Part shown: positions 1-64,000 of the stretch, piece after piece | Position numbering within the stretch: the first letter of the stretch is position 1 | How the letters are laid out: each line of letters starts with the position of its first letter | DNA from: Candidatus Bipolaricaulota bacterium | GTDB lineage: Bacteria; Bipolaricaulota; Bipolaricaulia; Bipolaricaulales; Bipolaricaulaceae | Length of the DNA: 64,000 nt | Direction: 5' to 3' | NCBI GenBank assembly: GCA_938084715.1 | Contig: CALKES010000005.1 | Coordinates: 62,001-126,000, forward strand | Made by a program: the position numbers and the translations under genes | Notes under the pieces: model-generated | What the model was told of the DNA's origin: nothing | Database searches by the model: none | What the model saw: the letters and a program-made list of their open reading frames with translations, nothing else

Positions 1-1416
1 GAGCACAGCCAAGGAGATGTGGTCCAGTTCAACCTTAGGGAGCGGCACCCGGACCCGCCGCACCAGGAGGAAGAGCCCGTACCCGGCCACCACCGCGGCC
101 AGTGCCTTCCCCCAGGTGGCGGGGGAGAGGACTCCAGGCAAGCTGGCCAACCCCCACGCCGAGAACCCCACCACCCCCATCCCCAGGAAGAGAACCCCGC
201 CCCACGCTCCGTGCCCCCGCGCGGGGTGCAGGAGGGGGAGGATCTTGCTGAACGAGGCTGCTGTCCCCACTCCAAGAAGGGTCAGCGCCCACGCGTACGG
301 GGAAGGAACGAGACCGCCGAGGAACTCCTTGGCCACGAACCCTGCCAACGGGGGCAGTCCCGCGATGGACCACGTCCCCAATGCCAGCCCCCACCCGGCG
401 GCACGGGGAAGGCGACCCGCCAAGTGGGGGATCTCTCGAACCCCCACTGCCTCTATTCCGCTTCCACCCGCATAGAACAGGAGGCCCTTGAACAGGCAGT
501 GGGCGATGGTGTAGTAGACGGCGCCGGCGAATGCCGGCCCGCCGAGGCCGAACCCGACAAGCATGTACCCGTACTGCGAGAGGATGTGGTAGGCAAGGAA
601 ACGCATCAAATCCCGCTCCCATAGGGCGTAGACCAACCCCCCGAACCCGGTGATGACCCCGAGGGCGGCCACCGCCGGGCCCACGGGAAGCGCCTCGCTG
701 AGCCGGGCCAGGGCGACGATCCCCATCTTCCCCGCCAGCCCAGCGAGGAGGGTCACCACCCCCACCGGAGCCAGGCGGTAGGCCTCGGGGAGCCAGAACC
801 CGATCAGGAACACCCCCGCCTTCACCGCTGTCCCCACCACGAGGAGGCTTGCCCCCACCCCCAGCGCCGGCGGGGCGAGACCGGGAGCGAGCTCGGCGAT
901 CTGGACGAGGGACAGCGTCCCCAGCTCCCCGTACACGAGTCCCAATCCGAGGAGGTACACGAGCATCCCCAGCGCGGAGAGGAGGAGGTAGCGCAGCCCG
1001 GCCCACACCGGCCGGGAGCGGAGATCGTAGGCGATGAGGATGGCCCCAAGCAGGGAACCGAGGTCGAGGAGGATGAACAGGTTGAACAGGTCCCGGGACA
1101 GAACGGTAGCCAGACACGTCCCGACAAGAAGCGTGACCAGCCCGTGGAACGTGGTCGAACGGTGCCGTTCGTGCCACCACGCGGCGGCGTGGACCAGGGG
1201 CGCCAGGGCCCAGAACCCAACGGCGAGGGTGTCCCCGGCGAGGGCGACCCCCCACGGGGGGCCGCCCAAGGTCCCCAAGGGGAACCCCGGGGCCCAGAGG
1301 AGGAGGGAGGCCCAGCCCCCGAGGATCGCGAGCAGCCCGGTCCCCCTCCCGGCCCCGAGCAGGCCCGCCACCCCGAGGGCGAGGTAGAGGAGGACCCCCG
1401 CCACCGCCGCCGTCAC
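1..1416 (-). CDS. mrpD: MrpD/MbhH-type proton-translocating antiporter subunit (partial)
   Basis: Large polytopic subunit of a multi-subunit cation/proton antiporter, homologous to NuoL/M/N. The frame stays open from a GTG at 1416 (complement) to the window edge, so the C-terminus is missing. It reads as many hydrophobic segments with antiporter-family traits: a charged loop with FNLFILLDLGS, a membrane-embedded Lys in VVGTAVKAGVF, and HCLFKGLLFYAGG with the conserved His and Lys. The start GTG overlaps the stop of the MrpC gene (GTGA), so it is the last visible gene of the operon. A longer open frame over 35-1255 on the same strand is a shadow. Family is secure; MrpD versus NuoN-like naming rests on operon position. 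Confidence 0.88.
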   Translation of the reverse strand, partial: MTAAVAGVLLYLALGVAGLLGAGRGTGLLAILGGWASLLLWAPGFPLGTLGGPPWGVALAGDTLAVGFWALAPLVHAAAWWHERHRSTTFHGLVTLLVGTCLATVLSRDLFNLFILLDLGSLLGAILIAYDLRSRPVWAGLRYLLLSALGMLVYLLGLGLVYGELGTLSLVQIAELAPGLAPPALGVGASLLVVGTAVKAGVFLIGFWLPEAYRLAPVGVVTLLAGLAGKMGIVALARLSEALPVGPAVAALGVITGFGGLVYALWERDLMRFLAYHILSQYGYMLVGFGLGGPAFAGAVYYTIAHCLFKGLLFYAGGSGIEAVGVREIPHLAGRLPRAAGWGLALGTWSIAGLPPLAGFVAKEFLGGLVPSPYAWALTLLGVGTAASFSKILPLLHPARGHGAWGGVLFLGMGVVGFSAWGLASLPGVLSPATWGKALAAVVAGYGLFLLVRRVRVPLPKVELDHISLAVL

Positions 1417-1784
1417 CGGCTCCCTCCTAAGCGTTCCGGCCACTCCCCCTCCTCCCGCTCCAGGCGCCGCACGTCCTGGGTGCGACGGCTCTCGGTGAGG
1501 AAGATCACGTACACGAGGGCGAGGGCGAGGGTGGCGAAGTCGATCACAATCGCGGTGAGGACCAGGGCGTGGGGGAGAGGGTCGGCCGATGGGCCCGGCC
1601 CCAGGCCGGCGATCGGCGGCCGGGCCCCGGGGCGGTGGGCGAGGGAGACGAGGAACAGGACCGCCCCGCTCGCCCCCACGTTGAGCCCAAGGAGCTTCCA
1701 GATGAGGTTCCGCCGGACGATCAGGGTCCACAGCCCCAGGCCCACCAGGGCGATCGCCAGCGCTGCCCCCGCCAGGCCCTCCAT
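1413..1784 (-). CDS. mrpC: MrpC/MbhG antiporter subunit (NuoK-like)
   Basis: Small membrane subunit of the Mrp/Mbh antiporter, 123 residues, homologous to NuoK. Three hydrophobic segments lie at about residues 5-22, 30-50 and 72-97. The typical MnhC signature is visible in the first two (LIVRRNLIWKLLGLNV), and the third carries ALVLTAIVIDFATLALALV, which matches the NuoK/MnhC third helix with its acidic residue. The stop of the upstream MrpB-type gene directly abuts this start, and its own stop overlaps the next gene by four bases, so translation is probably coupled. The length is normal for the family. Confidence 0.9.
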   Translation of the reverse strand: MEGLAGAALAIALVGLGLWTLIVRRNLIWKLLGLNVGASGAVLFLVSLAHRPGARPPIAGLGPGPSADPLPHALVLTAIVIDFATLALALVYVIFLTESRRTQDVRRLEREEGEWPERLGGSR

Positions 1785-2423
1785 CTACACCTCCCCCCGG
1801 GAGAGGGCGAACCGGTGGAGGACGACCCACGCCCCGATCGCCACCTCCACCGCGATCAAGAGGTTGGCGGCGATGAAGTAGGCGGTTCCCCTCCTTCCCA
1901 GGAGGAGGAGCGCTCCCGCCAGGGCGAGGATCACGACGATTGACCCGTACTCGGCCCACTCCAAGGTGGGCTCGCGGAGCTCCGCGCTCAGGCGCTCGAC
2001 CCCCTTGGCGAGGGCGAGGAGGAGGAGCGCCGTGCCGAGGATCGCCCCCGCCGGGAAGCCGCCTCCGGGGCCGAGGTGGCCGCTTGAGGCCACGTAGAGG
2101 GCGAAGACGGCGGCCGGCCCGAGGAGGAGGTCGGCCGAGCGCCGGAGGAGAGGCGTCTCCGCCACCGGGGGCAGGGGCTCCTCCCACCGCAGGCGCCGGA
2201 GCCCCAGCTTCACCCCGGCGATCGTCATCGCGTAGACGAGGATCTCAAACAGGGTGTCCCACAGCCGAACCCCGAGCACGATCGTCGCCACCACGTTCTT
2301 CGCCCCCCATGCCTCCGCCACCTCCTCCCCCCCGGGGACCCCGGGGCGGGGGAAGATCCCGCTGACCCCCAGGCCGAGGAGCCCGAGGAGGAGGGCCAGG
2401 GCGACGGCGGCGAGGGCTCTCAT
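1785..2423 (-). CDS. mrpB: MbhE-MrpB fused antiporter subunit
   Basis: Membrane subunit of 212 residues. Residues about 1-75 look like an MbhE-type segment: an N-terminal helix, a Pro/Gly-rich loop, then NVVATIVLGVRLWDTLFEILVY, as seen in MbhE and the MrpA C-terminus. Residues about 90-205 match MnhB/MrpB, with SSGHLGPGGGFPAGAILG and several helices. In archaeal Mbh/Mbs clusters these are two separate genes (E and F); here they are one frame. It overlaps the MbhD-type gene upstream by four bases (ATGA) and abuts mrpC. The MrpB assignment is firm; the MbhE label for the N-terminal part is an inference from motif and gene order. Confidence 0.85.
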   Translation of the reverse strand: MRALAAVALALLLGLLGLGVSGIFPRPGVPGGEEVAEAWGAKNVVATIVLGVRLWDTLFEILVYAMTIAGVKLGLRRLRWEEPLPPVAETPLLRRSADLLLGPAAVFALYVASSGHLGPGGGFPAGAILGTALLLLALAKGVERLSAELREPTLEWAEYGSIVVILALAGALLLLGRRGTAYFIAANLLIAVEVAIGAWVVLHRFALSRGEV

Positions 2424-3232
2424 CCCACGTACCTCCGAACGAGCTCCGCCAGTTCTCCCGACGCCTCCAGTTCAGCGAGAAGTTCGTTCAACGCCTCCAA
2501 GAGGTCGGTCTCCCCGGGGGCGAGGGCGAACCGGAACGCGGTGGCGCCGTGGTCCGCGGTCTCCGTGGGGGCGACATCCCCGTGGAGGGTCCACTGGTGG
2601 AGGTGGAGGAGGTCGGTCACGGCCCCGCCCACCTCGCCACGGGCGAGGGCGCCGCCAAGCTCCTGGTGGTCCTCGTAGGTCCGGCCGGTGGGCGGGAGGT
2701 GGTCCTGGCCCTGGTCCCCGGCCACCGCCCCCACGGGCCCGGGGCCGAGACGCACGGTGGCCAGGCGGGTGGCGAGGATGGGCCGGGAGAGGAGAAGCCC
2801 TTCCCCATACCGGGCGAGGAACCCCCCGGCCCCGACGTCGGCCTCCCCGGCCCGGAGGAGGCGGGGGATCTCGGCCCGGGGAACCCACAGGACCTCGAGG
2901 TCCCGGTGGAGCCGGCGGGCAAACTGGGACAGGATCTCCCACTCCAGCCCCGTGATCCGCTCCCCATCCTGGTGGAGGAGGGGATGGGTCTCGGCGGCGA
3001 CCACGGTGAGCTTCCCCGTTCGGCGGAGTGCCAGGAGGTAGATGAACGTGACGAGCCCGAACCCGACGGCGGCCTGGGTCAGGGCGACGTCGGGGGCGGC
3101 GAGGAAGAGGTACATCCCGGCGAGGGCGAGGGAGTGGGCCCCGACCCCGATCACGCCCCACAGGAGCCGGCGCTGGGTGAGGGCGAACACGGCCAGGGCC
3201 AGGGCAAGAGCGGCGAACAGGATCGTGCCCAT
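2420..3232 (-). CDS. MbhD-like membrane segment fused to a solute-binding-protein-like domain
   Basis: 270 residues in two parts. Residues 1-75 hold three hydrophobic helices ending in ALTQAAVGFGLVTFIYLLAL, the DUF4040/MbhD signature corresponding to part of the MrpA C-terminus. From residue 76 the protein is soluble and resembles family-3 periplasmic solute-binding domains: a beta strand GKLTVVAAETHPL, then ITGLEWEILSQFARRL, LEVLWV, AGEADVGAGG and a C-terminal LLEALNELLAELEASGEL-type helix, in the order of an amino-acid-binding or MltF-type domain. Some strands are atypical, so ligand binding is uncertain. It sits between MrpG and MrpB in a tight operon. The fusion is read directly within one open frame; its function (sensing a ligand or docking a partner) is inference. 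Confidence 0.75.
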   Translation of the reverse strand: MGTILFAALALALAVFALTQRRLLWGVIGVGAHSLALAGMYLFLAAPDVALTQAAVGFGLVTFIYLLALRRTGKLTVVAAETHPLLHQDGERITGLEWEILSQFARRLHRDLEVLWVPRAEIPRLLRAGEADVGAGGFLARYGEGLLLSRPILATRLATVRLGPGPVGAVAGDQGQDHLPPTGRTYEDHQELGGALARGEVGGAVTDLLHLHQWTLHGDVAPTETADHGATAFRFALAPGETDLLEALNELLAELEASGELAELVRRYVG

Positions 3233-3238
3233 GCCCCG

Positions 3239-3523
3239 CTACTCCCCCCGGGCGCGCTCCCCTTGGACGAACGCGCCCTTGGCGATGGCGTGGGTCGACA
3301 GAGGCCCGGTGAAGAGGAGGAAGAGCCCGAGGAGGACAAGGATCCCCCCCGTGGCCTCCCACCCGCAGGAGACGGCGAGCCCGGCGAGGAAGACGAGGCT
3401 TCCCCCGGTATCCCCCACCCCGGCGGCCTGGAGCCGCTCGTACGGGCCCCGGAACCGGAAGAGCCCCAGCCCCCCGAGGAAAAGGAGGGCGAGGCCCAAG
3501 GAGAGAAGGGCGGTCCCGATCAC
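3239..3523 (-). CDS. mrpG: MrpG/MbhC antiporter subunit
   Basis: Small antiporter subunit of 94 residues. The GTG at 3523 was chosen because it gives the normal MnhG N-terminus (VIGTALLSLGLALLFLGG) and overlaps the MrpF stop (GTGA); the frame is open further upstream, but that part lies inside mrpF. Three hydrophobic helices and the family signature GLFRFRGPYERLQAAGVGDT are present, followed by a second helix pair and a short charged tail. Six bases separate it from the next gene. Confidence 0.88.
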   Translation of the reverse strand: MIGTALLSLGLALLFLGGLGLFRFRGPYERLQAAGVGDTGGSLVFLAGLAVSCGWEATGGILVLLGLFLLFTGPLSTHAIAKGAFVQGERARGE

Positions 3524-3771
3524 CGCTGCCCCCGTTCCGCGAACCGAGCCACAAGGACCGTACCCACGAACCCCAGGACCGCGTAGGCCAGGGCCACGTC
3601 GAGGAGGATCCCCTGGCCGGCGAATGCCGCCTCCGCGGCCAGGGCTAGGGCAATCCGCACGTTGAGGGAGGAGGCGGCGGTGAGGCGGTCCCACACCGTG
3701 GGCCCAGCCCACAGCCGAACGAGGGGGGGGACCGCCGACAGGGCCAGGGCCGTGAGCACAGCGGCCTTCAT
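3520..3771 (-). CDS. mrpF: MrpF/MbhB antiporter subunit
   Basis: Membrane subunit of 83 residues. It has three hydrophobic helices and the MnhF signature RLWAGPTVWDRLTAASSLNV (conserved Gly-Pro-Thr, Asp-Arg). The start ATG overlaps the MrpE stop (ATGA). The open frame continues much further upstream across mrpE and nfeD, but this is a shadow caused by high GC. The length is normal for the family. Confidence 0.88.
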   Translation of the reverse strand: MKAAVLTALALSAVPPLVRLWAGPTVWDRLTAASSLNVRIALALAAEAAFAGQGILLDVALAYAVLGFVGTVLVARFAERGQR

Positions 3772-4247
3772 CCCCACAGACCCCCGAGGAGGCGCTGCAG
3801 GAAGTCCATCCCGGGCAAGGAGATCCCCGCCGGCCGGTGGAGGGTGTGAACGTAGGCCGCGTCCTCCTCCACGAGGAGGGCGATCGTGCCCGGGGTGACG
3901 GTGATCGCCCATAGAAAAAGGAGCTTCCCCATCTCCGAGCGCCCCTGAAGGGGGATCGCGAGGATCCCCGGCTCCACCCGGCCGGTGACGACGGCCCACC
4001 CCGTGAGGGCGACGCTCCGAACCACCAAGGCCGTCACCGTGAGGGCGAACGCGGCCCAGAGGTCGAGGCGGAGCCACGCCCCCAACGGGAAGCGGAACGG
4101 GAGGATCCCCGCCGCAGCGGCGAGGAGGGTCGCGGCGGGGAACGCGGCTCCCACCAAGGCCACCGGCCACGGCGGCCCCCGCCAGAGGAGGACCCACATC
4201 CCCCACAGGAGCCCTCCGACCACAGCCGCTGCAGTCCACCTGGCCAT
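3768..4247 (-). CDS. mrpE: MrpE/MbhA antiporter subunit, first gene of the operon
   Basis: 159-residue membrane subunit of the antiporter. Two or three N-terminal helices are followed by the MnhE core: a helix around SVALTGWAVVTGRVEPGIL, then LFLWAITVTPGTIALLVEED with the conserved TPGT, and the AYVHTL strand. The promoter is the divergent leaderless type: -10 TATACT on the minus strand at 4256-4261, eight bases before the ATG. There is no room for a Shine-Dalgarno site. It heads the E-F-G-D-E/B-C-D operon and is divergent from nfeD. Confidence 0.9.
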   Translation of the reverse strand: MARWTAAAVVGGLLWGMWVLLWRGPPWPVALVGAAFPAATLLAAAAGILPFRFPLGAWLRLDLWAAFALTVTALVVRSVALTGWAVVTGRVEPGILAIPLQGRSEMGKLLFLWAITVTPGTIALLVEEDAAYVHTLHRPAGISLPGMDFLQRLLGGLWG

Positions 4248-4255
4248 CGAACAGG

Positions 4256-4261
4256 AGTATA
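4256..4261 (-). promoter_or_regulatory. -10 element of the antiporter operon (leaderless)
   Basis: TATACT on the minus strand, eight bases before the mrpE ATG. A transcript starting about seven bases after the hexamer would begin at or next to the start codon. No clear TTGACA-like -35 is seen. Confidence 0.65.
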
Positions 4262-4306
4262 GCGGGCTGTGTCCCCGTTCCCGAGGAAGAGAGGATCAAG
4301 GGTTGG

Positions 4307-4312
4307 TACAAT
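4307..4312 (+). promoter_or_regulatory. -10 element of nfeD (leaderless)
   Basis: TACAAT eight bases before the ATG at 4321. It is divergent from the antiporter promoter, the two -10 boxes lying 45 bases apart. Confidence 0.65.
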
Positions 4313-4320
4313 GAGCCACG

Positions 4321-5586
4321 ATGCGGCGGGAGCTTGTCCTCGTTCTTGCCGGTCTTGCCTTCTCCCTCCTCGGGGCGGGGGAGGTGGTGCGCCTCTCCCT
4401 TGACGGGTCCGTCAACCCGGCGACGAGCGGCTATGTCGTGCGGGGCCTGGGGGAGGCGGCGCGCCGGGGGGCCACCCTCGTCGTCCTCGTCCTCGACACC
4501 CCCGGGGGCCTGGACTCCGCGATGAAGGAGATCGTCGAGGCGATCCTCGCCTCGCCCGTTCCCGTGGCCGTGTGGGTCGGGCCGCCCGGGGCGAGGGCCG
4601 CCTCGGCGGGGACGTTCATCCTCCTCGCCGCCGACGTCGCGGCGATGGCCCGGGGGACAAGCACCGGCGCCGCCCACCCCGTGGCCCTGACCGGGGACGG
4701 GGGCCGGGCCGACGACCCCGTGGTCCAGAAGGCCGTGAACGACGCGGCGTCCCGGATCCGGTCCCTCGCCGAGCTCCGGGGTCGGAACGCGGACTGGGCC
4801 GAGCGGGCGGTGCGGGAGTCGGCGACGGTCACGGCGGTCGAGGCCCTCGACCTCAGAGTGATCGACCTCCTCGCCGACTCGTTCCCGTCCCTCCTCTCGT
4901 CCCTGGACGGCTATCGGCTTCGGGATGGGCGGGTCCTCCGCACGGCCGGCCTCCCCGTGCGCGAGATCGGGATGACGGTGCGGGAGCGGCTGTTCTCCTA
5001 CCTCGCTGACCCCAACCTCGTCTACATCCTCCTCCTCCTCGGGATCTACGGCCTCATCTACGAGTTCTTCACCCCGGGGATCGGAATCGGCCTTGTGGGA
5101 GGGGGGATTTCCCTGATTCTGGCACTCCTCGGGCTCCAGGTTCTGCCGGTGAGCGTCGCCGGGCTGGGGCTGGTCCTGTTTGGGGTTCTCCTCATGGTGC
5201 TCGACGCTCTGGCCTCCACCGAGGGAATCCTCACCGTGGGGGGGGTGGTGAGCTTGGTTCTCGGGTCGCTTTCCCTGTTTGAGCTTGAGGGCACGGGCTT
5301 GCGGCTGTCGTGGATCACGGTGGGGGCCACCGTGGGGACGCTGACCGTGATCTTCCTGTTTGTGGCCTCCAAGGGGCTCTTGGCCCAGCGGAGGCGGCCG
5401 CGGCCCCTCACGACGATGGTGGGGCTCGAGGGCGTGGCCAAGGACGACCTCCTGCCCGAAGGGTGGGTTCTCGTGAAGGGCGAGTACTGGCGGGCGCAAG
5501 CCGAGGGCGGGCCCGTCCGAAGGGGGGATCGGATCCGGGTCGTGGGGGAGGCGAAGGGGCGCCTCACCGTCCGCCGGGCAGACTAG
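4321..5586 (+). CDS. nfeD: NfeD/ClpP-class membrane-bound serine protease
   Basis: 421 residues. It has an N-terminal signal/helix (about 5-20), a ClpP-like protease domain (22-220), four helices (about 230-355) and a C-terminal NfeD OB-fold (350-420). The catalytic Ser/Lys dyad of the stomatin-partner proteases is visible: Ser95 in RAASAGTFI and Lys137 in VVQKAVN, close to Ser97/Lys138 of the archaeal homologue PH1510. VVLVLDTPGG matches the oxyanion-side motif. Such proteases cleave stomatin-like proteins in membrane quality control. No stomatin gene lies next to it here, unlike the common nfeD-stomatin pair. Start ATG is supported by the leaderless -10 at 4307. Confidence 0.9.
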   Translation: MRRELVLVLAGLAFSLLGAGEVVRLSLDGSVNPATSGYVVRGLGEAARRGATLVVLVLDTPGGLDSAMKEIVEAILASPVPVAVWVGPPGARAASAGTFILLAADVAAMARGTSTGAAHPVALTGDGGRADDPVVQKAVNDAASRIRSLAELRGRNADWAERAVRESATVTAVEALDLRVIDLLADSFPSLLSSLDGYRLRDGRVLRTAGLPVREIGMTVRERLFSYLADPNLVYILLLLGIYGLIYEFFTPGIGIGLVGGGISLILALLGLQVLPVSVAGLGLVLFGVLLMVLDALASTEGILTVGGVVSLVLGSLSLFELEGTGLRLSWITVGATVGTLTVIFLFVASKGLLAQRRRPRPLTTMVGLEGVAKDDLLPEGWVLVKGEYWRAQAEGGPVRRGDRIRVVGEAKGRLTVRRAD

Positions 5587-5681
5587 CCCTCCTTTTCCCC
5601 TCGCCGAGGAGGGGAGCGATGACCGTTTTCGGCCGTCACCGCAGGGCGGGAAGCGCTAGCTCTACTTCGCTTTGGGGTCGG

Positions 5682-6077
5682 TCAGTCCTTCTTCTCCTCT
5701 TCGGCAAGCCACTCCCGAATCTTCGCCTTGATCCTCTGCTCGATCTTCGTTCCGAGCTCGTCCCAGTCCACCTCTTCGCTTGTGCCGGCCCAGCGGGCAA
5801 GCCGTCGCTTGATCCGCCGCTCCACCTCCCGATCCACCTCTTCCCGGTGGCGCTCCCGGAACCACGCCCGGCGGAACTGCCACCGCACTCCGATCCCGGT
5901 CCAGGCGAAGAGGAGGATGAGCATGAACCACAGCCCGCAGGTCTGAAGGTAGGAGAGGGGTTTGGCGAGCTGGAGGTACCCGGCGACGATGCTGTTCCAG
6001 AGGGTCATGATGACCCAGGAGAAAAAGAAGAACGCCGCCACCCCGCCCCCCGCAACCAACCTCGAAAACAGCCGCAT
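5682..6077 (-). CDS. Small membrane protein with charged coiled tail, unknown function
   Basis: 131 residues, family not recognised. Two hydrophobic helices (about 8-30 and 45-65) are followed by a strongly charged, probably helical cytoplasmic tail rich in Arg/Glu (RREW, EEVDREVERRIKRRL, KIEQRIKAKI). ATG 6077 was chosen because a good Shine-Dalgarno AGGAGG lies about eight bases upstream. A -10-like TAGAAT (minus strand, 6101-6106) implies a leader of roughly 17 bases. It is convergent with nfeD. Real because of its composition and clear start signals; function unknown. Confidence 0.6.
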   Translation of the reverse strand: MRLFSRLVAGGGVAAFFFFSWVIMTLWNSIVAGYLQLAKPLSYLQTCGLWFMLILLFAWTGIGVRWQFRRAWFRERHREEVDREVERRIKRRLARWAGTSEEVDWDELGTKIEQRIKAKIREWLAEEEKKD

Positions 6078-6363
6078 CGGTTCCACCTCCTTTGACTTCC
6101 ATTCTATCGGGCCCCCGCGACCCGGTCCGCCTCTTGTTGGCGATACCGCGGGCTATTCCGAGTTGGCAGCGGGCCGCTCGCGGCTGGTTGTGGGCACACC
6201 TTTCCATAAGGCGGCGCTTCGCCTTCGCATGAGAGCCGTGGTCGGGCTACCTGTGCCGGGTAGCGTCGCAGACTTAGAGAAGGCACACCTTGGAGGGCCG
6301 GACGACCTGACGAGCCTTGCCCTGTCAGAGGCTTTTCGTAAGACCACAACGGAGGAGGCCGAT

Positions 6364-6825
6364 ATGCAGTTCAAACTGTTTCGATTCCAAACGGTTGTCG
6401 CTGCGGTCATCACACTGGATCTTGCTGGCTCAGGTCTATGTGTAGCCACCAACGCGGCGTATACGCCAGCGGAGTTCCCGATAAACGTTGAATTTCTTGA
6501 GGGTCACAGTGGAGATGTTATCGTAGAAGGGGTCCTTTTCAGAGCGCAATACGGAGTCCTTGTTCATACAGGCCCATGGATTGCATACGTTCTTTCTACT
6601 CTCGACAGGCTTGACTTGTCTGCACCGCCCACATTTCAGTGCTCTCAGCTGTTAACGCCAGATCATGAAAAGTGGTTCCCGGTTTGGTTTCTGGAGGTGT
6701 GGAACACGTCAGTGTCAGAGAGCGATCCCCCAAGCTATATCGTAAGCGTGCACTATTTCATCCCGAAGTCTACCATAACATTCTGTTTGTGGTGTGGTCT
6801 CGCTGGCGATGAAGGGGGGTTGTGA
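6364..6825 (+). CDS. Orphan secreted or membrane-anchored protein, probably acquired
   Basis: 153 residues, no recognised family. The N-terminus (FRFQTVVAAVITLDLAGSGLCV) looks like a signal peptide or helix. The rest is beta-rich with aromatic residues and three Cys. Base composition is visibly less GC-rich than the flanks, with many A/T third positions, unlike the genes around it. An AGGAGG-like stretch (ggaggagg) lies just before the ATG. It borders a patch of decayed transposases, so horizontal acquisition is the likely origin. It could instead be a remnant of a larger gene. Confidence 0.45.
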   Translation: MQFKLFRFQTVVAAVITLDLAGSGLCVATNAAYTPAEFPINVEFLEGHSGDVIVEGVLFRAQYGVLVHTGPWIAYVLSTLDRLDLSAPPTFQCSQLLTPDHEKWFPVWFLEVWNTSVSESDPPSYIVSVHYFIPKSTITFCLWCGLAGDEGGL

Positions 6826-6997
6826 AGTGTCATTTCGTTGAGAGTACGCGATTGCAGGCGCGGGGGTAGAGTCCCGGGACGTGGTGTAGATCCGGAGGTC
6901 TGAGGGCGTGTGCGTAGGCGCGGCGGCCTTGACGAGGAGGCACCGGAGGGTTCCCTGGGAGCAGTCTCAACGGGAAAAGGAGGAACCCAAACCTAAC

Positions 6998-7245
6998 CCT
7001 GCGTGAGGATCGCCCTTAAGGAGCTCCGGCGCAAGTCCAAGGACCCTGAAGGAGGGTCTTGTCCTCCTCGTCCAGGAGCTCCTTGGAAGCGGAAGTGAAG
7101 GAGAAGACCGGGGGCTGGGCGGCACGAGCGAACGAGGAGCCGGCACGCGTACCGCAACGGCTACCGCCCCAGGAGATGGGACACCCGGGTGGGCACGGTG
7201 ACGCTCCGGATCCCCAAGCTCCGGCGGGGGAGTGTCGTGGGCCAA
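6998..7245 (+). pseudogene. Remnant of an IS256-family transposase (N-terminal part)
   Basis: Three short frames together read like the start of an IS256-type (mutator) transposase. They are ALKELRRKSKDPEG near 7000, then LEAEVKEKTGG near 7085, then ERTRSRHAYRNGYRPRRW followed by DTRVGTVTLRIPKLRRGS around 7126-7235. The pieces lie in different frames and the catalytic DDE region is absent. It abuts the end of an oppositely oriented transposase remnant, which suggests one insertion truncated the other. Confidence 0.6.
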
Positions 7246-8024
7246 GAGATCGTTACCCCCCCTGGGGGCCCAGTTGGCACTGATCCAATCGAGGACAGAG
7301 GCAGGAAGAGGGCGAACTCCCGGGGCAGATCGGGCCCAAGCTCCCGCAGCACCTGGAACGGTGGTTTCCCGTTCATCCCCTCTCTGTGGTGAGTGCGGCC
7401 GCCCCCAGTTGTAGTAGTCGATCCCCCCGCAGCCACAGCATCACCAGTCCCATGAACCCCAGCCCGTTGGGAGGGCGATCTCGTGGCTCCAGGCCAGGAA
7501 ACGCACCCTGGTCCGCCCCTCGAGGGACGTCCACGGGTACCGGGGAAGCTTCCGCTTCGCCCGATGATCCCAGAGCTTCGTCCCCAGGCGCCCCCGTTCG
7601 AGCAAGCCCTTGACGTCCACCTGGCGAGGGCAAACAGCCGATCCTCCTCCCACGCCCAGTGCGCGGGGTAGAACATCTTCCCCTTCGGCTTGCGCCCCGT
7701 GAACCCGTTCCGACGGAGGATGGGGCGGATCGTGTGGGGGGACAGAGCGAGCCCCTTCTCCTGACCCAGGTACCAGGTGAGCCTCTTCCGGCCGTAGTCG
7801 GTGGCCTTCTTCGCTTCGACTACAACTTCCTCGGTCTGGGCTTGGGTCCGGCTGGGGGAGCAGTGGGGACGACGAGACCGGTCGCCCAGACTCTTCACTC
7901 CATCGGCGCGGTAGCGCTCAACCCACTTTCGGACGACGTTCCGCGAGGTTTGCCATTCGATGGACGTCTGGACCAGCTGTACCCATGCCGCCCCCCCTTC
8001 ATGCCCTACGCCTCCCTTAGGCAT
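7246..8024 (-). pseudogene. Frameshifted IS481-like DDE transposase
   Basis: It begins at an ATG at 8024 with a Shine-Dalgarno AAAGGAGG upstream. Residues 1-165 are intact: a helix-turn-helix/winged part (TSRNVVRKWVERYRADGVKS, then RSRRP) and the linker before the integrase core (LSPHTIRPILRRNGF). After FALARW (near 7630) the sense continues in another frame as DVKGLLERGRLGTKLWDH, and later as DYYNWGRPHSP typical of the transposase C-terminus. At least two frameshifts and a missing middle section make it inactive. No terminal inverted repeats were identified. Confidence 0.6.
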
Positions 8025-8191
8025 GATCCCCTGCCCCTACTCCTCCTTTCCCTGGCGCCAAGCTCTCTTAAGAGGAGCACCGCCTGCTTTCAACCCCCTC
8101 CTCACCAACCCCTCCGCCCGGTACCGATCTTCTGGTGCACAAAGAACTGATTGTTAACAGAGCCCCGCGCCCCGCTAAGCTAATATGAGAA

Positions 8192-9203
8192 ATGGAAATT
8201 TTCTTGTCGGAGACCCGGTGGGCTGCCCGGGAGCGAGGATTGGATACCGTTCGAAGTCTCTTCCACCGCGTGGCGCTCCTTCTCCTCATCCTGACGTCTG
8301 CCTCGGCCGCACCGCTGACCTGGGGTATCCTTTCCCCTCGTCCGGCCCTCTGGCCCCATGCTGGAATCGTGGTCGTCATCCCTGAATTCGATTGGGCTTA
8401 CTTCGTTATGGATCCAAGGACGGGGAGCGTCACCCCGCTCGAGCGGGTGCGTCCTCGCTGTGTCGCGGGATCGATCGCGCGCGCTCTGGCGCCAAGCCGA
8501 TGGCCCTCTCTACATCAGCTCGCCAACCTTCGATGACCTCGAAGAGGTCGCAGAGCTCGATGCGTTTGACGCCTCTTCTTTCTCCCCTTCGCCCGCTGGC
8601 CCCCGCCTTGCCTTCGTCGCACCCCTGACGGACGTGATCCTCGACCAGGGTCCGGGGTGGATTCTCCACCCGTACGAGGTCTTCATCATGGATCTCCGGA
8701 CTGGGGCCATCGTGCAGCTCACCGACGAAGCAGCCCGGGAGGACCAGGTTTTCCGTGTCGAGTGGGCGCCCGACGGGTCACGCCTGCTCGTTGAGACGAA
8801 TGGTCACCCGGAGAGGGTGTTTACCATTCAGCCCGACGGCGCGGAGCGAACCCCGAAGAATCTTCCGGAAGCGAGTTTCCCCAATCCAACCTGGTCACCC
8901 GATGGAGGTTGGATTGCCTACTTCTTCCCGGAAGCAGTGCGCGTCGCCGCGGACGACAGGGGCACAAGCCAAGTGCTCGTCGATCTCCGCGACGGTGGTC
9001 CCTGCTACGGCAATACGTACGGCCTCGCCTGGTCTCCGGATGGGGAAGAGCTCGCGTTCAGCATTCACTACCCCGATACACCTGACATCGAGCAGAACGA
9101 CGCAGAGATCTTCGTCGTCGAGGTTCGAACCGGAGCGGTCCGCCGCCTCCCCAAGAGCGCATCGAGAGAGGATGTGCTCCTCTGGTTGCCGCCGCCGCGG
9201 TAG
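8192..9203 (+). pseudogene. TolB-like secreted beta-propeller gene with a frameshift
   Basis: An N-terminal frame (8192-8536) has a signal peptide (FHRVALLLLILTSASA) and a first propeller blade (AYFVMDPRTGSVTPL). The remainder is in another frame (in phase with 8358-9203), with TolB/WD40-like blades: YEVFIMDLRTGAIVQLTDE, WAPDGSRLLVE, PTWSPDGGWIAYF and LAWSPDGEELAFS. The sense passes from one frame to the other near 8480. Either a real frameshift mutation or a sequencing error splits one protein of about 335 residues. Given two decayed transposases next door, mutation is plausible. Such proteins are periplasmic or cell-surface. Confidence 0.6.
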
Positions 9204-9586
9204 CCCCGTCGCACCCCTTGCGAAGATTGGCCCACCATTGCGGAGGACGGTTGGTCGTCAACACCAGTTGCCCGTTGAAGGTTCGTGTTCGATCTGTCCG
9301 TCCTGAGGGGGATCGCGTTGCCGTTCGATCCTTTTCGGGGTCGATGCGACCCCGCGATCGGAGGGCTCAGATTCATGACGTACTTCAACCATGGCTCAGG
9401 CAGTCTTTGGACCAGATCCCCGCGCCCCGGTCGTACCGGCATGTCGAGGTCTTCGGTGTGGGTATCGGGCCTCACCTCACAAGGTTGGGGTGGCCGCGTC
9501 CGGATTCGTTAGCTGGGTGGGCAACGGATTGGACCTTCGTGCCCCTCGCGGAAGAACATCGTCAGAGCAAGGGACGGACTGGAAGG
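9204..9586. other. Intergenic stretch without recognisable gene
   Basis: About 380 bases between the propeller pseudogene and tRNA-Gln. Open frames here show no family resemblance or plausible start signals. It may hold debris of the same accessory patch. Confidence 0.4.
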
Positions 9587-9660
9587 TGGCTGGGAGAGAG
9601 GGATTCGAACCCCCACTAACGGGTCCAGAGCCCGTCGGCCTACCGTTAGCCGATCTCCCA
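9587..9660 (-). tRNA. tRNA-Gln (CTG)
   Basis: The minus-strand cloverleaf has acceptor TGGGAGA/TCTCCCA with discriminator G, the T-loop GGTTCGAAT and anticodon arm CGGG-CTCTGGA-CCCG, giving anticodon CTG. The weak U1-A72 pair is typical of tRNA-Gln. CCA is encoded. Confidence 0.93.
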
Positions 9661-9726
9661 GGGACGCGGGGATTCTAGCTCGCCGGGGTGGCCGGGGCAA
9701 CCGTTGGGACGGAATCTGCGCCCCGG

Positions 9727-9732
9727 TACAAT
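9727..9732 (+). promoter_or_regulatory. -10 element of the memo-yicC-gmk-acpS unit (leaderless)
   Basis: TACAAT seven bases before ATG 9740. This spacing decides between the two nearby ATGs: the ATG at 9731 falls inside the hexamer and cannot be transcribed from this promoter. Confidence 0.65.
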
Positions 9733-9739
9733 GGGCCCG

Positions 9740-10570
9740 ATGGGGCGAAGGCGGTCGTGCGCAGCCGGGACGTTCTACCCCGCGGACCCCAACCGCCTGA
9801 CGGATGAGTTGGAGCGGGCGCTGGGCCCGGGATACCGCCGGCCCGCTTCCCCTCTTTCGGGACCCGCAGCCGCCATCCTCCCCCACGCGGGGTACATCTA
9901 CTCGGGGGCGGTGGCGGGGGCCGGGTACCGGGCCCTTGCCGCCCTGGGGAGGCCCGCGGCAGCCGTGATCCTCGGGACGAACCACACCGGGCTCGGGGGC
10001 CCCATCGCCGTGGCCGAGCCGGGGACATGGCTCACCCCCCTAGGCGAAGTACCCGTCCCGAACGAACTCTCCCGAGAGGTCGCCCGAGCCCTGGGCGTGG
10101 TCCAGTCCGACCTTCCGTTCGCCCGGGAGCACTCGGTGGAGGTCCAGCTCCCGTTTCTCCAACACCTCTTCGGTACCCTTCCCGTCGTACCCGTAGTCGT
10201 CCAGTCGTTGAGCCCGGCGGCCGCGGAACGAGCCGGACGCGCCCTGGGCAACCTACTGTCCGGGCAGCCGGTCCTCCTCGTGGCCTCGACGGACTTCACC
10301 CACTACGAGCCCGACCCCGTCGCCCGGGAGAAGGACCGGAAGGCCCTGGAGCCCATCCTCCGCCTCGACCTCGAGGGGTTCCTCCAGGCGGTGGCCCGGT
10401 ACCGAATCTCGATCTGCGGGGTTGGGGCGATCGCCCTCCTCCTCGCCGCGGCCCGGGCGTTGGGGCTCACCGAGGCCGAGCTCCTCTCCTACCGGACGTC
10501 GGGCGAGGTGGCGGAGCGCTTCAACGAGGTGGTGGGGTACGCCGCGGTCCTGTTCCGGAAGGGAGGCTAG
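9740..10570 (+). CDS. Memo family protein (AmmeMemoRadiSam system protein B)
   Basis: 276 residues, Memo/COG1355, a fold related to non-haem iron dioxygenases and nitrilase-like metal enzymes. Metal-site motifs are visible: AGTFYPADP near the N-terminus, ILPHAGYIYSG, GTNHTG, EHSVEVQLPFLQ and STDFTHYEP. The N-terminus RRRSCAAGTFYPAD is normal for the family. In many prokaryotes Memo, AMMECR1 and a radical SAM protein are encoded together; here AMMECR1 is 23 kb away (33642-34160) and no radical SAM partner is in the window. The biochemical role is not settled. Start chosen from the leaderless -10. Followed at once by yicC. Confidence 0.85.
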   Translation: MGRRRSCAAGTFYPADPNRLTDELERALGPGYRRPASPLSGPAAAILPHAGYIYSGAVAGAGYRALAALGRPAAAVILGTNHTGLGGPIAVAEPGTWLTPLGEVPVPNELSREVARALGVVQSDLPFAREHSVEVQLPFLQHLFGTLPVVPVVVQSLSPAAAERAGRALGNLLSGQPVLLVASTDFTHYEPDPVAREKDRKALEPILRLDLEGFLQAVARYRISICGVGAIALLLAAARALGLTEAELLSYRTSGEVAERFNEVVGYAAVLFRKGG

Positions 10571-10571
10571 G

Positions 10572-11420
10572 GTGCGTAGCATGACGGGCTTCGGCCGCGG
10601 CCGGGCAGCCCGGAACGGCTACGCCGTGCAGGCCGACCTCCGCAGCCTGAACAACCGGTTCCTCGAGGTCCGGGTCCGGGGCCTCGGGGACTACCCCCTC
10701 CTCCTCCAGCGGTGCGAGGACCGGCTCCGGGGGGCGTTCGCCCGGGGGACGCTCGAGCTCCACGTCCGTCTGGAGGGGGAGCGGCCCAGGCGCCTGGCCC
10801 TGGACGCCGCCCGCCAGTACCTCCGGGACCTCCTCGAGCTCCGGGACGCCCTGGCCCTCGACGATCCCCCCACCCTGGACCACCTCCTCGCCCTGGGGGT
10901 GTTTGAGGAACAGGCCCCGGACGAGGAGGCCCTGTGGCCGGTCGTGGAGGAGGCGCTCGCCGGGGCGGTCGGGGAGGTCTCGGCGGCTCGCCGTCGGGAG
11001 GGGGAGGCCCTCCGGGAGGCGTTGGCCCGGGAGCTCGCTGCCCTCGAGGGGGCCCTCGCCGAGGCCGAGCGCCTCGCCCCGGAGGCCCTCGCCGACGCCC
11101 GGGCCCGGATCGAGGCGCGGCTGGCGGAGCTCGGGGCCGAGGCGGACCCCGGGCGGATGGCCGCCGAGCTCGTCCTGTGGGCGGAGCGGGGCGACCTCCG
11201 GGAGGAGCTCGATCGCCTGAGGACGCACGCCCTTCGGTTCCGGGACCTCCTCGACTCGGAGGAGCCCGTGGGGCGGGAACTGGAGTTCCTCGCCCAGGAG
11301 ATGGGGCGGGAGGCGGGGACCCTGGCCGCCAAGGCCCGGTCCGCCGCGCTCGCCCGGGTCGCCCTCGCCCTCCGCCTCGGGGTCGAACGGATCCGGGAAC
11401 AAGCGAGGAACGTGGAATGA
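10572..11420 (+). CDS. yicC: YicC family endoribonuclease
   Basis: 282 residues; YicC N-terminal domain plus DUF1732 C-terminal domain. Start GTG 10572 gives the diagnostic N-terminus (V)RSMTGFGRG. Further motifs are LRSLNNRFLEVRVR and, near the C-terminus, VGRELEFLAQEMGREAGTLA, which matches the conserved KLDFL.QE..RE.NT. YicC-type proteins are RNases acting on RNA stability. The gene follows memo by one base and overlaps gmk, the classic yicC-gmk neighbourhood. Confidence 0.92.
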   Translation: MRSMTGFGRGRAARNGYAVQADLRSLNNRFLEVRVRGLGDYPLLLQRCEDRLRGAFARGTLELHVRLEGERPRRLALDAARQYLRDLLELRDALALDDPPTLDHLLALGVFEEQAPDEEALWPVVEEALAGAVGEVSAARRREGEALREALARELAALEGALAEAERLAPEALADARARIEARLAELGAEADPGRMAAELVLWAERGDLREELDRLRTHALRFRDLLDSEEPVGRELEFLAQEMGREAGTLAAKARSAALARVALALRLGVERIREQARNVE

Positions 11421-12046
11421 GGGACTTTCTTCCCCCCGGTTGGGACGTCGGAGGGAGCCTGGGGATGGCCCTCGTGATCGCCGGCCCCTCCGGAGCGGGG
11501 AAGTCCTCGGTCATCGCCGAGCTTCTGCGGAGGGATCCGTCGCTCTCCTTCTCCGTCTCCGTCACCACCCGCCCCCGGAGGCCCGACGAGGTGGACGGCC
11601 GGGACTACACGTTCATTTCCGAGGCGGAGTTCGACCGCTGGATCCGGGCCGGGGAGCTCCTGGAGTGGACGACCTACGGGGGGCACCGCTACGGGACCCC
11701 CCGGAGCGAGCTCATCCCGCGACTCACCCGGGGCGAGGTCGTGGTCGTCAACGTCGAGGTCCGGGGGGCCCTCGCCCTCCGCGGGGCCCGTCTCCCCGGG
11801 CCGGTGGTCCTCGTGTTCCTCGTCCCCCCGAGCCGTGAGGAGCTCTTCCGGAGGATCCGCGGGCGGGGAACGGAGTCCGAGGAGGAGCTCGCGCGGCGGC
11901 TCCGGACGGCCGAGGAGGAGATCCGGGCGATCCCCGAGTTCGACTACCTCGTGGTAAACGACGAACTTGGCCAGGCGGTAAGGCGGGTGGAGGCGATCCT
12001 CACCGCGGAGCGGCTGAGGATCCGACGGTGCTCTCCCTCGGCGTAG
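11417..12046 (+). CDS. gmk: Guanylate kinase
   Basis: Phosphorylates GMP to GDP. 209 residues if started at ATG 11417, which overlaps the yicC stop; an internal ATG at 11465 (MALVIAGPSGAG) would give the usual length near 193. The P-loop GPSGAGKSSV, the GMP-binding SVTTRPRRPDEVDGRDYTFI and the lid region RIRGRGTESEEELARRL are all present. Its C-terminus overlaps acpS by 19 bases. Confidence 0.93.
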   Translation: MRDFLPPGWDVGGSLGMALVIAGPSGAGKSSVIAELLRRDPSLSFSVSVTTRPRRPDEVDGRDYTFISEAEFDRWIRAGELLEWTTYGGHRYGTPRSELIPRLTRGEVVVVNVEVRGALALRGARLPGPVVLVFLVPPSREELFRRIRGRGTESEEELARRLRTAEEEIRAIPEFDYLVVNDELGQAVRRVEAILTAERLRIRRCSPSA

Positions 12047-12399
12047 ACCTCGTCGCGGTCGAGCGGATCCGGGCGCTCCTCGCGCGCTGGGGTCCGGAGC
12101 GACTGGGGAGGCTGTTCACGGAAAGGGAACTAAGCTACGCCCTCGCCTCGCCACCCCTCGCTGCCCAGCGGCTGGCCGCCCGGTTTGCGGCCAAGGAGGC
12201 TTTCCGGAAGGCCCTCGGTCGCGCCGTCCCCTTCCGCGAGCTCGAGGTGGTGCTCCAAGAGGGACGGCCCTGCCTCCGCTGGCAGGGCCGTCTCTACCCG
12301 ATCTCCCTTTCCCACACCGCGGCCTACGCCGTGGCGGTGGCCGCGGTGCCTACTCCTCCGCCTCCTCCGCCAGGCCCTTCAGCCGCTCCCGGAGGGTGA
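12028..12399 (+). CDS. acpS: Holo-[acyl-carrier-protein] synthase
   Basis: Transfers 4'-phosphopantetheine from CoA to the ACP serine. 123 residues. The two Mg-binding motifs of the AcpS family are clear: LGVDLVAVERI near the N-terminus and RFAAKEAFRKALG around residue 57. The GTG start overlaps gmk. The last 50 bases run into the 3' end of rpsA on the opposite strand; the Pro-rich tail (TPPPPPPGPS) is encoded in that overlap and is probably dispensable. Confidence 0.9.
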   Translation: MLSLGVDLVAVERIRALLARWGPERLGRLFTERELSYALASPPLAAQRLAARFAAKEAFRKALGRAVPFRELEVVLQEGRPCLRWQGRLYPISLSHTAAYAVAVAAVPTPPPPPPGPSAAPGG

Positions 12400-14026
12400 A
12401 CGTCTCCCGGCCGGTCTGGGGGGCGAGGAACCTCTCCTTCTCCGCCTCCTCGACCTCCTCGCTCATCTTCTTGATCGAAAGCCGCACCTGGCGCTTGGAC
12501 TCGTTGATCCCGATGATCTTGGCCGTGACCTCCTGCCCCAGCCGGAGGGCCTCGGCGGGGCTGGCGATCCGCTCGGCGGAGATCTCCGAGACGTGGATCA
12601 GTCCCTCCACCGCCGGGGTGATCCGGACGAAGGCCCCGAAGTCCTTGATCTGGGTGATCGGTCCGGAGACGACCGAGCCCACGGAGTACTGCTCGAGGAA
12701 CTGCTCCCACGGGTCCTGCTGGAGGGCGCGGAGGGAGAGGCTGATCCGCCGCTCCTCCTCGTCCACCTTGAGGACGATCGCCCGCACCGTCTGCCCCGGC
12801 TGGAGGACCTCCTTGGGGTGCCCCACCCGCTGCCAGGAGAGCTCGGAGATGTGGATCAGGCCCTCGACCCCCTGCTCCAGCTCCACGAACGCCCCGAAGT
12901 CGGTGAGGTTGGTGACCTTCCCCTCGACGAGGGCCCCCCGCGGGTAGCGGTGGGCCACGTCCTCCCACGGGTCGGGGAGGGCCCGGCGCAGGGAGAGGCT
13001 GATCCGCTTCCGCTCGGCGTCCACGGAGAGGACGACCACCTCGACCTCGTCCCCCTCGCTCACCACGTCCCGGGGGTGTTTGGGGGTCGTCCAGGCGAGC
13101 TCGGAGAGGTGCACCAACCCCTCCACGTCCTCCTCGAGCTCCACGAACGCCCCGAAGTCGGTGACGGAGACGACCTTGCCCTTCACCTTGCTCTTGGGGG
13201 GGTAGCGCTCGGCGATCCCCTGCCAGGGGTCAGGGCGGAGGCGCTTCATGGACAGCGAGATCCGCCCCTCCTCCCGGTCCGCCTCGAGGACCAGCACCTT
13301 CACCTTCTGGCCCGGCTCGAACTTCCCCGGCGGGGGAACCGGGATGTCCTTCCAGCAGATCTCCGTCCGGTGGACGAGGCCGTCGTGGCCGCCCACGTCC
13401 ACGAACACCCCGAAGTCCACCACGCTCTTCACCGTCCCCTCGACGACCGTCCCCGGGGTGAGGGAGGCGAACAGGGCGTCCCGCTCCTTCTCCTCCAGTT
13501 CCTTGAGGAACTCCCGGCGGGAGACCACGATGTTGCGGTTGCGGCGGGAGAACTCGATGATTCGGAACTCGAACTCTTTTCCCCGCAGTCGCTCGATCTT
13601 GGTGGAGACGCCTTTGCCGAGGTGGGAGGCCGGGAGGAAGGCTCGGATCCCCCCGAGGCTCACCTGGTACCCCGCCTCCCCCACTTCGTCGAGGATCACC
13701 CCGGTGACGGGGGTCCCCGCCTTGTACGCCCGCTCGAGCTCGAGGTACCGCTTGGCGAGGAAGGCCTGGCGCTCGGAGATGTAGACGGTGCCGTTTTCCT
13801 CATCGATGTAGGTGATGAGGACGTCGATCTCCTCCCCGGGCTGGACCGTCTCGTGGCCGGGGGCCAGTTCCCGCTTGGGGAGGACGGCCTCGGATTTGTA
13901 CCCGATGTCCACAAGAACGTCTTGGCCGGCCTCTTGGACGATCCGCCCCCGCACCGTGTCCCCGCGGCTGAAGAGCCGCACGTCGCTCTCGTCGAGCGCC
14001 TCTTCCATCTGGATCCACTCCGCCAT
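12350..14026 (-). CDS. rpsA: 30S ribosomal protein S1
   Basis: 558 residues with six S1 RNA-binding domains starting near residues 17, 100, 190, 275, 360 and 445. Repeats 3-6 carry the DFG.FV...G..GL.H.SE core (for example VTDFGAFVELEEDVEGLVHL), while repeats 1-2 are divergent ribosome-binding types, as in proteobacterial S1. ATG 14026 was preferred over an upstream TTG because AGGTGG lies about six bases before it. It is the last gene of the ispE-cmk-plsC-rpsA block. A six-domain S1 suits initiation on leadered mRNAs, in contrast to the leaderless units inferred here. Confidence 0.95.
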   Translation of the reverse strand: MAEWIQMEEALDESDVRLFSRGDTVRGRIVQEAGQDVLVDIGYKSEAVLPKRELAPGHETVQPGEEIDVLITYIDEENGTVYISERQAFLAKRYLELERAYKAGTPVTGVILDEVGEAGYQVSLGGIRAFLPASHLGKGVSTKIERLRGKEFEFRIIEFSRRNRNIVVSRREFLKELEEKERDALFASLTPGTVVEGTVKSVVDFGVFVDVGGHDGLVHRTEICWKDIPVPPPGKFEPGQKVKVLVLEADREEGRISLSMKRLRPDPWQGIAERYPPKSKVKGKVVSVTDFGAFVELEEDVEGLVHLSELAWTTPKHPRDVVSEGDEVEVVVLSVDAERKRISLSLRRALPDPWEDVAHRYPRGALVEGKVTNLTDFGAFVELEQGVEGLIHISELSWQRVGHPKEVLQPGQTVRAIVLKVDEEERRISLSLRALQQDPWEQFLEQYSVGSVVSGPITQIKDFGAFVRITPAVEGLIHVSEISAERIASPAEALRLGQEVTAKIIGINESKRQVRLSIKKMSEEVEEAEKERFLAPQTGRETFTLRERLKGLAEEAEE

Positions 14027-14140
14027 CCGCAACCACCTCGTCGGTCTCCCCGTGTTCGGGCCCGCAACGGAAAATCATGCACCGCGAACCCCGCCTGGGT
14101 CAACGCGCTGATCTTATCCCCCCCCTCCGGGGGGCTCAAA

Positions 14141-14779
14141 TCAGGTTCGGAGCACCCGCTCCATCAGCCACTCGGTGAGGAGGCGGTAGCGATCGGAACG
14201 GGGAAGGCCTGCGGGAAGCTCCGCGGAGAGCTCGTCCACCGTGAGGGGCGGACCGATCCGGACCTCGATCCGGGGGAACCGAACCGGGATCCGCCCCCAG
14301 CGCTTCGGGGGGTAGGGGCCGTGGGGGACGAGGTTCACCGGAATGAGGGGCCGGCCGAGGAGCTCGGCGAACCGGACCGCGCCGGGTTTCGGCCGGGCCC
14401 CGGGCCTGGTCGTCCCCTCGGGGAAGATCCCCACCAGCCTCGCCCGCCGGGCCGCCGCCACCGACCGCCGGAAGTCCGAGACCCCAAACGCCTCGCGGTC
14501 GATGGGAACGGCGAACAGGAGGACCAGGGGCCCCAGGAGGGGGTTCCGCAGGAGCCCGTGCCGGGCGAGGAACGTGATCCTCCGGAACGGGCCACAGGCG
14601 ACCCCGAGGACGACGATGTCCCAGTACGAGCGGTGGGGGGCGACGAGGATGCCCCCGCGGACGAGGTGCTCCCGCCCGGAGACCCGGAGGCGGAACAGGG
14701 GCTTGACGACGAACCAGAGGACCGTGGCGAGGAGGGCCCACAGGAGGTCGCGGATCCGGTCAGCGAGCCAGGTGCGCAC
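14141..14779 (-). CDS. plsC: 1-acyl-sn-glycerol-3-phosphate acyltransferase
   Basis: Makes phosphatidic acid from lysophosphatidic acid. 212 residues with an N-terminal membrane helix (about 10-28). The acyltransferase signature APHRSYWD (H-x4-D) is near residue 48, the FPEGTT motif near 118 and PVNLVPHG near 147. The GTG start overlaps the cmk stop by 20 bases. The cmk-plsC-rpsA order is conserved in many bacteria. Confidence 0.92.
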   Translation of the reverse strand: MRTWLADRIRDLLWALLATVLWFVVKPLFRLRVSGREHLVRGGILVAPHRSYWDIVVLGVACGPFRRITFLARHGLLRNPLLGPLVLLFAVPIDREAFGVSDFRRSVAAARRARLVGIFPEGTTRPGARPKPGAVRFAELLGRPLIPVNLVPHGPYPPKRWGRIPVRFPRIEVRIGPPLTVDELSAELPAGLPRSDRYRLLTEWLMERVLRT

Positions 14780-15377
14780 GGCGCTCCTCCACGAGCTTCA
14801 GGGCCTGGGCGAGGACCTCCTCGGGCCCCATCCCCGTGGTGTCGAGGACCACGGCGTCGGGGGCGGGGCGGAGGGGGGAGTCGGGGCGGGTGGAGTCCCG
14901 CTCGTCCCGCCTCCGGATCCCCGCCAGGATCTGGGCGAAGTCCCCCCCCTGCTCCCGGTGCCGGCGGCGGGCCCGCTCCTCCTCGGTGGCCCAGAGGTAG
15001 ATCTTGAGCTCGGCGTCGGGGAGGACCACCGTCCCGATGTCCCGCCCCTCCATGACCACGTCCCCCCCCGCGGCGATCGCCCGCTGGATCTCCACCAGGC
15101 GCTTCCGGACGCGGCTGTCCACCGCGACTTGGGACGAGAGGTCGTCGAGGTCGGGGCTTGAAAGGCGGTCCGTCACGTCCTCGCCTTGGAGGAGGATCCG
15201 CCCCCCCTCCCTCACCTGGAGGTCCAGGTCGCCGAGGGCGACCCCCCGCTTGCAGGCGAGGGCCGCGGCCCGGTACATCGCCCCCGTGGGAACGAAGAGG
15301 TAGCCCAGGGCTTGGGCGAGGGAGCGGGCGAGGGTCGTCTTCCCCGCCGCGGCCGGGCCGTCAATCGCGATCCTCAT
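14760..15377 (-). CDS. cmk: Cytidylate kinase
   Basis: Phosphorylates CMP/dCMP. 205 residues. P-loop IDGPAAAGKTTLA, the SGAMYR equivalent PTGAMYRAAAL, EGRDIGTVVLPDAELKIYL with the conserved GRDIGT, and the DSTR region ERDSTRPDSPL. ATG 15377 gives the standard N-terminus MRIAIDGPA and overlaps the ispE stop (ATGA). Confidence 0.95.
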   Translation of the reverse strand: MRIAIDGPAAAGKTTLARSLAQALGYLFVPTGAMYRAAALACKRGVALGDLDLQVREGGRILLQGEDVTDRLSSPDLDDLSSQVAVDSRVRKRLVEIQRAIAAGGDVVMEGRDIGTVVLPDAELKIYLWATEEERARRRHREQGGDFAQILAGIRRRDERDSTRPDSPLRPAPDAVVLDTTGMGPEEVLAQALKLVEERRAHLAR

Positions 15378-16210
15378 CCGGGGAACTTGTACCCCGCCCC
15401 CACCGGGGCCGCAACGAACGCCCGCGCCCCGGGAGGGAGCGGGAGGGCCTCCCGGGCCGCGGCCGCCTCCTCCCAGGAGGAGAACGCGGCGAACAGGGCC
15501 GAGCCCGAGCCGGTCATCCCCACCCCGCGGCTCGGCAGAGCCTCGAGCCGCCGGCGGAACTCCCGGAGCTCGGGCCGGAGGGCGACCGTCGCCGGCCAAA
15601 GATCGTTCGGGAAGGGCGGAACGTGAGGCGGCGGCCCAGTCGGGCTGGGCGGGATCCCCAGGACATCGTACATCCGGTACACCTCGGCCGTCGGACAAGC
15701 AAAGGGAGGGACGGCCACGAGGAACACGAAAGGCACGGGAAGGGCCACGGGGGTGAGCCGCTCACCGATCCCCTCCACCCAGGCCGGGCTCCTCCCCAGG
15801 AAAAAGGGGACGTCCGCCCCCAGTCTTGCCCCAAGCTGCATGAGCTCGGCCTGGGATTTCCCAAGCCGGTAGAGCAGGTTGAGACCGGCCAGCACCGCCG
15901 CGGCGTCGGAGCTTCCCCCGCCCAGGCCCGCTCCCACAGGGATCCGTTTCCTGAGGACGATGCGCACGCCCGGCCCGTCCGCGCCCAACAGGGCCTGCGC
16001 CGCCCGATAGGCGAGGTTTCCCTCCGGCGGCCCAAGCTCCGGCGAGGCCTCAAGCTCGATCCCGCGGGGAATGGCCGCAAGCTCGATCTCGTCCGCCAGA
16101 TCGATCGCACAAAACAGGCTTTGGAGGAGGTGGTAGCCGTCCTCCCGTCGGCCCACCACCCGCAGGACAAGGTTCAGTTTGGCGTGGGCCAGCAGATGAA
16201 GGCGCTTCAT
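15374..16210 (-). CDS. ispE: 4-diphosphocytidyl-2-C-methyl-D-erythritol kinase
   Basis: GHMP kinase of the MEP isoprenoid pathway. 278 residues. Motifs: AHAKLNLVLRVVGRREDGYH at the N-terminus, PVGAGLGGGSSDAAA (ATP site) near residue 90 and GMTGSGSALFAAF near residue 230. Shows that this organism makes isoprenoids by the MEP route. Heads the block running to rpsA; only three bases separate it from the hutI stop upstream, so it may be co-transcribed with hutI. Confidence 0.95.
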   Translation of the reverse strand: MKRLHLLAHAKLNLVLRVVGRREDGYHLLQSLFCAIDLADEIELAAIPRGIELEASPELGPPEGNLAYRAAQALLGADGPGVRIVLRKRIPVGAGLGGGSSDAAAVLAGLNLLYRLGKSQAELMQLGARLGADVPFFLGRSPAWVEGIGERLTPVALPVPFVFLVAVPPFACPTAEVYRMYDVLGIPPSPTGPPPHVPPFPNDLWPATVALRPELREFRRRLEALPSRGVGMTGSGSALFAAFSSWEEAAAAREALPLPPGARAFVAAPVGAGYKFPG

Positions 16211-16213
16211 GGC

Positions 16214-17437
16214 TCAGGGAGAGGGGCAAGCCGGGCCGGCCACGATCCGGCCGTCCCGGATCACGGCCCAGGCCAGGTTCTGCCCCATCCAGTAAGGGAT
16301 CTCCGCGAACGTCCCTGCGTCCCAGACCACGAGGTCGGCCCGTTTCCCCACCTCGACCGACCCGAGTTCGTGGGCCAGGCCCAGGGCCGCAGCGGCGTTC
16401 AGGGTCACCGCGGTCAGCACCTCCTCCGGGCTCAGCCGGAGCTTCAGGACGGCCAGGCTCATCACGAAGGGCAGGGAGGCCAAAGGACAGGATCCGGGGT
16501 TGAAGTCCGTGCCCAGGGCCACGGGCACCCCCGCCTCCAGGAGCTCCCGGGCCGGAGGATAGGGCTCATCGAGGAGGAAGGCCGTTCCGGGAAGGAGCAC
16601 GGCCACCGTGCCCGCCCTTGCCAGGGCCTTGATCCCTTCTTCTGAGGCGTGCAAAAGGTGCTCCGCCGAGGCCGCGGAAAGCTCGCCCGCCAGCTCCGCC
16701 CCGCCCACAGGGGCGAGTTCGTCGGCGTGGATCTTGAGCCCCAGCCCCAGGCCTCGTGCAGTGGTGAGGATCCGGCGCGCCTCCTCCACGGTGTAGAACC
16801 CGCGGTCGCAGAAGACATCGCAGAACCGGGCGAGCCCTTCTTCGGCCACCCTGGGGAGCATCTCTCCGATGAGGACCTGAACGTACTGGGCTCTCGGGAC
16901 CTCGGGCGGGAAGGCGTGGGCGCCCATGAAGGTGGGAACCAAAGTCACCGGGAGCTCCTGGGCCAGCCGCTGGATGGCCCGGAGCATCTTGAGCTCGTCC
17001 TCCGGGGTCAGGCCGTAGCCGGACTTGACCTCCACAGCCGTGACCCCTTGGGCCAGCATGCGCAGGAGCCTGGGCCTGGCCAGCTGGACGAGCTCCTCTT
17101 CGGAGGCGGCGCGGGTGGCCCGGACGGTGGTGAGGATCCCGCCGCCCGTGTACTTCTCCCCCCGGGCGCGGGCCAGGAACTCCTGGACCCGGTTCCCTGC
17201 AAAGACAGCATGGGTATGGGGATCCACGAGCCCAGGGGTCACGAGGCGGCTTTCGGCATCGAGCGTGGGGCCGGCGGACCGGGGGCCCCGGCCTCGCCCC
17301 ACCTCCACGATCCGCCCGTCGCGCACAAGCACGTACGCGTTGCGGAGAAGGGAGATCTCCCCTTGGGCGGGGCCGCGCCGCGCCGCCGTGCCCGTCGGGA
17401 TGGCGAGCTGGCCGATCCCATAGACGAGGAGGTCCAC
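16214..17437 (-). CDS. hutI: Imidazolonepropionase
   Basis: Third enzyme of histidine degradation, an amidohydrolase-fold metalloenzyme cleaving imidazolone-5-propionate. 407 residues. Metal ligands are visible: VDPHTHAVFAG (HxH), a His in TFMGAHAFP, HADELAPVGG, and the Asp in LGTDFNPGSCP. VRATRAASEEEL and VEVKSGYGL are typical HutI stretches. GTG 17437 was chosen because a -10 TATACT (17445-17450) lies seven bases upstream; this fits VDLLVYGIGQL as N-terminus. Divergent from hutH with 64 bases between. No hutU or hutG in the window. Confidence 0.93.
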   Translation of the reverse strand: MDLLVYGIGQLAIPTGTAARRGPAQGEISLLRNAYVLVRDGRIVEVGRGRGPRSAGPTLDAESRLVTPGLVDPHTHAVFAGNRVQEFLARARGEKYTGGGILTTVRATRAASEEELVQLARPRLLRMLAQGVTAVEVKSGYGLTPEDELKMLRAIQRLAQELPVTLVPTFMGAHAFPPEVPRAQYVQVLIGEMLPRVAEEGLARFCDVFCDRGFYTVEEARRILTTARGLGLGLKIHADELAPVGGAELAGELSAASAEHLLHASEEGIKALARAGTVAVLLPGTAFLLDEPYPPARELLEAGVPVALGTDFNPGSCPLASLPFVMSLAVLKLRLSPEEVLTAVTLNAAAALGLAHELGSVEVGKRADLVVWDAGTFAEIPYWMGQNLAWAVIRDGRIVAGPACPSP

Positions 17438-17444
17438 GCTGAGG

Positions 17445-17450
17445 AGTATA
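17445..17450 (-). promoter_or_regulatory. -10 element of hutI (leaderless)
   Basis: TATACT on the minus strand, seven bases before the GTG at 17437. Confidence 0.65.
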
Positions 17451-17487
17451 CTCGCCGCTCTCGCTACCCTGCGCGAAATCCGGCGGC

Positions 17488-17493
17488 TATACT
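17488..17493 (+). promoter_or_regulatory. -10 element of hutH (leaderless)
   Basis: TATACT eight bases before the GTG at 17502. Together with the hutI -10 it defines a compact divergent control region of about 40 bases where a shared regulator could bind. Confidence 0.65.
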
Positions 17494-17501
17494 GCCTCTC
17501 C

Positions 17502-19001
17502 GTGATCGAGCTCGATGGGCACCTCACCCCGGAAGACGCGGAGGCGATCGCCCTCCGGGGGACCCGGGTCGCCCTCGCCCCCTCGGCCCGGGCCAAGGTC
17601 GAGGCGTCCCACCGGGCCCTCCAGGCAATCCTCGCCCGGGGGGAACCGGTGTACGGGGTGAACACCGGGTTCGGGGCCCTGTCCACGGTCCGGATCCCCG
17701 ACGGAGAGCTTACCCAGCTCCAGCGGAACATCGTCCTGTCCCACGCCACCGGGGTCGGGGCCCCCCTCCCCGTGGAGGCCGTCCGGGGGATGCTTCTGTT
17801 CCGGCTGAACTCGTTTCTCCAAGGGGCGTCCGGCGTCCGGCCGGAGCTCGTGGAGCTCCTGGCGGGGATGCTCAACGCCGGGGTCCACCCGATCGTCCCC
17901 GAACAGGGCTCCGTCGGCTCCTCCGGGGACCTCGTGCCGCTGGCCCACCTCGCGCTGCCCCTCCTCGGGGAGGGGCGGGCCCAGATCGGGGGGGAGGAGC
18001 TCCCCGGGGGAGAGGCCCTCCGCCAGGCGGGCCTCGCCCCCCTCCCGGCCCTCGCCCCGAAGGAGGGCCTCGCCCTCCTCAACGGGACAGCCTACATGCT
18101 CTCCCTCCTCTTCCTCGCCTGGACCTACGGCTGGCGGGCCCTGCGGGGAGCCCTCGGGATCGCGGCCCTCTCCTTCCAGGCCCTCCGGGGGAGGCTGGAG
18201 GCCCTGGACCCTCGGATCCACGCCCTCCGCCCCCACCCCGGCCAGGCCCAGGTCGCCTCCTGGCTTCGGGAACTGCTCGAGGGAAACGCCCTCGCGGACT
18301 CCCACCGGGGGGACGTCCAGGATCCCTACTCCTTGCGCTGCCTTCCCCAGATCCTGGGGCCGGTCCTCGAGACCCTGTGGGCGGTCGAGGGGCGGCTGCG
18401 GGCGGAGATGAACGCAGCCACGGACAACCCCCTGATCCTCCCCGACGGGGGGGGAACCGCCCTCGCCGGGGGGAACTTCCACGGGGAGATCCTGGCCCTG
18501 GCCGGGGAGTGGCTCGCCGTGGCCCTGGCCGAGCTCGGGGCAAGCTGCGAGCGGCGGCTGTCCCTCCTCCTCACCGGGGAGACCCGCGGCCTCCCCCCGT
18601 TCCTTTCCCCCCGGCCGGGGACGAACTCCGGGCTCATGCTCCTCCAGTACACCGCGGCCGCCCTCGCCGCCGAGAACAAGGTCCTCGCCCACCCGGCGGC
18701 GGTGGACTCGATCCCCACCTCGGGGGGGAAGGAGGACCACAACGCGATGGGGGGCACCTCGGCCTGGAAGGCTCTGCGAATCGCGGAAAACGTCCTGGCC
18801 CAGGTGGCCCTGGAGGGGGTGGCGGCGCGGTGGGCGGCGGCCCTGGCTGGGGAGGAGGACCTCTCCCCCGCCACCCGGCCCGTCTACGCCGTCTTGGCCG
18901 ACCTTGTCCCGCCCCCGGGGGAGGACGCCTGCCTCGGGGAGGCGATCGCCGGGGTGCGGGCCGCCCTCCGGGAGGGGAGAATCGCCCCCCATGGCCTATA
19001 G
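17502..19001 (+). CDS. hutH: Histidine ammonia-lyase (atypical Ser-Ser-Gly cofactor triad)
   Basis: MIO-type ammonia-lyase converting histidine to urocanate, 499 residues. Family motifs are the N-terminal catalytic Tyr in VYGVNTGFGAL (Tyr51), QRNIVLSHATG, MNAATDNPL, GGNFHGE and DSIPTSGGKEDHNAMGG. The cofactor-forming stretch reads GSVGSSGDLVPLAH: residues 140-142 are Ser-Ser-Gly where nearly all family members have Ala-Ser-Gly. The cyclising Ser and Gly remain, so a modified MIO may still form. HutH rather than PAL/TAL is supported by divergent hutI. Its 3' end overlaps era by 11 bases. Confidence 0.9.
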   Translation: MIELDGHLTPEDAEAIALRGTRVALAPSARAKVEASHRALQAILARGEPVYGVNTGFGALSTVRIPDGELTQLQRNIVLSHATGVGAPLPVEAVRGMLLFRLNSFLQGASGVRPELVELLAGMLNAGVHPIVPEQGSVGSSGDLVPLAHLALPLLGEGRAQIGGEELPGGEALRQAGLAPLPALAPKEGLALLNGTAYMLSLLFLAWTYGWRALRGALGIAALSFQALRGRLEALDPRIHALRPHPGQAQVASWLRELLEGNALADSHRGDVQDPYSLRCLPQILGPVLETLWAVEGRLRAEMNAATDNPLILPDGGGTALAGGNFHGEILALAGEWLAVALAELGASCERRLSLLLTGETRGLPPFLSPRPGTNSGLMLLQYTAAALAAENKVLAHPAAVDSIPTSGGKEDHNAMGGTSAWKALRIAENVLAQVALEGVAARWAAALAGEEDLSPATRPVYAVLADLVPPPGEDACLGEAIAGVRAALREGRIAPHGL

Positions 19002-19878
19002 GGCGGGAACGGTCGCCGTCGTCGGCCGGACGAACGTGGGGAAGTCCACGTTCATCAACGCGGTCCTGGGCCGCAAAGTCGTCATCGTCTCCGACAAGCC
19101 CCAGACGACCCGGAACCGGATCCGGTGCATCCTCACCACCCCCGAGGCCCAGGCCGTGTTCGTGGACACCCCCGGCCTCCACCAGCCCCTGAACAAGCTC
19201 TCCGCCCACCTCGTCCGCCAGGCGATGAAGGCCCTGTCGGGGGTCGACGAGCTTGTGTACATGGTCGAGCCCACGGGCGGCGTCGACCCCTACGACGAGA
19301 CCGTCCTCCCCAAGGTGAAAGCCCTCCCCTGCCCCAAGGTCCTCCTCGTGAACAAAAGCGACCAGGCCAAGGGGAACGCCCTCCCCGAGACCCTCCTCGC
19401 CTACGAGGGGCTCGGGATCTTCTCCGACCTCGTCCCCGTCTCCTCCCTTCGGGGAACGAACCTCGAGCGGGCGCTCTCGGTCATCCTCGGCCACCTCCCC
19501 GAAGGGGAACCCCTGTTCCCCCCCGACATGCCCACCGACCGCCCCCTGGAGTTCGTGGTCGCCGAGCTCATCCGGGAGAAGATCTACCACACGACCTACC
19601 AGGAAATCCCCTACTCCACCGCGGTGACCGTGGAACAGATCACCGAGCGGGAGGACAAGCCCCTCCTGGAGATCTACGCCACGATCTACGTGGCCAAGGA
19701 CTCCCAGAAGGGGATCGTGATCGGGGCCGGGGGCCAGAAGCTCAAGGAGATCGGGCGGCTGGCGCGCCTCGAGCTCGAGGCGATGCTCGGCAAGAAGGTC
19801 TTCCTCTCCCTCCAGGTGCGGGTGAAGCCCAAGTGGACCGAGGACGAGGCGGAGATCGCCCGCCTCACCGGGGAGTAG
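18991..19878 (+). CDS. era: GTPase Era
   Basis: GTPase for 16S rRNA maturation and 30S assembly. 295 residues. G1 GRTNVGKST, G2 SDKPQTTRNRIRCI, G3 DTPGLHQ and G4 NKSD, then the C-terminal KH domain with KGIVIGAGGQKLKEIG. ATG 18991 lies inside the end of hutH, so expression may be coupled to histidine catabolism, an odd partnership. Confidence 0.95.
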   Translation: MAYRAGTVAVVGRTNVGKSTFINAVLGRKVVIVSDKPQTTRNRIRCILTTPEAQAVFVDTPGLHQPLNKLSAHLVRQAMKALSGVDELVYMVEPTGGVDPYDETVLPKVKALPCPKVLLVNKSDQAKGNALPETLLAYEGLGIFSDLVPVSSLRGTNLERALSVILGHLPEGEPLFPPDMPTDRPLEFVVAELIREKIYHTTYQEIPYSTAVTVEQITEREDKPLLEIYATIYVAKDSQKGIVIGAGGQKLKEIGRLARLELEAMLGKKVFLSLQVRVKPKWTEDEAEIARLTGE

Positions 19879-19880
19879 CG

Positions 19881-19886
19881 TACGAT
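19881..19886 (+). promoter_or_regulatory. -10 element of glnS (leaderless)
   Basis: TACGAT seven bases before ATG 19894, directly after the era stop codon. glnS can therefore be transcribed on its own. Confidence 0.55.
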
Positions 19887-19893
19887 ACCGGGT

Positions 19894-21585
19894 ATGGAAC
19901 GACCGCGGGACTTCATTCGGGAGACGATCGAAGAGGACCTCCGCACGGGCCGGTTCACTTGCGTCCACACCCGGTTTCCGCCGGAGCCCAACGGCTACCT
20001 CCACATCGGCCACGCCCAGGCGGTCCTCCTCAACTGGGGGATCGCCCAGGAGTTCGGGGGGAAGTTCAACCTCCGCTTCGACGACACCAACCCGGAGAAG
20101 GAGAGCACGGAGTACGTGGAGGCGATCAAGGAGGACGTGCGGTGGCTCGGGGCGGACTGGGAGGACCGGGAGTTCTACGCCTCGGACTACTTCGACCAGC
20201 TCTACGCGTGGGCCGAGGAGCTCATCCGGAAGGGCAAGGCCTACGTGTGCGACCTCTCCCCCGAGGAGCTGAGCCGGCAACGGGGCCAACCGATCCAGGA
20301 CGGAGACCGCCTCATCACCCCTCCCGGAGTCGAGAGCCCCTACCGGAACCGCTCCGTGGAGGAGAACCTCGACCTCTTCCGACGGATGCGGGCGGGGGAG
20401 TTCCCGGAAGGGTCCCGAACCCTGCGGGCCAAGATCGACATGGCCCACCCCAACCTCAACATGCGGGACCCCGTCCTCTACCGGATCATCCACGCCCCCC
20501 ACCACCGGACGGGGACCAGGTGGTGCATCTACCCCACCTACGACTGGGCCCACGGGCAGTCCGACTCCATCGAGGGGATCACCCACTCGATCTGCACCCT
20601 GGAGTTTGAGAACCACAGGCCCCTGTACGACTGGTTCCTCGATCAGCTGGGGATCCACCACCCTCGCCAGATCGAGTTCGCCCGCCTCAACCTCACCTAC
20701 ACCGTCCTCAGCAAGCGGTACCTCCTCCGCCTCGTCCAGGAGGGGTACGTTTCGGGGTGGGACGACCCCCGGATGCCGACGATTGCCGGGATGCGGCGGC
20801 GGGGATATACCCCGGAGGCGATCGCCGACTTCGTCCGCCGGATCGGGGTTTCCAAGGCCGAGAGCGTCCGGGAGATCGAGCTTCTCGAACACTGCGTGCG
20901 GGACGACCTAAACCGCCGCGCTCCCCGGCGGATGGCCGTCCTTGAGCCCCTGAAGCTCGTCCTCACGAACTACCCCGAGGGGCAGGTGGAGTGGTTCCCG
21001 GCGATCAACAACCCCGAGGACCCGAGCGCCGGGACACGCCTCGTTCCGTTCTCAAAGGTCCTCTACATCGAGCGGGAGGACTTCATGGAGGCCCCGCCGC
21101 CGGGGTACTTCCGCCTCGCCCCGGGACGGGAGGTCCGCCTTCGCTACGCCTACTTCGTCCGCTGCGAGGGGGCGGTGCGGGACGCAAGCGGCCAGATCGT
21201 GGAGGTCCACTGCACCTACGACCCCTCGACCCGGGGGGGCGATGCCCCCGATGGCCGAAAGGTGAAGGCCACCCTCCACTGGGTCTCCGCTGCCCACGCC
21301 GTCGAGGGCGAGGTCCGGCTGTACGACCGCCTGTTCCGGGTCCCCGACCCGCTCGACGTCCCGGAGGGAGTGGACTGGATCGTGAACCTGAACCCCCACT
21401 CCCTGGTCGTCCTCACGGGGTGCAAGCTCGAGCCGAGCCTGGCCGAGGCGAAGCCCGGGGAGCGGTTCCAGTTCGAGCGGAAAGGGTACTTCTGCGTTGA
21501 CCCCGACTCCCGACCCGGGCACCCCGTGTTCAACCGAACCGCCACCCTCCGCGACCCCTGGGCCAAGCTCCAGGGGAAAGCCTAG
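19894..21585 (+). CDS. glnS: Glutaminyl-tRNA synthetase
   Basis: 563 residues, class I synthetase charging tRNA-Gln. HIGH motif in [18 protein letters not shown] near residue 35, KMSKS equivalent VLSKR, GlnRS-specific FDDTNPEKE and the [20 protein letters not shown] stretch, plus a full C-terminal anticodon-binding beta-barrel part (about 345-555). Both Gln isoacceptors (CTG and TTG) are present in the window. Direct GlnRS charging is not universal outside proteobacteria and Deinococcus, where GatCAB is often used. Confidence 0.95.
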
Positions 21586-21696
21586 CGGCCGGGGGACGGG
21601 CTACCCCCCGCACAGAGGGATCGTCCCGCACTCCTCACGGGGAAGGGGAGCGGGGACCGCGGGGCCCTCCCGCAGGCGGCGGGCCCTTGCCTTCCC

Positions 21697-22260
21697 TCAG
21701 CCCGGGGGGAGAACCGGGTGGGGAATCGTCCGAAACTTGGACCAGCTGTACCCCTGGGCCTCCAGGCGCCCCCGGATCCCGTCCAGGACCTCGGGGGGAA
21801 GGTCCGGGGTGCGGGAGAGGACCCACCCGTACTTCCGGCTGGGGTGGCCGACCACGGCGTAGGAGTAGTCCGGGGCGAGGTCGATCACCCAGTAGTCGGC
21901 GGCGAAGAGCCACAGGCCAAGGAAGTTCACGAAGCTCACCTTGAGCTTGGCGGGGGCCTTGGGATTGGGGATCCACGCCCGGCCACGGGCCTCGATTCGC
22001 CCCCCGCTCGGGGAGTAGCACACGTTGAGGACCTCGATCTGCCCGGTGGGGAGGAGGGTGTAGGTGGCGGTGGTCCCTTGCGGGCACCTGCGCTCGAACG
22101 TGGTGGGGATGCTCGCCACCGCGTACCACGTCCCGAGGTAGCGCGGGAGGTCGAGCTCCGCCACGGCCCGCAGCGGCGGCTTCGCCCCCAGGATCCCTGC
22201 CGCGACCACCCCCACGGCCACGGCGGCCACGATGAGGAACGCCGCGTTTCCCTGTTCCAT
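21697..22260 (-). CDS. Lipocalin (Blc-type), membrane-anchored or secreted
   Basis: 187 residues. An N-terminal hydrophobic helix (about 6-28) is followed by the bacterial lipocalin pattern: LDLPRYLGTWYAVASIPTTFERRC (GxW motif), CYSPSGGRIEARGRAWIPNP, and YWVIDLAPDYSYAVVGHPSRKYGWVLSRTP. This matches the Blc/apolipoprotein-D group, which binds lipids at the cell envelope. There is no lipobox Cys right after the helix, so it is probably held by the helix rather than lipidated. ATG 22260 was preferred over GTG 22269 because GAGGTGA lies just upstream. Convergent with glnS. Confidence 0.85.
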   Translation of the reverse strand: MEQGNAAFLIVAAVAVGVVAAGILGAKPPLRAVAELDLPRYLGTWYAVASIPTTFERRCPQGTTATYTLLPTGQIEVLNVCYSPSGGRIEARGRAWIPNPKAPAKLKVSFVNFLGLWLFAADYWVIDLAPDYSYAVVGHPSRKYGWVLSRTPDLPPEVLDGIRGRLEAQGYSWSKFRTIPHPVLPPG

Positions 22261-22265
22261 ACCGG

Positions 22266-22969
22266 TCACCTCGCGGACATGGTATCGGGAGGAGGCGCTA
22301 CGTGCTCCGTGGGCTTGCGCACCCGAACGTGGAGGAAGCAGGGGACGACCTGGGCGTCCTGGAGGGGCGCGCCAGTCGGGGCCGCCTCGTCCTTAGGGCA
22401 CGGCTCGCCCGGCCGCCTGGTCGCCCCCCCGTGGAGGAGGGTGGTGAGCCAGCCGCTCACCGTCCGTGTGAACCGGGGGGTCTTGATCTTCGAACCGAGC
22501 CTTGGCCTCAAGGGAAGCGGCGCCGAAGCTCCTCGAAGTACCCCCCGACCTCGTACGCGGTCGTCCCCCCATCGGGACCCCGCAGGTCGCCGCGGTAGGG
22601 CGTGTCGAGGAACGGGTGGGTGATCGAGGTCCGGAAGGCCCCCCTGGGGACGATCCCCAAAGCTTCGCGCCGCTCTTCCTCCCGTGCGTAGCGAAGAAAG
22701 GTGGGGGAAACGTCGAGCCCGCGCAGCCCCGCTACGTCCGGGAGGAGCGTCAGCAACACGGGCGTGTTGAGGTAGTCGCGGTAGACGTCGTACCCTGCGA
22801 AGGCCGTGGTCGCCGCCTTCGCCGCGTTGACCCCCGCGACGAACCGGTAGATCCACAAGGTGCGCGGCCGCCTGCCCCGCACCTCCTTCACGCCCATCCC
22901 ACGGGACCACCCCCGCGCGGCCCCCTGTCTAGGAGGCGCCGGCTGCGCCGAGGGTGCAAGGGCGCTCAC
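22266..22969 (-). pseudogene. Decayed class I SAM-dependent methyltransferase
   Basis: The N-terminal frame (down to 22508) reads YRDYLNTPVLLTLLPDVAG, then GLRGLDV joined directly to SPTFLRYAREEERREALG. A normal enzyme has about 20 residues with the SAM-binding GCGEG glycines between those two pieces. A second gap precedes GIVPRGAFRTSITHPFLDTPYRG. The C-terminal sense continues in another frame as FTRTVSGWLTTLLHGG and VVPCFLHVRVRKP, typical of the family end. Internal deletions plus a frameshift indicate a dead gene. It lies upstream of the lipocalin on the same strand. Confidence 0.65.
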
Positions 22970-22980
22970 CCGCTCTTGTC

Positions 22981-24253
22981 TTAGCCTTCTCCTCGGGCGG
23001 AGGCCCCGGAACCGAGGACCGGGGTTGTCACGAGGACATCGTAGGACTGGCCGACCTTGGCCAGCAGGATGACGGCCCCATTCCCCGTGGTGTCAACACA
23101 CACCCGCGCCTTCCCAAGATCGAACGCGGCATCCTGGAAGTACGGAACCTCAGGGGCAGCGTTCACGATCCTCACCGGGGTGGCCCCTCCCTGGCACTCG
23201 GGCACGGTGTCATCAGCGTAGAGCACCAATACGCCAGAAGAGGGGAGGTTTGCATCGGAGTTGACTGGCTGCCTGTTCTCGATGAGGTAGTAGGTGGTCT
23301 CTGTCAGAGGGATCTTGATGGCGAGTGTGGTCGCCGCCGGATCGGCTAGCGGGTCGAGGCGAACGGTCGCCGTCTCCCCCGGGCGGATGCAGGCGATCTT
23401 CTCTTCCGGAATCCATCCCAGGCGCATCTTCGTCCAGGACGAAAGCCCAGCCGGGGGCAGCTCCGGTTGTGGGGGAAGTGGGACGAAAGCGGGTCCCAGT
23501 ACCCCATGTTGAGCAGGCACCTGGTCAGTCCTCGGCCTGCTCGTAGGCGGCCTGGCAATCGTGGTCGTCGAGGCAGGGCGTCAACCGCTTCCCCTCCGCC
23601 CCTCCTCCCAGCATGGGGACGATGTCGTGGACATAGGTCCCGAGGTGCGCGTTCTCGCAAAAGATCGCGACGCTCCTTGCCTCCTCACCGCGGGGATTGC
23701 GCACAGCTGTGGTTGAGGACCAGCCGAGCATCCCCGGGATCGCGCATAGGCCGACCATCCCGTAGTCGCGGTTCGAGGCCCCCAAGGCAAGAACCACGTC
23801 GGCATCTGGGGTGAACAGGACCTCGGGATCAGCCAGAGCAAGGGAGTCCCTGACCAGCGCCGCCACCCGCGGCGGATCCCCAAACAGGTTGTGAGGCGAG
23901 ACCCGGTAGTACTCCACGGGATGGGGAAGGACGTGGGGCCCAACAACCTCGCCCTTGAACCACATCGTGGGGTACGACGCAGCGTAGAAGTACGCATTTA
24001 CCAACTTCAGGATGCGATCGGAGACGACCCCGATTGGGTACTGCCTCGTCACATCGGGGAAGTCCACGAAGATCACGATCAGCCGCTTCTCCCCCACCGC
24101 CTGCGACGTGTGAAACCCCAGGATCGAGTCCGAGGGCCGCGAACAGGATGACCCCACCCACCGCGCACAGCGCAAACCGCCTAGATCCCACGGCATCGTC
24201 CTCTCCCTCTCGGTGAAGGAGTACCGCACTCTCAGATCCACTGGGACGGCCAA
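22981..24253 (-). pseudogene. Decayed secreted protein resembling M6-type metalloproteases
   Basis: The sense moves through several minus-strand frames. A signal peptide (MGSRRFALCAVGGVILFAALG) lies in one frame. The main domain (24100-23525) has KRLIVIFVDFPDVTRQYPIG, ANAYFYAASYPTMWFKGEV-like text and CENAHLGTYVHDIVPMLGG. Then NMGYWDPLSSHFPHN lies in a second frame, and LSSWTKMRLGWIPEEKIACI onward (to 22981) in a third. The layout resembles M6-like peptidases, but no HExxH zinc motif is seen. At least three frameshifts are needed, so it is not expressed as one protein. Confidence 0.55.
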
Positions 24254-24472
24254 GCGACAGGCCCGGAAGAGCGTCTCAGACGGTCAGAGGGGGGAACGCG
24301 GGCCGGAAGATCGTCGGTGCCGGTCTACGCCGGTTCAGCCGCTCGGTCTCGAGCCCCCGCCTTCTCCATCGGACCAACGATTGGAGGCGCTGAAGCTGGG
24401 GACTCAAACAGCCCCGACCAGGGCCTCCCCCTAGGCTGTCCGCTCTGCCGTTCGGGCAGGGGGCAGGCACGC

Positions 24473-24478
24473 TATACT
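24473..24478 (+). promoter_or_regulatory. -10 element of the acyltransferase-racemase operon (leaderless)
   Basis: TATACT nine bases before ATG 24488. It marks where the active genes resume after the pseudogene patch. Confidence 0.6.
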
Positions 24479-24487
24479 TCTCCCCGC

Positions 24488-25354
24488 ATGGAGCTCCGGG
24501 ACGAGGTCGTCGTCGAGCCGGTCCGGGACTGGGCGGGGTACCGGGCCTGCGAGCGCCTCCAGCAGGAGGTGTGGGGGTTCTCCGACCTCGCCGTGGTCCC
24601 CGACCACCTCGTCCACATGGTCACCACGGCCGGGGGGATCCTCCTTGGGGCCTACGATGGGATCGGGCCCGGGCGGGAGATGGTCGGGTTCACCCTCTCC
24701 GTCGTGGGCATCCTCCCAGGCGGGACCCTCCGCCACCACTCCCTCATGGCCGCCGTCCGCCCGGGTTGGCAGGACCGGGGCGTGGGCTACAAGCTCAAGG
24801 TCGCCCAGCGGGAGCACGTCCTCGCCCAGGGGATCGGGATCATCACCTGGACCTTCGACCCCCTGGAGTCGCGCAACGCCCACTTCAACCTAAACAAGCT
24901 CGGCGGGGTCGTGGCCCACTACCTGCCCCGCTTCTTCGGGGAGCTTCGGGACCAGCGGAACCGGGGTCTGGATACCGACCGGTTCCTCCTCCAGTGGCAC
25001 CTCCAGTCCCCCCGGGTGAAGGGCGCCCTCGCCGGGGGAATGCCCCCCAACCTCGCCCTGGGGGAGGTCGAGACGATCAACCGGACGAAGCGGCTCCCAT
25101 CGGGGTTCCGGGCCCCGGCCGGGTTCCGGCCCGACCTCGGGAAGCCCGTCCTCCTCTTCGAGATCCCGGGGGACCTCCAGGCCCTGCGGAGGACGAACCT
25201 CGACCTCGCCCGGGAATGGCGGCTCGAGGCCCGCAAGGCCCTCTCGGCCTACCTCGAGGAGGGCTACCTCGTGACGTCCCTCTTCCGCCAGGGGGACCGG
25301 AGCTTCCTCGTTCTGGAACGGACCACCCTCGAAGAGGTCCTTGCCCGGCCGTGA
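24488..25354 (+). CDS. COG3375 GNAT-type acyltransferase
   Basis: 288 residues, predicted N-acyltransferase of the GNAT superfamily. VRDWAGYRACERLQQEVWGFSD at the N-terminus, MVGFTLSVVGILPGG and HHSLMAAVRPGWQDRGVGYKLKVAQREHVL form the acetyl-CoA-binding motif A region; TWTFDPLESRNAHFNLNKLG is the family hallmark. Its stop overlaps the GTG of the enolase-superfamily gene (GTGA). In Geobacillus such an enzyme succinylates amino acids for an adjacent N-succinylamino acid racemase, so the same role is likely here. Start set by the -10 at 24473. Confidence 0.85.
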   Translation: MELRDEVVVEPVRDWAGYRACERLQQEVWGFSDLAVVPDHLVHMVTTAGGILLGAYDGIGPGREMVGFTLSVVGILPGGTLRHHSLMAAVRPGWQDRGVGYKLKVAQREHVLAQGIGIITWTFDPLESRNAHFNLNKLGGVVAHYLPRFFGELRDQRNRGLDTDRFLLQWHLQSPRVKGALAGGMPPNLALGEVETINRTKRLPSGFRAPAGFRPDLGKPVLLFEIPGDLQALRRTNLDLAREWRLEARKALSAYLEEGYLVTSLFRQGDRSFLVLERTTLEEVLARP

Positions 25355-26457
25355 CGATCGACCGCGCCGTCCTCTACCTCCTGGCGATGCCCCTCGTCGC
25401 CCCGTTCCGGACGAGCTTCGGGGAGGAGCGGGTCCGGCACGCCCTCCTCGTCGCCCTGGAGGGGGACGGACGGACGGGCTGGGGGGAGTGCGTGGCGGGC
25501 TCCGGTCCCTGGTACTCGGGAGAGACGGTGGAGACGGCCCGCCACGTCCTCCTCGACTTCGCCCTCCCCCTCCTCCGGGGAACGGAGATTGGCCACCCGC
25601 GGGAGATCCCCGGGCTCCTCGCCCCGATCCGCGGCCACCCGATGGCCAAGGCGGCCCTCGAGGCCGCCCTCTGGGACCTCCACGCCCAAGGGGAGGGGAA
25701 GCCCCTCGCCTCCCTCCTCGGCGGAACCCGGGACCGGGTCCCGGCCGGGGTGAGCGTGGGGATCCAGCCCGACATCCCGACCCTCCTTGCCCGGGTCGGG
25801 AACTACGTGGCCGAGGGCTACCGGCGGGTGAAGCTCAAGATCGAACCCGGGTGGGACCTCGAACCGGTGGCTGCCCTTCGAGAACGGTTCCCCGACCTCC
25901 CCCTCTCCGTGGACGCCAACGCCGCCTACTCCCCACGGGACGCCGGGCACCTCCAGGGGCTCGACCGGTTTGGGCTCCTCATGGTCGAGCAGCCCCTCGC
26001 CTACGACGACCTCCTCGGGCACGCCCGCCTGGCGGAGGAGCTCGCGACCCCGATCTGCCTCGACGAGTCCATCTCCTCCCCCCACCGGGCGTGGGAGGCC
26101 CTGGAGCTCGGGGCGTGCCGGATCATCAACGTGAAGCAGGGACGGGTGGGGGGGCTCTCGGCGGCCCTGGAGATCCACGAGCTCGCCCGGGAGCGGGGGG
26201 TCCCCATCTGGTGCGGGGGGATGCTCGAGACCGGGGTCGGGCGGGCCCTGAACGTGGCCCTGGCTTCCCTTCCCGGCTTCACCCTCCCCCACGACATCTC
26301 GGCCACGGACCGTTACTACCACGAGGACATCGCCCAGCCCCCGTTCCGGCTCGAGGACGGGTTCATCCCCGTCCCCCGGGGACCGGGCCTTGGGGTCGAG
26401 GTGGACCTCGGGCGCCTCCACCGGTATGCGGTGGGGATGTGGTCCTGGCACACCTGA
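25351..26457 (+). CDS. N-acylamino acid racemase / o-succinylbenzoate synthase family
   Basis: Enolase superfamily, 368 residues. All catalytic and metal residues are present: Lys161 and Lys163 (RVKLKIEPG), Asp188 (SVDANAAY), Glu213 (MVEQPL), Asp238 (CLDES) and Lys262 (NVKQGRVGG). The 20s loop PFRTSFGEE is typical of the NSAR/OSBS subgroup. No menaquinone genes are near, and the partner is a COG3375 acyltransferase, so racemisation of N-succinyl- (or other N-acyl-) amino acids is favoured over menaquinone synthesis. Sequence alone cannot separate the two activities; some members do both. Starts at GTG inside the upstream stop. Confidence 0.88.
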   Translation: MTIDRAVLYLLAMPLVAPFRTSFGEERVRHALLVALEGDGRTGWGECVAGSGPWYSGETVETARHVLLDFALPLLRGTEIGHPREIPGLLAPIRGHPMAKAALEAALWDLHAQGEGKPLASLLGGTRDRVPAGVSVGIQPDIPTLLARVGNYVAEGYRRVKLKIEPGWDLEPVAALRERFPDLPLSVDANAAYSPRDAGHLQGLDRFGLLMVEQPLAYDDLLGHARLAEELATPICLDESISSPHRAWEALELGACRIINVKQGRVGGLSAALEIHELARERGVPIWCGGMLETGVGRALNVALASLPGFTLPHDISATDRYYHEDIAQPPFRLEDGFIPVPRGPGLGVEVDLGRLHRYAVGMWSWHT

Positions 26458-26468
26458 AGGAGGAGAGG

Positions 26469-27131
26469 ATGAGAAGAGCGGAGCTAGCGAAGCTCATCGA
26501 CCACACGGCCCTCGGCCCGGAGGTGGGCCGGGCGGCGGTGGAACGGGTCTGCCGGGAGGCGGTTGAGCACGGGTTCTGCGCGGTGTGCGTTCCCCCAACC
26601 TACGTAGCCCTTGCCCGGTCCCTCGTGCAAGGAACCGCCGTTAGGGTGTGCACGGTGGTGGGGTTCCCCCACGGCCAGCACCGGCCGGAGGTCAAGGCCC
26701 ACGAGGCCCGGCTCGCCGTGGCCGACGGGGCCCACGAGGTAGACATGGTCGTCCACGTCGGGGCCCTCAAGGAGGGGGACCGGGAGGGAGTTCTCCGGGA
26801 CATCCGGGCGGTGCGGGAGGCGGCCCACAGTCCCACCGTTCTCAAGGTCATCCTCGAATGCGCCCTCCTCACGGACGGGGAGAAGGCCCTTGGGGCGGAG
26901 CTCGCCCGGGAGGCGGGGGCCGACTTCGTGAAGACCTCGACCGGGTTCTCCTCCGGTGGGGCCACGGTGGAGGACGTCGCGCTTCTTCGGCGGACCGTGG
27001 GGCCCTTCGTAGGGGTCAAGGCGTCGGGGGGGATCCGGGACTACGCAACCGCCCGGGCGATGGTCGAGGCCGGGGCGAACCGGATCGGGGCCTCCAGGAG
27101 CGTCCAGATCCTCGCCGGGGCCCCGGAGTAG
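26469..27131 (+). CDS. deoC: Deoxyribose-phosphate aldolase
   Basis: 220 residues, class I aldolase splitting 2-deoxyribose-5-phosphate. Schiff-base Lys155 in DFVKTSTGFSSGG, Lys184 in GVKASGGIRD and Asp92 in EVDMVVHVGALKEG complete the catalytic set. The ATG has a strong Shine-Dalgarno (GGAGGAGAGG), in line with its position inside the operon, 11 bases after the racemase gene. Only one base precedes recO's start. Confidence 0.95.
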   Translation: MRRAELAKLIDHTALGPEVGRAAVERVCREAVEHGFCAVCVPPTYVALARSLVQGTAVRVCTVVGFPHGQHRPEVKAHEARLAVADGAHEVDMVVHVGALKEGDREGVLRDIRAVREAAHSPTVLKVILECALLTDGEKALGAELAREAGADFVKTSTGFSSGGATVEDVALLRRTVGPFVGVKASGGIRDYATARAMVEAGANRIGASRSVQILAGAPE

Positions 27132-27132
27132 G

Positions 27133-27822
27133 GTGGCCGAGCTCGCCCGGGACCGGGGGATCGTCCTCCGGACCCAGGACCACGCCGAGACGGACCGGAT
27201 CGCCGTCCTCCTCACCCCAAGGGGGCGGCTCGACCTCCTCGCCAAGGGGGCCCGCCGCCTGGAGGGGAGGTCGGGCGCCCTCCTCGATCCCTTGCACGTC
27301 GTGGACGTCATCCACTACCGCCGCCGGGGCCTCCACCTCCTCAAGGAGGCGAGCCTGGTCCAGACGTTTCCGAACGTGCGGGGGGATCTCGAACGGGCGA
27401 CCGCCGCCCTCCGGGCCCTGGCGTGGGCCGCGGACCTCGTCCCGGTGGGGGCCCCCGACGAGCGGCCCTACCTCCTCACCCTCGAATGCCTCGGGGCCCT
27501 CGAAGGTGGGCTTTCGCCCCTCCTCTTCACCGCTGCCTACACCCTGCGGACCCTCGCCGTCGCCGGGCACGGTCCCCACCTCGCCGGATGCGTCCGGTGT
27601 GGGGAGGCCAAGGACCTCACCTGGGATCCGGAGCGGGGCGGTTTCCTCTGCGCCCGCTGCGGGGGTTCGGGGACTCCGGTCTCCCCTCGGCTGGCGCGGA
27701 CCCTCGTCGCCCTGGCCCGCCTCCCCCTCCGTGCCCTCGCCCGCCTCCGGGCCCCCGAGGAGGACCTTCGGCAGGCGCTCGCCCTCCTGGACGAGTTCCG
27801 CCGGGCCCAGGTGGGCCGCTAG
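27133..27822 (+). CDS. recO: DNA repair protein RecO
   Basis: 229 residues. OB-fold N-terminus (RGIVLRTQDHAETDRIAVLLTPRGRL and LAKGARRLEG), then the helical part and a four-Cys zinc site GCVRCGEAK...LCARCGG near residues 152-178. Mediator that loads RecA with RecR; recR is also in the window (40801). GTG start one base after deoC. Confidence 0.92.
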   Translation: MAELARDRGIVLRTQDHAETDRIAVLLTPRGRLDLLAKGARRLEGRSGALLDPLHVVDVIHYRRRGLHLLKEASLVQTFPNVRGDLERATAALRALAWAADLVPVGAPDERPYLLTLECLGALEGGLSPLLFTAAYTLRTLAVAGHGPHLAGCVRCGEAKDLTWDPERGGFLCARCGGSGTPVSPRLARTLVALARLPLRALARLRAPEEDLRQALALLDEFRRAQVGR

Positions 27823-27842
27823 CCGACGGGGCAGCGCCCCGC

Positions 27843-27848
27843 TATAGT
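27843..27848 (+). promoter_or_regulatory. -10 element of atpC (leaderless)
   Basis: TATAGT six bases before the GTG at 27855, allowing transcription separate from recO. Confidence 0.55.
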
Positions 27849-27854
27849 CGCCCC

Positions 27855-28106
27855 GTGGACCTCGAGATCCTCGCCTGCGATCGAGTGACCTTCGCCGGGA
27901 AGGCGACCCTTGTCACGGCCCGGAGCGAGGAGGGGTGGTTCGGGGTCCTCCCCGGCCACGCCCCAGCCGCCTTCGCCCTCGCCGACCACGAGCTCCGGGT
28001 GACCACGGACGAGGGAATCCGATCGTTCCGCGTTCGCGGTGGGGTCCTCTACGTCACCCCGGAGCGGGTCACCGTCCTCACCGCGGAGGCGACCCCGACC
28101 CGTTAG
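27855..28106 (+). CDS. atpC: F1 ATP synthase epsilon subunit, short form, orphan
   Basis: 83 residues: only the N-terminal beta-sandwich domain, with the typical DRVTFAGKATLVTARSEEGWFGVLPGHAP and VRGGVLYVTPERVTVL. The C-terminal two-helix inhibitory domain (about 50 residues in most bacteria) is absent; the stop follows straight after the beta domain. No other ATP synthase gene is nearby, although atpC normally ends the atp operon. The short form would connect rotor parts but could not inhibit hydrolysis. Confidence 0.88.
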   Translation: MDLEILACDRVTFAGKATLVTARSEEGWFGVLPGHAPAAFALADHELRVTTDEGIRSFRVRGGVLYVTPERVTVLTAEATPTR

Positions 28107-28108
28107 GC

Positions 28109-28142
28109 GGAACAAGGGGCCCTGGTCTCCCAGGGCCCCCGA
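28109..28142. terminator. Probable bidirectional terminator between atpC and cspA
   Basis: A GC-rich perfect hairpin: GGGGCCCTGG, loop TCTC, then CCAGGGCCCC. On the plus strand a T-run (TCTTTT) follows about 10 bases later; on the minus strand the stem is followed by TTGTT. It separates the two convergent genes. Confidence 0.6.
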
Positions 28143-28161
28143 TGGATCTCTTTTGCCGAGC

Positions 28162-28362
28162 TCAGCGCGGCACCACGTTCTTGGCCTGCGGGCCTTTCGG
28201 CCCCTGCTCGACGTCGAACTCCACGACCTGACCCTCGCGCAGGCTCTTGAACCCCGGCATGTTGATCGCCGAGAAATGGACGAACACGTCCGGGCCGCCG
28301 TCCTGCTCGATGAAGCCGTAACCCTTGGAGTCGTCGAACCACTTCACCTTGCCAGTGGCCAT
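28162..28362 (-). CDS. cspA: Cold-shock domain protein
   Basis: 66 residues, single OB-fold RNA chaperone. RNP1 KGYGFIEQ and RNP2 VFVHFSAI are intact, and the N-terminus [14 protein letters not shown] is canonical. A run of purines (AAAAAGGGGGGGAAACAA) before the ATG includes a Shine-Dalgarno-like stretch and suggests a leadered mRNA, as usual for csp genes. Convergent with atpC, divergent from the sigma factor gene. Confidence 0.96.
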
Positions 28363-28538
28363 TCGGTTGTTTCCCCCCCTTTTTCTTGTGTTTCGACCGC
28401 CTACATGCGCCCCTCTTCGCTGCGTTGGGGAAACCCCGAGCAGCCACCGCGGTGCTGCACTTCGTACGGTCCTGCGTGGAAGAGTATAGCCACCTCAGGG
28501 CCAAAGGCAAGGCCCTTGGCCCCTCTTCCGGGGACATG

Positions 28539-28544
28539 TACACT
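28539..28544 (+). promoter_or_regulatory. -10 element of the main-type sigma factor gene (leaderless)
   Basis: TACACT nine bases before ATG 28554. It sets the start and argues against the longer open frame from 28386. Confidence 0.55.
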
Positions 28545-28553
28545 CTCCCCGTC

Positions 28554-32354
<3,801 letters not shown>

Positions 32355-32370
32355 CTCGTGGCTTCCAAGC

Positions 32371-33645
32371 TCAATTTCCGCAACCTTCCTTCCGATCCTC
32401 GATCACCCCCTGAACGCCTCCGTCCCCGGAGGCCACAACGTGAACACGGACGATTGTACCCGGCGCGGTCCCCGCACCGCGGGCCTCCACCCAGAGGTAC
32501 GCCTCGCTCCGCCCCCAGGCCACGCCGCCGCGCACCTCCTCCACGACGACCTCGACGGTCCGTCCGACGAACCGCCGGTGGACCTCCTCCCGCCAGGCCC
32601 TAGCCCGCTCCGCGAGGAACGCCGCCCGGCGGGCCGCCTCCTGGGGTGGGACGCGCCCGGGAAGCCGCGCTGCCGCCGTCCCCGGCCGGGAGGAATAGCG
32701 GAAGACGTGGACGTTCAGGGGGATGAGGGCGTCCAGGACCTCCACCGTCCGCCCGAACGCCGCCTCGTCCTCGCCCGGAAAGCCGACCAGGACGTCGGCC
32801 CCCAGGGCGGACCCGGGGACCCGGGAGAGGAAGAGCCGGGCCCGCTCGAGGTACTCCGCCCCCGTGTAGGGACGCCCCATCCGGCGGAGGACCCCATCGT
32901 CCCCCGACTGGAGGGGGAGGTGGAGGTAGGGGCAGAGGCGCCGCTCGGAGGCGAAGAGGGCGACGAGCCCCTCCGTCACCCCCTCCGGGTTGAGGGAGGA
33001 GAGCCGGAACCGGACCCCGGGAACCTCGAGCAGCTCTTCGAGGAGCGCGACGAGCCGGGGCCTCGCGGGGAGGTCCTCCCCGTACTGGGCGAGGTTGACC
33101 CCGACGAGGACGATCTCCCGGTGCCCGGCCCGGGCCAGGGCCTCCGCCTCCGCCCGGGCCGCGGAGGGGGTCTTGCTCCGGAGGGGACCCCGGAGGAGCC
33201 AGGCCCGGCAGAACGTGCACCCCGCCGTGCAGCCGTCCTGGACCTTGAGGAGGGCCCGGGCCCGGGGGGCGGGCCCCCCAAGCCCCTCTTCTTCCAAGGG
33301 GGGCCACCCGTCCGGGGAGACCGCCTCCCCCCGGAGGAGGGGCCCGAGGAGCTCGGGGAGGCGGGCCTTGTCCCGGTTCCCCACGAGGAGGTCCGCCCCT
33401 GCCCGCCGGAGCCCGCCCGGGGCCCCGTCGGCCCCGCACCCCACGGCGACGACCACCGCCCCGGGCCGCTCCCGCTTGAGGCGGGCGATGAGTTTCCGGG
33501 ACTTGCGGTCGGCAAGCGCGGTCACGGTGCAGGTATTGACGACGTGGACCTCCCCCTCCCCGGGGAGGGAGGCCAGCCGCTCGGCGAGGACCTCCGCCTC
33601 GTACTGGTTGACCCGGCAGCCCAGGGTGTGGACCGTGACCCTCAT
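32371..33645 (-). CDS. mtaB: tRNA t6A37 methylthiotransferase MtaB
   Basis: 424 residues, radical SAM methylthiotransferase turning t6A37 into ms2t6A. N-terminal UPF0004 domain with [18 protein letters not shown] and the third Cys in VAVGCGAD. Radical SAM cluster Cys in [11 protein letters not shown] (CxxxCxxC) near residue 145; [12 protein letters not shown]-terminal TRAM domain (about 360-420). Start ATG overlaps the AMMECR1 stop. The MtaB subgroup is favoured over MiaB by [13 protein letters not shown]. Confidence 0.92.
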
Positions 33646-34160
33646 TCCGTGTGCCGCTCCACCGTGAACCGCAGGAGGCGGCACGGCGCGTCGGGGGCGA
33701 TCCCCGCCTTCGCCTTGGCGATCCGGAGCTGGTCCTCCACGGTCTCCACCCCGGGGAGGTCGGGGAGGAGGAGGCCCCGCCGCCACCCCGCCTCCACGAT
33801 CACCCCGTACCGCCGGGGGTCGAGGTCCTCCTCCCGGCACGGCTCAGGGGGGGAGAGGACGTCCACCGAAACCGAGAGCTCGGGGAGCTCGCGGGAGGAG
33901 ACGGGGGGGAACCGGGGGTCCTCGGACGCCGCCCGGACGGCGTTGGCGATGATCTCCTCAGCCAAGGTGGGCTCGGTGGGCTCGTAGGTCCCGATGCACC
34001 CCCGGAGGAGCCCCCGTTTCTTCAGGGAGACGAACGCCCCCGCCCGCCGGGTGGTGAGCTCGGCGGGGAGCCCGGGGGGAAGGGGGAGCCGAACGCCTCG
34101 CCGAACCAACGCCTCGACGCTCTGCCGGGCCAACTCCACGTAGAGATCCCTGGCACCCAC
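33642..34160 (-). CDS. AMMECR1 family protein (AmmeMemoRadiSam system protein A)
   Basis: 172 residues. The family hallmark [12 protein letters not shown] lies near residue 53, followed by [26 protein letters not shown] and the strand LSVSVDVL. Start GTG 34160 follows a -10 TACCCT by seven bases, so the upstream in-frame ATG is rejected. Partner protein Memo is encoded at 9740-10570. The function of the AMMECR1-Memo-radical SAM trio is unresolved. Confidence 0.88.
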
Positions 34161-34167
34161 GCCGGGG

Positions 34168-34173
34168 AGGGTA
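34168..34173 (-). promoter_or_regulatory. -10 element of the AMMECR1-mtaB-phoH unit (leaderless)
   Basis: TACCCT on the minus strand seven bases before GTG 34160. It may also serve ligA downstream. Confidence 0.5.
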
Positions 34174-34226
34174 CTCCCCCCCCTCACCCTGTCAACCGCG
34201 GTTTGACCGAGGCCCCCGCTCCCCGC

Positions 34227-34232
34227 TACCCT
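34227..34232 (+). promoter_or_regulatory. -10 element of the LCP-rsfS unit (leaderless)
   Basis: TACCCT eight bases before ATG 34241; the alternative GTG at 34235 is only two bases from the hexamer and would precede the transcription start. Confidence 0.5.
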
Positions 34233-34240
34233 AGGTGACG

Positions 34241-35401
34241 ATGCGTCGGCTGGCGATGGGCGTGGGGCTCGTGCTCACCGGGGTCGCGGTGGCCCTGTTC
34301 GTCGTCCTCTCCCAGACCGAGGTCGCCCGGACCCTCCGCCAGGGGTCGCCCGTGGCCGTCCTCGTGGTCGGTGTTTCCCACCGGGCCCAGGAGAAGACGC
34401 CCGCGGACCGGATTTCCGTTGCCCTCATCGGCCCTGGAGGTCGGGCGACGTGGCTCAGCGTCCCCCGGGACCTCGCCTGGCCCACCGCCGGGGGCTGGAC
34501 CTCCCTCCACAACCTCTACGCCACCGAGGGAGCCCTCGGGGTGTCCCGTCGCCTGGCCTCCCTCCTCGAGGTCCCGATCCCGTACTGGATCGTGATGGAC
34601 CTAGCCGGGGTCGCCGCGCTCGTCGACCGCCTCGGGGGGGTAGAGCTCGTCATTCCGGAACGGCTCGTGTACCAAGACCGGGCGAAGGACCTGTTCATCG
34701 ACATCCCCCCGGGGAAGCAGGTCTTCAACGGGGCACGGGCCGCGGACTTCCTCCGCTACGTGGACGACCGGGACGGGGAGACGGGGCGGCTCGGGCGGTA
34801 CCACCAGCTTCTGGGGGCTCTGCTCGACAAGGCGCGGCAACTGTCGACCACCGGCTGGCGGACTTTGGTCGAGACCTTCCGGGCCGAGGCCCGCACGAAC
34901 CTCTCCCTGTGGGAGACCTGGGACCTCGCCCGGGCCGTGGGGGGCCTGTCCCCCGATCGGACGGCGTTCCTCCCCGTTCCGGCCGTCCCCCGGCCCGGGG
35001 GAGGGGACCGGGTCCCCGACCTCGCCCGCCTCCGGAAGGCCGTCCTCGCGGCCACCCGAGGCCAAGCTCCCCTCACCCGGGACGAGGTCCGGGTCCTCGT
35101 CCTCAACGGGACCGGGACCCGGCTCCTCGCTAGCCGGACCGGGGCGTGGCTGGCCGACCTTGGGTTCACCGTGGTCGGGGTCGGGGAGGCCGACCGGTCG
35201 AACTACCCCCGGTCCTACGTCGTCGTCCGGGCCGAGGCCCTGGTCAAGGGCCGGGCAGTCGTGGACGCCCTCCCCTCCCCCGTGCAGTCGACGGTTCTCC
35301 TCCAGACCGACCGCGAGTTCGACGTCGCCCGGGTGGGGGGGTGGCCCCCCGACACGGACGTGATCCTCATCTTGGGGGCGGGGTTCGATGTCCGGTCCTG
35401 A
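34241..35401 (+). CDS. LytR-CpsA-Psr family protein with LytR_C domain
   Basis: 386 residues. Signal-anchor helix (about 7-25), then the LCP domain with [47 protein letters not shown] (the Arg/Asp-rich pyrophosphate-binding region) and a C-terminal LytR_C domain (about 280-350) with [23 protein letters not shown] proteins attach polymers from lipid carriers to the cell wall or envelope. Together with rsfS downstream (overlap 14 bases) this is a common bacterial neighbourhood. Confidence 0.88.
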
Positions 35402-35753
35402 GGGCGGGCTCCTCGATCGCGCCGCGGCGCTCCTCGAGGCCAAGAAGGGCCTCCGCCTCACCGTGATCGACGTGACGGGCTCGTCGGTTCCCACCTCGTA
35501 CTACCTCATCGCGAGCGGGGAGAACCCGACCCACGTCCGCGCGCTGTGCAACGAGCTCCTCGCCAAGATGCCCCTCGCCCCCCTCCACGTGGAGGGGATC
35601 CGTGAGGGCCGGTGGGCCCTCCTCGACTACGGGGGGTTCGTGGTCCACCTCTTTCTGGAGGAGGTTCGGCGGTTCTACGACCTGGAGGGCCTGTGGCCGG
35701 GGGACCGGGTGACCCCCTGGCGGAGCTTGCGCGCTCCCCCCTCCCCGGTATAA
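35388..35753 (+). CDS. rsfS: Ribosomal silencing factor RsfS
   Basis: 121 residues; binds uL14 and blocks subunit joining. Family motifs: GLRLTVIDVTGSSVPTSYYLIASG (usually D...S..TDYFVIASG), WALLDYGGFVVHLFLEEVRRFYDLEGLW. The 23S promoter -10 (35749-35754) lies over its last codons and stop, so rsfS and the rRNA operon are closely interleaved. Confidence 0.93.
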   Translation: MSGPEGGLLDRAAALLEAKKGLRLTVIDVTGSSVPTSYYLIASGENPTHVRALCNELLAKMPLAPLHVEGIREGRWALLDYGGFVVHLFLEEVRRFYDLEGLWPGDRVTPWRSLRAPPSPV

Positions 35754-35754
35754 T
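35727..35754 (+). promoter_or_regulatory. Promoter of the 23S-5S rRNA operon
   Basis: TTGCGC (35727-35732), 16-base spacer, TATAAT (35749-35754). It is the best -10 match near the operon and lies within the end of rsfS. About 87 bases separate it from the mature 23S 5' end, which leaves room for the processing stem. Confidence 0.6.
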
Positions 35755-35819
35755 CATCCGCGGTTCCCGCCGGGCGATGCCCGGGGGCAGGTGTTTGGGC
35801 GTACGATCCCGGTCCTTGA

Positions 35820-35840
35820 CAAGTGAATAGAGCGTCTGCT

Positions 35841-35847
<7 letters not shown>
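35820..35847 (+). other. 5' arm of the 23S processing stem
   Basis: This arm pairs with 38851-38877 downstream of the 23S body: about 27 base pairs with one G-U. It extends helix 1 of the mature rRNA and is the expected RNase III substrate. Confidence 0.75.
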
Positions 35848-38858
<3,011 letters not shown>

Positions 38859-38901
38859 GCGGACGCTCTATTCACTTCTCTTGGACCGGGAAGTGGGCGA
38901 T

Positions 38902-39020
<119 letters not shown>

Positions 39021-39038
39021 TCTTTTTTTTCAATCCGC

Positions 39039-39044
39039 TATCCT
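39039..39044 (+). promoter_or_regulatory. -10 element of dnaX-ybaB-recR (leaderless)
   Basis: TATCCT ten bases before ATG 39055, nine bases after the terminator T-run. Confidence 0.5.
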
Positions 39045-39054
39045 CCCCCCGCCG

Positions 39055-40509
39055 ATGACCGACGCCCCGGAGCGCCTCGCCCTCTACCGCCGGTTCCGGC
39101 CCCAGCGGTTCGCGGACGTGGTGGGCCAAGACCTCGTCGTGGCCACGCTCCGCCGGGCCGTGGCCGAGGGCAAGCTCGGTCACGCCTACCTCCTCTCCGG
39201 CCAGCGCGGGGTGGGGAAGACCTCCGTGGCCCGGATCCTCGCCCGGGCCGCCAACTGCCTCGCCCCGGAAGACGGGGAGCCGTGCAACCGGTGTGAGGCC
39301 TGCCGCCGGATCCTCGCCGGAGGGTCCCTCGATGTGGTCGAGATCGACGGGGCCTCCAACCGCGGCGTGGACCAGATCCGGAGGCTCCGGGAAGAGGTGG
39401 CCTACGTCCCGGCGGGAAGCCGGTACAAGGTGTACATCATCGACGAGGTCCACATGCTCACCGGGGAGGCGTTCAACGCCCTCCTCAAGACCCTCGAGGA
39501 GCCGCCGCCCCACGTCCTCTTTATCTTCGCCACCACGGAGCCCCACAAGGTGCCCGCTACCGTCCTCTCCCGGTGCCAGGCGTTTGAGCTCGGGCCCATC
39601 CCCGAGGAGGGAATCGCGGAGGTCCTCCAGCGGGTGGCCCAGGCGGAGGGGATCTTCCTGGAGCCGGCGGCGGCGGACCTCATCGCCCGGCGAAGCCGCG
39701 GGGCCCTCCGGGACGCCCTCGTCGTCCTGGAGCAGCTCGGGCAGGGGGGGACGATCACCCCGGAGCGGGTGGTGGAGCTCCTTGGGCTCCCCCCCCTCGC
39801 CCAGCTCGACGGGTTCCTCGACGCCCTCCTCCACCGCCGGGCAGACCCGGCCTTGGCAGTCGTGGCCGAGCTCTCCGCCCGGGGGCGGGACCTCGCCCTG
39901 TTCGTGGAGGAGGCGGCGGGGCGGGCGCGGGACCGGATCATCGCCGGGGAGGTCGCCCTCATCCCGATCGCCCAGCGCCTGATCGAGCTTCGCGGGGAGC
40001 TCGGGCGGGCGTTCTCCCGGCGCCTTCACCTCGAGCTCGCCGTGATCGCCCACTGCGGTCCTCCCACGGCCGCCCGCCAGGGCCCCCCCCCTCAGCGAGA
40101 GGCCCCAGCGGCCCCACCCGTGGGGCAGTCCGCCCTGTCCGATCCCCGGCATCCAGGGCAGCCGCTGGCCTCCGGGGGCAGGCCGGCCCAGGGTTGGGAG
40201 GCGATGCTCGAGGCCGTGCTGGCCGAGCGGCCAGCGGTGGCGGCGTTCCTCGCCCCGGCTGCGGCGACCTGGGCCGACGGCCTCCTCACGATCCGCCTCC
40301 CCCCGGACCGCGCCTACCACTACGAGGCCCTCCAGGACCCAAGGATCCGGGGCTACGTGGAGGCGACAGCCCATCGGTTCTTCAACCCTCTACTTGCGGT
40401 GGAAATCGTCTGGGAGGGAAAGCGGGAGAGGCCAACCTTGGAGGAGGGGGCGCGGGTCCTCGCCGAGGCCCTCGAGGGACGCGTCGTGTGGGAGGCCGAC
40501 CATGGCTGA
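39055..40509 (+). CDS. dnaX: DNA polymerase III subunit gamma/tau
   Basis: 484 residues. Clamp-loader ATPase: RRFRPQRFADVVGQ, P-loop SGQRGVGKTSVARIL, zinc site (CLAPEDGEPCNRCEAC), DEVHMLTGEAFNALLKTLEE, sensor-1 FIFATTEPHKV and SRCQAFEL. Then domain III, a Pro-rich linker (about 345-385) and a short C-terminal domain, so it resembles a short tau. No A-rich slippage site is obvious, so programmed frameshifting to gamma is not supported. First gene of the classic dnaX-ybaB-recR operon. Confidence 0.95.
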   Translation: MTDAPERLALYRRFRPQRFADVVGQDLVVATLRRAVAEGKLGHAYLLSGQRGVGKTSVARILARAANCLAPEDGEPCNRCEACRRILAGGSLDVVEIDGASNRGVDQIRRLREEVAYVPAGSRYKVYIIDEVHMLTGEAFNALLKTLEEPPPHVLFIFATTEPHKVPATVLSRCQAFELGPIPEEGIAEVLQRVAQAEGIFLEPAAADLIARRSRGALRDALVVLEQLGQGGTITPERVVELLGLPPLAQLDGFLDALLHRRADPALAVVAELSARGRDLALFVEEAAGRARDRIIAGEVALIPIAQRLIELRGELGRAFSRRLHLELAVIAHCGPPTAARQGPPPQREAPAAPPVGQSALSDPRHPGQPLASGGRPAQGWEAMLEAVLAERPAVAAFLAPAAATWADGLLTIRLPPDRAYHYEALQDPRIRGYVEATAHRFFNPLLAVEIVWEGKRERPTLEEGARVLAEALEGRVVWEADHG

Positions 40510-40804
40510 TCTGCGGGAGCTCATGAAGGAGGCTCAGCGCCTCCAGGCCCAAATGGCCGAGGCCCAGCGGAAGCTGGGGGAGGCGGAGGTCGAGGGGAGC
40601 GCCGGGGGCGGGGTGGTGACGGCGGTGGTCAACGGCCACGGGGAGCTCCGGCAGGTCCGGATCTCCCTGGAGGTCGTCCAGACCGGGGACGCCGAGCTCC
40701 TCGGGGACCTCGTCCTGGCCGCGGTCCAGGAGGCCCAAGGGAAGGCCAAGGCCCTCGCCCAGAAGGCCCTGGCCCCGTTCCTTCCCCCGGGGGTGAGCCC
40801 GTGA
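40502..40804 (+). CDS. ybaB: YbaB/EbfC nucleoid-associated protein
   Basis: 100 residues; dimeric DNA-binding protein. Starts with ADLRELMKEAQRLQAQMAEAQ (coiled helix) followed by the beta sheet with GSAGGGVVTAVVNGHGELRQV and a C-terminal helix. ATG 40502 lies inside the end of dnaX and the stop overlaps recR. Confidence 0.93.
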   Translation: MADLRELMKEAQRLQAQMAEAQRKLGEAEVEGSAGGGVVTAVVNGHGELRQVRISLEVVQTGDAELLGDLVLAAVQEAQGKAKALAQKALAPFLPPGVSP

Positions 40805-41385
40805 TCGCCCCCCTGGAGGAGCTCCTCTCCGCCCTCTCCCGGCTCCCGGGGATCGGCCGCCGGTCTGCCGAGCGGATCGCATTCTTCCTCCTCGCCAAGC
40901 CCGAGGAGGGCCGGCGGCTTGCCGCCGCCTTGGCGGGGCTCGACCAGGTCACCCGTTGCCCCCAGTGCGGGAACTTCGCCACGGAGGGGCTCTGCCCCAT
41001 CTGCCGCGACCCGGAGCGCGACCGAAGCACGATCTGCATCGTGGCCCGGCCGTGGGAGATCGCCCACCTGGAGAAGACCGGGGAGTACCGAGGCCTCTAC
41101 CACGTCCTGGGCGGGCTCATCTCCCCTGGCCAGAAGGTGGGGCCGGAGGACCTGGCGATCGAGGGGCTCCTTTCCCGGGTGCGGGCCGGGGGGGTGCGGG
41201 AGGTGATCCTTGCCCTGGAGCCCAAGCTCGAGGGGGACCTCACCGCGATGCACCTCCTGCGGGCCCTGAAGCCCCTCGGGGTTCAGGTGACCCAGCTCGC
41301 CCAGGGGGTCCCCGTGGGGCGGGACCTGGAGAGCGCCGACGAGCTGACCTTGGGGCGCGCCCTCAAGGGGCGACGGGCCCTCTAG
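40801..41385 (+). CDS. recR: Recombination protein RecR
   Basis: 194 residues. Helix-hairpin-helix LSRLPGIGRRSAERIAFFLL, four-Cys zinc finger CPQCGNFATEGLCPIC and Toprim domain with ICIVARPWEIAHLEKTGEY and a Walker-B-like ALEPKLEGDLTAM. Partner of RecO (27133). Confidence 0.96.
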   Translation: MIAPLEELLSALSRLPGIGRRSAERIAFFLLAKPEEGRRLAAALAGLDQVTRCPQCGNFATEGLCPICRDPERDRSTICIVARPWEIAHLEKTGEYRGLYHVLGGLISPGQKVGPEDLAIEGLLSRVRAGGVREVILALEPKLEGDLTAMHLLRALKPLGVQVTQLAQGVPVGRDLESADELTLGRALKGRRAL

Positions 41386-41391
41386 GGACCG

Positions 41392-42327
41392 TCACTCCCC
41401 GCGCCGAAAGTAGCCGGTGAGGAGGTCCATCTCCACCTTGATCCTCGCCAGGGCCCGCTCCTCCAGGCGGGACACGGCCTGGGGGGAGATGTTCATCCGC
41501 GCCGCCACCTCCCGCTGGGAGACGGGGGGCCGGCCCGGCCCCTCCGGGTCCAGGCCGTACCGGAGGAGGAGGACCTCCTGCTGCCGGGGGGTGAGGGAGC
41601 GCCGGATCGCCCGCCACAGGGCGTGGCGCATCCGCAGGGCCAGGGACTCGTCCTCCAGGGGAGGGGGGGCGGGGCCGAACTCCGCGGCGCCCCAGCGTTC
41701 CTCCAGCGCGTCCAGGGAGAGGGGGGAGCTCCCCACCTCGGCCTGGGCCAGGAGCTCCGGGACCCGCTCCACGGGTGTTCCGAGCTCCGCTGCCACCTCC
41801 TCGGGGTTGGGGGGGCGGTCAAGGCGGTCCTCGAGCCGCCGCAGGGTGAGGTTCAGTTTCCGAGCCTCCCGCCGCCGGGCCTCGGGAAGCCGCGCCGCTC
41901 CGGCCACCCACCGCCCGAGGGCCAGCTGAATCTCCCGCCGGATCCACCACACGGCGTAGGTGCTGAACCGACACCCCCGGCGCCAGTCGAAGCGGTCCAC
42001 CGCCTTGATGAGGCCGACTTGGCCCTCTTGAAACAGGTCGTCCCACAGGTGACTGAACGCCTGGAACTCCCGGTGGAGGACGTGCCAGATCAGCCCCTGG
42101 TTGGCGAGGATGAGCTCCTGCCGCGCCTCCGGATCCCCCCCCTCCACCCGCCGGGCAAGCCGGAGCTCCTCCTCCCGGGTCAGGGGCCGTCGGGAGTGGG
42201 CGAAGCGGGGGGGAGACGGCGCAGCCGGGGGCTCCGGGCGCAGGTCCACAGCTTCGCCCGGCCGCTCGACGGCGAGGTCCGTTTCGGCGGCGGCCAAGGT
42301 TGGGGAGGGCTTGCGGAAGCGTCCCAT
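41392..42327 (-). CDS. Second RNA polymerase sigma-70 factor
   Basis: 311 residues. Region 1.2/2: EEELRLARRVEGGDPEARQE, ANQGLIWHVLHREF, DDLFQEGQVGLIKAVDRFDW and YAVWWIRREIQLALGRW. Region 3: LTLRRLEDRLDRPPNPEEVA. Region 4: LTPRQQEVLLLRYGL and the HTH VSQREVAARMNISPQAVSRLEERAL. Region 2.2 lacks some primary-sigma residues, and a poorly conserved Pro-rich N-terminus precedes it, so this is more likely an alternative sigma than the factor at 28554. ATG 42327 chosen because GAGAGGTGG lies upstream. Convergent with recR. Confidence 0.88.
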   Translation of the reverse strand: MGRFRKPSPTLAAAETDLAVERPGEAVDLRPEPPAAPSPPRFAHSRRPLTREEELRLARRVEGGDPEARQELILANQGLIWHVLHREFQAFSHLWDDLFQEGQVGLIKAVDRFDWRRGCRFSTYAVWWIRREIQLALGRWVAGAARLPEARRREARKLNLTLRRLEDRLDRPPNPEEVAAELGTPVERVPELLAQAEVGSSPLSLDALEERWGAAEFGPAPPPLEDESLALRMRHALWRAIRRSLTPRQQEVLLLRYGLDPEGPGRPPVSQREVAARMNISPQAVSRLEERALARIKVEMDLLTGYFRRGE

Positions 42328-42378
42328 CACCGCCACCTCTCGTACAGCCTACACCCTCCGGCCTGTTTGGGACGGGGG

Positions 42379-42454
42379 TGGTACGCCCGGCAGGATTTGA
42401 ACCTGCGGCCTTTGGCTCCGGAGGCCAACGCTCTGTCCCCTGAGCTACGGGCGC
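42379..42454 (-). tRNA. tRNA-Arg (CCG)
   Basis: The minus-strand cloverleaf has acceptor GCGCCCG/CGGGCGT, discriminator A, D-arm AGCTCAGGGGACAGAGC, anticodon arm TTGGC-CTCCGGA-GCCAA (anticodon CCG) and T-loop GGTTCAAATC. CCA is encoded. Confidence 0.94.
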
Positions 42455-42502
42455 ACGCATTGGGATTCTAAGGGTCGGGAGCCCAAGGGCAAGCCCCGCG
42501 GG

Positions 42503-42594
42503 CGGAGGGAGTGGGATTCGAACCCACGGCTAAGGCTCAACACCCTAGCAACGGCTTAGCAAGCCGTCGTCTTCGGCCTCTCGACCATCCCTCC
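42503..42594 (-). tRNA. tRNA-Ser (GCT)
   Basis: 92 bases with the long variable arm of class II tRNAs (GCTAGGGTGTTGAGCCTTAGC region). Acceptor GGAGGGA/TCCCTCC with discriminator G, anticodon arm ACGGC-TTGCTAA-GCCGT. CCA is not encoded. Confidence 0.94.
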
Positions 42595-42655
42595 ACGGCC
42601 ATTCTACGCCCCCGCCTCTCCGGATGCCACGCCCCGAGGCCTCAACCCCGGAGGT

Positions 42656-42661
42656 TATCAT
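42656..42661 (+). promoter_or_regulatory. -10 element of the HAD phosphatase-CDF transporter unit (leaderless)
   Basis: TATCAT six bases before ATG 42668. Confidence 0.5.
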
Positions 42662-42667
42662 TGGGCC

Positions 42668-43480
42668 ATGCCCCCCGCGCCGTTGCTCCATCGCTACCGG
42701 GGGTTCGTCCTGGACATCGACGGCGTCCTCCTCCGGGGCCGCACCCCCTTCCCCGGGGCGGCGGAGGCCCTCGCGGCCCTCCGGGCGCTCGGCCCCGTCG
42801 TCCTCCTCACGAACAACTCGACGAAGTCCCGCCGTGGGGCGGCCGCCCGGCTCCAGGAGCTCGGCCTCCCCGTCCGCGCCGAGGAGCTCGTCCCGAGCTC
42901 CTTCGTCGCCGCCCGGTACCTCCTCCGGGAGCACGGACCGGCCCGGTTTTGGTACCTCGGGGAGGAGGGGATTCCCGAGGAGATGGCCCTCGCCGGGCAC
43001 ACCCTCACCGATCCAGGTCAAGCGGACTGGATCGTCGTGGGGATGGACCGGCGCCTGACCTACGCCAAGCTCGCCCAGGCGCTCCAGGCCCTCCTCCGCG
43101 GAGCCCGCCTCCTCGCCACAAACCGCGACCCCACGTACCCCACCGAGGAGGGCCTCGTCCCCGGCGGGGGGGCGGTCGTGGGGGCCTTGGAGGGGATGGG
43201 ATTCCCCCCGGAGGTCGTCGTGGGGAAGCCCTCGCCCGTGGCCTTCCAGATCGCCTTGGAAACCCTGGGCCTTTCCCCCCAGGAGGCCCTCATGATTGGG
43301 GACCGCTTGGAGACGGACATCGCCGGGGCCCAGGCCCTGGGGATGGACACGGCGTTCGTCCTCTCGGGGATCTCCACTCTGGCGGACGTCGGCCGAACGG
43401 GGATTCGACCGACCTGGACTGCCCCCGACCTCCCGAGCCTCGTCCAGGACGAGCTCCTCCGGGAGGGGTCATGCGGGTAG
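42668..43480 (+). CDS. HAD-superfamily IIA phosphatase (NagD-like)
   Basis: 270 residues. Motif I FVLDIDGVLLRG, motif II LLTNNSTKSRR, a C2a cap, then motif III/IV VVGKPSPVAFQIALETLG and MIGDRLETDIAGAQALGMDTAFVLSG. Matches NagD/p-nitrophenylphosphatase-type enzymes dephosphorylating small phosphometabolites; the substrate cannot be told. Its last ten bases overlap the transporter gene. Confidence 0.9.
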   Translation: MPPAPLLHRYRGFVLDIDGVLLRGRTPFPGAAEALAALRALGPVVLLTNNSTKSRRGAAARLQELGLPVRAEELVPSSFVAARYLLREHGPARFWYLGEEGIPEEMALAGHTLTDPGQADWIVVGMDRRLTYAKLAQALQALLRGARLLATNRDPTYPTEEGLVPGGGAVVGALEGMGFPPEVVVGKPSPVAFQIALETLGLSPQEALMIGDRLETDIAGAQALGMDTAFVLSGISTLADVGRTGIRPTWTAPDLPSLVQDELLREGSCG

Positions 43481-44349
43481 CGGACGGGGCGGTGCGGATC
43501 ACCCTGATTGGGCTTGAGGTCAACGTCGCCCTCGTCGGCATCAAGTTCCTGGTCGGGCTCCTCACGGGCTCGATGGCCCTCGTGGCCGACGGGGTCCACT
43601 CCCTTTCCGATCTGGTCACGGACCTCGTCGTGCTGGGGGGACTGCGGCTCGCCCGCCGCCCCGCCGACTCATCCCACGCCTTCGGCCACGGCAAGTTCGA
43701 GACCCTGGCCACCGCGGTGGTGGCCCTCGCCCTGTGCGCCGCCGGGGGCTGGATCGCCGGGGAGGCCGTGCACGCCCTGATGAGGGGTCAGATTACAGTG
43801 CCTGGACCGATCGTGGCCGCGGTGGCCTCCCTTTCCGTGGTGGCCAAGGAGTGGCTGTTCCGGGCCACGCGGCGGGTGGCGCGGAAGCTGCGCTCAAGTT
43901 CGCTGGAGGCCAACGCCTGGCACCACCGAAGCGACGCCCTATCCTCGCTCGCCGTGCTCGCGGGCGGACTGGCGGCGGCCACGGGGTTCCCCCAGGGCGA
44001 CCGGGTCGGGGCCCTCGCCGTGGCTGCCTTCATCGCCTGGGCCGCAGGACGGATCCTCGTCCAGACCCTCCACGAGCTCACCGAAGGGGCCCTTCCCCCC
44101 GCGGAACGGGACCGGGTGGCCAGGGCCATCGCCTCCGTAGAAGGAGTTCGGACTTGGCACAAGCTGCGAACCCGGAGCTCGGGGCGGGGGGCGATGGTCG
44201 ACGTCCACATCCAGGTCGACCCCGAACTCTCGGTGGCCGACTCCCACGCCATCGCCACCCGGGTCGAGGAGGCGGTCCGGGAGGCCCTCGGCGGGGGGGC
44301 CTCCGTCGTCGTCCACGTGGAACCCCTCGAAGTGCCTGAGGATCGCTAG
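43471..44349 (+). CDS. Cation diffusion facilitator (CDF) metal transporter
   Basis: 292 residues. Six-helix membrane part with metal site residues: SMALVADGVHSLSDLVTDLVVL (usually D..HS..D), HAFGHGKFETLATAVVAL and HHRSDALSSLAVL. C-terminal cytoplasmic domain (about 205-285) with VEGVRTWHKLRTRSSGRGAM and DVHIQVDPELSVADSHAI. Proton-coupled efflux of Zn, Fe or Mn is likely; helix 5 HxxxD (HHRSD) fits divalent-metal selectivity but does not fix the metal. Confidence 0.92.
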   Translation: MRVADGAVRITLIGLEVNVALVGIKFLVGLLTGSMALVADGVHSLSDLVTDLVVLGGLRLARRPADSSHAFGHGKFETLATAVVALALCAAGGWIAGEAVHALMRGQITVPGPIVAAVASLSVVAKEWLFRATRRVARKLRSSSLEANAWHHRSDALSSLAVLAGGLAAATGFPQGDRVGALAVAAFIAWAAGRILVQTLHELTEGALPPAERDRVARAIASVEGVRTWHKLRTRSSGRGAMVDVHIQVDPELSVADSHAIATRVEEAVREALGGGASVVVHVEPLEVPEDR

Positions 44350-45743
44350 CGGGCGGGGTTCTCGAACCAGACGACGGCGAGGAGCGAGCGGAGGCGGTTC
44401 ATCTCCTCCACGTTGGCCACAAGATCCAGGTCCCCATCGCCGTCCACGTCCAGGGGGACGATCCGGTCCCACTTCTCCCCGTTGAACGTCCCCAGGCCCA
44501 CGAACCCCGTTCCCCACTTGATCACGTGGGGGATCCACCCTTCCGCGGTCTGCTGGAGCCACCACAGGGCGGCGATGTCCCGGGGGAGGATCCCGTCCCG
44601 GTGGATCGAGGCGCCCACGATGTCGAGGTGCCCGTCCCCGTCCAGGTCGGCCACGGCCACCGGCCGGGACCGCCAGCGGAGGGGCGGGAGCTTCTCGATC
44701 CGCTCGTGCTCAAACCGCAGATCTCCCCCGTCGGACCAGTTCCAGAACAGGTGGACGGCCCCTTCGGCCTGGGCCACGACGTCGAGCCTCCCGTCCCCAT
44801 CGAGGTCCGCCACCGCGACCTGCTCTTTGCCGTAGAACTCCGGGCTCCGGTAGAGAACGAGGGCCGGCCAGGGGAGGCTCAAGGAACCCGGCCCGGGGTT
44901 CCGGTAGACGAGGACGGCCTCCTCCTCGTCCAGGGTGTCCCAGTCCGCGTTGTTGACGACGAGGTCGAGAAGGCCGTCGCCGTCGAGGTCGGCCAGGACG
45001 AACCCGTGGCCGCTCGGGGCCTCGGGGTCGATGGGGAACAGGGCCCAGGCCTCCGGGTCCCGGGGGTCACGACCGTCCCCGCGCGGGTTCCGAAACCAGC
45101 GCAGGCCCGTCCGGACGAGCCCCTCGAGGGCCTGGGTGGTCCGCCGGCCCCCGGCCAGGCGCGCCGCCCGGCCGCCAACGACGATGTCCAGGAACCCATC
45201 CCCGTCCACGTCAGCAGCCTCGACGTCCAGGTACTGGCCGAGGCCGAGGCTTGCCGGAAGCGGCCCCCCATCCCGCCACCGAGGGCTCCCCTTCTCCCCC
45301 CAGAGGATCCGCACCGAAGAAGGATCCCCGTGGTGCTCGATCCCCTGGACGACGACGATCTCCACGGCGCCGTCTCCATCGAGGTCCCCAACCGCAGCGC
45401 TTTCGGCGTTGGGGAAGTACCCGGCGTCGATCGCGGGCCAGAACCGGTCCCGGGCAAGGTCCTCACCGGGGTGGAGGACGACCCGGATCCGGCCCCGGAA
45501 CTCGTAGTTCACGAGGAGGTCGGGGAAGCCGTCCCCGTTCACGTCGGCGAGGTCGAGGCCGTTGGGAAGCCAGTCGCCGGGGTTGTCGACGGGCCACATC
45601 GCCCACGGTGTCCCGAGCTCCGGCCACTTCGGGCTTGGGGCCCCCGAGCCGTAGGGCCGGTGGAGCCCGAGGAGGAGGTCGTGGCCGTAGAAGGCCCCCG
45701 CCACGAGGAGGGGGACGAGGAGAAGCCAGGTCCACCCCTTCAT
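44346..45743 (-). CDS. FG-GAP/VCBS repeat protein, membrane-anchored
   Basis: 465 residues. N-terminal signal anchor (WTWLLLVPLLVAGAFYG), then a beta-propeller of FG-GAP repeats with Ca-binding DxDxDGxxD loops: ADVNGDGFPDLL, GDLDGDGAVEIV, ADVDGDGFLDIV, ADLDGDGLLDLV, ADLDGDGRLDVV, ADLDGDGHLDIV and DVDGDGDLDLV, seven in all, suggesting a seven-bladed propeller facing outside the cytoplasm. The ATG overlaps the nagA stop. Ligand unknown; a glycan-related role is inferred only from nagA. Confidence 0.85.
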   Translation of the reverse strand: MKGWTWLLLVPLLVAGAFYGHDLLLGLHRPYGSGAPSPKWPELGTPWAMWPVDNPGDWLPNGLDLADVNGDGFPDLLVNYEFRGRIRVVLHPGEDLARDRFWPAIDAGYFPNAESAAVGDLDGDGAVEIVVVQGIEHHGDPSSVRILWGEKGSPRWRDGGPLPASLGLGQYLDVEAADVDGDGFLDIVVGGRAARLAGGRRTTQALEGLVRTGLRWFRNPRGDGRDPRDPEAWALFPIDPEAPSGHGFVLADLDGDGLLDLVVNNADWDTLDEEEAVLVYRNPGPGSLSLPWPALVLYRSPEFYGKEQVAVADLDGDGRLDVVAQAEGAVHLFWNWSDGGDLRFEHERIEKLPPLRWRSRPVAVADLDGDGHLDIVGASIHRDGILPRDIAALWWLQQTAEGWIPHVIKWGTGFVGLGTFNGEKWDRIVPLDVDGDGDLDLVANVEEMNRLRSLLAVVWFENPAR

Positions 45744-46906
45744 GGACCGATCTTCCCCGGGTGGGCGGGATGGTCCAGGGGGGAACCCCCGCCCGGAAGG
45801 AGGGCTTCCACCTGGAGGTCCGGGCCGAGGAGGACAAAAGGAGCTTTCGCCCCCACCGCGAGCGTCCCCACGCCCTCGAGCCCCAGGACCCGGGCTGGGT
45901 TCGCGGAGGCCAAGGCGACGGCCTGGGGGAGGGACAGGCCGGCGAACCGGAGGGCGTTCCCCACCGCCCGGTCGAGGGTGAGGCAGGAGCCGGCGAGGGT
46001 CCCGTCGGGGAGGCGGGCCTCTTCCCCCCGAAGCCGGACCTCCCGCCCCCCCAGGCCGTAGGTCCCCTCGGGCATTCCGGCGGCGGTGGCATCGGAGACG
46101 AGGCACAGCCGTCGGAGCTCCCCCCGGCCCCGGAGGAACTCGATCACCAATCGGGCGAACGCCGGGTGGACGTGGACCCCGTCGAGGACGAGCTCGAGGG
46201 AGGCAGGGGACAGGAGGGCCGCCCCCACCGCCCCCGGATCCCGATGCCCAAGGCCCGTCATCGCGTTCCCCAGGTGGACCACGTGCCCGACCCCCTGGCG
46301 GAACCCTTCCACTGCCTCCCCGTACCCCGCCGACGAGTGGCCGAGGGCGGGGACGGCCCCGATCCGGCGGACCTCCGCGACAAGCTCGAGGGCCCCCGGG
46401 AGCTCGGGGGCGAGGGTCACGACCTTGACCTCCCCCTCGAACCCGGAGGCGAGCTCCCGGAACGCCGCCCGGCTTGGGGGGAGAAACCAGGCCGGATCGA
46501 GGGCACCGCACCTCGCGGGGTTGAGGAACGGCCCCTCGAGGTGGATCCCCACGACCCCCGGGACGTTGAGGGCTGCGGCCATCGCCTTCCGCATTCGGTC
46601 GGGGGGTGCGGGGACAATGGCGGCGAGAAGGGACCCTGTCCCGTGGCGGCGGTGGAACTCGACGACCGCCCGCGCCCCGTCGGGGTCCCCGTCCGAGAAG
46701 TCAGCCCCTCCGCCCCCGTGGACGTGGAGGTCGAGGAAGGCCGGGGCGAGGTACCGGCCCTCGGCGTCGAGGGCGGGAACCCCGCGCGGCGGGTCGAACC
46801 TCCCGAGGGCAGCGATCCGCCCCTCTCGGACGAGGCAGTCCCCCTCCTCAACCCCGCGTGGGGTCACGAGGCGGGCATTGCGGATGAGAAAACCCTCGCC
46901 CGTCAT
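45740..46906 (-). CDS. nagA: N-acetylglucosamine-6-phosphate deacetylase
   Basis: 388 residues, amidohydrolase fold. Metal and substrate residues: DLHVHGGGG (HxH), GIHLEGPFLNP (Glu), ALGHSSAGYGEAVEG (His), VHLGNAMTGLGHRDPG (normally HLFNAM; here Gly replaces Phe), LDGVHVHP and VSDATAAAG-type VSDATAAGMPEGTY with the catalytic Asp. ATG 46906 (the second ATG of the frame) is placed seven bases after a -10 TAGAAT; the upstream ATG lies inside it. Supplies GlcN-6-P from amino sugars or wall recycling. No nagB nearby. Confidence 0.92.
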   Translation of the reverse strand: MTGEGFLIRNARLVTPRGVEEGDCLVREGRIAALGRFDPPRGVPALDAEGRYLAPAFLDLHVHGGGGADFSDGDPDGARAVVEFHRRHGTGSLLAAIVPAPPDRMRKAMAAALNVPGVVGIHLEGPFLNPARCGALDPAWFLPPSRAAFRELASGFEGEVKVVTLAPELPGALELVAEVRRIGAVPALGHSSAGYGEAVEGFRQGVGHVVHLGNAMTGLGHRDPGAVGAALLSPASLELVLDGVHVHPAFARLVIEFLRGRGELRRLCLVSDATAAGMPEGTYGLGGREVRLRGEEARLPDGTLAGSCLTLDRAVGNALRFAGLSLPQAVALASANPARVLGLEGVGTLAVGAKAPFVLLGPDLQVEALLPGGGSPLDHPAHPGKIGP

Positions 46907-46913
46907 CGTCGCC

Positions 46914-46919
46914 ATTCTA
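46914..46919 (-). promoter_or_regulatory. -10 element of nagA (leaderless)
   Basis: TAGAAT on the minus strand seven bases before ATG 46906; it decides the start. Confidence 0.6.
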
Positions 46920-46945
46920 CGGTTGGGAGGGGGAGGGAAAGCGGC

Positions 46946-46951
46946 TATCCT
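46946..46951 (+). promoter_or_regulatory. -10 element of korABC (leaderless)
   Basis: TATCCT eight bases before GTG 46960; divergent from nagA, with 26 bases between the two -10 boxes. Confidence 0.5.
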
Positions 46952-46959
46952 TCCCCGTC

Positions 46960-48087
46960 GTGCCGTCCCAGGAGCGGTTTCTGTCCGGGAACCTCGCCCT
47001 CGCCGAGGGGGCCCTCGCCGCCGGGGTGGACTTCTACGCCGGCTACCCCATCACCCCGTCCTCGGAGATCATGGAGCACCTCGCCCGGGAGCTCCCCAAG
47101 CGCGGGGGGACGTTCCTCCAGGCCGAGGACGAGATCGCAAGCGTCTTCATGCTCATTGGGGCCTCCTGGGCCGGGGCGAGGGCCCTCACCGCGACAAGCG
47201 GCCCGGGGTTCTCCCTCATGCAGGAGGGCCTGGGGATCGCCGTCATGACCGAGACCCCGCTCGTCGTGGTGGACGTGATGCGGCTCGGGCCCGGTACAGG
47301 CCAGGCCTCGAAGGCCGGGCAGGGGGACCTCATGCAGGCCCGCTGGGGTCGGCACGGGGACCAGCACCTCGTCGTCTACGCCCCCACCTCGGCCCAGGAC
47401 TGCTTCGACCTCGCGGTGCGGGCGGTGAACACCGCCGAGCGGCTCAGGGTCCCGGTGGTCCTCCTCTCGGACGAGCTCGTGGCCCACACCTGGGAGCGGG
47501 TCCGGGTCCCGGAGAGGGTGGAGCGGGCCGAGCGGACGCCGTTTTTGGGGAAGGGTCCTCCGTTCCACTCCGACGACCCCCGGGTCGCGCCCCCGATGCC
47601 CGCCCTGGGGGAGGGCCACGGGGTCCTCATGACCGGATCGACCCACGACGGCCGGGGGCGGCGGTTCACCTCCGACCCGGCCGTCCACCGGACCCTCGTC
47701 ACCCGGCTGTGGGACAAGGTCCACCTCCACCGGGACGACCTCGCCGTCGTCGAGGAGCACGGGGTTGAGGGCGCCGAGGTGGGGGTCGTGGCCTACGGCT
47801 CCGCCGCCCGGGCCGCGCTTGGGGCCCGGGAGCTCCTCCAGGCGGAAGGAGTCCGCCTCGGGGTCGTCGTCCTCAAGACCCTGTGGCCCCTCCCCGAGGG
47901 GCCGATCCGGCGCCTGGCGGAGCGGGTGCGCGCCATCGTCGTCCCCGAGCTTTCGCTTGGGCAGCTTGTCCTCGACGTGGAGCGGGTCGCCGCGGGCCGG
48001 TGTCCGGTTCATCTTCTCTCCAAGGTCGGGGGCGGGGTCCCCCTGTACCCCTCCGAGATCGCCGCCCAGGTTCGGGAGGTCCGGTGA
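46960..48087 (+). CDS. korA: 2-oxoacid:ferredoxin oxidoreductase, alpha subunit
   Basis: 375 residues, pyrimidine-binding and transketolase-C-like parts of the enzyme that oxidatively decarboxylates 2-oxoacids to acyl-CoA with ferredoxin as acceptor. FLSGNLALAEGALAAGVDFYAGYPITPSSEI, LQAEDEIASVFMLIGASWAGARALTATSGPGFSLMQE and DVMRLGPGTGQ are characteristic of KorA/VorA alpha chains. The 2-oxoglutarate versus branched-chain 2-oxoacid substrate is undecided. The next gene starts inside its stop (GTGA). Confidence 0.9.
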   Translation: MPSQERFLSGNLALAEGALAAGVDFYAGYPITPSSEIMEHLARELPKRGGTFLQAEDEIASVFMLIGASWAGARALTATSGPGFSLMQEGLGIAVMTETPLVVVDVMRLGPGTGQASKAGQGDLMQARWGRHGDQHLVVYAPTSAQDCFDLAVRAVNTAERLRVPVVLLSDELVAHTWERVRVPERVERAERTPFLGKGPPFHSDDPRVAPPMPALGEGHGVLMTGSTHDGRGRRFTSDPAVHRTLVTRLWDKVHLHRDDLAVVEEHGVEGAEVGVVAYGSAARAALGARELLQAEGVRLGVVVLKTLWPLPEGPIRRLAERVRAIVVPELSLGQLVLDVERVAAGRCPVHLLSKVGGGVPLYPSEIAAQVREVR

Positions 48088-48881
48088 GGCACCCCCTTGC
48101 CCCCTACCTGCGGGAGGAGGTCCTGCCGGGGCCGTTCTGCCCCGGGTGCGGCAACGGTCTGGTGCTTGGGGCGCTCCTCCGGGCGGTGGCCCGCGCCGGG
48201 TACACCTCTCTCCGGGACTTCGTGTTCGTGAGCGGGATCGGGTGCGCGGCGTGGATCCCGAGCCCCCACCTCAAGGCCGACACCCTCCACGTCGCCCACG
48301 GCCGGGCGATCCCGACGGCGATCGGGGTCAAGCTCCACCGCCCCGAGCTCCAGGTGGTCGTCGTGGGCGGGGATGGGGACCTCGCCGGGATCGGGGGGGG
48401 GCACCTCGTCCACGCCGCCCGCCGGAACGCTGACCTCCTCGTCCTCATGGTGAACAACCTCGTCTACGGGATGACCGGAGGCCAGGTTGGCCCGGCCACG
48501 CCCCACGGCCTCCCCACCTCGACCACCCCCTACGGGAACCCAGAGCGGCCCCTCGACACGTCAGCGGTGGTCGCCGCCGCGGGGGCCAACTACGCCGCCC
48601 GGTGGACCGCCGCCCACGGCAAGGCCCTCGAGGAGGCGATCCTGACTGCCCTAGGGAGGCGGGGATTTCGGTTCGTGGAGGCCCTCTCCCCCTGCCCGGG
48701 CCGGCTCGGGGGGAGGCTCAAGCTCGAGCCGGCCCCCCTCCTCCGCTGGCTCCGGGACCAGGCGGTCCCCCGGGACGAGGCCGTCGGCACGCTTGGGGAA
48801 AGGTTTCCCGTGGGGGTGTACGCGGACCGGGACGAGCCGGGGCTCGTCGAGGTCCTGCGGGGCCAGCGCGTGGAACGATGA
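48084..48881 (+). CDS. korB: 2-oxoacid:ferredoxin oxidoreductase, beta subunit
   Basis: 265 residues, TPP-binding subunit. FCPGCGNGLVLGALLRA near the N-terminus supplies cluster Cys, IGCAAWIPSPHLKADTLHVAHGR is the family stretch, and GDGDLAGIGGGHLVHAARRN to LVLMVNNLVYGMTGGQ is the TPP/Mg motif. A tract of nine G's encodes part of the TPP loop (about 48403). Short overlaps on both sides give a strict A-B-C operon. Confidence 0.92.
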   Translation: MRHPLAPYLREEVLPGPFCPGCGNGLVLGALLRAVARAGYTSLRDFVFVSGIGCAAWIPSPHLKADTLHVAHGRAIPTAIGVKLHRPELQVVVVGGDGDLAGIGGGHLVHAARRNADLLVLMVNNLVYGMTGGQVGPATPHGLPTSTTPYGNPERPLDTSAVVAAAGANYAARWTAAHGKALEEAILTALGRRGFRFVEALSPCPGRLGGRLKLEPAPLLRWLRDQAVPRDEAVGTLGERFPVGVYADRDEPGLVEVLRGQRVER

Positions 48882-49402
48882 AAGATAAGCCCTTCGCCGT
48901 CGTCCTCTCCGGGATCGGGGGGCAGGGGGTCCTCTTCGCCGGGAGGCTCCTCGCCCGGGCCTGGTTTGGCCAGGGGAGAGAGGTTGCCCTCCGCTACGTC
49001 TACGGGGCCGAGGTGATGGGGACCGCGGTCCACGCCGAGGTCGTCGCCGCCGACGCCCCCCTCCTCTGCCCGTTTCCCGAGGCGTTCGACGCCGCCCTTG
49101 TCCTCCACCAGGCCGCCCTCCCCGAGGTCCTCCCCCGCCTCTCCCCCGGCGGGCTCCTCCTCCTCGATGCCGAAGTCGAGGTCCCTGCTGCCCCCTCGGG
49201 GGTCCGGGTCGAGCGGAGGCCGTTCGTCCTCCTCGCGGGCGGAGGCCCTGGGGACCCGGGGCGGGCAAGCCCCCTCGTGGCCCTCGGGTTCCTCGCCCGG
49301 CTCGGGCACGTCCCGCTGGAGGCCCTCCTTGGGGTCGCCTCCCGGGAGCCCAACGCCGAGGAAAACCAGGCCTTCCTCCGCCGGGGCCACGCCCTGGAGT
49401 AG
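48878..49402 (+). CDS. korC: 2-oxoacid:ferredoxin oxidoreductase, gamma subunit
   Basis: 174 residues. VVLSGIGGQGVLFAGRLLARAW is the diagnostic gamma-chain N-terminus, followed by YVYGAEVMGTAVHAEVVA (where others have GxExRGG). No delta (2x4Fe-4S ferredoxin) subunit gene follows; the next gene is a membrane protein with its own promoter, so the enzyme appears to be a three-subunit type unless the small subunit is elsewhere. Confidence 0.9.
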   Translation: MKDKPFAVVLSGIGGQGVLFAGRLLARAWFGQGREVALRYVYGAEVMGTAVHAEVVAADAPLLCPFPEAFDAALVLHQAALPEVLPRLSPGGLLLLDAEVEVPAAPSGVRVERRPFVLLAGGGPGDPGRASPLVALGFLARLGHVPLEALLGVASREPNAEENQAFLRRGHALE

Positions 49403-49422
49403 GCCGGAGTCGCCCTCCGCGC

Positions 49423-49428
49423 TAGGAT
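49423..49428 (+). promoter_or_regulatory. -10 element of the DUF4010 gene (leaderless)
   Basis: TAGGAT six bases before GTG 49435. Confidence 0.45.
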
Positions 49429-49434
49429 CGCCTC

Positions 49435-50688
49435 GTGGATCCGCTGACCCTGTTCTACCGGTTCGGGCTCGCCCTCGTCATCGGGGGGCTCGTTGGGCTC
49501 CAGCGGGAGCACGCCCACGGCGGAGAACGGGAGCACTTCGCGGGGGTTCGGACGTTCGCCCTGTTCTCCCTGGCCGGGGCCGGGGGGGCCCTGGCGGGCG
49601 ACCTTCTCGGCGAGCCGTGGGCGTTCCTCATCCTCCTCCTCGTCGTCGGGCTCCTCGTGGCCGTCTCCCACGGGATCGAGGCCTGGCGCGGGGCGGTGGG
49701 GGTGACGACGGAGGTGGCGGCCCTCCTCACCTTCGTCACGGGCGGCCTCTGCTACTGGGGGGCCGTCGAGATCGCGGCAGCCCTCGGCGTGACCATGACG
49801 GTCCTCCTCTCCCTCAAGCTCGAGCTCCGGCGGTTCGCCCGGGCTCTGACCCGGGAGGACCTCCTCGCCGCCCTCAAGCTCGCCGTGATCACCGCCATCG
49901 TCCTCCCCCTCCTCCCGGACCGGAGCTTCGGCCCTCCCCCTTGGGACGCGTTCAACCCCCATCGGGTTTGGCTCATGGTGGTCCTGGTGTCCGCGGTGGG
50001 GTTTGGGGGCTACGTCCTCATGGGGCGGCTTGGCCCGGGGAAGGGGATCGGGCTCACCGGGGTCGTGGGGGGGCTTGTGTCGAGCACCGCGGTGACCCTC
50101 GCCTTCTCGGCGCGCGGGCGGCGGGAACCGGCCCTCGCCCCTGCCCTCACCCTGGGGATCGTCGGCTCCTGGACGGTGATGTTCGGGCGGGTCCTCGTCG
50201 TGGTCGCCGTCGTGAACCCCCGGCTGCTCGGGCTCATCGCGTCCCCGATCCTGGCCGCGGGGCTTGCGGCCCTGGGGGCGTCGCTCCTCTGGCTTCGCCG
50301 GGCGCGGCGGGGGGAGGCCCCGGAGGTGGAGCTCAAGGCCCCGTTTGAGCTCGGGCCGGCGGTCCGGTTCGGGGTCCTCTACGCCGCGATCCTCGTCGCG
50401 GCCCGGGGGGCGAGCCTCTACCTCGGGGACCTCGGGGTCTACCTCTCGAGCGTCGTCGCTTCCGTGGCCGACGTGGACGCGATCACCCTGTCCATGGCCG
50501 AGCTGAGCCGGGGAGGTGATCTCGACCCCCTCACCGCCTCCCGGGCGATCGTCCTGGCGGCGATGGCGAACACCCTCGTCAAGGGGGGCCTCGTGGTCGC
50601 CCTGGGAGGCCGGCGGCTCCGGCGCGCCACGGTCCCCGTGCTCCTCGCCCTCCTTGGGGCTGGCCTCGGGGTGGCGTTCCTCCACTGA
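49435..50688 (+). CDS. MgtC/SapB-DUF4010 family membrane protein
   Basis: 417 residues with about 11-12 hydrophobic helices. The N-terminal MgtC/SapB-like part has GLALVIGGLVGLQREH (GxxxGxxRE-type motif) and GVRTFALFSLAGAGGALAG; the C-terminal DUF4010 part has GLTGVVGGLVSSTAVTLAFS and SVADVDAITLSMAELS. Family members are inner-membrane proteins of unknown transport or sensing function, some linked to divalent-metal tolerance. Confidence 0.88.
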   Translation: MDPLTLFYRFGLALVIGGLVGLQREHAHGGEREHFAGVRTFALFSLAGAGGALAGDLLGEPWAFLILLLVVGLLVAVSHGIEAWRGAVGVTTEVAALLTFVTGGLCYWGAVEIAAALGVTMTVLLSLKLELRRFARALTREDLLAALKLAVITAIVLPLLPDRSFGPPPWDAFNPHRVWLMVVLVSAVGFGGYVLMGRLGPGKGIGLTGVVGGLVSSTAVTLAFSARGRREPALAPALTLGIVGSWTVMFGRVLVVVAVVNPRLLGLIASPILAAGLAALGASLLWLRRARRGEAPEVELKAPFELGPAVRFGVLYAAILVAARGASLYLGDLGVYLSSVVASVADVDAITLSMAELSRGGDLDPLTASRAIVLAAMANTLVKGGLVVALGGRRLRRATVPVLLALLGAGLGVAFLH

Positions 50689-50711
50689 CGGCCCGGCAAC
50701 CGACGCACCGC

Positions 50712-50717
50712 TATAAT
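50712..50717 (+). promoter_or_regulatory. -10 element of the rubredoxin gene (leadered)
   Basis: TATAAT 26 bases before ATG 50744, with a Shine-Dalgarno GGAGG at 50733-50737. The leader of about 20 bases contrasts with the leaderless units nearby. Confidence 0.65.
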
Positions 50718-50743
50718 GGGCCACCTTTGACTGGAGGTGCGTC

Positions 50744-50905
50744 ATGGAAAAGTGGGAATGTACTGTATGCGGGTGGATCTACGATCCAGCGAAGGGGGAC
50801 CCGAGCCAGGGGATTGCGCCCCGAACTGCGTTTGAGGACCTCCCCGAGGACTGGGTGTGCCCGGAGTGCGGGGCCCCGAAGGACATGTTTGAGCTCGTGG
50901 GCTAG
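50744..50905 (+). CDS. Rubredoxin
   Basis: 53 residues, one-iron electron carrier. The two Cys pairs are intact: [16 protein letters not shown] and [14 protein letters not shown], spaced as in classic rubredoxins. Aromatic core residues are present (Trp4, Tyr13, Trp37). Shine-Dalgarno GGAGG seven bases upstream. Ten bases separate it from a FAD/NAD oxidoreductase, its likely electron donor. Typical of anaerobes, where the pair removes O2 or peroxide via a terminal reductase not found here. Confidence 0.95.
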
Positions 50906-50915
50906 ACCTGGCTAG

Positions 50916-52103
50916 ATGGACTTCGTCATCGTCGGGGGGGGCCTGGCCGGGGTCACCGCCGCCCGCACCCTCCGCGCCCTGGACCCCCACGCGGGGATCA
51001 CCGTCCTCGAGGCCGAGCCGACCCCGTACTACCTTCGCCCGGGCCTGATCGACGTCTTGGCCGGCCGGAAGGCCCTCCCCGAGATCACCCCCTTCCCCCG
51101 GGCCTGGTACGAGCACCGGGGGATCGCCTACCGGTCGGGAACCCCTGCCGTTTCCCTGAGTCCGGGGACCCACCGGGTCGAGGTCGCCTCCGGGGAGTCC
51201 ATCCCCTACGACCGGCTCCTTCTCTCCCCCGGGGCGGAGGCCCTCGTCCCGGAGATCCCGGGGGTCCAGGTCCCCGGCGCGTTCACCTTCCGCTCGGCGG
51301 CCGACGCGGAGCGGATCCGAACATGGGCCGAAGGGTCCCGGCGGGCCGCCGTGATCGGAGGCGGGTGGCTGGGGATTGAGTCCGCCCGGGCCCTCCGGGA
51401 CCTGGGCCTCTCGGTCACCCTCCTCGAGCGGGGCCCCTGGCTCCTCTGCCGCCAGCTCGACGAAGGGGCGGCCACAGTCCTCGCTGGCCTCCTCGCTGCC
51501 CAAGGAATCGAAGTCAAGACCGGAGCCATCTCGGAGGCCATCCTGGGGGACTCCCAGGTCCGGGGCGTCCGGCTCGAGGGAGGGGAGGTGGTGAACGCGG
51601 ACCTCGTCCTCATCTCCGCGGGGATCCGCCCCCGGACCGGGCTTGCCGCCGCGGCCGGCCTCGCCGTGGGCCGGGGGATCGTCGTCGACGACCACCTCGC
51701 CACCTCCGCCCCCGACGTCTACGCCGCCGGGGATGGGGCGGAGTGGCGAGGAAAGGTGTACGGGATTGTCCCCGCCGCCCGAGAACAGGGGGAGGCCGCC
51801 GCCCGGAACATGCTCGCCCGGGGAAGCGTGACCTACGGGGGGACCGCTCCCTCGAACCGGCTCAAGGTGGCCGGGGTCGACCTCCTGTGTCTGGGGAACA
51901 CCCAACCCCAGGGCGGGGCCCTGCGGGAGCTGCGGGCTGCCGAGCCGGAGAAGGGCCGGTACGCCAAGTTCGTCCTTGGTCCGGAGGGGGAACTCGCCGG
52001 CGCCATCCTCCTTGGGCTCCCCGAGCTCGCCCCCCCCGTGGAGGGGCTCCTCGAGGCTGGGATCCCGGCCGAGGACGACCTGAGAAGGCTCCTGGCCTGG
52101 TAG
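50916..52103 (+). CDS. FAD-dependent NAD(P)H:rubredoxin oxidoreductase (probable)
   Basis: 395 residues, pyridine nucleotide-disulphide oxidoreductase superfamily. FAD site VIVGGGLAGVTAARTL, PTPYYLRPGLIDVLAG, LLLSPGAEA; NAD site AAVIGGGWLGIESARAL with ERGPWLLCRQLDEGAA; FAD motif VYAAGDGAEWRG. Similar to rubredoxin, nitrite and nitric-oxide reductase-type flavoproteins. Co-transcription with rubredoxin makes NAD(P)H:rubredoxin reductase the best guess. No redox-active CxxC disulphide. Confidence 0.85.
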   Translation: MDFVIVGGGLAGVTAARTLRALDPHAGITVLEAEPTPYYLRPGLIDVLAGRKALPEITPFPRAWYEHRGIAYRSGTPAVSLSPGTHRVEVASGESIPYDRLLLSPGAEALVPEIPGVQVPGAFTFRSAADAERIRTWAEGSRRAAVIGGGWLGIESARALRDLGLSVTLLERGPWLLCRQLDEGAATVLAGLLAAQGIEVKTGAISEAILGDSQVRGVRLEGGEVVNADLVLISAGIRPRTGLAAAAGLAVGRGIVVDDHLATSAPDVYAAGDGAEWRGKVYGIVPAAREQGEAAARNMLARGSVTYGGTAPSNRLKVAGVDLLCLGNTQPQGGALRELRAAEPEKGRYAKFVLGPEGELAGAILLGLPELAPPVEGLLEAGIPAEDDLRRLLAW

Positions 52104-52202
52104 ACCTCGTCTCCACATCTCTGCCACAAGTTTGCCCCGGGCGGTCCACAGACGGGAGCGAACCTTCCTCCGTAAGATGAGCAGTCCAAGGAGGATGAGA
52201 GG

Positions 52203-52649
52203 ATGACCAAGCGTGGGAAGGTTCTCGTGATCGGAGCGGTGGCCGCCCTGGCGGTGGCGGCCGTGGCGTTCGTGGTGGTGGGGCAGACCGGGGCGACCTC
52301 CGTCACCCCGCGGCGGGATGCGTTCCTGGAGAAGGTCGCCGCCCACCTCGGGGTGAGCGTGGACGACCTCGTCGCCGCCTTCGAGAAGGCTCGGTTCGAG
52401 CAGATCGACGAGGCCGTGGCCGCGGGGAAGATCACCCCGGAGCAAGCCGAGGCCCTCAAAGCCCGGATCGAGGCCCGGAAGGCGCTCCGGGAGGTCCTGG
52501 ACGAGGCCCTGGCCTCGGGGAAGATCACCCAGGAGCAACTTGACCTCTTCCGCGGACGGATGGTGGCGCGGCGGGGCCCCGAGGCCCTTGGCCGCTGGAT
52601 GCGGGGCCACCCGATGGTCCAGCGCCTGATGGACCGGAAGTGTCGGTAG
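52203..52649 (+). CDS. Small secreted/anchored helical protein (DUF2680-like)
   Basis: 148 residues. Signal-type helix (KVLVIGAVAALAVAAVAFVVV), then alternating helices of the DUF2680/YckD type: FLEKVAAHLGVSVDDLVAAF, AVAAGKITPEQAEALKARIE, ALASGKITQEQLDLFRGRM. Two internal repeats of the xGKITxEQ helix-turn are evident. A good Shine-Dalgarno (AAGGAGGATGAG) and -10 TAAGAT (52173-52178) indicate a leadered transcript. Function unknown. Confidence 0.7.
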   Translation: MTKRGKVLVIGAVAALAVAAVAFVVVGQTGATSVTPRRDAFLEKVAAHLGVSVDDLVAAFEKARFEQIDEAVAAGKITPEQAEALKARIEARKALREVLDEALASGKITQEQLDLFRGRMVARRGPEALGRWMRGHPMVQRLMDRKCR

Positions 52650-52675
52650 CCTCCTGACGCACCTCCCAAGGGCTC

Positions 52676-52705
52676 GCGCGGTGGGGGAGACCCCACCGCG
52701 CTTCT
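52676..52705 (+). terminator. Rho-independent terminator
   Basis: Perfect 11-bp stem GCGCGGTGGGG / CCCCACCGCGC with GAGA loop, followed by TTCTTT. Lies between the convergent DUF2680-like gene and glgP. Confidence 0.75.
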
Positions 52706-52706
52706 T

Positions 52707-54800
52707 TCAGAGGCGTCCCTCCAAGGCTCCTCGGTAGAGCTCCGTGTACTCCCCCATCATCCGCCGGGCCGAGAACCGGGGGGCCACGGTCCGGATCGCC
52801 TCCTTCATCACCCGGACAAACCCGTGGGGGACTTCATCCGGGCCCCGGTCGTAGTAGAGGGGTACGATCTCCTCCTCGAGGAGCCGGTACAGGGCCTCGG
52901 CATCGGCAGCCGTGCGGTCGCCCGCGACCTCCTCCCCCCCAAAGGCCCACCCGTTTTCCCCCGTGAACCCCTCGGGCCACCAGCCATCGAGGATTGAGAG
53001 CACCGGGACCCCGTTCACGGAGGCCTTCATCCCGCTTGTGCCGCTTGCCTCGAGGGGGGGAAGGGGGGTGTTGAGCCACACGTCGACCCCAGCGACAAGG
53101 TACTTCGCGAGGTGCTGGTCGTAGTCCTCCACGAGGGCGATCCTCCCCCCAAATCGGGGGTCGAGGGCGGCCCGGTACACCTCCTGGAGGAGGCGCTTTC
53201 CCTCGTGGTCCGCGGGGTGGGCCTTGCCAGCGAAGACGATCTGGACCGGCCGGAGGGGGTCGGTGAGGATGCGCGCGAGCCGATCCCGGTCGTGGAGGAG
53301 GAGGGTCGGCCGCTTGTAGGAGGTGAACCGGCGGGCGAACCCGAGGGTCAGGACCCGGGGGTCGAGGAACGCCCCCGAGACCACGGCCCACGCCGCGCCG
53401 GCCGATCCCTCCGCCCACCGCCGCCGGGCGCGGCTGGCGATCTCTGCAAGCATCGCCCCTTTCCGCTCCTCGTGGACCCGCCACAGCTCCTCATCGGGGA
53501 TCTCCAGGATCGTCTCCCACACCGCGGGGTCGGCGGGCCGCTCCCGCCACGCCGGCCCCAGGTACCGATCCAGGAGCCGCTGGACCCGCAGGGGCTCGAT
53601 CCAGGTCGGGAGGTGGACCCCGTTCGTGATCCCCCGGATCTTCGCGGGTTCACCATCCGTCCGGACGCTGGCCCAGATGCGCCCCGCCACCTCGGCGTGG
53701 CGGGCGCTCACCGCGTTCGTCGCCCGGCTCACCCGGATCGCGAACGCGGTCATGTTGAACCCCGCCCCGGGGTTCTCGGGGTCGAGGCCCAGGGCGAGGA
53801 ACTCCTCCCGGGGAATCCCCACCCGCTCGAGGTAGGGCAGGAGGTGCTTCTCGACCAAGGGGTACGGGAACACGTCGGTCCCTGCCCGGAGGGGGGTGTG
53901 GGTGGTGAAGAGGGTCGTCCGGCGCACCTCCTCCAGGGCCTCCCTCCACCCCAGGCCCCTCTGCAGGGCCGCGGCCCACCGCTCAAGGACGGCAAAGGCC
54001 GGGTGCCCCTCGTTGAGGTGGAGGGCCCCCACCGGAACCCCGAGGGCGTCCAGAGCCCGCATCCCCCCGATCCCGAGGACGAGCTCCTGCCGCAGCCGCC
54101 CCTCGAGGTCCCCCGTGTACAGTCGTCCCGAGATCTCCCGGTCCCAGGGGGCGTTCTCCGGAAGATCGGTGGTGAGGAGGAAGAGGGGAACCCTCCCCAC
54201 CTGGGCCCGCCACACTTCGACGTGGACCGGGGGATCGAACGGGGGAACGGCGAACCGAACGGGGCTTCCGTCCTTGGCCCGCTCGGGACGGATCGGGTAG
54301 TCCGCCGTTGTCAGGGCCTCGGGGGTCTCCTCCTGCCAGCCGTCGTCCCGGATCCGCTGACGGACGTAGCCCTGGGAGTAGACGAGCCCCACACCAACCA
54401 GGGGAAGCCCGAGGTCGCTCGCCTCCTTGAGGGTGTCCCCGGCGAGGATCCCCAACCCTCCGGCGTACATGGGGAGCGATACGTGAACCCCAAACTCGGC
54501 GGAGAAGTAGGCTACCCGCGGGGCCCGGGGGTCGAGGGCCACCGTTTCAGCCCGAAACCGCTCCATCACCCGGTCGTACCAGCGGAGGAAGTCCGGGCTC
54601 TCCGCGGCCCGGGCCAAGGCCTCCGGGGAAACGAGGCGCAGGATCCGCACCGGGTTGTGCCCCGCCTCCCGGTACGCCTGGAGGTCCAGGGCCCGCCAGA
54701 GCTCCCTCGCCTCCGGGTTCCAGCTCCACCAGAGGTTGTAGGCGAGGTCGGCCAGGCCCGCGATCCGCGACGGAAGCGGAGGAAGCGATGGGCAGTCCAT
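52707..54800 (-). CDS. glgP: Alpha-glucan (maltodextrin/glycogen) phosphorylase
   Basis: 697 residues, short GT35 type with the DUF3417 N-terminal domain ([20 protein letters not shown]). Releases glucose-1-phosphate. [71 protein letters not shown] and [19 protein letters not shown] (including the PLP-region Lys) are present. The length fits the archaeal/Thermus/thermophile class rather than the 800-residue E. coli type. A -10 TAGAAT lies six bases before the ATG. Divergent from glgB. Confidence 0.95.
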
Positions 54801-54806
54801 GGTCCT

Positions 54807-54812
54807 ATTCTA
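54807..54812 (-). promoter_or_regulatory. -10 element of glgP (leaderless)
   Basis: TAGAAT on the minus strand six bases before ATG 54800. Confidence 0.55.
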
Positions 54813-54883
54813 CCGGAACAGCCGACACCCCTCGGTTGTGGGAGCCTGGGGAGCCCTCTACCATGCCCCCGAGGGACGGGCCC

Positions 54884-56800
54884 ATGACCATCCGATCGGT
54901 GCGGACCCGGGACGGGAGGCCGAGCCTCCTCACCGACGACGACCTGTGGCTCTTCGCCGAAGGGAGCCACACCCGCCTCTACGAGGTCCTCGGGGCCCAC
55001 CCGGTCGTTGTGGGCGGCCAAGGGGGGACGATGTTCGCCGTGTGGGCCCCGGAGGCCGAGGCCGTCTCCGTCGTCGGGGACTTCAACGGCTGGGAGCCCG
55101 GCCGGAACCCCCTCCACCCCGTCCGGAGCTCGGGGATCTGGGAAGGGTTCGTCCCCGGGGTCGGGCCAGGCGCCCTGTACAAGTACCACATCGTCTCCCG
55201 CCACGGGCCCCACCTCCTGAAGGCCGATCCCCTCGCGTTCTACGCCGAGGTCCCCCCCCGCTCGGCCTCGATCGTCTGGGACCCCTCCTACCCCTGGTCC
55301 GACGGCCTCTGGCTTCGGGAGCGGGGGAAGCGGAACGCCCTGGAGGCCCCGATCGCGATCTACGAGGTCCACCTCGGGTCCTGGCGCCGGACCGGGGACG
55401 GGCGGCCCCTTTCCTATCGGGACCTTGCACCCCTCCTCGCCGCCTACGCCAAGGAGATGGGGTTCACCCACGTCGAGCTCCTCCCGGTGATGGAGCACCC
55501 GTTCTACGGCTCTTGGGGGTACCAGACCCTCGGGTACTTCGCCCCCACCAGCCGCTACGGCCCCCCCGAGGACTTCCTGTACCTTGTCGACACCCTCCAC
55601 CGGAACGGGATCGGGGTGATCCTGGACTGGGTCCCGTCCCACTTCGCCCCCGACGGCCACGGGCTGGGACTCTTCGACGGGTCTCACCTCTACGAGCACG
55701 CCGACCCCCGGCGGGGGGTCCACCCCGACTGGGGGAGCTTCACGTTCAACTACGCCCGGCACGAGGTGCGGAGCTTCCTCCTCTCCAGCGCTCTGTTCTG
55801 GCTCGATCGCTACCACGCCGACGGGCTGCGGGTGGATGCGGTGGCGTCCATGCTCTACCTTGACTACTCCCGCCGGGAAGGGGGGTGGGTCCCAAACCCC
55901 TACGGCGGCCGGGAGGACCTCGACGCGCTCGCCTTCCTCCGGGCGCTCAACGAGGCCGTGTACCGGGAGTTCCCCGACGTCCAGACCTTCGCCGAGGAGT
56001 CCACCGCCTGGCCCGGGGTGTCCCGCCCGACCTCCCTTGGGGGTCTGGGGTTTGGGTTCAAGTGGGACATGGGCTGGATGCACGACACCCTCCTCTACAT
56101 GGGGAAGGACCCGATCCACCGGAAGTACCACCACGACAAGCTCACGTTCCGGATGCTCTACGCCTCCCACGAGAACTTCGTCCTCCCCCTCTCCCACGAC
56201 GAGGTTGTCCACGGCAAAGGCTCGCTTTTGGGGAAGATGCCGGGGGACGAGTGGCAGAAGTTCGCCAACCTCCGGTTGCTTCTGGGGTACATGTACGGGA
56301 GCGCGGGGAAGAAGCTCCTCTTCATGGGGGGGGAGTTCGGCCAGCGGGCGGAGTGGGACCACGAGCGGAGCTTGGACTGGCATCTCCTGGAGTTCCCCCC
56401 TCATCGGGGCGTTCAGCGCTGGGTGGCCGACCTCAACCGCCTCTACCGGGAGGAAGGGGCCCTCCACACCCGGGACTGCGGGGACCTCGGGTTCCAGTGG
56501 GTGGTCCCGGACGACGCCGACTCCAGCGTGATCGCCTTTCTCCGCTGGGGCTGGGGGGGCGATCCGGTTCTGTTCGTCGGAAACTTCACCCCGGTGGTCC
56601 GGGAGGGCTACCGGGTGGGGGTCCCCCGGGGCGGGCGGTGGTGGGAACTCCTCAACAGCGACGCCCGGGAGTACGGGGGAAGTGGGGTGGGGAACCTCGG
56701 CGGGGTCGACGCCGAGGAGGTCCCTCGCCACGGGTTCCCCCACTCCCTCGTCCTCACCCTTCCCCCCCTGGGGGCCCTGTTCCTCAAACCTACAGGGTGA
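54884..56800 (+). CDS. glgB: 1,4-alpha-glucan branching enzyme (GH13)
   Basis: 638 residues. CBM48 N-terminal domain ([21 protein letters not shown]), then the GH13 barrel: [28 protein letters not shown] with the Asp nucleophile, [14 protein letters not shown] with the Glu acid/base, [15 protein letters not shown], and a C-terminal beta domain. ATG 54884 was chosen because GAGGGA precedes it and a -10-like TACCAT at 54859-54864 leaves a short leader. With glgP opposite, it forms a glycogen synthesis/degradation pair, but no glgA or glgC is in the window. Confidence 0.95.
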
Positions 56801-57470
56801 TCTCGACCGCGGCCTCCCGGCGGGCGGCCTCGAGCCAAGCCCGCCAGTGGGCGTCCGCCTTGTCCTGGCGGAGGAGGGCCACGATCCGCTCGTAGACCTC
56901 CTCGAGGGTCAGGGGGGTTCCCTCCTCGTCCACAAACCGCCCGGGGTCCTCCTCGTAGTAGGCGCGGACTTCCTCGTCGGTCACCAGGATTTCCGCGGCG
57001 AGCGCCAATCGGAGGGCCGCGAGGAGGAGCTCCTCCCGATGCCAGCGGGCCACCTCCTCTCGGTACCCCTCCTGGGTGAAGCCCTGGGACTCGAGGTACG
57101 CCCGGAACGCCTCCTCCGTGAACCCGTACCGGGCCCACACCTCGCGGAGGCTGGCCTCAGTCCGGCGGGCCACCTCCCCCTCGTCGACCGAAAGCCCCCG
57201 GCGCAGGGCCTCCTGGACGCCGACCCGCCGGAGGATGAGGCCCTCCAGGACGTCCCGCTCGTAGCGGGCGAGAAACGCCTTCCCCTCCGGCGTAGAAAGG
57301 AGCGCCTGGGCAAACGCCGGACTGCTCTGGTAGAGGATGAGGACGATCTCCGAGAGGCGGGTGGCGCGGTCGAGCTCGTCCCGGGTGATGGGCTCCCCGT
57401 TCACGAACGCCACCGGCTGGGCCGAGGCAAGGAGGCCCACCGCAAGGGTCAACGCGACGCCCAGGGTCAC
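56790..57470 (-). CDS. SurA/PrsA N-terminal-like chaperone without a PPIase domain
   Basis: 226 residues. Signal peptide ([14 protein letters not shown]), then [22 protein letters not shown], the classic SurA_N/parvulin-foldase N-terminus (VNGxPIT). The rest is helical ([59 protein letters not shown]), as in SurA/PpiD chaperone modules; no rotamase domain is present. The GTG overlaps the Cdc48-like stop (GTGA), an unusual pairing of a secreted chaperone with a cytoplasmic unfoldase. Overlaps the glgB 3' end by 11 bases. Confidence 0.75.
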
Positions 57471-59776
57471 GGGCTCCCCTCCTTGTCCTCGGGGATGAGC
57501 CCGATCCGGGTCCGGGCCCCGCGGAGGTTCTTGGCCAAGCGCCTGTACTGCTCCTCCAGCTCCGGGGTCACCGAGCGGGGGGTCTTCTCCAGGGCCCCCT
57601 CGAAGTGGGCGGCCGTGACCTGGCCGGCGGAGAGGGACTCCCGGAGGGCGATCCGACCCGCCTTCCGGCACACCTCGGCGATGTCCGCCCCCGTGTACCC
57701 CGCGGTGCGGGCGGCGAGCGCCGCGAGGTCCACGTCCGGGGCGAGGGGCATCCCCCGGGTGTGGACCCGGAAGATCGCGAGCCTCGCCTTTTCGTCGGGG
57801 ACGGGGACGTAGATGAGCTCGTCGAACCGCCCCGGCCGAAGGAGCGCCGGATCCACGAGGTCGGGGCGGTTCGTGGCCCCGATGACCACCACCCGCCGCA
57901 GCTCCTCCAGCCCGTCCATCTCAGCAAGCATCTGGTTCACGATCCGCTCGGTCGCGTGGGGTTCGCCCACCGCGGTCCCCCGCCGGGGGACAAGGGCATC
58001 CAGCTCGTCGAGGAAGACCACCGCCGGGGCCACCTGGCGGGCCCGGCGGAACACCTCGGCGATCCGCTGCTCGCTCTCCCCGTACCACTTGGAGAGGAGG
58101 TCGGAGCCCTTGGCGGTGATGAAGTTGGCCTGGGATTCGTTGGCCACGGCTTTCGCAAGGGTCGTCTTCCCCGTCCCGGGCGGCCCGTAGAGGAGGATGC
58201 CTTTCGGCGGGGTGACCCCCAGGCGCCGGAACGCCTCGGGGTTGGTGAGGGGGAGCTCCACGGCCTCCCGGAGGAGCTGCTGGACCTCCTCCAGGCCCCC
58301 GATGTCCTCCCAGGTCACGGTGGGGACCTCGACCATCACCTCCCGCATCGCCGAGGGGCGCACCTCCTTGAGCGCCCGGTCGAAGTCCTCCCACCGGACG
58401 ACGAGCTGATCGGCCACCTCCTGGGGGATCCCCGGCTCCTCGAGGTTGATCTTGGGAAGGAGCTTGCGGAGAACGTTCATCGCCGCCTCCCGGGCCAGGG
58501 CCGCGATGTCGGAGCCCACGAACCCGTGGGTGAGCCCCGCGAGCTTGTCGAGGTCCACGTCCGGGGCGAGGGGCATCCCCCGGGTGTGGACCATCAGGAT
58601 CTCCTTGCGGCCGTCCCGGTCGGGAACGCGGACCTCGATCTCCCGGTCGAAGCGGCCCGGCCGCCGGAGGGCGGGGTCGATTGCCTCGACCCGGTTCGTA
58701 GCTCCGATCACGATCACGTTTCGCCGCTCTTTGAGCCCGTCCATGAGGGTGAGGAGCTGGGCCACGACCCGCCGCTCGACCTCTCCGGTGACCTCGGCCC
58801 GCCGGGGGGCGATGGAATCAAGCTCGTCGATGAAGATGATCGCCGGGGCGTTCTTCTCCGCCTGCTCGAAGATCTCCCGCAGCCGTCCCTCCGACTCCCC
58901 GTAGAAGCGGGACATGATCTCCGGGCCGGAGAGGGAGATGAAGTGGGCATCCGTCTCATTGGCCACCGCCTTGGCGAGGAGGGTCTTCCCCGTCCCCGGC
59001 GGGCCGTAGAGGAGGACCCCCCGCGGGGGCTCGATCCCCAGGCGGTCGAACAGCTCGGGCTTCTTGAGCGGAAGCTCCACCATCTCCCGGATCTTCTGGA
59101 TCACGTCCCGGAGGCCGCCGATGTCCTCGTAGGTGACCTCGGGGACCTCCCGCCCCCGCTCGGCCACCTCGACGTACTCGGGGAGGAGCTCGATCCCCGT
59201 CTCGGCGGTGATCCGTACGAGGCCCCCGGGCTGGGTCCCCACCACCTTGAGGTGGATCTCCCCCAGGCCGAACGCCGGGGCGATCCCCGGGGCCATCTGG
59301 GTGAACTCCCGGAAGATCCGCTCAAAGAGGAGATCGCCCCCGAACGGGCTTCCGTCGGGGCGGGCCGCGGTGGAGACGACGTCCCCCGTCCGGACGACCC
59401 GGCCGGCGAGGACCGCCCGCAGGCTGTCCGGGGGGGCCACGAGGTGGAGGCCGCGGCGAGCCGGGGCCAGGGTCACCTGGGCCGCTGGCTTCCACTTCGC
59501 CTTTCGGATCTGGACGGTGTCCCCCACGCCCACCCCGGCGTTGGCGCGGATGAGCCCGTCCATCCGGACGATGTCGAGCCCGGCGTCGGCCTGGTAGGCC
59601 ACGGCGGCGATTGCCCCTGTGACCCGGGCCCCCTGGAGCTCCACCGGCTCCCCCGGGGAGATCCCGAGGGCCTCGATGTGCTCTGCAGACAGGCGGACGA
59701 TCCCCCGCCCGACGTCGGGCTGGTGGGCCTCGGCCACCTTGAGCTTCAGCTCAACCCCTTCTTCCTTCGTCGCCAT
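57467..59776 (-). CDS. Cdc48/VAT-type double-ring AAA+ ATPase
   Basis: 769 residues. N-domain (1-190): double-psi barrel ([21 protein letters not shown]...[11 protein letters not shown]) plus the CDC48_2-like half. D1 ring: Walker [15 protein letters not shown] near 258, Walker [27 protein letters not shown]2 ring: [40 protein letters not shown]. Pore loops MSRFYGESE (D1) and LSKWYGESE (D2) both have aromatic residues, as in archaeal VAT. The C-terminus ends KEGSP and lacks the HbYX tail used to dock on proteasomes. Unfolds proteins with ATP. ATG 59776 has -10-like TACCAT about 21 bases upstream. Confidence 0.95.
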
Positions 59777-59912
59777 TTCTCTGGTCTCCCAGGGAGGATG
59801 GTAGCCCGGGAAGGGAGGACGTGCTACGCCCCTCAGCGGATGGGTGGCGGAGCGGGAACCGGGCCGGGCTCCCCCGGGCCTCCAGGGGGGTCCAGGGGGA
59901 CGGGCCCGTCCG

Positions 59913-60914
59913 TTAACTCCTGGATCGGGAGAAGGTTCCCACCGCCGGAGGGGAGAGCGCAAACAGCTCCCCGTAGGCCCGGCGGAGCCCCTCCACGAGG
60001 TCCGCCACCGGCTCCTCCCCCGTGGCCACCTCCGCCAGGGGAACGGGCCTGCCGAACCGAACCCGGGGCCCAGGGGTCCCGGTCCCCCTGCGATGCGGCT
60101 CCCCTCGGGCCCTCGCCTCCAAGAGCCGGCGCACGAGCCGGTCGCTCGTCCCCTCCTCGCGGTACGGGACGAGGTACACGGGGCGCTGGGCCGGCTTCTG
60201 AGCAAGCCCGCACACGATGCGGCCGAGGCCTGGGTACCACCGCCGGTCTGAGCGGCTCCAGCCCGTGGGGGCGATGAGGAGGGCCCCGCCCGCCCGGACG
60301 TGGGCAGTCGCCTCCTCGATCGCCGCCCTGTTCCGCTCCCGGGCAGCGGGGCGAGGAGGAAGGGGCCGGAGCCGCGTGGCCCAGTAGACCACGACGAGGC
60401 GCTGGAGCCCCCCCTGGAGGAGCTGCCGCCCCCACTGGTTCAAGGGAAGCTCGACCGAGATCGCGTACCGTCCCAACGAGGGCAGGAACTTCTCCAGGAA
60501 GCTCGCGGCCACGATCCGGTAATCCTCCCGCTCCACGTGGGCGCTTACGAGAAACGGGGTGAGGAGGCTCGGGTGGTTCCCGTAGAGGATGACCGGCTCC
60601 GCGGCGAGGACCCTCCGGGTCTGGGGGGACAGCTCCGAATGCCACGTCTCGATCCCAGTGTCCAGAAGCCACCGCGAGGCGCGAGCCAGGCCCTCGGTGG
60701 CGATCCGACGCTCGAGCTCGTAGGACACGTCGAGGAGGCTTTGGAGGGGGTACAGGCGGTTGAAGAGCCGAAGCCAACCCCCAAGTCCGCGCTCGGCAAG
60801 GGCCCCGTACCAGAGGGCCCGGATCGAGCCCACATCCCCCTCGGCGTACGCGGCGCGGATCTGCTGGAGAAGCTCCCTCCATCGAAGCCGGCGGCTTCCG
60901 GGAACGTGGGCCAT
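59913..60914 (-). CDS. Aberrant PlsC-like acyltransferase family protein
   Basis: 333 residues. The fold resembles glycerolipid acyltransferases: [21 protein letters not shown] corresponds to motif I, but the acceptor Asp of H-x4-D is replaced by Thr (NHPSLLTP). [16 protein letters not shown] sits where FPEGTRS motif III is expected, and YLVPYRE where motif IV is expected. About 100 helical residues ([17 protein letters not shown]) precede it. It may be an inactive relative or have another acceptor. ATG start at 60914; -10-like TAGAGT lies about 15 bases before it. Confidence 0.55.
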
Positions 60915-60965
60915 GCCAACCCCAAGCTTACTCTAGGACGGGGGACACGGCGCACGGACTGGCTG

Positions 60966-61037
<72 letters not shown>

Positions 61038-61105
61038 GTCCGAGGGGAGGATAGCGGGGGGGAGAGGGATGGGCAAGGACCGCGGTCCCCCCGGCCCCCA
61101 TGGCG

Positions 61106-61111
61106 TACACT
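61106..61111 (+). promoter_or_regulatory. -10 element upstream of plsY and its leader ORF
   Basis: TACACT nine bases before an ATG at 61121, which opens a 13-codon frame rather than plsY itself. Confidence 0.5.
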
Positions 61112-61120
61112 CCCCCCACG

Positions 61121-61162
61121 ATGCCCGTCCTTCCTGGCCAGGGGCTCGAGGTGCAGCGGTGA
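61121..61162 (+). CDS. Possible 13-codon leader peptide coupled to plsY
   Basis: ATG 61121 opens MPVLPGQGLEVQR and stops at a TGA (61160-61162) that overlaps the plsY GTG (61159-61161). It lies nine bases after a -10 element, the spacing of leaderless genes here, so a ribosome would start on this mini-ORF and could reinitiate on plsY. No Shine-Dalgarno for plsY lies outside the mini-ORF except a weak GAGG-like GCTCGAGG. Could be chance; no protein role is claimed. Confidence 0.35.
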   Translation: MPVLPGQGLEVQR

Positions 61163-61749
61163 TCGTCCTTCTCTTCACCCTCCTGGGACTTGCGGTGGGG
61201 TCGCTGCCGTTCGCGGTGTGGCTCGGGAAGCTGGGGGCCCGGAGGGACATCCGGGAGGTGGGGGACGGGAACCCTGGGGCGGCCAATGCCTGGCGGGCCG
61301 GGGGGTGGCGGATTGGCCTCCTCGCCCTCCTCCTCGACGTGGCCAAGGGCGCCCTCCCCCTGGCCCTGGCCCGCACCGTGGGGGGCCTGTGGGGTTGGCC
61401 CCTCCTCCCCGTGGCCCTCGCCCCCCTCCTCGGCCACGCCTTTTCCCCCTGGCTCCGCTTTCGGGGGGGAAAGGCGGTCGCCTCCACATTTGGGGTCTGG
61501 AGCGCCCTCACCTACTGGGAGGTCCCGACGACCCTGGGCCTGTCCTTTGCCCTCCTCCGGTCCGTTCAGGCAGTAGACGCCTGGACGGTGATCCTCTCCC
61601 TCCCCCTCGTCGGCCTCTACCTCGTCGTCCGTAGGGCGGAGGCGTGGCTCCTCGCCACGTGGGGAGCCACCGGGGCGCTCCTCCTTCTCACCCACTGCCG
61701 GGCCCTCCGGGAGAAGCCCCGGTGGAGGCCTCGCGGGGTGAAGACGTGA
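61159..61749 (+). CDS. plsY: Glycerol-3-phosphate acyltransferase PlsY
   Basis: 196 residues, five-helix membrane enzyme transferring acyl from acyl phosphate to glycerol-3-phosphate. Motif 1 GSLPFAVWLGKL with DIREVGDGNPGAANAWR (usually GSGNPGATN), motif 2 LLDVAKGALPLALA, motif 3 GHAFSPWLRFRGGKAVASTFG. The changes in motif 1 (Asp, Pro-Gly-Ala-Ala) match a divergent PlsY subgroup. Its stop overlaps the glycosyltransferase start (GTGA). Confidence 0.88.
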   Translation: MIVLLFTLLGLAVGSLPFAVWLGKLGARRDIREVGDGNPGAANAWRAGGWRIGLLALLLDVAKGALPLALARTVGGLWGWPLLPVALAPLLGHAFSPWLRFRGGKAVASTFGVWSALTYWEVPTTLGLSFALLRSVQAVDAWTVILSLPLVGLYLVVRRAEAWLLATWGATGALLLLTHCRALREKPRWRPRGVKT

Positions 61750-62906
61750 GCTTCCTCGTCACCCACGAGTGGAGCCTGGCCGTGTTCATGGGGGTCCTCT
61801 CCGCCATTGCCCTCACGAACCTCTTCGCCCTCCGAAGGCTGGGCCGGCACCGGGCCCCAGACCCCCTCCCCCCGGTCTCCGTTCTAATCCCGGCCCGGAA
61901 CGAGGAGCGGAACATCGTCCCCTGCGTGGAGTCCCTCCTTCGGCAGGACTACCCAGAGTTCGAGGTCGTCCTCCTGGACGACGGATCGACCGACAAGACC
62001 CACGACTTGGCCGTGGACCTCGCCGCCCAGGCTGGGGGCCGGCTCCGGGTCCTAAGGGGTTCCCCGCTTTCCCCGGGGTGGCTCGGGAAGCACTGGGCGT
62101 GCCATCAGCTCGCCCAGGAGGCACGGTACGACCTCCTCCTCTTCGCCGACGCGGACACCGTGCATCATCCCTCGACCGTTCGCGAGGCGGCTGCTTCCCT
62201 CCTCGCCACAGGTGCCCATGGCCTGAGCCTCCTCCCCCAGCAGATCGTGGGGAGCCCCGGGGAAGCCCTCGTGATCCCCATCCTCCCCTGGGTTATCCAC
62301 ACCTTCGTCCCGTTCATCCTCCCCCGCGGGGGGGCCACCGCGGTGGGACAGTTCATGCTCTTCCGCCGGGAGGCCTACCGGATGATCGGGGGCCACGCCG
62401 CGGTCCGGGCGGAGGTGGTGGACGACCTGGCCCTGGCCCGCAACGCCCGGCGGGCGGGGCTGCGGTGGGTCTTCCTCGACGGGTCCGGACGGGTGGCCAC
62501 CCGGATGTACCGGGGGTGGAGGGAGACGGCCCGGGGGCTGGCGAAGAACCTGTTCCCCGTGTTTCGCCACAACCTGCCCCTCTTCCTCTTCGTGTGGACG
62601 TGGCTCCTGTGGCTGGCCTGGCAGCCCCCGATCGTCCTCGCCCTGGCATCCTCCGGCCGCCTGAGCCCCGAGATGATCCCGCCCGCGGCGGCGACGATCG
62701 GGCTTTCCCTCTTCACCTGGGCTCTGGCTGCCCTCCGGTTCCGCCTCCCCCTCGTCCAGGTCCCCCTCTACCCCTTGACGATCCTAGCTGTTTCGGGAAT
62801 CGCAATCCGATCCTTCCTCTGGCACCTCCGAAAGCGAGGAACGTGGAAGGGCCGTGGGATCCATGTGGCCCCTAGCGGCCAAACAGGGACCGCCAGGTCC
62901 CCTTGA
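61746..62906 (+). CDS. Membrane-associated family 2 glycosyltransferase
   Basis: 386 residues. N-terminal helix (FMGVLSAIALTNLFALRRL), GT-A core with VSVLIPARNEERNIVPCVESLL, FEVVLLDDGSTDKT and DxD in LLLFADADTVHHPS, then AEVVDDLALARNARRAG, an RGWRETARGLAKNLFP loop and three to four C-terminal helices. Resembles the diaponeurosporenoate/hopanoid-type lipid glycosyltransferases. Coupling with plsY suggests glycolipid synthesis; acceptor unknown. Starts at GTG inside the plsY stop. Confidence 0.85.
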   Translation: MSFLVTHEWSLAVFMGVLSAIALTNLFALRRLGRHRAPDPLPPVSVLIPARNEERNIVPCVESLLRQDYPEFEVVLLDDGSTDKTHDLAVDLAAQAGGRLRVLRGSPLSPGWLGKHWACHQLAQEARYDLLLFADADTVHHPSTVREAAASLLATGAHGLSLLPQQIVGSPGEALVIPILPWVIHTFVPFILPRGGATAVGQFMLFRREAYRMIGGHAAVRAEVVDDLALARNARRAGLRWVFLDGSGRVATRMYRGWRETARGLAKNLFPVFRHNLPLFLFVWTWLLWLAWQPPIVLALASSGRLSPEMIPPAAATIGLSLFTWALAALRFRLPLVQVPLYPLTILAVSGIAIRSFLWHLRKRGTWKGRGIHVAPSGQTGTARSP

Positions 62907-63642
62907 GGTCCGCGCAGGTCGTCCCCGGGGAGACCCGAAGGGCCACGAAGTAGCTCCGCTCGGGGATTGGATCGACCTCGGCCTGGGCGTCGGCCTTCAG
63001 GAAGGGGTTGCTCGCCCCAACCACCACCTGCTCGTTTGTCCATCGGATGAGGCCGCGGATGAGATCAGGACTGACCACGGTCCCGGTGAGGTACTTCGTC
63101 AGGCGCTGGACGGCGTACACCTCCCCGGAGATCAGGCCCAGGATCCTTACCGGGACGGTGATACCAGGCTTTCCATCCCCGTCCTGATCGAACACCCGGG
63201 GGTCCTCGGGGGAGATCGGAAGCGGTTCCCCCTCTGGGTCCGCCAGGCGTGCCCCGTGGACCGCGGTGCCCCACGGAAGGACGAACCGCACCTCGCCCCC
63301 TGCCCGCTCCAGGGTCGCCACCCGCTCGACCACCCCGAGGGAGCGGAGGAAGGCCTCGGTGATCTCGGTGATCACGAGGCCGGTCCCGTCGTCGATGTCG
63401 GCCAGGCAGTGGGTTTCCCGGACGAGAACTTCCCACCCTCGCTGCTCCATCTGGGCGAGCAAGACCAGCGTGGTCGTCCGCGTCCGCTGGCCCACGAACG
63501 GGTAGACGACGAGGTCCGAGGTCACCTGCATCACAGCCCACGTCCCGGTGAGATCGAAGGGCGGGGCTTCCGCGGCCCTCGCCCCAAGGGCAGGCCCCAT
63601 CGTCAACGCGCAGCACGTCCACAGGGCGACCAAGGTCTTCAT
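62872..63642 (-). CDS. Secreted protein of unknown function
   Basis: 256 residues. Signal peptide (LVALWTCCALTMGPALGARA, likely cut after Ala-Arg-Ala). The mature part is beta-rich, starting DLTGTWAVMQVTSDLVVYPFVG, with a lone EF-hand-like DQDGDGKPGITV. No family recognised, though DLTGTW followed by long strands recalls lipocalin-like barrels. Shine-Dalgarno AAGGAG before the ATG. Its 3' end overlaps the glycosyltransferase by 35 bases convergently. Confidence 0.65.
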   Translation of the reverse strand: MKTLVALWTCCALTMGPALGARAAEAPPFDLTGTWAVMQVTSDLVVYPFVGQRTRTTTLVLLAQMEQRGWEVLVRETHCLADIDDGTGLVITEITEAFLRSLGVVERVATLERAGGEVRFVLPWGTAVHGARLADPEGEPLPISPEDPRVFDQDGDGKPGITVPVRILGLISGEVYAVQRLTKYLTGTVVSPDLIRGLIRWTNEQVVVGASNPFLKADAQAEVDPIPERSYFVALRVSPGTTCADLKGTWRSLFGR

Positions 63643-63711
63643 GGGTTTCTCCTTATCCCGAGGCCTCTATCCTACCCGCTCGCCCCAGGCAGCGCAGCAA
63701 GCCCGCGGACC

Positions 63712-64000
63712 TCACCGGCCAGCCCCGAACTCCAGGGCGGGGGCTAACCTCCCCTGGAAACCCTCGGGTACCTCGTGGCCAAGGCCGGGAACGACCTCGA
63801 GCTCGCAGCTCACGCCGGACCGAACGAGCTGATTGCGAAAGTCACGGACCCTTTCCATTCGGAAGTCCTTTTCCCCGGTCAGGATCCATCCCCGTGCTCC
63901 CCGGCGGGCGGCCCCGGGTGCCGCCCCGAGGGCTTCCTCCAGCCAGCGGCGGCCGGGACGATGGCGAGGAAGCCGCGGGAGGGGATCGGCGTCCCGGCGA
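63712..64000 (-). CDS. Alpha/beta-hydrolase C-terminal part (partial)
   Basis: The minus-strand frame is open to the right edge and stops at 63712. The visible 96 residues read like the end of a dienelactone hydrolase/esterase-type protein: GWILTGEKDFRMERVRDFRN (strand and helix before the acidic residue), then ELEVVPGLGHEVPEGF, where GLGHEVP carries the catalytic His. The nucleophile Ser lies outside the window. Substrate unknown. Confidence 0.6.
   Translation of the reverse strand, partial: RRDADPLPRLPRHRPGRRWLEEALGAAPGAARRGARGWILTGEKDFRMERVRDFRNQLVRSGVSCELEVVPGLGHEVPEGFQGRLAPALEFGAGR

Follow-up and report, generated by a model that had tools for sequence, protein, structure and literature searches.

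Serine in Place of Alanine at the First Position of the Predicted MIO Triad of a Bipolaricaulota Histidine Ammonia-Lyase

Results

The window, a stretch of 64,000 nucleotides of Bipolaricaulota DNA that was analyzed as a whole, carries on its forward strand a hutH gene (17502–19001) for a histidine ammonia-lyase (HutH) of 499 residues. This annotation is based on the open reading frame, on matches to TIGR01225, NF006871 and PF00221, and on an AlphaFold model. Upstream and on the reverse strand lies hutI (16214–17437), which codes for imidazolonepropionase, likely from a GTG start at 17437. Scanned as 16214–17488, this gene scores 464.2 bits on TIGR01224 (cut-off 298.15). The two genes diverge from an intergenic region of 64 bp (17438–17501), in which a simple consensus scan found no sigma-70 promoter-like site; a simple scan around the gap found no terminator consensus. 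Downstream of hutH and on the same strand follows the gene for the GTPase Era (18991–19878; 330.5 bits on NF000908 against a cut-off of 237, and 257.9 bits on TIGR00436 against 116.25, scanned as 18979–19878). The era frame opens with an ATG inside hutH, so that the two genes share 11 bp (18991–19001).

The hutH frame runs from a GTG codon at 17502 to a stop codon at 18999–19001, and its translation contains EQGSVGSSGDLVPLAH. The codons TCC (17919–17921), TCC (17922–17924) and GGG (17925–17927) place Ser-Ser-Gly (SSG) at residues 140–142, the predicted precursor of the MIO cofactor, and this triad aligns with the Ala-Ser-Gly (ASG) of the Pseudomonas putida histidine ammonia-lyase (HAL) chain. 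The initial annotation had described precisely this exchange, exactly at 17919–17927, and had called the other catalytic residues intact. The alignment bears out both statements: Y51, H81, N194, Q273, Y276, R279, F326 and E411 are all present, and we take their P. putida equivalents to be Y53, H83, N195, Q277, Y280, R283, F329 and E414. These eight positions are unchanged in every alignment row with a readable residue. The xSGD motif, in which Gly and Asp come after the central Ser, is also present (S141-G142-D143); these three residues, the HAL residues and the Ser-His pair S80-H81 are invariant in 36 aligned rows. The first triad residue is Ser140 and not Ala. Because this position varies inside the family, as found here, we do not take an initial Ala as defining HutH.

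The profile scores place the protein among the histidine ammonia-lyases. It passes the hutH equivalog TIGR01225 narrowly (542 bits, cut-off 539.15) and scores 572 bits on NF006871 (cut-off 524) and 564.7 bits on PF00221. Two full-length congeners fall slightly under the TIGR01225 cut-off, with 536.2 and 537 bits. Models for aminomutases, TAL and PAL stay far under their cut-offs (325.2 vs 501, 319.3 vs 800, 308 vs 700, and 238.8 vs 519.15). The genome of the window (1.38 Mb in 38 contigs, 96.3% complete) contains a single PF00221 gene and thus no other HutH. A second copy with ASG that would have freed the SSG copy was considered and rejected on the same count. The same genome encodes HutU (G000:C31). 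Of 100 genomes in the phylum, 64 have HutU, 59 of them over the cut-off; among the 12 genomes of the genus, the profile search found none in three (G007, G008 and G010). FtcD is likewise present (G000:C8); across the family, 36 of 40 genomes have it, 34 with a score above the cut-off. With HutH, HutU, HutI and FtcD all present, the route from histidine to glutamate is complete in this genome. HutH would convert L-histidine to urocanate, from which HutU, HutI and FtcD would produce glutamate and formimino-tetrahydrofolate. For the closed Acetothermia genome Ran1, the available text of PMC6092417 describes a capacity to deaminate and use histidine. Judged from its sequence, the window enzyme is a genuine histidine ammonia-lyase (EC 4.3.1.3) in a complete route.

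An AlphaFold model built from 36 aligned HutH sequences has a mean pLDDT of 90.3 and predicts an aromatic ammonia-lyase fold. It matches P. putida HAL (1b8f) with a Z score of 43.5 and an rmsd of 2.3 over 492 aligned residues at 39% identity, and Thermoplasma acidophilum HAL (7tqr) with a Z score of 44.8. Tyrosine aminomutase (3kdz) reaches 45.3, a near tie with the HALs, so that the fold alone does not settle the substrate. The only segment of at least three residues with a pLDDT below 50 comprises residues 140–142, plausibly because these residues would be cyclized in the real enzyme, which is beyond the modeling program.

Is the serine peculiar to this one gene? A profile search of 100 genomes of the phylum detected HutH in 72, with 61 matches over the cut-off. 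We retrieved 71 of these 72 proteins, leaving out G014, where the match covers the C-terminal part only, and 69 of them have a readable triad. SSG occurs in 42 of the 69 and ASG in the remaining 27. The genus of the window comprises 12 genomes including the window's own. All 10 readable triads in this genus (the window and 9 others) are SSG; G010, whose match does not include the triad, and G014 are not counted. Loci L001 and L032–L045 duplicate the window or genomes of the phylum and do not enter the counts. As SSG is kept across the genus and common in the phylum, it is conserved and not a product of chance.

A scan of genome contigs returned, among the matches listed, 14 named records from the phylum, 8 with HutH at 79–89% identity and 6 at 61–69%. 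Thirteen of the titles name Bipolaricaulota or Acetothermia and one names Thermotoga. The latter record (L033, DYGJ01000028.1, titled Thermotoga sp.) encodes a HutH that is 84% identical to that of the window, and its title looks wrong. The HutH frame of L029 contains an internal stop codon, possibly from an assembly error or from reading past the end. Single stops were also flagged in the HutH matches of G083, G062 and G004, with assembly errors or overreading as possible causes.

Outside the phylum, the same triad was sought with DNA patterns that require the flanking residues, and hence miss any HutH that differs there; the Ser-type pattern excludes Gly. In a draw of 299 genomes from the Paenibacillus phylum, 7 of the 90 genomes with a motif match have a Ser-type first codon, in every case TCN. 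The Ala pattern occurs in 83 genomes (84 matches), and no genome contains both patterns. All seven SSG proteins from this draw can be aligned with most of the window HutH, and the three that were scanned score 669.6–714.6 bits on TIGR01225. Of 247 genomes drawn from the Acidobacteria phylum, 142 contained a match; the 146 matches in total were tallied by eye as 144 ASG, 1 SSG (G356:C168) and 1 GSG. The last is a single HutH-like motif match with a Gly-Ser-Gly triad in G181:C72. The genome-contig scan contributed 66 loci from outside the phylum, the best of at least 570 confirmed stretches by similarity to the query; the triad was read in each of them and is always ASG. Plasmid-borne HutH is ASG in six of six cases (6 of the 40 listed, of 594 records), five of them alphaproteobacterial and one haloarchaeal, so that the Pseudomonadota sample amounts to five plasmid loci. 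Serine in the first position is uncommon in these outside samples and is the majority state in Bipolaricaulota.

The history of residue 140 was followed on a quick IQ-TREE tree without bootstrap, calculated with the first triad column omitted. This tree holds 94 of 99 HutH rows (71 from the phylum and 28 others); 5 rows shorter than 400 residues were left out, and 21 of the 66 non-phylum loci were included. Ten switches between Ala and Ser are needed on this tree, at least 8 of them forced by starred branches; shuffled assignments require 31.5 on average. The proposal that SSG forms one clade is rejected by these ten switches. The initial annotation had suggested collecting SSG homologues and asking for a clade linked to hut genes. 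Of this suggestion the link persists, with hutI divergent and adjoining and with HutU and FtcD in the genome; the single clade does not.

The tree contains a clade of 59 rows, hereafter native, with 40 Ser, 19 Ala and no other residue at position 140. This position changes 7 times within the clade, which is the median of 493 columns, whereas residues 136–139, 141–144 and the catalytic positions do not change at all. Even close sisters differ, as in L112 (ASG) and L113 (SSG). The initial annotation had envisaged a changed rate or specificity; switching among such near relatives speaks for a small effect, if any. No switch is seen in the genus of the window (10 of 10 SSG), and this constancy fits either a short time or selection for Ser. 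Within the Bipolaricaulota lineage, the choice between Ala and Ser appears nearly neutral, as judged from one quick tree without bootstrap.

Codon usage at this position was also compared. Every Ser140 codon is TCN, in the 42 SSG rows of the phylum as in the 7 other SSG rows, and is therefore always one substitution away from Ala (GCN). AGY codons for the catalytic Ser141 appear in 13 of 42 SSG rows and in 8 of 27 ASG rows. The exclusive use of TCN is suggestive of a Ser140 that is exchanged with Ala rather than long fixed, the rows not being independent of one another. A search for columns that vary together with Ser/Ala140 revealed no partner in 869 column-residue tests, each with 4–6 independent pairs and hence too few for significance; the largest mean net agreement was 2.6.

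The surroundings of the catalytic Glu show a variation of their own. In the window HutH this residue is set in TSGGKEDHNAMG (residues 406–417, 18717–18752), with Gly-Lys in place of the Asn-Gln found in many other HutH. A Lys before the catalytic Glu is common to most native rows, SSG or ASG, with L018, L026 and L029 as exceptions, and it also occurs in a few non-native rows (L050, L057 and L083).

In the native neighborhood, era comes directly after hutH in 39 of 42 SSG rows and in all 19 native ASG rows; where it is missing from SSG rows (L028, L149 and L150), the contig stops within hutH or shortly past it. Apparently, hutH and era are co-transcribed, a pairing of an amino-acid catabolic gene with a ribosome-assembly GTPase that is kept across the native clade. 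The divergent hutI lies upstream in 21 of 42 SSG rows and 12 of 27 ASG rows, and some of the other rows have short flanks. At native loci such as L113, L116, L118, L121 and L130, hutI is absent from about 5 kb on each side, which means that the link between hutI and hutH is not universal.

Eight ASG rows, found in some families of the phylum, are not native (L002, L007, L015, L022, L024, L031, L144 and L147). Seven of the eight lie outside the 59-row clade, among them L144, whose long branch stands next to it; L147 fell below the length required for the tree. There is no era at six of these loci (L002, L007, L015, L022, L024 and L144), and downstream of L031 and L147 the sequence is too short to tell. 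We infer that these eight are separately acquired genes. In G057, G097, G042 and G044, hutU lies close to the non-native ASG hutH on the same contig, which suggests acquisition as a hutH-hutU unit.

Discussion

During MIO formation, the first residue of the triad gives the carbonyl carbon while its side chain stays outside the ring, the serine loses water, and the glycine gives the nitrogen. Since the first side chain is not part of the ring, a triad that starts with Ser should also cyclize, and the product should bear a CH2OH group. In the window enzyme, Ser141, the equivalent of Ser143 in P. putida, would lose water to form the methylidene, and the carbonyl of Ser140 would close on the nitrogen of Gly142. 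Ser140 would give the ring nothing except backbone atoms, with its side chain left as CH2OH where the usual enzyme has CH3. We consider it very probable on sequence grounds that the protein is an ordinary HutH with an MIO derived from Ser140-Ser141-Gly142, for which the choice between Ala and Ser is near-neutral. We also infer that MIO forms in the SSG enzyme and that its activity is close to that of the ASG relatives; an effect of Ser140 on rate is possible. We take the PROSITE signature PS00488 to allow Ser at the first triad position.

According to the available text of PMC3903478, replacement of the catalytic Ser lowered activity more than a thousand-fold in two enzymes described in its references and practically abolished activity in its own enzyme. 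A search of the open-licence literature for Ser-Ser-Gly or SSG together with MIO and histidine ammonia-lyase returned no biochemical data on an SSG ammonia-lyase, and Thr-Ser-Gly in combination with methylidene was likewise not found there. In what is available of PMC9002059, on the evolution of MIO enzymes, the six triad terms looked for were not found.

Several other explanations for the unusual triad have to be weighed. TCC and GCC are one base apart, and the initial annotation had named a sequencing error at 17919 as the observation that would overturn its reading. Such an error in sequencing or assembly is practically out of the question, since the same SSG stands in all nine of the other congeners with a readable triad and in 42 of 69 readable rows of the phylum. 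That the gene encodes a dead or dying enzyme, with the triad change as a sign of loss, is hardly credible either: residue 140 does depart from the textbook triad, but in 59 rows, 40 of them SSG, neither S141, G142 and D143 nor the catalytic residues change, and the frame is open with a conserved neighbor. The initial annotation had also raised the idea that the enzyme acts on another substrate. The borderline hutH score and a fold that matches tyrosine aminomutase as well as HALs (Z of 45.3 vs 43.5–44.8, near ties) could be taken to point to a different amino acid or to an aminomutase. Little else speaks for this proposal, and we regard it as very unlikely. The aminomutase, TAL and PAL scores are far below their cut-offs, and the one PF00221 gene of the genome leaves no other candidate for HutH; hutI adjoins the gene, and HutU and FtcD are encoded elsewhere in the genome. 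The Ser-His pair S80-H81 and E411 are conserved as well, and a Ser/His substrate motif, to which S80-H81 corresponds, is described in the available part of PMC11432326.

Greater weight is due to the idea that a serine-derived MIO is functionally distinct. Its CH2OH group could form hydrogen bonds in the active site and tune electrophilicity, rate, pH optimum or stability, with Ser being selected in the SSG genera. This would agree with the far higher frequency of SSG in Bipolaricaulota (42 of 69) than in the draws from the Paenibacillus phylum (7 of 90 genomes with a match) and the Acidobacteria phylum (1 of 146 matches), and with its retention throughout the genus of the window (10 of 10 readable genomes). 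Against it stand the 7 changes within the native clade, which extend to the close sisters L112 and L113, and the failure to find a column covarying with residue 140, although 4–6 independent pairs cannot reach significance. On balance we think selection for a distinct MIO unlikely. The milder version of another proposal is the same distinct CH2OH MIO selected in the phylum; its full version, in which Ser140 is also dehydrated to a dehydroalanine conjugated with the MIO ring, strikes us as quite improbable. If true, dehydration of Ser140 would provide an extended electrophile of natural origin, whose absorbance would be shifted and whose reactivity would be changed.

We return to the ordinary enzyme with a near-neutral first residue. 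Because the exchange is real, common in the phylum and repeatedly switched, SSG is most likely a mild variant of the usual HutH that is typical for this lineage, and for the cell it probably matters little. The available portions of PMC3903478 and PMC12203737 call ASG "strictly conserved" and highly conserved, respectively, and that of PMC11432326 reports ASG in all HALs compared there, yet one phylum is mostly Ser-first and has switched several times. This result is a warning against motif searches that demand Ala in the triad. Sister enzymes with ASG and SSG also represent natural matched pairs for the effect of the first residue in a self-made protein cofactor.

Among characterized enzymes, P. 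putida HAL (1b8f and mutants) has its family, fold and catalytic residues in common with the window HutH; it differs in the triad (ASG vs SSG) and at the catalytic Glu (ANQED vs GGKED). The best sequence match among solved structures is T. acidophilum HAL (7tqr, 367.3 bits), where the triad is a single X in the chain sequence. AdmH, the phenylalanine aminomutase of Pantoea agglomerans (3unv), is an MIO enzyme of the same fold that differs from the window HutH in substrate and reaction (30–32% identity); its first triad residue is, we assume, Thr and not Ala. A more distant parallel is GFP. As we understand its chemistry, a tripeptide with Ser first, followed by x-Gly, closes to an imidazolone ring, as we propose for the window triad. 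GFP is an unrelated protein with a tyrosine-based chromophore and without lyase chemistry. According to the available text of PMC4555221, this chromophore forms from Ser65 (or Thr65)-Tyr66-Gly67, which shows by analogy that such ring closure tolerates Ser and Thr in the first position. The first side chain of the HutH triad may similarly be a near-neutral passenger, like Ser65 in GFP.
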